A stretch of DNA of 64,000 nt from Antedon mediterranea (taxonomy: Eukaryota; Echinodermata; Crinoidea; Comatulida; Antedonidae): the NCBI RefSeq assembly GCF_964355755.1, contig NC_092673.1:31377001-31441000 (forward strand). The letters run 5' to 3'. The notes below the pieces were generated by a model. The model did no database searches, was not told the DNA's origin, and saw only the letters and a list, made by a program, of their open reading frames with translations. The position numbers and the translations under genes were made by a program. Shown piece by piece: positions 1 through 64,000 of the stretch. How positions within the stretch are numbered: the first letter of the stretch is position 1; each line of letters starts with the position of its first letter.

Positions 1-185
1 CGGACCATATTTGGCGGCCAAAAACAGTCCTACTGCCCGGACCGATTTTATCCAGGCCGGACCAGTTTTGGCGGCCAAAATTGGTCCGGCCGGACAGGTT
101 TTCGCAGCCATAAATGGTCCCCCGGACTGATTTTGGCAGCCAAAACTGGTCCGCCGGACCGATTTTGGCCCGGACTGATTTTGGT
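1..185. repeat. Imperfect tandem repeat rich in GGCCAAAA/GGACCG
   Basis: The first 185 bases consist of decayed copies of a unit of about 20-40 bp that alternates GGACCGATTTTGG with GGCCAAAA. The copies differ in spacing and sequence. The array may continue before the window start. No gene is visible in it. Confidence 0.8.
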
Positions 186-2517
186 GTGACAGGTACCTGG
201 GTTCTAGGTACTTTAAAGTACACATAAGCCAGATGTGTACACTGGACCTCCAGTTTAAGTCCACATATCAGAGAAGAATTCTACCACCAGAACAATGAAC
301 CTGTGCGGTATAGCTATGGTTTGCGGCGCCCCTGAGTGAACCGCTCTGCCACTCGACTCTAAATACAAAATATCCACAATAATTATAAACACTTAAATAC
401 ATTTGCATACATAAGTAAGTTTGAGATTGCTACTGGGTTGAGATTTCCCAAATTATAACTCCAATCCCCGCTCCAATCGAATCCTCTGTCTCTCAAAAAC
501 ACCAAGTGGTGAAAAGGCGCGCTCGCTGAATGAGTCAAACATCTCAGCCAGAAGAAACATTGCAGATTCATGTACTTCCCAAATTGATTGTTTTACAAAA
601 TTATCAAGTTAGTTGACAACCCTGAGATTTAAAAACATTCAATTTTCTTATTTTAATCACTGATCAGATCACTGAACAAAATATTTTCAAAAATGTTATA
701 GGCCTAGGCTGCCTAGGCATAGGCCTAGGCTTAGATTAGAAAAATATATCATTTTAATTTTTTTCTCCTTTTATTTTTTACTTATTTATCCAACCAATTC
801 AGCCTGTTATTCTATTAATTATTTTTATTTATGATCATATAATATGTATTGTAAGCCGTCACAACAATGACAACACTCTCACTTCAAGCGCCAGTCATTC
901 ATCATCCATGGACCATGGCCAAGGCCACCTTGGCGACCTGTCACTGCTCGCTGGTGTTGGTCACACGCATCACACGGACGATTTTGTGATGCTCGATAAG
1001 AAATTGATTATTTTCTTACCATAATTCTTATCCGCAACAAACTCTACTTCTGATCCTTCATCGTCATTTTCACTTCCATTCTTCTTTCCCATCTTTAAAT
1101 TTTAGCTATCACAACGATGCTATCTCTCCTCCAAATCTAAAGGTATTTCTTTGCCAATGAAAAACAGAACCAAAACAATGTGTGTGTGGTTGTGGTGAGT
1201 GTGATAATTGGTCATTTAAGTAGATGGCGCTCTTTCCAATGGAGATAATGCATTGCAAGCATGCAGCGTATTATATTTTTGACCGAACCGTCATTGATTT
1301 TTTTATTTATTTATTTATTTCAACAATATTTTATGAGAGTGGTCCATCCAGCATCAGCTGATCATTAGGGACCCTAAAAACAATACAAACAGAAAATACA
1401 AAATAAACTATAAAAACACAAAATCAACAGATATAAAAGATAAATATATATATATATATAAATATTTGAATCGTGACGCGTAGATCTCCGGACTGTCTGT
1501 TGGCCTGAGCTACCATTTTTGACCAAATATAATATATAATTTAATATAAAAGTTTGATAGGCGAATAAATGTACAATGCAGGGTATTCAGAAATAAATTA
1601 AGATAGAATTAAACAAAGAAAAAATAAGTATAATTTTAAATATTATAAACCTAAACGCACTACAAAATGTAGTTGCTATTTGGTTGATTTCGTACGCGAA
1701 ATAATTAATAAACGCGTAATAATAATTTAAGCTATCTCTCTGTGTGCACTTTATATTATAATAAAATATTTGTAACGTTCCACTTGGACGCAACGCAAGG
1801 GCGTAACCGAACTGCAATTGATTTGACCAATCGTGACGCGGTAGATCCTCGGACTGTCGCTTGCAATTGGTCTTGAGTTGTTGCGTCTATGTCGTTGTTG
1901 CGTCCAAAAGGAGGTTGGCATTTTGTTCGGCCTAAGTTAAATTAACGTCGGCAGATTATTGGAAAATTTAGACTAGAAAATGGCTTTAAAAACTCATAAA
2001 CATTCATTATTCAGCGCACTTGATATAATTACGCCTATAGACCTATATTATATAGTCGGATTCAAAGAGGTTTTCCGTGTGCACCTTGTCTAAATATATA
2101 TCTCTATGATCAAAATAAACCCCAATCTCTAACCCCATGGGGGTCTTTTATGGGCCTTTACAAGATGGCGGCCATAATATTCAAATAGAAGGATTATACA
2201 GATTGGGCAACAACGTTTTTCTGATTATTTTTACCCACTTAAGATATTTAGACAAGTTGCCAACTTTCATCACAAGTTGCACACGGGACCCTATTTTATG
2301 ACATCTTTTTAACCTGAATAATACTATGTAAATTTCAAGATCATGATTAGGCGCGCCTAGTGTTCCATTGATAAGTGTTATTTATCAAAATTCATGTTTG
2401 TATAAAGCCACGGTCAACTAACCTACGATTTAGATCTAGCAAAATCATTGTAGATTTCAGCAGTAGGCTAGCGTAGAAGAATTTGGACATACTACAACCT
2501 TTACAAGGAAAACAATT
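186..2517. other. Intergenic sequence upstream of the first ACADM-like gene
   Basis: No coding exon can be supported here. It contains a GGCCTA-rich patch near 700-735, TTTATT and TA microsatellites (1310-1320, 1444-1460), and a decayed inverted-repeat element at about 1775-1925. The promoter of the dehydrogenase gene starting at 2518 should lie in the right-hand part, but I see no TATA box or other decisive signal. Confidence 0.5.
1775..1925. mobile_element. Decayed inverted-repeat element, family with 25371-25552
   Basis: The left part reads GTTCCACTTGGACGCAACGC and the right part ends in TTGCGTCCAAAAGG, which is roughly the reverse complement. The same words (GGTTCCCACT, GACGCAACGCAA, TTGACCAATC) occur in the better preserved element at 25371-25552. 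I infer a non-autonomous DNA transposon. It has no coding capacity. Confidence 0.45.
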
Positions 2518-5500
2518 ATGATGAATTATTCATTGAAGTGTTTAAGGGTAAGTCGAAGTTGTCTCATTTAATTACCCCTATTAATAAGTGGACACCTTCG
2601 CCACAGTGTCTCCTTAAAAAGGATGTCCCATGGGTTGACCATATATGCCTATTATTTAAAAACGATTTCCCCTATTCTTTTTACAGGAAGGGTGTCCCCT
2701 GAAATAGTGTCCCAAATAATTATTTTCGCGGGAAAGTTCCCCGTAATGAATGTCCCTGAATAAGGGTGTTCCAAAGAGGTGGTCCTACCATGGAGGTATA
2801 TATATATATACTGATGAAGGGCTAGTGTTGCCCGAAAGCTCTGCTAACTTTTCTGGCTGTTTACTTTATCGTTTAGATTTAGCTTTTCACTTTTTATTTT
2901 TGTATCTCCATTGAGATCCAGCCACTGATACCCACAGCATTGTCATTTTTTTCAATAATTTACCTTTGGATTTATATATATATATATATATATATATAAA
3001 CACAACAGGCATAGAAATAAATTCCAAACCGCCCGGTGATACACTGAAAATTATTTAATTAAAACACAACAGGCAAAGAACATTAATTCGAAACCGCCCG
3101 GTGATATACTGAAATTTAATTAATTTGAAACGATAAAGATGAGGAAATCTATGAGAATGAGAAAAAGTCGCCCCAACCGAGACTCGAACTCGGACCGCCT
3201 GCTTGATTTACAGTATATATATATATATATATAGAGTTCGAGTCTCGGTTGGGGCGACTTTTTCTCATTCTCACAGATTTCCTCATCGTTATCGTTTCAA
3301 ATTAATTAATTAAATTTCAGTATATCACTGGGCGGTTTAGAATTAATGTTCTGTGCCTAATTTGTTTATAATTTATTTCCTCCATGGTACTACTGTCTTC
3401 CACCACCACATGTATTGTAAGAATTTCGTTTTATTAGACTTGTCCATTCTGAGTTGACCACTAGTATTTCCATAAGTTTACTTATTTCAGTTTGTCAATA
3501 GAACCCTAAAGAGAAATGTAATGAGCTGATTACACTAAAAACGATATATTGTGATGTTAGTTTTCCGTTCTTTTTGTTTTTTTTACTTTAAATGTTAAAT
3601 TTTGAATGACATTTTAAAGGTATTTGCACCAAGATGCCACCCCTCTCGTTTAGCATCATCTTCATCTCAGGGAATGTGTTTTGGTAAGTAGGTCTTTATT
3701 TAAAATAAATAAAACAGCACAACGACGACTTTATAGTTAAATTGATAAAAGTAAAATGAATATGGGTTTGCATGTCTATATTAACAGGGACAGGTTCTTA
3801 TTGCTAAATTTACCCTGTTGCTTGCTGCATTGCATTTTCCAGAATGTATGTGAGGCTCAGCACCGTTTGGATCATCAGAACATGCTGATATATATTAAGG
3901 AACCAATAGTAGGATGAAAAAATGCTCACATGCTTAGCTATGAGTATGAGTCAATGTTCAGTTCATAACCTAGGCCCTACTTGCTTCACTATTGCGACAA
4001 GAACATTTTGTGGTCAATTGTTGACCCAGCTGTGAGGACATGTGTTAGGCCTACAGTATTCCAAAGTCTATCTAGTTCGCGTCCATCCTTGATAAAATAA
4101 TCGGTTATTATATCATAAAATAAACTGTAGATTTTGTTATCATAAAAAATAGGGCTGTATGGCATATAAATTTACATAACCTTCTCACAATAATAGGTCA
4201 GGGCCTAGTTTTTAGTTCGATAAATAAGCCTAGGTTTTGCAAGAATCTGGGCACTAGTGGGCACAAAGTAGGCCTACATTCTTTCTTTCTATTTAAACAA
4301 GAACAAAAAGAAGTGTTAAAGGGAGATTAAGCAACCACTTATCAATAATTTAATCAAAACTATTTTCTCAAAATCTGCATCTTGAGTATGCAACAGGAAC
4401 GCCATAAATTTAATATTAAGCTCTGTCTACACTACCGTTACTATCAAACTTTATGTGACAATAATGTGCCCATATATGGACACGATAATGTCATATCACT
4501 ATAATTTGGAATATCACACTTAATTTGTTGTCACATAAAGTTTGATAATGCATTAAAACAAATCATATAGAAGTCACTCTTTAGTACCTCAGCTCATTTT
4601 TTTAGGAAATAAATGTTATTTTGATTGATTGCTTGAACTAAAGTATGTGATGTTTGATAGACCGTCTTTGATAAAAATTAATTTATGTCGCTTAATGTGT
4701 TTATGTTTTTACTCATCAACTCAATTACATTAAGGCCAACTCAGACAGCGTCGTACGACGAGGTCCGGCGAGTCGTCTCGATTGGCTGGAGAAAATTAAA
4801 CATGTTTAAAGTTCTCGCGACGACCTAAAAACTACGCCCGACGTCAAGACGCTTTATCGGCGTACGACGCTGTCCGAGTTGGCCTTAATGTTTCAAAGTT
4901 ATGTTCATAACAAACATTTAACTTGTATTTTTACTTACAGAGCTATCAGACGAACAATTGGAATATCAAAATTTGGCGCGAAAGTTCACTCGTGAAGAAA
5001 TCATACCGAACGCGGCGTATTATGACAAAACCGGAGAGGTACGCATCATCTTGTTATTCTTAGGCCTAATTATTAATAGCATGCAGGAAAACCCGAAATA
5101 ATGCAGTATATTACTATCATGTTGCTTTAATTTCCCTGTAAATTATTATATTTATATTTAGCGCTCAGAGTACTGCAGAAAATGCATTTTACTGGCGCTG
5201 CAGGAAAAATAAATCTAATAATTAGTAAGTCTTGAGTGTTTGTTTGATTACAACTTTTGTAAAACAATTTCATATTCAACACGCCTGTTTTAATTTTATA
5301 ACAATCGTGTTTTAGTTTCCATGGGATATTGTTAACAAAGCATTCGATGTTGGTTGTATCAACACCAGTATACCAAGTGAATACGGTAAGTATAGGCCTA
5401 CACAAATGTATCCGTTCTCATGACTTGCGTTGTGCTCTAAATGCTATGAAATGTAATAGGCCTCGGCCTTATAAGTTATTTACACAGCTAATTAGTTTGT

Positions 5501-8500
5501 TGGGTGGTCAACAAAATGTACCTACCCGGGTAAATAAATAAGCCTGCAAACGAGCCGCGTAACGACCTTCTCCTACAATTCGATAGCTGATGTTTCCTAA
5601 ATATCTGAACTAAGAGAGATTATTTGGGGAGTTAAGTTCAGTTATAAGTAGAAAGCAAACAGTCTCTAGGATTTTCAGAGAAGGTTATTTGAGAAAAATT
5701 TCGTCAACAGGTCCTAAGTGTCCCTGTTCTCAAGTTTTTTTTATTTTGTTTTTTCCTAAACGTAACGTAACTTATACATCACTTACTTATTACATCATTT
5801 TTACTTATTATTACTTATTACATTATTATTACTTATTATTATACCAATTAATTTATTTACACAAGCCTGATAGTTCAAGTATTCCAGTTCCTTCCGGAAA
5901 ACTTCAAGCTAAATGGATAGGTCCCTTTGCTATCCATTTTATTTTAGACCGTACACATTACACATTATGTACATTAGACGGACAGGTTCTACAGGACGTT
6001 TTCAATTATAATAGATTGAAACCCGCATTTATTAAAAGTTCTTCAGAAAATTAAAGCAGAAGTTATTGACTAAAGAAAAATCTGAAACTGTTAATATACC
6101 TCAATGTTATTTTACTGATGAAACAGGTACTGAGATTACATTTCAGACTGATGAACATCACGTTTACAGTCGATCATGAAAATACTGATATGATAGATAT
6201 TAATGCTTATGTTGCTTTGTCTGAATCTAATGATGGTTTAGCCGCACCTATAGCACTGACTCAGTCCCAAAAGTTAACTTTGATAAATACATTTGAGGAT
6301 ATTCCTCAAACAAGTATTGAGTTCATGAAAGCTAGATTTAAAGATGGTAGACTTCAAGTATTAGTTAAATTGTCTACAAATGTTTTATATTGGTGGAATA
6401 TTGACCAGTATTTAGATTCTATCCCAGTTGTTAAAGCGATTTTGCTCAATAACATTATTTTGTGCATAGGTTCTCCACGCAAGTATGTTAGAAAAATATA
6501 TGGTTCATAATGAGATTCTTAGAATAATTTTTTTTTAAATATTGATGGAAGTTATTTGACTATACAGGTTTTCCCGTTCACTTAGTGAAAGATATAGTTG
6601 TTATGAGTTTTAGCATCGCAAGTATTTACACTATTGGGATAAGAGCGAGTAGTTTACTTGTACGACGAAAGAATTCTATCTACACTCGTTTCTTTGGGCT
6701 CCCCAGTACATTATTATCTTGCTGATACCTATACTATAATAATGATAGTCGTTTATTGTATATTTGCTCCATCATGTTTAGTTCGATTCGCGATATCATA
6801 CTTCCGCTTTTTGATATTATCGCAAAAATGGCGTAAAGCGTATCGATCAATGGATGTTGTTAAAAACAGTTGTTTTAACCCACTTTTCTCTTTTATAATG
6901 TTTATGATGTTTAAGATGTTTACAGTTTACTGGTGTTTTCTTAGAGTTCTTTGAACTTCTGATTTTCCAAGCAAAATCACATTTTTCAGGAGGATGTCAT
7001 GTTATTGAAAACACCTAATATAATACTGTAACATACATGTCTGAACAACACCCCTGGATGACTTGTTTTGACATATTCTTGTCTGGCTGACTGCCTTGAA
7101 TGGTGTTTACCCGCGTATAGTTGGGACCCAGACAGTGGCTTGTTACTAATAATAGTCTAGTATAATAATTGTTAAACACTCTCACTTTGACTCTCACTCA
7201 GGAGAGATTGCAGAGAAAGAACCAGGAGATAGACAATAAATGACAGATCACTTATGATTGTCTATAATGTTATTATTAATACTAATAGTCTGCAGAGTAC
7301 AATAACATCTAATCATAATATTACTTATTACATCATTATTACTTATTATTACTTTACATCAGCATGCAATTGGCAACAACATCATTTTAGCGCTCATGAT
7401 CATAAACTCGACGATTAAAAGATTGTTATAAGCTTCAACTCAATCAACTTTCTTAATGTAAAATGGACATGTTCATCTTCAACACCAGTTTGAAATATTA
7501 ATGTTTCTCGATTCAATGGTTATTGCATGTTAGGTGGACCTGGACTCGGTGTTTTTGGATGCAGTCTTATCGCAGCCGAACTTGCATACGGATGTTCTGG
7601 TGTGCAGTTGGTTCTTGAGGGTAACACTTTGACGGTAAGTGCGATGACGTTACTGGTGTAAAGCTATCAAATTTTATGTGACCAAACAAAAATGTGATAT
7701 TTCCACGTATGAACACGATGACGTCATATAACTACCATATTTGAGCACATCACATTTTTTTGACAAACTAGTAAGAAGCTATAGTTAACAAGTATGTGGT
7801 AGACATTTAAGTAATCCTGCCTCATATATTACTTTTGCCTTTTTCCCGTAAATTGGCGAAACAAGTTATATGGCATAATTATATTAATATCCCATTAGAT
7901 GAAAATGTTGCCAGAACACTTGTCAAAATCAATTTGACGAAGTATTTATTTAGTAATATGTAAGTTGATTTTGCAGGCATCACCAATCATCATAGGTGGA
8001 ACAGAAGAACAGAAAAAGGAGTATCTTGGAAGACTGACATCTGAACGAGTATTTATGGTAATGTCTCCTTGTAACTACCCAGAGCTTGATTGATTCTTTT
8101 TGCAATAGTAACTCCATTGGTATGTAATCTCCGTTTAATGTGTTTGATAACTTGTCATTCTATTACTGTTTGTTCTTTAGTCGTATGCCGTCACTGAACC
8201 TGGTGCAGGTTCTGACGTCAGTGGAATAAAAACAAGAGCTGAAAAGAAAGGCGATGAGTACGTTTTGAACGGAAGTAAAATGTGGATAACGAATTCTGGT
8301 GTTGCTGAAAGCTTCTTTGTTTTGACACGGACGGCTGAAGATCCAAAGACATCTGCTGGTAAAGCATTTACAGCTTTCATGGTTGATGCAAAAACCCCCG
8401 GTCTGACAGTTGGAAGAAAGGTTAGTAGACCACTCTGTTGAAAAGCAATAGAACCATGGGTCGTTCGGCTTAAAAACCTCTGGTTTGATAGTTAGAAGTA

Positions 8501-10278
8501 AGGTTAGTAGCCCACTCTGGAAAGAAGCAATGGAACCATGCTTCTTTTTCGGCGTAAAAACCTCCGGTCTGACAGTTCATGGAAGAAAGGTTAGTAGACT
8601 ACTATGGAAAGAATATTAGCAATGGAACCATGGGTCTTTCGGCGTAAAAACTCCTGGTCTGACATTTGGGAGAAAGGTTAGTAGACCACTCTGTTGAAAA
8701 GCAATGGAGCCATGGTTCTATGTCGTAAAAACCCTGGTCTAAAAGTTGGAAGAAAGGTTACCAAACCACTCTGGTAAAAAGAAACACTGGAACCATGGTT
8801 CTTTCGACGTAAAAACCCCTGGTCTGACAGTTGGGAGAATGGTTAGTAGACAACTCTGTTGAAAAGCAATGGAGCCATGGTTCTTCGTCGTAAAGAAAGA
8901 AATTCATAAAGAAATTTTAGTAGACCCTTTGGAAGGAAGCAATGGAATCCTTTTCGACGTAAAAACTCCTGACAGGGTAGAAGAAATGATTAGGAGTTTA
9001 GAACCATAATGGTTATTATTTCAAATGATTTCCAAAAGATTAAAGGAAGAAACTAAAGTATTAATAACTTTGTTAATTAGGAGGATAACATGGGTCAACG
9101 AACCAGCGATACTCGTGGGATTACATTCGAAGACGCAGTTGTACCAAAAGAGAATGTACTCGGCGGTGAAGGAAATGGCTTCAAACTCGCAATGAAGGCG
9201 TTTGATAGAACAAGACCGATTGTAAGTTGGATATTTGAGGGCATATTGTAGTATGGGAAATAATTTAACTGCATTGTGGGAAATAAATTGTTAGCATTGA
9301 TTATGGTATATCGAATGGTTGGGAGATGGATGAATGAATTACTATAGTATGAAAACAATTGAAATGTCCATATGACCTTATTATTATTTAATTGTATAGA
9401 GTTGTTGAATGTATGCACGAAACTGACGAGTAGATAATTTCTTCGCACATAATTTAGCTTACTTAAAGTTTAATCTTACTCAAAAGCAATATAATAATTA
9501 TTGTAAACATTCATAACTCTTTAAAATGTAAAAGGTTGCAGCTGCTGCCACAGGTGTTGCCAAAAGAGCTCTAGACGAATCAGTCAAATATTCGCTTCAG
9601 AGAAAAACAATGGGTGTCTTTATTGCTGAGGTAATTTTTTAAAATTTTTTGCCAAAACGTTGATTGTCATAAAAACTACGTAGGAAAGAGAGGGGTTCTG
9701 TAGTAATGAACAACAAAAGAGTGTGGTAATTAGACATCCATTTGAATATGTGCTATTCTGGTCCGGTGTTTCTTTTTTTTCTCTGAAAGTTATGCAATAA
9801 CTACTATTACGTCATCTTTTTTCCATGCAGCATCAAGCGGTCTCTCAGATGTTAGCCAACATGGCAATCGATGTTGAGGCAGCAACATTGTTGATGCTTC
9901 GAGCTGCCCAAGGTACGGATGATGGAATATTGGCACCTTACGACGCGTCTATTGCCAAGGCCTATGCTGCTGACGCTGCCATGAGGTGTTCTACAGATGC
10001 CGTTCAGATTTTTGGCGGGAATGGTTATAATAAAGAATATCCAGTGGAGAAACTTATGAGAGATGCCAAGATTTATCAGGTAGCTATACTTACTGACATC
10101 CTACAATAAGCTATCAATCATTATTCGTGTAGTTTGACAGGGTATGAATATTCATAAAGGTAATTAATATTTTATTGATCTGATTTTTTAAAAACAGATT
10201 TATGAAGGAACGGCACAGATACAGAGACTCATAATTGCAAGAGAGATTTTAATGAAAGCTAAAATGATGAACCAATAA
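2518..10278 (+). CDS. ACADM-like medium-chain acyl-CoA dehydrogenase, paralogue 1 (11 exons)
   Basis: Predicted mitochondrial flavoenzyme that introduces the 2,3-double bond into medium-chain acyl-CoA, the first step of beta-oxidation, and passes electrons to ETF. Exons: 2518-2547, 3620-3683, 4941-5038, 5316-5385, 7534-7634, 7977-8057, 8181-8420, 9081-9221, 9535-9630, 9831-10079, 10198-10278. They join in frame to 1251 bases (416 residues; human ACADM has about 421). The N-terminus is basic, serine-rich and poor in acidic residues, as in a mitochondrial presequence. Acyl-CoA dehydrogenase signatures follow: [46 protein letters not shown] and [10 protein letters not shown], whose glutamate (residue 393) is in the catalytic-base position of this family. 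Compared with the neighbour at 12.6 kb it is more diverged, for example [20 protein letters not shown] where the neighbour has RNTYFAS. It could act on a different chain length; that is inference. Start chosen at the first of two adjacent ATGs. Confidence 0.9.
2800..2950. repeat. Dispersed repeat module A
   Basis: This stretch (GATGAAGGGCTAGTG ... GAGATCCAGCCACTGATACCC) is matched in reverse complement at about 50470-50640, with words such as GTATCAGTGG and GGATCTCAATGGAGATAC. It lies in intron 1 of the ACADM-like gene. It looks like a module of a non-autonomous interspersed repeat and has no coding potential. Confidence 0.6.
3000..3360. mobile_element. Inverted pair of tRNA-related SINE copies
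   Basis: Two copies face each other around a TA microsatellite at about 3215-3230. The left copy carries CGCCCCAACCGAGACTCGAA (3169 onwards) and the right copy its reverse complement, GAGTTCGAGTCTCGGTTGGG (3234 onwards). GTTCGAGTCTC fits the B box of tRNA-derived Pol III promoters. Flanking arms (GAGGAAATCTGTGAGAATGAG, CCCGGTGATATACTGAAATT) also pair. The left arm has a second partial copy at 3000-3060. A related copy lies at about 50670-50760. Together the arms could form a long hairpin in a transcript of intron 1. Confidence 0.6.
4429..4552. mobile_element. Short inverted-repeat element, AGCTCTGTCTACAC family, copy 1
   Basis: It begins AGCTCTGTCTACACTA directly after TTA and has the family core GTGCCCATATATGGACA plus a right arm AAAGTTTGATAATG. 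It is palindromic and non-coding, in intron 2 of the ACADM-like gene. The family has about 13 copies in the window (others near 7663, 36442, 37507, 40337, 42626, 52810, 53000, 53245, 55606, 56579, 60421, 61242). Confidence 0.75.
4728..4890. mobile_element. 163-bp inverted-repeat element (MITE-like)
   Basis: The ends are inverted copies: CATTAAGGCCAACTCAGACA on the left and its near reverse complement TGTCCGAGTTGGCCTTAATG on the right, continuing inward with GCGTCGTACG and CGTACGACGC. The interior is non-coding. A more decayed relative lies at about 22725-22900 in the IQ-motif gene. The class of DNA transposon cannot be fixed from these ends. Confidence 0.75.
5540..7320 (+). mobile_element. 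5'-truncated LTR-retrotransposon remnant in intron 4
   Basis: The stretch holds decayed coding sequence followed by a polypurine-like tract (about 6988-6999) and a probable 3' LTR (7000-7307). The only protein-like part is at about 5859-6052, with a pattern ([10 protein letters not shown], then HYTL, then NRLKPAF) like the C-terminal end of integrase in Ty3/gypsy-type polyproteins. A second open stretch continues at 6118-6510. Stops and frame changes break the reading between them. No gag, protease or reverse transcriptase is visible, and no 5' LTR, so the copy is incapable of movement. It enlarges intron 4 of the ACADM-like gene to about 2.1 kb. Confidence 0.6.
7000..7307 (+). repeat. Probable 3' LTR, about 308 bp
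   Basis: It starts TGTTATTG and ends CAATAACA, an exact 8-base terminal inverted repeat of the TG...CA type. A purine-rich stretch (CAGGAGGATG) stands just before it, where a polypurine tract belongs. With no matching 5' LTR in the window the assignment rests on these two signals and on the integrase-like remnant upstream. Confidence 0.55.
7663..7772. mobile_element. Short inverted-repeat element, AGCTCTGTCTACAC family, copy 2 (partial)
   Basis: It shares the core with the other copies: AGCTATCAAATTTTATGTGA on the left, then GATGACGTCATATAACTACC and GCACATCAC, ending GACAAACTAG. The outer ends are decayed. It lies in intron 5 of the ACADM-like gene. Confidence 0.6.
8389..9000 (+). repeat. 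Tandem array of an approximately 80-bp unit that contains the exon 7 end and 5' splice site
   Basis: The unit begins in the last 32 bases of exon 7 (AAAACCCCCGGTCTGACAGT), runs over the splice donor (GGAAGAAAG then GTTAGTAGAC) and about 50 intron bases (ACTCTGTTGAAAAGCAATGG, then ACCATGGTTCTTTCGGCGT). Copies begin near 8389, 8471, 8555, 8645, 8725, 8809, 8890 and 8957; the last two are degenerate. Several intron copies keep AAAG/GTTAGTA, so they are potential extra splice donors. Only the first copy belongs to the intact exon frame. Confidence 0.85.
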
Positions 10279-10468
10279 ATATTTAAATAAATATGCTTTT
10301 GCTAATTCAGACAGTCCGCCTAAGCTGCTCGTCGAAGAAGAACATTATCAGTCTACCAAACTGCTGTTAAAGAACATTTTCTTACATCACATATAAGTTA
10401 TTTCCGTTTCATTTTAGAAACTGAGTCCATATTAAAGATTACTATTACACCAATGCCATTTTTAAAAG

Positions 10469-10474
10469 AATAAA
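10469..10474 (+). terminator. Candidate poly(A) signal of ACADM-like gene 1
   Basis: AATAAA, 191 bases after the stop codon at 10276-10278. Another AATAAA overlaps the stop itself (10274-10279) and is too close to be likely. Confidence 0.4.
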
Positions 10475-10499
10475 TTTAGTAAAGAATACCGTTTTTTGT

Positions 10500-12634
10500 T
10501 GATGTTTTACAATCGGCGCCGTGACTGTTTAGGAGTATGATATTCGGCCTAACACTTAGGCCATCCTACGTGCGACTTTATTTTGACTCGCCGGGTAGGC
10601 CTACTCTAACCAAAGCAACGCTATAACAACAGGATGCTAGCTAGCTCCGGAGATCAAAGGGTTTATCTGTGGCTGAGCACGATATCAGTTCCACGACCAT
10701 TAATAATATAACCAGAGCCACATATGGCTCTGAATATAACATATACGGCGCGCCGCTAAGAGTATGTACACAAATTAAGTAGGCCTACTGTTAGTTTTGT
10801 CGCATGCCATACATAAGATCAAAAGTCTGTTATCGGAGGTCTAATCTTGGCAATGCGAGCTCCATCTTTCTTTTATATACGATTACGATAGGCCTATTTA
10901 TCTTGGTTCAGTGGCTCGATAATGAAACTTACGAATAAAACTTTCACAATTACTGTGATATTCCACCGGCCGAGTCACATGTATTTAAATTAGTCGACAT
11001 AATGATTTGAATAAAATGTACATAGATCACAATAAAATCTAATTAGTATTAAACATGAAAATCGTCTGCGTGAATAAAAAATGAATTATTGACACGAAAA
11101 ATTTGATTAAAAAGTAAATAACAACTGTTGTACCCTAAATTTTTTTAATGAAATTACTGTAATATTCAAGCCATTCATGAGTTTGACAATAAAGTTTATT
11201 GAATTGAATTGATTGAATAAATGAAATATTGATGAATATTCATGAAGAGACTTAATTCCAGGGTCGATGAATCGTGGACGTGGAAGAAGTCATTGCTGGA
11301 TTGTGCTTCTAATCAGTGTGTAATAAAAACGACGTTGAAAGATGATGGCATTTCGGTCTGCACTGTCTACAAAGGTAAATTTGTGTTTTATGTTCTCTTT
11401 ATGCATCGAAAGTATTTTAAAAATGACATATAATCACTTATGTTGCGATCTATGATATTTTTTACAGAAATTGAGATTGCATTTTTGTTAACTTGGAAGT
11501 TTGTGACTGAGCTAAGCCTAGCTAGCCTAGGCTAGGCTAGGCCGTAGGCGTAGGCGTAGGGTGTCACTCTCCCATGCTTCTTGTCAACAGTGAACAAGAG
11601 AGAGATGTGTGACCTGCCTTCTGTAAGCTTGGCGACAAAAGATCTAAAGGGCCTAAGATTCCTAAGTGCATTTCCAAATGATATTCTACTACTCCCCTAA
11701 CTAGCTTAGCGTAGGCCTAGGCATTATTTTGTAGGATAGGTATGGATGGAATGGACTAGGCCTACTGCAATAGAACTTGAAGCTAATAATTTATTAATTA
11801 TATAAAAACTACCAACCAGAGACAAGTAGTACTACACTAGAGTAGTACTAGTAGGCCTAGCTAGGCTATTGGAAGGCTTGAATTAAAAAATTTATGCTGG
11901 TATTTCATAGTTTGTTTAGGCCCTACATCAGTACCAGTTGTTTCTGTTATGTATGCAGTTATTTTATTCAATACAAAGTTGGTTGAAAATGCTGGTCCGT
12001 TTCAGTTTAATTATTTGTATTCAACCACATTTCGAAAAATCACAGACAAGGTGTTCATTTTAATTTTTTCAGCCAACCGTTACATTGGCACTGTGCCAAT
12101 AAAAAAAGACTCGGGATGACCGCCATTAAACAGGAGGAATTTGTGAACAGTTGGCTAACACAGTTTAAAAATATAAATGGCAATTCCACCTTTTCATTGT
12201 ATCAGAAGATATTGTGTATAATCCCCACCCCCAACCCCACTAAAACAAATAAAAACTCTTATTTGCATTCCATACACCATGTAAATTTAAAATTTGTTCT
12301 AAAGCTGATTCTTCACTAGGCAAATAAGAAGGCGAATCGAAGGTGTCCGATTATACGCATGCATAGATAGGGATTTGGAAGATGGAAACATGAATACGAA
12401 TGCGTATAAGCTGACATTTTCGATTTGCGCAAACAAATTCGACTAGTGGAAAATCGTCTTAATATTAGAGGAATACTATACAATGCGCTTCTTATCATCC
12501 ATAGTAGAGTGTTTGCATTACAATAATGTATTTAATGTGTGAAGTCGGTATCTTTAACTGATAATGTTAACTGAAAAAAAAAATCTAAAGGGAAAATTTG
12601 TTATTTATACTGCATTTTATGTTATTATATATAG
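10500..12634. other. Region between the two ACADM genes
   Basis: About 2.1 kb separates the stop of the first ACADM gene from the first recognised exon of the second. It is rich in the palindrome TAGGCCTA (10604, 10780, 10889, 11712, 11757, 11851 and a GGCCTA/GCCTAG cluster at 11516-11560). It must hold the promoter and first coding exon of the second ACADM gene, but no short ATG exon with a convincing donor in the right phase stood out. A possible small gene is listed separately. Confidence 0.5.
11242..12119 (+). CDS. Possible small two-exon gene, function unknown
   Basis: An open stretch from ATG 11242 runs to a donor at 11374/11375 (AAAG/GTAAAT). A plausible next exon starts after TTTTTTCAG at 12073 and keeps the frame to a TGA at 12117-12119. 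The product would be about 60 residues, with WTWKKSLLDCASNQCVIKTT in the first exon and RYIGTVPIKKDSG at the end. An alternative is that the first exon begins after the AG at 11262. A different frame of the second exon is also open from ATG 12116. I do not recognise the protein, and no domain is visible. It may also be the tail of a longer gene or a chance reading. Confidence 0.3.
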
Positions 12635-15600
12635 GCTTTAGGCCAGACATTCTTGCGTTCTGCTGCTGTCCGATGCAAGGCTACAGCTACTGACCCTGCA
12701 ACAAATCCACTGGCCGCTGGCATATCATTTGGTATGTAATATTGTTCATTTTTTAAATTATCATTTTATGAACAGTTTGCCCGCTAATTTGATTTGATGT
12801 CTGCCTTAACAAAAACCCTGATTTCCATTTTGAAAGATGCGTTGTCAAACTCCATAAATAAATACACATTTACTATAATTATGAAAAGTAAAAAAATGAA
12901 TGTGAAAAGGAGAAAAATATTATATGTATATTTTTTTTTTAATAGAAATCTCGGATGAGCAGAGGGAATACCAAGAAGTGGCACGTAAGTTTGCCAGGGA
13001 AGAGATCATTCCCAAAGCACCGGAATATGACAAATCTGGTGAGGTATGTAGGCACACAATATGAATATTTAATACGTTTGATGAACTCTGCTCCCCTATT
13101 TATTAAATGGAATATTCCATTTTTATCTTTTAATAACTACAGTATCTTAAGAGAGGATAACCATAATATATGCGGCTCTTATTCTTGCTATGCATTATAA
13201 GCATACTAAAAATATTTAATTTTTAAGTATCCAATGGACATAATCAAGAAAGCATGGGAAATTGGTCTTATGAACACACACATACCTGAGGACTGTGGTA
13301 AGTCTAATGGCATCTAATTACTATCTTGAATAAATAGAAATAATATTTTGAACATGAATTATTCTGGACTGTTCCATTATTCTTACAGGTGGACCAGGTC
13401 TTGGAATACTGGATGCTTGTATCGTAACAGAGGAGCTAGCATATGGATGTACTGGTGTGCAGACTGCCATTGAGGCCAATTCACTTGGAGTAAGTCCAGC
13501 CTACCCTGAATCTATCACATGTACTAAATACTATTAAGGAGTAACTAAATAATGGTACATATGTGTGGCCAATAAAAAATAAATTAAAATTTTTCTGTCT
13601 TTATTTTTTTTCACAGCAAATGCCAGTCATAATCGCTGGTAGTGCGGAACAAAAGAAAAAGTATTTAGGTCGCATGACAGAAGCCCCACTTATGTGTGTA
13701 AGTATTTTGAAATAAACCAATTAGATTCATCACTATTTACAAATGAAATTATATTGGTTAACTCAGAGAGATGTAAACATCTAACCCCAAAAAGTCATCA
13801 ATTCATAGAAGTATTGATACAAAAAATATAATAATTAAATTAAGCTATAGAATAGGTAGATATGCATAAACAAATAATAAATAGAATTCAATGACAAATA
13901 AAATGACAAATTGTTTTGAAATGAAAAAGAAATGTTTAAATGATAGGCCTATGGAGTAACAGAACCTGGTGCAGGCTCGGACGTCGCGGGATTGAAGACA
14001 AAAGCGGTTAAGAAAGGTGACGAGTATGTGATAAATGGCAACAAGATGTGGATCACAAACGGAGGACATGCCAACTGGTACTTTGTGCTAGCCAGGACCG
14101 ACCTGGACCCCAAGGCATCCACTGGGAAAGCCTTTACTGGGTTCATTGTTGATCGGGATACCCCTGGTTTGACACCTGGACGCAAGGTAAGGTTTTTACC
14201 AGATAGATTTAATAAATTCTATTTATAACAAAGATGATATTAAAAGTTAAAATAATTAGCAGTTATACTGCCAAGAAAAGAACTACATGCCACTGCTAAT
14301 TAATGATTTAATATTTGTACATTAGTTATTGTCACCATTTCTTACGTTTATTGATAGACTTTGATTGATAAATATTGATTACCCTATATTGTTAGTTTTT
14401 TAGCCGTGCAATAGAAACCCTCCTTTGGGTCACCCAAATGTAGGGGACACTCCCGTTGTTATATTCCTGTGAAAGAAACGGTCCACGATAGTGGTAATAT
14501 ATTTTACCCTACGCACAACCACTATTAAATTGGTTCCATGGTTTCTCCGTATTAACGGTTTTACCATGGAGTTATAAAATTAGATAGCTATGGTTTTACT
14601 GTTTTAAAGAAAGAAGCTAATTCTGTGTGGTATTTATCTAATAGAAGTATTAATTGAATTACATGAACCCTTTTAATGATTTTATTGATCTTCTAGGAGT
14701 GGAATATGGGACAACGTGCATCAGATACACGAGGAATAACATTTGAAGACGTAGTGGTTCCCAAAGAGAATGTGTTGGGATCAGAAGGGATGGGATTTAA
14801 GATTGCAATGGGTGCATTTGACAAGACTAGGCCACCAGTACGGTTTTTGTACAACTAATTATAACAATTTGGTCTTAAAATGACTACAATGAAAGAATAT
14901 TTATTCTATGCCTAGTACTGTATATGAGTAAAGTAGGTATAGTAAACATTGGCTTAGGTCAAGGCTTCTGTAGATTATGTGTCATCCATACACAGGAAAG
15001 GCAGGATATAGCCTGGTATAGTGATGAGGTTTTTACCTGCCTAAGCTTGGTTTGAATATTTATGCCTACAAGTGAACCAGCAACCTCTTGCCTGTTTAGG
15101 AAGTAAATGCTTGCCTACATTATGCTATGCCTGGCTACTGAACTCAGCCCCAACCCCAAATCATTTCCTTGCCTACTCAAATATCTCCTAAATGTACTGT
15201 ATTTTTCTATATAGGTTGCTGCAGGGGCAGTCGGCCTAGCTCAGCGGGCACTGGATGAGGCTACCAAGTACTCTATGGAGAGGAAGACAATGGGCAGGTA
15301 CATTTGTGAAGTAAGTATTACAATCTACATTGAAATTTTACTGTATATATAAAGTTTCATCTATTAACCATAATACAGTAGAACACCTTTTAAAAGGGCA
15401 CACTTGGACGTAATAAAGTGTTCCTTTAATGGTGCTGTTCTCTGAATAGGGGTTGGCTGTAGTGTTTAGATATATTACACCTTGTTTGTTTCTAGGAAAA
15501 AATTCTCCTAAACAGATGTTTTAATGTATTTACAATTCTACTATTCCTCAATAGCACCAAGCAGTGGCTTTCATATTAGCGGACATGGCTATTGGTATTG

Positions 15601-16208
15601 AGGCTTCCCGTCTACTGACGTACCGATCGTCATGGATGATTGATCAAGGCCAGAGGAACACGTATTTTGCGTCGATAGCCAAGGCGTACGCAGCCGACGT
15701 AGCGAACAAAGCAGCGACGGATGCCGTGCAAGTTTTCGGTGGAAATGGGTTTAACAGTGAATATCCAGTTGAGAAATTGATGAGAGATGCTAAGATTTAC
15801 CAGGTACATATAAATTAAAAATTTACTTTTAATATAGAATTCTACACCTATTTGGTAATTAATAGATACAGTATATATAACCTCTATTAAAAGGACAACT
15901 TTGGGACCCAAATAATGTCCTAATAGGGATGTCCACTAGCTAGCGGTTGGTTGTAGTGCTAAAATGTATATCGTCCCTCATTCGTATAGAAAGTGTCCCT
16001 TAATAGGGTGTTACAAAGAAGAGGTACTTTCCCTGGTATGGTTTTAAAAGTTTTTTAAAATATTGATTTAAAATTCCCTTTGATTTATTTTTGTTGCCTA
16101 AATTTTAATCATCTCTATTTATTTTGACAGATTTATGAAGGAACAGCACAAATTCAACGGCACATAATTGCCAGAGAACTCCTCACCAAGGCTAAAGAAA
16201 TGATGTAA
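12635..16208 (+). CDS. ACADM: Medium-chain acyl-CoA dehydrogenase, canonical copy (exons 2-11)
   Basis: Mitochondrial FAD enzyme of fatty-acid beta-oxidation that oxidises medium-chain acyl-CoA and reduces ETF. Exons: 12635-12731, 12946-13043, 13228-13297, 13389-13489, 13617-13697, 13947-14186, 14697-14837, 15215-15310, 15555-15803, 16131-16208. They join to 1251 bases (416 residues plus stop), without the first coding exon, which must end in phase 0 upstream and was not identified. The reading is very close to vertebrate [80 protein letters not shown], [20 protein letters not shown] region, FGGNGFN and [10 protein letters not shown] with the catalytic glutamate. The residues before the core are basic and free of acidic residues ([14 protein letters not shown]), as in a targeting peptide. 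Exon lengths 98, 70, 101, 81, 240, 141, 96 and 249 equal those of the upstream paralogue. The acceptor of the exon at 13947 lacks a good pyrimidine tract. Confidence 0.95.
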
Positions 16209-16231
16209 CTATAAAACCAAGACTGTAAAAC

Positions 16232-16237
16232 AATAAA
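16232..16237 (+). terminator. Candidate poly(A) signal of ACADM
   Basis: AATAAA lies 24 bases after the stop codon at 16206-16208. It is the nearest consensus hexamer; a short 3' UTR would result. Later ones (16694 region) are possible. Confidence 0.35.
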
Positions 16238-16440
16238 AAACTGAAAAATGAATATTAAAAAGGATAAATTGTATATAAATCAAGAATGTAATTTGCTTTA
16301 GTTTGTCCAGATACAGTAACACAGTAAATTAAAATGTAGAATACACTTCCTGCTATTCTTGCCCATAACTGTCTTTATTATTTTATATTTTTTATATTTA
16401 TTTAGTAAGTTACTTGGTAAATTAATATATAACTAAACAC

Positions 16441-16600
16441 ACTTTGTGACTAGTACACACACTTTGTGACTAGTGCACCCACTCTATGACCAGTGCACAC
16501 GCTCTGGGACTAGTGCACACGCTCTGGGACTAGTGCACACGCTCTGGGACTAGTGCACGCACTCTATGACTAGTGCACACACTCTAGGACTAGTGCACAT
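16441..16600 (+). repeat. Minisatellite, 8 copies of a 20-bp unit
   Basis: Eight contiguous 20-base units of the form ACTCTGGGACTAGTGCACAC occupy exactly 160 bases, with a few substitutions between copies. CTAGTGCAC is constant in most. It lies just beyond the ACADM gene. It has no spacers of differing sequence and no leader, so it is not a CRISPR array. Confidence 0.9.
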
Positions 16601-18077
16601 ATTTTACATGGTTTCAAAATGGTACTTATATTTCCTGGTTTGTTATCTGTTTAAATATAATATTCAATGTTTTGTTTGTTTTGTGAGCAATTCAATAAAG
16701 AATTTATTTATAGACAAATCATTATACTATGAAACTCCTCATTCAGGACACCTTTATTAAGAGATATGATGGGAAATATATATACATTACATATAATCAG
16801 TGTACCATGTCCCGCATACCTGGCTCAGCCTATATTATTGTGCCAGTTCTGCAGTACATTTCATTTCGAAACCTGAGCTGCACTGACGAGATCTAATAAG
16901 ATCGAAACAGTACTGTCTGCAGATTGGATACATTACATATATACACTTTTCCCAACATTTTTATTTCATAAGTACAAATTGATACATACCTTTATTCTAG
17001 CAATTCTGACGAATTCATTTAACAACGATTTTTTATTTTATTCAAATAGTGCAGATGTTTGGCCTCCATTTCGTGCAATCAATAACATGCGTTTATTCTT
17101 TTGTTAATATTTATATATAACTGATTTCTGTAGTAATAATTATGCAACAGCTTGGGGTACAAAACTGATTATCATATATTCTAAAAGTCGAAATAAGTTG
17201 CTTTAATATTGTTTAATCGGAACTCTATGTGCTACAAAAAGAAGGCCTACAATGAATTAAAATACGAAGGTCTGTCAATGTCATTAGGCCTACTAGAGTA
17301 GAACTCCAATAGAGGACCCATTCTAGTAGAGAAAACTTCTTTTGGGATAACTCCTATTCAAGGGACACCTTTATTAAGGGGACACTTTCCAATGAACCTT
17401 AAGAATCTACTGGAATAACAAAAATCTATTTATAAAGTCATACTACACAAATATACATTTTTGGAAAAAATTAGTTTTGGATTATTATTTAAAAAAAAAC
17501 AAATATTTTAATAGAAATATTATGAGAAAGGAGTCTAACGGTACCTCTATTTACTGCAAACAACTTCAAAATATGCCTTTCCACTTTTCTTTTGGCTAGA
17601 AATAATAATCAGGAAAAGGGATAGTCCTATGATTTACGATTTACATCCCGTTAAAGAACAGTGTTCGTGTTTCGAATTAAAACTGTATTAATCAAATATC
17701 CTCCCGAACCATTTTTACATGATTATTAGATGACATTCAGAAGCCCGGTGATTTTGTCACATTTAATTTAAAAGGCCGAAACAATTAGGGAAACCGCTCG
17801 CTCGTTTAATCATGGACCATATTTTTTTAACGATTTGTAGAAATATTAAAAATACATTTTCTGTGCCTACCAATATGCTGACAATTGATGTATGATTTCA
17901 TTAATAATTAATTTAATAATTATAGCAAATATGAACGCACGCTTGAACAAACTTGATAGTAAGTGCATATTGCAGATTGTCTGCTTAATTTCGCATAAAA
18001 AATACAAATATACGCTTACACATGTTTAGTAGTAGTCTGTAATAATATGGCATGTACTAGAACATTTTTTAACTTAC
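16601..18077. other. No supported exon between ACADM and the minus-strand exon at 18.1 kb
   Basis: AT-rich sequence with a copy of a dispersed repeat containing CACCTTTATTAAGGGGACAC at about 17300-17400. If the exon at 18078-18147 is real, its downstream exons should lie here or further left, but none was recognised. Confidence 0.4.
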
Positions 18078-18147
18078 CGAATTCTCCATCGCTCTCTAAG
18101 ATAGGAGTCTCTTCGGTTTTAGGCTTTTCAGTCACCTTTTCAGCCAT
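18078..18147 (-). CDS. Probable first coding exon of an unidentified minus-strand gene
   Basis: On the minus strand an ATG at 18147 opens 23 codons and one base, then a strong donor (G/GTAAGTT). The peptide is hydrophilic and charged (MAEKVTEKPKTEETPILESD), which is typical of cytosolic or membrane-protein N-termini. I do not recognise it and found no downstream exon. With the IQ-motif gene starting at 19404 on the plus strand, the two would be divergent and about 1.25 kb apart. A chance reading cannot be excluded. Confidence 0.4.
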
Positions 18148-19403
18148 TCCCTAATCTCCGTACTAATATTATGAATTGTTTGTCCTACTTGTGTTAAACA
18201 GAAGCTTATCTTTCTACAAATTTAACAACTGATTTCAATGTTTGTCGTTCGGGACGAGTATCTATCAGCCTTCAGATAACAGCTGTTTCTTCTTAGCATA
18301 CGTATTACAGATGTTGATTATGAATATGTATAGTATAGTATAGACATTTTTTTACTATGAATTTTAAAATTCAACGGACATGATAAACAATGTTTACAAT
18401 ATTGACAAGAGGGATTCAGTGGTGAGTACACTGATTTTAAATCAGCTTGAGATATACACAACAAATAAAAAACGTTCCAGCGAAAACTTGTGTTATCAAT
18501 GTTTATATGCCCACTTACTACACGGAATGGAGGGAAATAAAATCTGCGGCAAATTCGAGCAGTTAGCAATTTCAGAATTTTAAATGTAGGCCTATATAAA
18601 TTAGTTAAATGAATAATTTATTATTTGAAAAACTCATTAAAGTTGGTAGTAAGCCTATCACTATTACAAGTGTGTACTTCTTTTTGTTTGACGGCAATTT
18701 GTTTCAGTATCGCGTACTTGAAATTGAAAATCCCTTTAATTGTCCAGAAAACAATAAGCTATTCTTTTCAGGTGGGGGTTTAGTGAATCATTCTTCGACT
18801 TACAATATCGATCTTTTATTGTGTGACTGTGGCTCCTTTTGATACCTCATTGTCATCTCTCTAGCAACTAGTTTCCAGAAGCCTAACTGAAAACAATCGA
18901 TGAGTAAAACTTAGATGATAGGCCCTATTCTGGACCCGCCATACAGACTAGAAAGGATGATTCATTTGCAGGCCTACGTTACAATTGAAGAATGGATGTA
19001 GCCTATAGAAAGAATCTAGCATTTGAGGAATATTAATAGAGATAGGTAAAACGCATATTGAAAGGTAACATTTTCATTATTAATTTGGACACGTCGAAGC
19101 AATCGAACAACATTTGGTAATTTGGGTTTTGTGTATAGTTCAGTAGCCATGCCCATACCATCGTAATGTCCTACCAGGGTCATCACTCTTCCCTAGTCCT
19201 ACGAAGACTTTGTGATAAGATGATAATGAGCCCTACGCAGTTACATTAGTGGAGCATAACAAAATCAGTTTCAATTTCAACGTTAGCCAATATAATATAT
19301 TAATAAAATCAACCTCCTAATTACTTACACGACTATAACATATTTTTTGCAGAAGATAGATAAAATTAGTAGGTAGCCTTAAATTATTGTCAAAGGTGGT
19401 ACC
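18148..19403. promoter_or_regulatory. Region between two divergent gene starts
   Basis: About 1.25 kb lies between the presumptive minus-strand first exon and the plus-strand ATG at 19404. Open stretches occur on both strands near 18320-18840 but look unlike conserved protein. No core promoter element is convincing. If both genes are real, both promoters are expected here. Confidence 0.35.
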
Positions 19404-22400
19404 ATGGGGTCATCCGCATCAAAAAAGAAAAGCCGCTCGATGGTCAAGATTAGGTAAGTACATTTTTAGCCTTTTTTTTTCAATTATTTATCGAATATCA
19501 CTCGAATAACTAACTTGGTAAATAATGTGAATTGGCTTATTGGTCAGTCGATAGCCCTTATGGGTTTCAATTAAACATGTTTTGGTTAGCTATAATATCT
19601 CCATGGTATGCCTACGGTTGAAGAAGCGGCTTGAAGTTGAATAACTGTGCACTTGTGTTGCCTTGGAAAAACATCACGAAGTATTATTTATATAAGCCTA
19701 AGATTTAAACAATTTAAATTTTAAGAAATGCTTAATCTTAATCAATTAAGCCTGCTCTATTAATATCAAAGTTTGAAATATTTTAATATCCTGCTTTTTT
19801 TTACATCATAAACAGTGCTGTCATTGCATTTGAAGAAGCAGGAGAGAGACATAACAAAAATAATGAAAAGCCCAAAGATGACGTCAAAAACAACCAAGGT
19901 ATGACATCATTGATCATATATAATACACTATTATGTAATCAGTAAGACCAGGGAAGAGTGTAATTTAACTCTTCCCTGGTAAGACAAAGTGGTTTATGCC
20001 TACTAGCCGTTAAGGTCACGTGTTTCAGATAAGGCATAATATGTAGTATTGACAAAGTAATAACATTAATTTTTTATTCTATATATCATTTTAAATTAAC
20101 GTGTTTATTTTAAAGAAAACGTAAGTCAGCCTGCAACATGTATGAACACAGTAGACGCTAATAAACAACCCCATGACAATAATGGAACAGTCCCACCCGC
20201 AAGGAAACCATCGGAAAAAGATGCGGCTGTTATGATACAGAGGTGAGACTGAGGTGTATAAAGGTCTAAACAAATCTCGACGTGTTGTAAAATGTATTTC
20301 AGTAATATCATTTTTTTTTTTTGGTTTACGCATCTCTATAAACTATTATATCTAACCTAATGATGTTTTACTGAAGTGCTGTGCCGCGCCGCGTCGAGTA
20401 CCAGATACATTTTGTTCTTAGAATACTCTGATATGTTAAATGTTATATTGAATGAACTACGTTATACTGTAACTAGAACACATTGTTCCATAACAGGAAC
20501 CGAATATTATGTCAAATAACATAATCTTTGTGATTCTTTGTTTTGATAAACAAATCGACTGAAGTAGTAAAATTAATATTTTATAACCATATTTATTAAA
20601 GAATAAATTATAATGTAATGGTCGGAGCTAAGTAACTTTAGCTTAATACAAATAATGTAAAATAGAGCCTGAAGCAGTTTGCATACAAGGACGCCCACTA
20701 AGGCAGAAAACTATCGAATTTAATCTAATTATCGTTTTGAATTAGTCTACCGACAGATATAACAAACACGAACAAATACTGCACCCTTCAACGTGAAAGC
20801 AATCATAATCGAATTGCTTATTTATGGTTACACAAATACAAAAAACGTAATAACAATATTACACACGAGATACAAATTATGTGGAGTGTCTAATCAATAT
20901 TATATCGGTAACCGATACAACGTTGCTAAGTAACTTTTAAAAAAAGACTCTTTGGTGAAATGTAACAAGGTATAAGGCTAGTTGTGGAGTAAACTCGTAA
21001 GCGCCTAACCACGATACGTGCTCGTCATGAGTAGTTCGAATATTAAAATGTCTTCATTTCTACAAACACGAACTAATTCCTCCGTATCGTCAGTTCGTAA
21101 TAGAGTGGCGATACCGGTTGGTATTCAACGATCGGCAACTGAAGGAACTTTACACCGATCTACGATGGTTCCGAAGAATTCCGTTCAACGGCCGTCAGCC
21201 GTCGTAGAACGGCAATCGGCGATGTGTAGGCCTACGGGTATGGTTCGAACTCGCACTGACTTTGAGTTTTATCTTAACAGAGTTTATCGAGGTCATCAGG
21301 AAAGAAGGCAGATGAAGAAAGAAAATGAAATGGCGGTTGTTATACAAAGGTAACATTACTTTTATATTTACAAAACAAACTCATACGAATTACTATAAAG
21401 CAACCTTTATGTTGAATAATTGTGTTGTAAAGTCAAGCCACTGGCTGGTTTACAACACAGGATTGAACAGATACCAACAATCTATCTAGTTTGAAAATTG
21501 AAGAGTAGTTTCAATTAATCCTAATACAATTCTCCGCACGAAAAATGTATAGAAATTCATAATTCATTATGAACGTTATTCCTTACAAACAGAAGCCTAG
21601 TACCTTGTGTCTAGGCAACCTCACTAACTAAGTGGTATTTGTTAATATTCATATACACCTCAGTAACGTTTCTTATACAGTAGACCCTATTATTAGAAAT
21701 GGCCAATGCTAAGGTTTATCTTTATTAAAACAAAAACACAATGGTTTATTATAGACTATATATAAGCATATATGAATGCATATATTTAAAAAAAATGAAT
21801 AAAATTATATAAATTTATTCGCATTTAAACTAATATAAAACATCCAACAGTCGAGTATTGTTGTATTAGGCCTAGATGACACCAAGTCTGGTAAAAAGCA
21901 TATTAAAAGATAAAAATGAGTGATGCAGAATTTGGTCTAACTCAAGACGACGAGTAAGTGGTTTAATTGTTATGATGCCCGGTGCCACCCGGTCAGTCTA
22001 TAGGGAAACGAGGGGTGGGTTAAGAGAAAAACTGAAATTGTAGGCATACGTTCCAAAAGGAGGTCTAATATCATACATGGAGTTACGACGGAAGGACTAG
22101 AACAGTGATATGCTGTCTCATTCTCTATCTGGGAAAATCACTATTTTAGAACTTGTTTATTTTGTATAAATTGTATTCAATACAATTTATTTCAGTGAAA
22201 TTCTGTTTTATTGTAGGCGGTATCGACGCCATATTTCAACGTCAGAAAAACCAGCAGAAAAAACTGAAGAAGATAAAAAGAAAGGTAAAGATACAATATT
22301 GTATTCAGTGTTGCCACTATCGTATTAAAACCATATCATTAAAAGTATTTCATATTTTACCATGTATAACAAAAAGAAGAATAGATGTTTATTTTTCCTG

Positions 22401-24886
22401 TTATAGCTTTAGAAGAAAGACGCGGGAAAAGGAAGGACCGAGATCGGGCATGGAAGGATAAGAAGAAAGTAGAAGTAAAGAAGGTAGCCGAAGTTCAAAT
22501 CAGTAAGTACAAGATATGAGTTTACTCAAAATGATAATGCATAAGTAGGAGTTTCTAAAAGGAGATTGACAAGCTGGCCATTCGACTTTATACGAGGCTG
22601 CATTCTTGGCAATAAACAATTGTATATGTAAGAAATTTGAATAGAAGAGTATAATCTAACAGTATAAAACGCTCGAGTAAATTTACAACTAATTCTCACT
22701 GATTATAAAAAAAAAAAAACTAAAAACCCCAGCGTCGTACAACCATGCCTGGTACAAGTGGTCTCGTCGGGAGAAAATTAATGTTTAAAGTTCTTCTGAC
22801 GACCTAAAAACTACGCATGACACTATCTCGTCTCGTCAGGTTTCAACTCAGACAGCTCCGACGACAGCACGTATAATGTTGTCTTAGTTGGCCTAAAGTA
22901 TACTGAAGCTTAATATAAGTTTTTACCCATTTTAGGTGATCAGGTACAACACGAGTTGCATTGTTTTCAAGATGAAATAGTTGAGTTAAAATGGAACGCA
23001 GATCAACAACTAGAAAAGAACTTTATGTTAGACACAGAACCTGCTAGAATAGTTGTAAGTAATTGTCATGTTTACTTTATTTGTTTATATTTTGCCAAAG
23101 TATTCAGGTTTTATGTTATTTAGTCAAATTATGAAGAATTAATCAACATGTTTTTTCGTATTTTTCTATTTTTAGTTTATATCTTCCAAGATTGGAAAAC
23201 CGGAACTATTGGCCGATGCCGTGCTTGATAAACCAAATGTTATAACAATTGCATATGTTAGTACCAATCATTATTATGTTCTTTGGTAACTTCTGGCGAA
23301 TAAGTGGAAAGATATTTTTGACATAAATTGTATATTTCATACATCTTTGTAATTCTTTAGATGTTAAAAAAAAACAGTTTATTGTCTCAAAACGACAATA
23401 AACAAATTTCGATGTTAATGGATTTGCAATCTATGACTTTGGTTACAGTGATATCCTATTTTAAAATGTTTATTTACAGGATTTTGAGAAAGATACATTT
23501 GAAGATCTAATTGGTAAATATGTCTTTATCTTTAATAATATATTAATTGTTTATTTACCTACGATGTTACCAATATATAAATGTAGTCCTAATTGTTTTC
23601 AACAAATGTTTCGTCAAATGACGCCAATCAATGTTGCACGATCAAAGTAATTAGTAACAATCATCTAGGAATAAAAATGCATGCCCTTTTATTATTTTCT
23701 TTTTACTTATACATTACAGATAGGATGAGGTCAAAGTTGAACGAATACAAGAAGGGATGTAGGGCTCAGTCGGTATGTCTCTACTGTCAAGGTGGACCAG
23801 GGTTCTTATATGTAGTTAAAAGAAAGGTTCTAACTGCTGTAAAGCTGAAGAAACCAAGCGAAAAGGATCAACGACAGTGAGTATTTGTGACGTCACAGTA
23901 ATACGCGCGCGTTAAAATGTTGATAATAATTGTACAGATGATGTACGCGTGCGTCAAGTTAATGTCTATTCATGGTATCGTTGACAAGTTGATGATGACA
24001 TGTTTCACAAGTTTTGGAGCCCAATCAACGTTGAATTTACTTTAAAGTTAGCCAACCGAAAATCAATCGTCCTTGCTGAATTTCAGTAATTTCTGTTACA
24101 TAATACGAAAACTTTAAAATTATATTTATCATAATTTGAGGGAAGACTAGAAATCTCTTCATTTGTAAGAACCCATTCTAGATTTCCGAATTTCACCAAT
24201 ACGATTTTTTCACATGATTATATTTCAAAGGTTTTGGACGTCGGTGGGTGATATGATGTCAAAGGTCAATCCTGATAATACAATAGTACACGTAATGGGA
24301 TCTAATATACTGGGAAGTGAAAATGGACAGCAGGTAAGTTATAAAAAAATACTGCCTCACACAGTAACCATTATAAATTACTCAGATTAAATTATCAACT
24401 TAGTTATGTAAAAAAAAAGAACCAACAATATGATGTACCATTCATATTAAAGAAATCTTATTAATTAATCTTTAATTATTATCTACATTTTCTTTTAGTT
24501 ATTTGATGACATCAGTACCCTGATGAAACCGAATAAAGTAACCTTCAAATCTCCTCTAGAACTTTCAGAAGAAGGTAATTTAAATTAATTGTTAAATGAT
24601 AAAGAATCTACAAAAAAATACAGTTAGGCATGCGCCCTAACGCTGCTAAAACTATCAGGATTTTGTGGTTATTCGAGGAGCCATTGCCGACAAAATTGAA
24701 TTTTATTTCCTCTATTCTATATGCCTAAAACTAACTTTATCAAACAATTTTTATTTATCACATTTTACAGCAAAGGCAATGATCGACATCTACTTCAATC
24801 ATGAAAAATACAAAGACTGGAAATTACAGAGATATACGAAAGTCGATAACTCATTAATTAACACATTCAAAGAAAACACCGACTGA
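19404..24886 (+). CDS. IQ-motif protein with a DUF4347-like C-terminal domain (12 exons), function unknown
   Basis: Exons: 19404-19453, 19816-19898, 20116-20242, 22217-22284, 22407-22502, 22936-23054, 23176-23256, 23480-23513, 23720-23876, 24231-24333, 24499-24574, 24771-24886. All phases agree and give 1110 bases, 369 residues. Residues 1-6, MGSSAS, followed by KKKSR, fit an N-myristoylation signal with a basic stretch. After a polar linker an IQ motif (AAVMIQRRYRRH, about 81-92) suggests calmodulin or light-chain binding. A lysine/arginine-rich linker (about 95-140) leads to a compact domain from about residue 176: RIVFISSKIGKPELLAD, VITIAYDFE, VCLYCQGGPGFLYV, FWTSVGDMM, TIVHVMGSNILGSENGQQLF. 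The order and spacing resemble DUF4347, a domain known mostly from large bacterial surface proteins and thought to be caspase/gingipain-like. Where that family has SHG and GC, this protein has CQG (Gln243) and GS (Ser296), so it would lack a His/Cys dyad. The domain call is by eye from memory of the family. Confidence 0.75.
20116..20242 (+). CDS. Alternative coding exon A supplying the first half of the IQ motif
   Basis: Third exon of the myristoylated form. It is a polar, low-complexity linker that ends in EKDAAVMIQ plus two bases of an arginine codon, and is followed by a donor GTGAGA. The exon at 22217 completes the motif with RYRRH. The exon at 21027-21349 ends in the same phase with the same motif half, so one form should use this exon and the other form that one. 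Confidence 0.7.
21027..21349 (+). CDS. Alternative first coding exon B of the IQ-motif gene
   Basis: From ATG 21027 an open frame of 107 codons and two bases ends at AG/GTAACA. Its last residues, NEMAVVIQR, duplicate the half-motif at the end of exon 3 (DAAVMIQR) in the same phase, so it can splice to 22217 and give a 390-residue form. There is no convincing acceptor immediately before the ATG, which fits a separate promoter and transcription start. The peptide is rich in Ser, Arg, Thr and Val and has no MGxxxS start, so this form would not be myristoylated. A second in-frame ATG is at 21048. Confidence 0.6.
22725..22900. mobile_element. Decayed relative of the inverted-repeat element at 4728-4890
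   Basis: Shared words in the same order: CGTCGTAC, GGTCTCGTCGGGAGAAAATTA, GTTTAAAGTTCT, CGACGACCTAAAAACTACGC-like, then TTAGTTGGCCTAAAG at the right. It lies in the intron between exons 22407-22502 and 22936-23054. It is non-coding. Confidence 0.6.
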
Positions 24887-24973
24887 TAAAAATGATGACG
24901 TACGCCGGCAACCAGAGAAGAGAATATAGTACTTAATCTTAGTGCAATTTAAGAAGTATAAGATAAAGCCTAT

Positions 24974-24979
24974 AATAAA
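24974..24979 (+). terminator. Candidate poly(A) signal of the IQ-motif gene
   Basis: AATAAA, 88 bases after the TGA at 24884-24886. It is the first consensus hexamer after the stop. Confidence 0.45.
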
Positions 24980-25370
24980 ATTTAAATACGTAGGCCTATA
25001 TTTAAAAAAATGTAACAATACTGTACAATATTTCAACAAGGTGTGAAATCTACGAAACAAAATTTGCATATCAAACAAGGATTAAAATGCTTTCATTGTG
25101 GAGGTACCTCAATGGTAAACTTACCACACAGTACCTTATTGATGGAATAATTAGTTAATAAAATATGCACAATATCTTAATATAGCGTTTGATAATTACA
25201 GAAAATAAATTATTAATAAGCCACCGGTGATCATAATGCAGTATAAAAATAAATATTATACATATGTTTAGGATTATATTATTAGAAGATTATAACTATG
25301 CAATAAGGAGTGTCTTCGGTGTTAACATTATTAAATACAACGTACTAATCTAAACTCGTCACTCTTAAGC

Positions 25371-25552
25371 GTGGTTCCCACTAGCGACGCAACACAAGGA
25401 CGCAACGCAACGCAAGTGAATTGACCAATCACAAGTGATGGCTTATTCGCTTGTGATTGCTAACTGTCTATAACTTGGCTTGTCATTGGTTAAAACGCTT
25501 GCGTTGCGTTTACGTCCTTGCGTTACGTTCTAGTGGGAACCAAGCTTTAATA
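25371..25552. mobile_element. MITE-like element with long terminal inverted repeats
   Basis: Left end GTGGTTCCCACTAGCGACGC and right end CGTTCTAGTGGGAACCAAGC are inverted copies; inward the arms continue as ACGCAACGCAA and TTGCGTTGCGT. The core TTGACCAATCACAAG pairs with CTTGTCATTGGTTAA. It is palindromic along most of its length and has no coding sequence. A decayed relative is at 1775-1925. Confidence 0.7.
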
Positions 25553-26207
25553 GGGTTCACCTCAAATACTATTGTAGCTGGTGTCAATGAATCTCACTGG
25601 ACATATTTCCATGTGAACCTTGTATTAATAATTTGTTATCTGGGCGATTGTATAAATCTATGCATTTTCTATCATTTTTGTAATGTGTTCAGTTGATATT
25701 AGGTAATAGTATTAGTAATCTAGTAATATTATTTAAGGGGTTTCAACAGATCGACCTCTACTACAATAACAGTTAAATTTAAATGACGGCGATGCTTAGA
25801 GGCCTATATATCACAAGAAACAGAAATATATAATTTACAATTGTTTATTCGCCTAGTTACTATGTTTAAAATTACTTAGGTTTTCCATCATGGCCAGACA
25901 AATACATAATATACTAATTGATACGTTTCCCATTAATTATTTTTATTATGTTATTTTACATACAAAAACGCAGTCTATTCAGACGTTCGTCCTAAATATA
26001 TGTATATTGCATGCTTCGTCCAATGGCAATAAGAAAATAGTAATATAAATGATAAATGGCCTGATGTATTTAGATTCTACAATAGGCAGTAATTGCTAAG
26101 AGTGAATGGTACTAATTCGTGACTATTAACTAATAATAGATTTCATTTGATTAAATGTATATAACTTACGAAAGCTGTTAGCCATGCGTCCAGATGCAAT
26201 GATATAA

Positions 26208-26560
26208 TCCAAGATTTTCTAGCTGAAAATCTCTTTCAAATTCAGAGACATTTCTTGCTGGAACTCTCATTGTAAAGACATTAGCGGTAAATCTCATAAA
26301 AACTTCAAGACATTTCTTTCTAGCTGAAACTCTCGGGTTTTTTTCAATTTTAGCTGTAAGCATATGTCTCATAATAACTCCAAGATATTCTTGTTGAAAA
26401 TCCCATTCAAATAAGTTATTTCTTGCTGAAACTCCAAGACATTTTAGCTGTTTGTCTCACAATAACTCCAAGATTATCTTGCTAAAAAGCTCGTTCAAAC
26501 AAAAAATTTCTTGATTAAATTCTTAACGTAACTCATGGATATTTTAGCTTGAAATCTCTT
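26208..26560. repeat. Degenerate tandem array, unit about 75-95 bp, 4 copies
   Basis: Units begin near 26208, 26304, 26379 and 26467 with TCCAAGATNTTC followed by TTGCTGAAAATCTC and later TTTAGCTGT and TCTCATAATAAC. Divergence between copies is high. No coding reading is shared by the units. Confidence 0.65.
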
Positions 26561-28481
26561 TGAATATTCAGATGTTTTGGCACAAACTGTCATAGTAGCT
26601 CCGTCCATAGTTTAACACAACACATGCTCGGAAAAAAAAAAAAAAACGAAAACGTCGGTATTCACCAGACACATGAGCCCGATGATTTGCATAACATTTG
26701 CTATTACTTTTTTCTAACTTTTTTTTATTGTTACACTTTACGCACCTTAAGTAGACGTATCATTCTAAAATGATGTCAACAAAGTGGGCTCTATGATTGT
26801 TTTTTCTAAAGTTGTGGTTTCATCTAATACCGATAGGTACTTTTTCTTTTTTATTGAATCGATCTGAATAAAAACACTATAAAAATAAAGTGACATTTAA
26901 ATTAAAAACAGCGCATTATTGGTCACGTTTGTTACGTCACACGTTTTAATACAGTTTTTACACACTTTATTAAACATCATAGGCCATATTTTATCATGTG
27001 TCATTTATCATATTCTTTTTTTCTTAGCGCACAAAACACCATCGAAAGCACCGTGAACTTACGATGTAAACTAAAACATTCTAAATATAGCGTTATTTCC
27101 GAATCAGTGCTATCACAGCGCCAATTGTGCTATACGCATGCACAGACTTCTTCAGTCGTGACGTAGACCTACAATTAAAAAAAACCTGGTATAAAATAAA
27201 AGACGACGCATTTTTTAGTGCACATTAATTTATTAACTTTACCCCGATCAAATAACAAGCGTAAAGCTACACAATGATTTATGTAATATCATATCTACCT
27301 AAATATCATAATTATGATGACATAGCAAATTTCTAAGGACTACATTAAAAGATTAACAATGTATACTGTACTATATATTGTTAATGGAACTGTGTTGGCG
27401 TGGGCTGAATGAGTAAATCATTATTACCATTGTTAATATTATTCTATACTATTTGTTATGCAAATATATAATACTGTATTCTATTACAGTTTGTAATAAA
27501 TTTTTCCGGAAATTCAGGTATCATTTTGATTTAGCATTTTACTTATTTGATTTGAGATATTTGTACTTTTTGTTGTAAGCTGATGTAATCCACCTCATTT
27601 GTTATTTGCCCCATAAGGGATGAAAATAGCTATATACTGATACACATTCATTAGTTTAGTTATAATGGGAAGGTTTAGGCGAGTGCCTTTTAACCCCATA
27701 TCAACTACATTGTGTCGATGCGATTCTTGAAGGTGTTAGTGGTCTCAGAATTAACGTCAGCTGGTAAACTGTTCCAATGGTTTATTACTCGTTGCGAGAA
27801 GGTAATGTCTTCTACAGTTCAATCCTTTATGGAAAATAGGCTTGAAAAATCTCAGGTGATGTCATTGCATTTGGATTGATATATTTTACTGTTATTAGGC
27901 ATGATTGAAAGATTGAATCTAAATATTACATTCAACAATTTTCAACAATCCATAATTATTATTTTTACAGATATTTATTTAAGACAACAAATATTATATT
28001 TCAATCAATTAGAAACATTTACCACAGATAATAACTTCATTTTTTAAAAGTATTTTGAATATTTGCGAGACTGTTACCAACCAAGAGCAATAACAATTAC
28101 CCTAATAACCAATAAGAGCATAGTGTCACACGACAATCACAATTTAAAGGCGCAATTACAACAAATAATTTTAACTGTTAAATTTCACACAACAATGATT
28201 ATAACACTTTTAATATATAATGTATTTCATTTTATGAGATTTAAATTCATTAAAATGAAATTTATTTGATTTGAGATTTATTCGACTGATTGTTTTTTCC
28301 AAGGTATCATATCTGAAACTACAATAATGTAAAATATGATTTAACATTTATTAACAACAAATTGTTTTAAATATAATAATTTTATCTGTGATGAAAAAAC
28401 AAATGTGTGAAACCTCTCGTAAACACGCTAAATTCAATCAAAGTAAACGTAAAAAGAAACTAATCATAATATTATGTTAAG

Positions 28482-28487
28482 TTTATT
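28482..28487 (-). terminator. Candidate poly(A) signal of alpha-spectrin
   Basis: On the minus strand this is AATAAA, 56 bases beyond the stop codon. Spectrin mRNAs usually have longer 3' UTRs, so later hexamers in the AT-rich sequence to the left may be used. Confidence 0.3.
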
Positions 28488-28542
28488 AAATTGATGTCAA
28501 AGTGCAATGAACTCTTGAAATGACTCGGGGTTGAAAGCGTGG

Positions 28543-59325
<30,783 letters not shown>

Positions 59326-60420
59326 CTACATAAATACAAAATGATTTGTTATTAAATTGTTCAATATGGAACAATTAAATTACCTGCATACTGTAGGAAA
59401 AAAAGAACCAGTCAGTTGCATATTATTATTTTGATTGCTATGAAAGAAACTTTATTTAAATCTACCATATTTAATCCTATCTTGACAAATAGGATAGAAA
59501 CAAATGAAACACAGACGCTCAAAACAGACAGTTGTAATAATACTGTAATACTATTTTATGTCAAATAATCAAAGCTAATTTCTATGTTCATATGTAAATC
59601 TATTACTTACTGTAACGGTACTCTGTACTACTACTTAGCAAAAAATTACTGGATTCGAAAGAAAATCTACAAAGTTCTATACTGGATATTACAGTACATG
59701 CAACTAAACACAAATACTTTTATTTTCATTTTACTCCTTTATTTATTTTTCCAGAAGACTTAATAATACTGTATTGCCATGGTATTGCCTACTCAGCATT
59801 ATTGTTACACATTATTAATTATAATAATATATTTAACAAGTTACTTGTCATCAGTAATTTAATGGAATTCAACATTTTTGTTATCATTTAACTCTATATC
59901 CAACATCTCCATCATAGTTGAGTCCTTTTCCAACCATACATCCATATCTCCCTCTAGTTGTCAATGGTTGAGTCCTTCTCTAATCCTACACCCAGATCTC
60001 CCTCTAGTTATGAATGGTTGAGTCCATACCATAGTGATGAGTGATGAGGTGCAATGTATGTACATATTGATTCAAGCATACCTGTATTGTATTCTATGAA
60101 TACAAACCACAGACTGTGTTAACAATTATACAATCATTAACTAAAGTCCAACAATCCTTAACAAGTCAAGCATAAAATTCAGCTAAACCAAATCTGTAGT
60201 CTACATTGGATCCGTTGTAATTTGTAACATTATAAGACATTTTAAATTTTACATTTTGTGTAATTATACAGACCAGTGAAAACATTATTAAAATTTATTT
60301 AAACTTTGTTAAACTGACGAAACATATATAGAATAACGTATCATAAACCAAAACCATTAACAAAAATTTAAATACTAGTGTATATTTATCAACAATCCAG
60401 TATTAGTTTACTATGTTTTA

Positions 60421-60525
60421 AGCCTTGTCTACACTATCAAATTGTATGTGTCCATATACGGACATGATGATGTCATATATCACTACCATATTTAGGCCCA
60501 TCACACTTTTTTTGTCAAACTAGTT
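60421..60525. mobile_element. AGCTCTGTCTACAC-family element, copy 12
   Basis: Left end AGCCTTGTCTACACTATCAA after TTTTA, core GATGATGTCATATATCACTA and GGCCCATCACAC, ending GTCAAACTAG. Confidence 0.7.
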
Positions 60526-61241
60526 GTTGCAATTTCACTCTTCCTTGATTAAAATATGTAAATAAACTATACAATTCATATTTATATTAATGTAAAAACA
60601 GAAATCTATTTCATTCATTGTCTTGCATTACAAATTTGAAACTTTCAAGATGATGTCAATTCTAGCTCGCAAGAATAACCAAAAACCAGAACATGTTATT
60701 GTTAAACAAAAATTGGTTACTTCCTGGCCTACAGAAGGAAAGGAAGCTGGATTCATTTGTCCCATATTAAGACAATTTTCCTCAAAACAAAAGCAAAAAT
60801 GATTCTACATTTATTAAGACAAAACAGCATACTGAATTAAATAAATTTTCTAAAGAGCATTTCTTTACTTGATCAATATGATTTAATAACTTAGGTTTTC
60901 TTTTAACAGAATATTTTGAAGTGAAAATAACTACTTATAATCCAGGTAATGTATTATAATTACAATACATTCCATATCATAATATGAATATCTAATTGTA
61001 AAAAAATTGCTTTATCGGGTGAAATCGATCTCCGGTGAAACTAAAATTTAACGCATTAGGCCGCAAGGGATTGGTATAATGTACAGTTGGACACACCATA
61101 CTCTCGCTTCATCTCATTAAGTGTAACAAATTAAATAAACAGAGAGGAATTAATTAAAATTATGAAAGCGATCGTAACTAGTTGACGACAATCCAATTAG
61201 TGTGTTGATGATAAAAAAACTGATATACTGTAGTTGTACAG

Positions 61242-61384
61242 GGCCTCTATCTACACGATCAAACTAGTTTGACAAAAAAGTGTGATGTGCCCAAATATGG
61301 TAGTGATATGCCCAAATATGGTAGTGATATGACATCATCATGTCCATATATGGGAAAATTACTTTTTTTTTGATAGACAGAGCT
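61242..61384. mobile_element. AGCTCTGTCTACAC-family element, copy 13
   Basis: Left end GCCTCTATCTACACGATCAA, core GTGTGATGTGCCC, two tandem copies of AAATATGGTAGTGATATG, right end GATAGACAGAGC followed by TTAA. Confidence 0.75.
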
Positions 61385-62135
61385 TAAGGTTTGGAAATTA
61401 AACAGAGTTACTTTTTAGCTAACAGAATTAACCAAACAGATCATTTACAGTAAATCTAACACTATGGCTACTGAACTATATAAAGTAGAGAATAACATAA
61501 AACACATTGTATTATTTATAGTATAGAAATAAAACTAATTACTAAATAATACTGTAGAATCATTACCAAACTAAAAAAAAAACAAAGAAAAATAATATTC
61601 TATGCACTGAAGTAATCACTCTTATTGTATTTAATTAACGAATGACCTATGCACTTTGTACAGAACATAAAACTATAATACTGTACATTAAATTATATTT
61701 CCACACAGCAGCAGTTACAGTTAAGCAGTGCAAAGAATATTAAATTTACTATTACAGTTTAAGATCATAAATAAAGCATTTAACTTCAGCCAACACATGA
61801 GTTTCGATGATTCTTAAACCGTACATACCGTTACATTGAAGAGGTTAAAATAATCCTAGACCAATCAACAATCATTAAAATGTTACATATGTTAGTAGAT
61901 TACATGTGAAAAATATTATTAATGTTACAAATAATGTTAGTACAGTACATATGCAAAATAATATTTTTTAAAAGAAATAATAAAACCAACATTTATTTAT
62001 TTATTTATTTTATTCAGTCAAAACCAACAGCGATAAATACCGCCACTAACAGGTTTGAAACATAAAACAATACAACATCAAAAACGGTTAACAATAAAAT
62101 ACAGATAAAATATGTATATATATACCGTACTGACG

Positions 62136-62200
62136 CGGGTATAAGCCCACCCCCCTCGAACTTGAAATCACGTCAAGTTTGGGGGGTGGGCTTATACCCG
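62136..62200. repeat. Near-perfect 65-bp hairpin
   Basis: Arms CGGGTATAAGCCCACCCCCC (62136-62155) and its exact reverse complement (62181-62200). A further 7-base stem, AACTTGA/TCAAGTT, pairs inside, around a small loop. Such a structure suggests the ends or the whole of a tiny palindromic transposable element; no coding sequence. Confidence 0.85.
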
Positions 62201-62369
62201 AGGATCCAAAAATGCAGATCGTCAAAAACAGCACATGTACACTGTGTATTCCACCATGCGAGCGAGCGCCCTCACGTGTACGACGTTGCCTCTAAATACA
62301 CGAGGTGTAGAGTGTCGGAAAATTAAGCTTATAGTTCGTGTAATTTATCGTAGAATATCTTATTTTAAA

Positions 62370-63250
62370 CATCAATTGAACAAGAATTTATCAAGCAGAA
62401 TAGCAAGTATACAATATTCGTTAAATAGAAATGTACCAAAGAAATTTAATAAGCTTGTTAATGGCAGCCGATACCAAATAGTGGTTTTCTAGGCTCGCGC
62501 TAACCGCTCGCCAATTCGCCAATGGCGACTGGAGTCTCCATTTGGCGAAAATAATTATTGCCTCGTTCGCCAAATTGGCGAAAATACATTTCCAAGCCTA
62601 GGCCTAGCCTGGTCGGCGTGACTTCTTAATGGGAGCGAGAATTCGCCACACTTCGGTACTTTCTGACTCGGGTACACTTTTTACCACAACAGCATTTTAT
62701 GTGACGACGTCACGATCGCCGTGTTCATTTTTTTAGTTCTGTTTAAACATGCGCAGAGCGTGCCTCGATGACGTTTTAATGACACGCAGTTAATGTGATT
62801 GGTTCGTGGCCGGTCGTCGTCGACGTGATGATGAGCGAATAAAAGGGGAAGTCCCTATTCTTCGACGTAGAAAATGAACTTCGAGAAGAAAATGTAAACA
62901 GAAACATGTGGACGAATACTTCCGTAAACGAGGCTGTTCTGTTATTTAAAAAGGGGAATTTTAAATTTAACAAAGTAATTACCTCAATAGTATAATGTTA
63001 ACATGTTTAATTTTATTTCCCTTTCGATTATTCTAACCGAAAGTTGCGCTTTAAATTGAATAGCTAAGAAACAACGTATACTACAACGGCAACCCTGGCC
63101 AAAGCGCGTTTCGGCCGCCTACATAGAATGGGTTACGGCCGCTGCATAGCAAATTCAAAGCTTCTTAAATTTCTGTGGTACATTTCTTCCTAACGTACTT
63201 GTTTTATATAATAGATTGATAAATATTCCACTTATTAAATAATTTAATAA
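62370..63250. repeat. Inverted pair of a dispersed repeat flanking a GC-richer segment
   Basis: GAAATGTACCAAAGAAATTT on the plus strand at about 62430 is matched on the minus strand near 63180 (GAAATGTACCACAGAAATTT), each followed by AA(T/G)AAGCTT. Both copies translate in one frame to a shared NVPxKFxKL, a sign of common origin rather than of a gene. The enclosed zone contains repeated CGCCAATTCGCC and TTTGGCGAAAAT words. Confidence 0.5.
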
Positions 63251-64000
63251 ATCGGTAAAATTGACGTTTCCAAGCAAGTATTCCATGATGAGAGGCGACA
63301 TTTTTCGACATGCCTCGTGTGCGGCGAATACTAGTTCAGAAAATGGAACAGTCCATTGTGCGGGGGTTATCCAATCATTAATTAACGCGCTAATACCTAG
63401 GCGACGGTAATTTAGTAATAAGCGGAGAACTGAATCCCCCGTAAGGAAAATGGTAAACACTGATATTTATGGTAGGGATTATTTTTTTCAGTGGTTGGTC
63501 TTGTTGGCTTCTTCGCACCAGGTCCACGCAAAGTCAAATAAAACGATGTGGTTTATCAAACAGAAATATAAATTACCGTAGCTTTAATTCATTACTAAAT
63601 TAGCCAGATTTTGATAATGAGAAAGGCTAAAAAATGGTTATCGTTAAAATTGACATATGAGGCGGATGTACATAATAATAATAACCGATTTACATATCAA
63701 AATAAAGAGTATTTAAAGCCTGATAACATGCAACAAAAATTACTCCACCACCTATTATGGACCTCGTGCGATCGGGTGCGAAAATGGGTAGGTGTTTTCC
63801 AAAGTTATTTTTAGCGCGCAGATTTCGGCTCGCCGGCTTTTGTACCTCATTTTTAACTCGTGTTTTCTATTAAAATATTTAATAAACATAGATTAAAAAT
63901 ATATAAAAATAATCCCTTAAACAAGATCTTTCCAGGCATATAATTTTTATTCTCATGGGTACATAAGAAATAGTATATTTTTAACTTCAAAGACACGTCA

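Follow-up and report, generated by a model that had tools for sequence, protein, structure and literature searches.

The locus raises two questions: whether an animal gene that joins an IQ-like motif to a DUF4347 domain without its His/Cys pair is new, and what such a protein might do. Within the 64-kb stretch of DNA analysed (the window), a coding sequence at 19404-24886 on the + strand joins in frame from 12 predicted exons (1,110 nt, 369 aa) without an internal stop, and 11 of 11 introns are GT-AG. The window gene is an intact, well-formed, intron-split animal gene, as a sequence-only reading had held on the grounds that its exons join in phase. The exons are as follows:

19404..19453, + strand: exon 1, ATG start; product opens MGSSAS
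19816..19898, + strand: exon 2, in-phase joining
20116..20242, + strand: exon 3, closes with the opening half of the IQ-like motif (AAVMIQ + AG)
22217..22284, + strand: exon 4, remaining half of the IQ-like motif (RRYRRH)
22407..22502, + strand: exon 5, Lys/Glu-rich charged linker
22936..23054, + strand: exon 6, linker, then first DUF4347 residues
23176..23256, + strand: exon 7, DUF4347 domain (FISSKIG...)
23480..23513, + strand: exon 8, DUF4347 domain
23720..23876, + strand: exon 9, DUF4347 domain, Gln243 at the His column
24231..24333, + strand: exon 10, DUF4347 domain, FW motif, Ser296 at the Cys column
24499..24574, + strand: exon 11, last recognisable part of the DUF4347 domain
24771..24886, + strand: exon 12, C-terminal tail and stop

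We take the opening MGSSAS to match the N-myristoylation pattern, which would make the N terminus a candidate for this modification. A search of the 354-Mb genome with the DUF4347 domain, the linker and a possible alternative first exon as queries turned up one copy of the gene. Two weak paralogue matches were rejected, one on contig C10, where the stretch was judged by eye to be a retrotransposon, and one on contig C3, where the match site has no minus-strand open frame of at least 70 codons. A PF14252 scan of the genome matched nothing, controls included, and because the exons are short this result carries no weight.

The C-terminal half had been assigned to DUF4347, and profile comparison bore this out. 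Pfam PF14252 matched residues 180-316 of the product at E = 7.1e-4 and 19.8 bits, below its gathering cut-off of 24.6, and a generic bacterial DUF4347 profile scored 13.3 bits (best of 2,000 shuffles, 8.9). A profile of what we call the FW-type, a divergent bacterial DUF4347 subfamily, was built from nine bacterial rows only; it gave 51.4 bits for the whole window protein (E = 1.4e-13, Z set to 25000) and 53.2 bits for residues 151-369, far above the best of 5,000 shuffles (7.1). The profile search that had been named as able to overturn the assignment thus returned a DUF4347 match. The FW-type rows themselves score 53.7 to 78.5 bits with the generic DUF4347 profile, and the window domain aligns with one bacterial member, L086, at 27% identity (E = 1e-15). 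Judged by these matches, residues about 174-320 are an FW-type DUF4347 domain.

Searches elsewhere gave matches that we judged to be due to chance, whether the window domain alone was compared with PDB sequences (four matches, best E = 0.016, ECT2L absent at E up to 10), plasmid proteins (3 records, best E = 5) or phage proteins (11 records, best E = 0.4), and the five candidate stretches in viral contigs included no relative. In the cyanobacterial phylum the FW-type search matched 3 of 292 genomes at E = 1e-22, but each of these matches had a better score with the generic profile. From a separate set of five matches, L089 and L090 were dropped, as neither profile matched them.

Both residues of the presumed catalytic pair are replaced. 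Residue 243 of the window protein is Gln, in a column that reads His in 77 of 79 bacterial rows and Phe in the other two; residue 296 is Ser, in a column that reads Cys in all 79. This confirms the earlier placing of Gln243 and Ser296 at the catalytic columns, and the protein has neither the His/Cys dyad of a clan CD cysteine peptidase nor the conserved DUF4347 pair. The caspase-like fold that had been proposed for the family is supported by the predicted structure of a bacterial DUF4347 domain, L007 (pLDDT 90.5), rather than of the window protein; that model matched Tce1 (Z = 13.5), SAVED-CHAT (10.0), caspase-3 (8.3) and legumain (7.7).

The suggestion that such a domain would be new in an animal did not survive. 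ECT2L carries a DUF4347 domain that exceeds the Pfam cut-off and has no His/Cys pair, so by sequence dyad-less DUF4347 domains are already known in animals, and passages of a snail study list a DUF4347-annotated protein of 24.7 kDa among excreted-secreted proteins (PMC6744689). As ECT2L references we used PDB 11xu chain A1 and an ECT2L-like gene of the same genome (near G000:C7:3068474-3069028). The first profile match to ECT2L (E = 0.022) stood beside designed proteins at 0.028, and later tests supported ECT2L; a value of 1.6e-36 is circular, the profile already containing ECT2L. The window domain matches the ECT2L-like domain of its own genome at 29% (E = 3e-16) and the PDB ECT2L piece directly at 21% (E = 6e-4), and the link between them runs via the former domain and the bacterial rows. 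On sequence comparison, the ECT2L domain is the nearest animal relative found here.

ECT2L thus resembles the window protein in its FW-type domain without the His/Cys pair, but its PDB chain has 904 aa against 369 aa. ECT2L has F-box and RhoGEF domains. Neither family is among the Pfam matches of the window product at E up to 10: the exchange-factor domain has no Pfam counterpart there, nor does the F-box-like stretch that precedes the domain, by eye, in the ECT2L-like gene of the same genome. Zebrafish ect2l is termed a putative exchange factor, and its knockdown affects motile cilia (PMC4199137). Combining caspase-like terms with ECT2L retrieved no ECT2L paper among the matches listed, and a search of literature naming ECT2L since 2015 showed ECT2L in no title among the matches listed.

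Other known systems share parts of this arrangement. The FW-type bacterial proteins (L086-L088, L119-L121, L133, L140-L143) share the domain sequence, but belong to open frames 650 to 2980 codons long and keep His and Cys in 10 of 11 distinct rows (partly by eye), L120 having Tyr and Ser at these columns. Tce1 (PA0256; PDB 9qpe chain G) is a solved DUF4347 structure, and the bacterial model matches it better in fold than it does the others; unlike the window protein, it is described as a type VI secretion cargo that keeps His186/Cys240, a pair that overlies the dyad of a known protease (PMC13323088). A green alga protein is annotated DUF4347 in another source (PMC10451321), and both it and the snail protein are eukaryotic proteins that share this annotation with ours. 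Pseudo-orthocaspases (PMC6426788) likewise combine a caspase fold with a replaced dyad (Tyr and Ser), but belong to another family, with a p20 domain, and are bacterial. The literature passages on DUF4347 describe no IQ-DUF4347 protein.

Among FW-type domains, a first tree grouped the window domain with ECT2L (support 97/62), and a second recovered the same grouping (96/92) with a bootstrap that had not settled. The window row sits on a very long branch and its composition is unusual; AU tests run for the first tree kept other placements of it (p = 0.46, 0.28 and 0.58), the one at p = 0.58 having a likelihood above that of the free tree; the tests therefore leave the apparent grouping open. 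The proposal of transfer from bacteria followed by domestication is consistent with these trees, where the animal rows lie among bacterial FW-type rows, but the AU tests do not settle the direction or the date. A transfer, if real, may have been common to the window gene and ECT2L. An independent, lineage-specific bacterial transfer unrelated to the ECT2L domain seems to us unlikely, although the L086 match nearly equals the ECT2L match, intron positions in the window gene are unlike those in the ECT2L-like gene (by eye), and among the placements that the AU tests keep, setting the window row with bacterial FW-type rows without ECT2L gave a log-likelihood 3.6 above the free tree. Against it, the window row falls with ECT2L in both trees; a recent event is further opposed by the 12 exons and by the low identity of the sole bacterial pair compared directly.

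The claimed IQ motif held up only as an incomplete, weakly matching IQ-like motif. PF00612 matched the product at E = 0.057 (13.7 bits against a cut-off of 20.3) and IQ_SCN5A_C matched the 369-aa product at E = 0.058, both under the Pfam cut-offs. One further putative exon bears on this motif:

21027..21349, + strand: possible alternative first coding exon, ends MAVVIQ + AG, in phase with the acceptor at 22217

Splicing from it to that acceptor gives a predicted product of 390 aa, for which the IQ_SCN5A_C match is E = 0.0025 (17.8 bits against a cut-off of 27.7). Both predicted first-exon routes supply the same IQ-like half-motif.

The window protein is probably best read as an inactive IQ-bearing scaffold, possibly ciliary. 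Its dyad-less domain would have lost proteolysis and taken on a binding role; the IQ-like helix would recruit calmodulin or a related light chain, and the whole may serve as a scaffold, possibly in motile cilia by analogy with ECT2L. Motile cilia are likely in the source animal because its genome has a radial-spoke gene (PDB 11xu was absent from the four radial-spoke rows), but a DUF4347 domain in common with ECT2L does not make the window protein ciliary. A role in defence or cell death, with the dead caspase-like fold serving as decoy or regulator, would fit the bacterial model, whose predicted fold is common to SAVED-CHAT, TPR-CHAT and caspases; we consider it improbable, as the Pfam matches of the product include no death, TIR or NACHT domain and ECT2L, its closest animal relative here, is linked to cilia (PMC4199137). 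The domain might still be an enzyme with an altered active site, with Ser296, at the exact Cys position, or Cys242, adjoining Gln243, as nucleophile. This we hold very improbable, since the His is lost as well and, in the two ECT2L domains, Asp replaces the His while the Cys column is empty; because these also lack the dyad residues, the animal DUF4347 members seen look released from catalysis. That the gene model is wrong, or the gene decaying, is hardly credible: the 5' exons were placed by frame and splice sites alone, but all 12 exons are in phase and stop-free, and DUF4347 homology spans exons 6-11.

Extending the scaffold reading, an animal ancestor could have taken up a bacterial FW-type domain that lost catalysis and spread to two or more scaffolds of cilia, among them ECT2L and the IQ-bearing window protein, with Ca sensing through the IQ helix controlling what the dead fold binds; we regard this fuller scenario as rather doubtful. 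If true, a bacterial caspase-like domain would have entered animals, lost its enzyme activity and been kept structurally in more than one gene, possibly ciliary. The comparison also draws attention to ECT2L as the bearer of a dyad-less DUF4347 domain.

A further hint of cilia is an X-box-like site ahead of the alternative first exon:

20922..20934, no strand: X-box-like palindrome GTTGCTAAGTAAC, 92 bases upstream of the ATG at 21027

We take GTTGCTAAGTAAC to be a candidate RFX site on an assumed X-box pattern that was picked post hoc. The strict form of the pattern occurs at 3 sites in the 64-kb window, against a mean of 0.8 and a maximum of 3 in 100 Markov resamplings.

The predicted gene on the + strand at 19404-24886 has 12 exons that, as the sequence-only reading held, join in phase, giving 369 aa without a stop and with GT-AG borders at 11 of 11 introns. 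The Pfam DUF4347 model (PF14252) matched this window protein at E = 7e-4, a score that missed the Pfam cut-off. A generic profile of ordinary bacterial DUF4347 domains gave 13.3 bits (best of 2,000 shuffles, 8.9). Membership in DUF4347 was upheld by a nine-row profile restricted to bacterial members of a divergent subfamily, here called FW-type (51.4 bits, E = 1.4e-13; top of 5,000 shuffles, 7.1).

A consensus scan for bacterial DUF4347 loci gave 378 confirmed relatives; we retained 80 of these and then removed L072 because of an in-frame stop. The remaining 79 loci carry His (77) or Phe (2) in the His column and Cys (79) in the other. Alignment with them agrees with the proposed catalytic positions, Gln243 (His column) and Ser296 (Cys column). 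The predicted model of one bacterial member, L007 (alignment of 79 rows, pLDDT 90.5), best matched Tce1 (Z 13.5), a SAVED-CHAT filament (10.0) and caspase-3 (8.3); TPR-CHAT and legumain (Z 7.7) also matched, the comparison tool cautioning that Z below 8 may merely reflect a common arrangement. Among the best 50 Foldseek rows, Tce1 came top, and nearly all the others were caspases. In Tce1, His186/Cys240 occupy the dyad position of a known protease, according to PMC13323088.

Contrary to the suggestion of the sequence-only reading, such a domain is not new in an animal. The motile-cilia protein ECT2L (PDB entry 11xu) matched in a profile search of the PDB (E = 0.022), and the Antedon mediterranea genome has an ECT2L-like gene on contig C7. 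Both ECT2L domains exceed the Pfam DUF4347 cut-off (41.2 and 44.2 bits), and comparing one with the other gives E = 2e-29. DUF4347 proteins are also listed for a snail and a green alga in PMC6744689 and PMC10451321, respectively. Identity between the window domain and the Antedon ECT2L-like domain is 29% (E = 3e-16), but with the PDB piece it is only 21% (E = 6e-4). Like the window protein, both ECT2L domains lack the His/Cys pair: Asp stands at the His position of each, and the Cys is absent. No second copy of the window domain was found in the Antedon genome.

Bacterial relatives were sought in the phyla of G007 (L052; Neorhodopirellula, Planctomycetota), G002 (L009; Oceanospirillum, Pseudomonadota) and G001 (L007; Pantanalinema, Cyanobacteriota). 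A search with the ECT2L domain hit 5 of 294 Planctomycetota genomes at E 0.01, best at locus L086 (36%, E = 1.6e-13); two of the five dropped out, as neither the seven-row nor the generic profile later matched them. The seven-row profile (three animal rows, L086 twice, L087 and L088) matched 17 of 392 Planctomycetota genomes at E 1e-6, 4 of 398 Pseudomonadota genomes at E 1e-22 (all FW-type) and 3 of 292 Cyanobacteriota genomes (none FW-type), counts that are not comparable as rates because the cut-offs differ. In six of the 17, three of them profile members themselves, the domain scored better with the seven-row than with the generic profile. His and Cys are kept in 10 of 11 distinct bacterial FW-type rows (partly by eye), the exception, L120, having Tyr and Ser. 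By eye, the long bacterial open frames of L086, L087 and L088 carry a LEERIVLDA-like N-terminal stretch before the FW-type domain.

In a tree of 50 rows that we selected, the window domain joined ECT2L at 97/62, within a 10-row FW-type group at 100/98. A 31-row tree, including four additional FW-type rows, gave 96/92 for the pair, and a branch at 99/95 separated the 14 FW-type or animal rows from the rest; its bootstrap was unsettled, and the window row is a long branch of odd composition. Without the window row, ECT2L still fell among FW-type rows (13 rows, 100/98). AU tests on the 50-row set, with groups defined once the tree had been seen, left three alternatives unrejected: a grouping of ECT2L and L119 (p = 0.46), a place for the window row outside FW-type (p = 0.28), and its union with bacterial FW-type rows to the exclusion of ECT2L (p = 0.58); this last tree had a log-likelihood 3.6 above the free tree, whose search missed it. 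On this basis the window domain belongs firmly to the DUF4347 superfamily and is plausibly the sister of the ECT2L domain; any direction of transfer is an inference.

The proposed IQ motif has a weak, IQ-like match that scores under the Pfam cut-offs, and the same half of it terminates both alternative first exons. Features at the second first exon are:
21027-21349, + strand: candidate second first exon, joining the acceptor at 22217, common to both first exons
92 bases upstream of that exon's ATG: X-box-like site, by pattern match

Searches of the Antedon genome with the linker and with the second first exon likewise found no second copy of either. The window has three X-box-like sites (100 resamplings: mean 0.8, maximum 3). 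Zebrafish ect2l is described in PMC4199137 as a motile-cilia gene whose knockdown shortens kidney cilia; this phenotype and the X-box-like site are no more than hints of a ciliary role. Our preferred reading of the window protein is an IQ-like scaffold, possibly of cilia, whose DUF4347 domain would serve as an inactive binding module.

Among 20 scanned open frames, taken from the longest of 346 of at least 50 codons, six matched spectrin repeats (five above cut-off) at 37482-51375 on the minus strand, which therefore indicates a spectrin gene downstream on the opposite strand. The other two strict X-box-like palindromes, at 47367 and 49818, lie within this span. Directly 3' of the DUF4347 gene, an inverted repeat at 25370-25548 (GTTCCCACTAG ... 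CTAGTGGGAAC, by eye) looks like a small terminal-inverted-repeat element. Separately, locus L084, a 410-codon open frame, looks retrotransposon-like by eye. The sequence TAGGCCTA occurs 20 times in the whole window against 0.62 expected from base content only.
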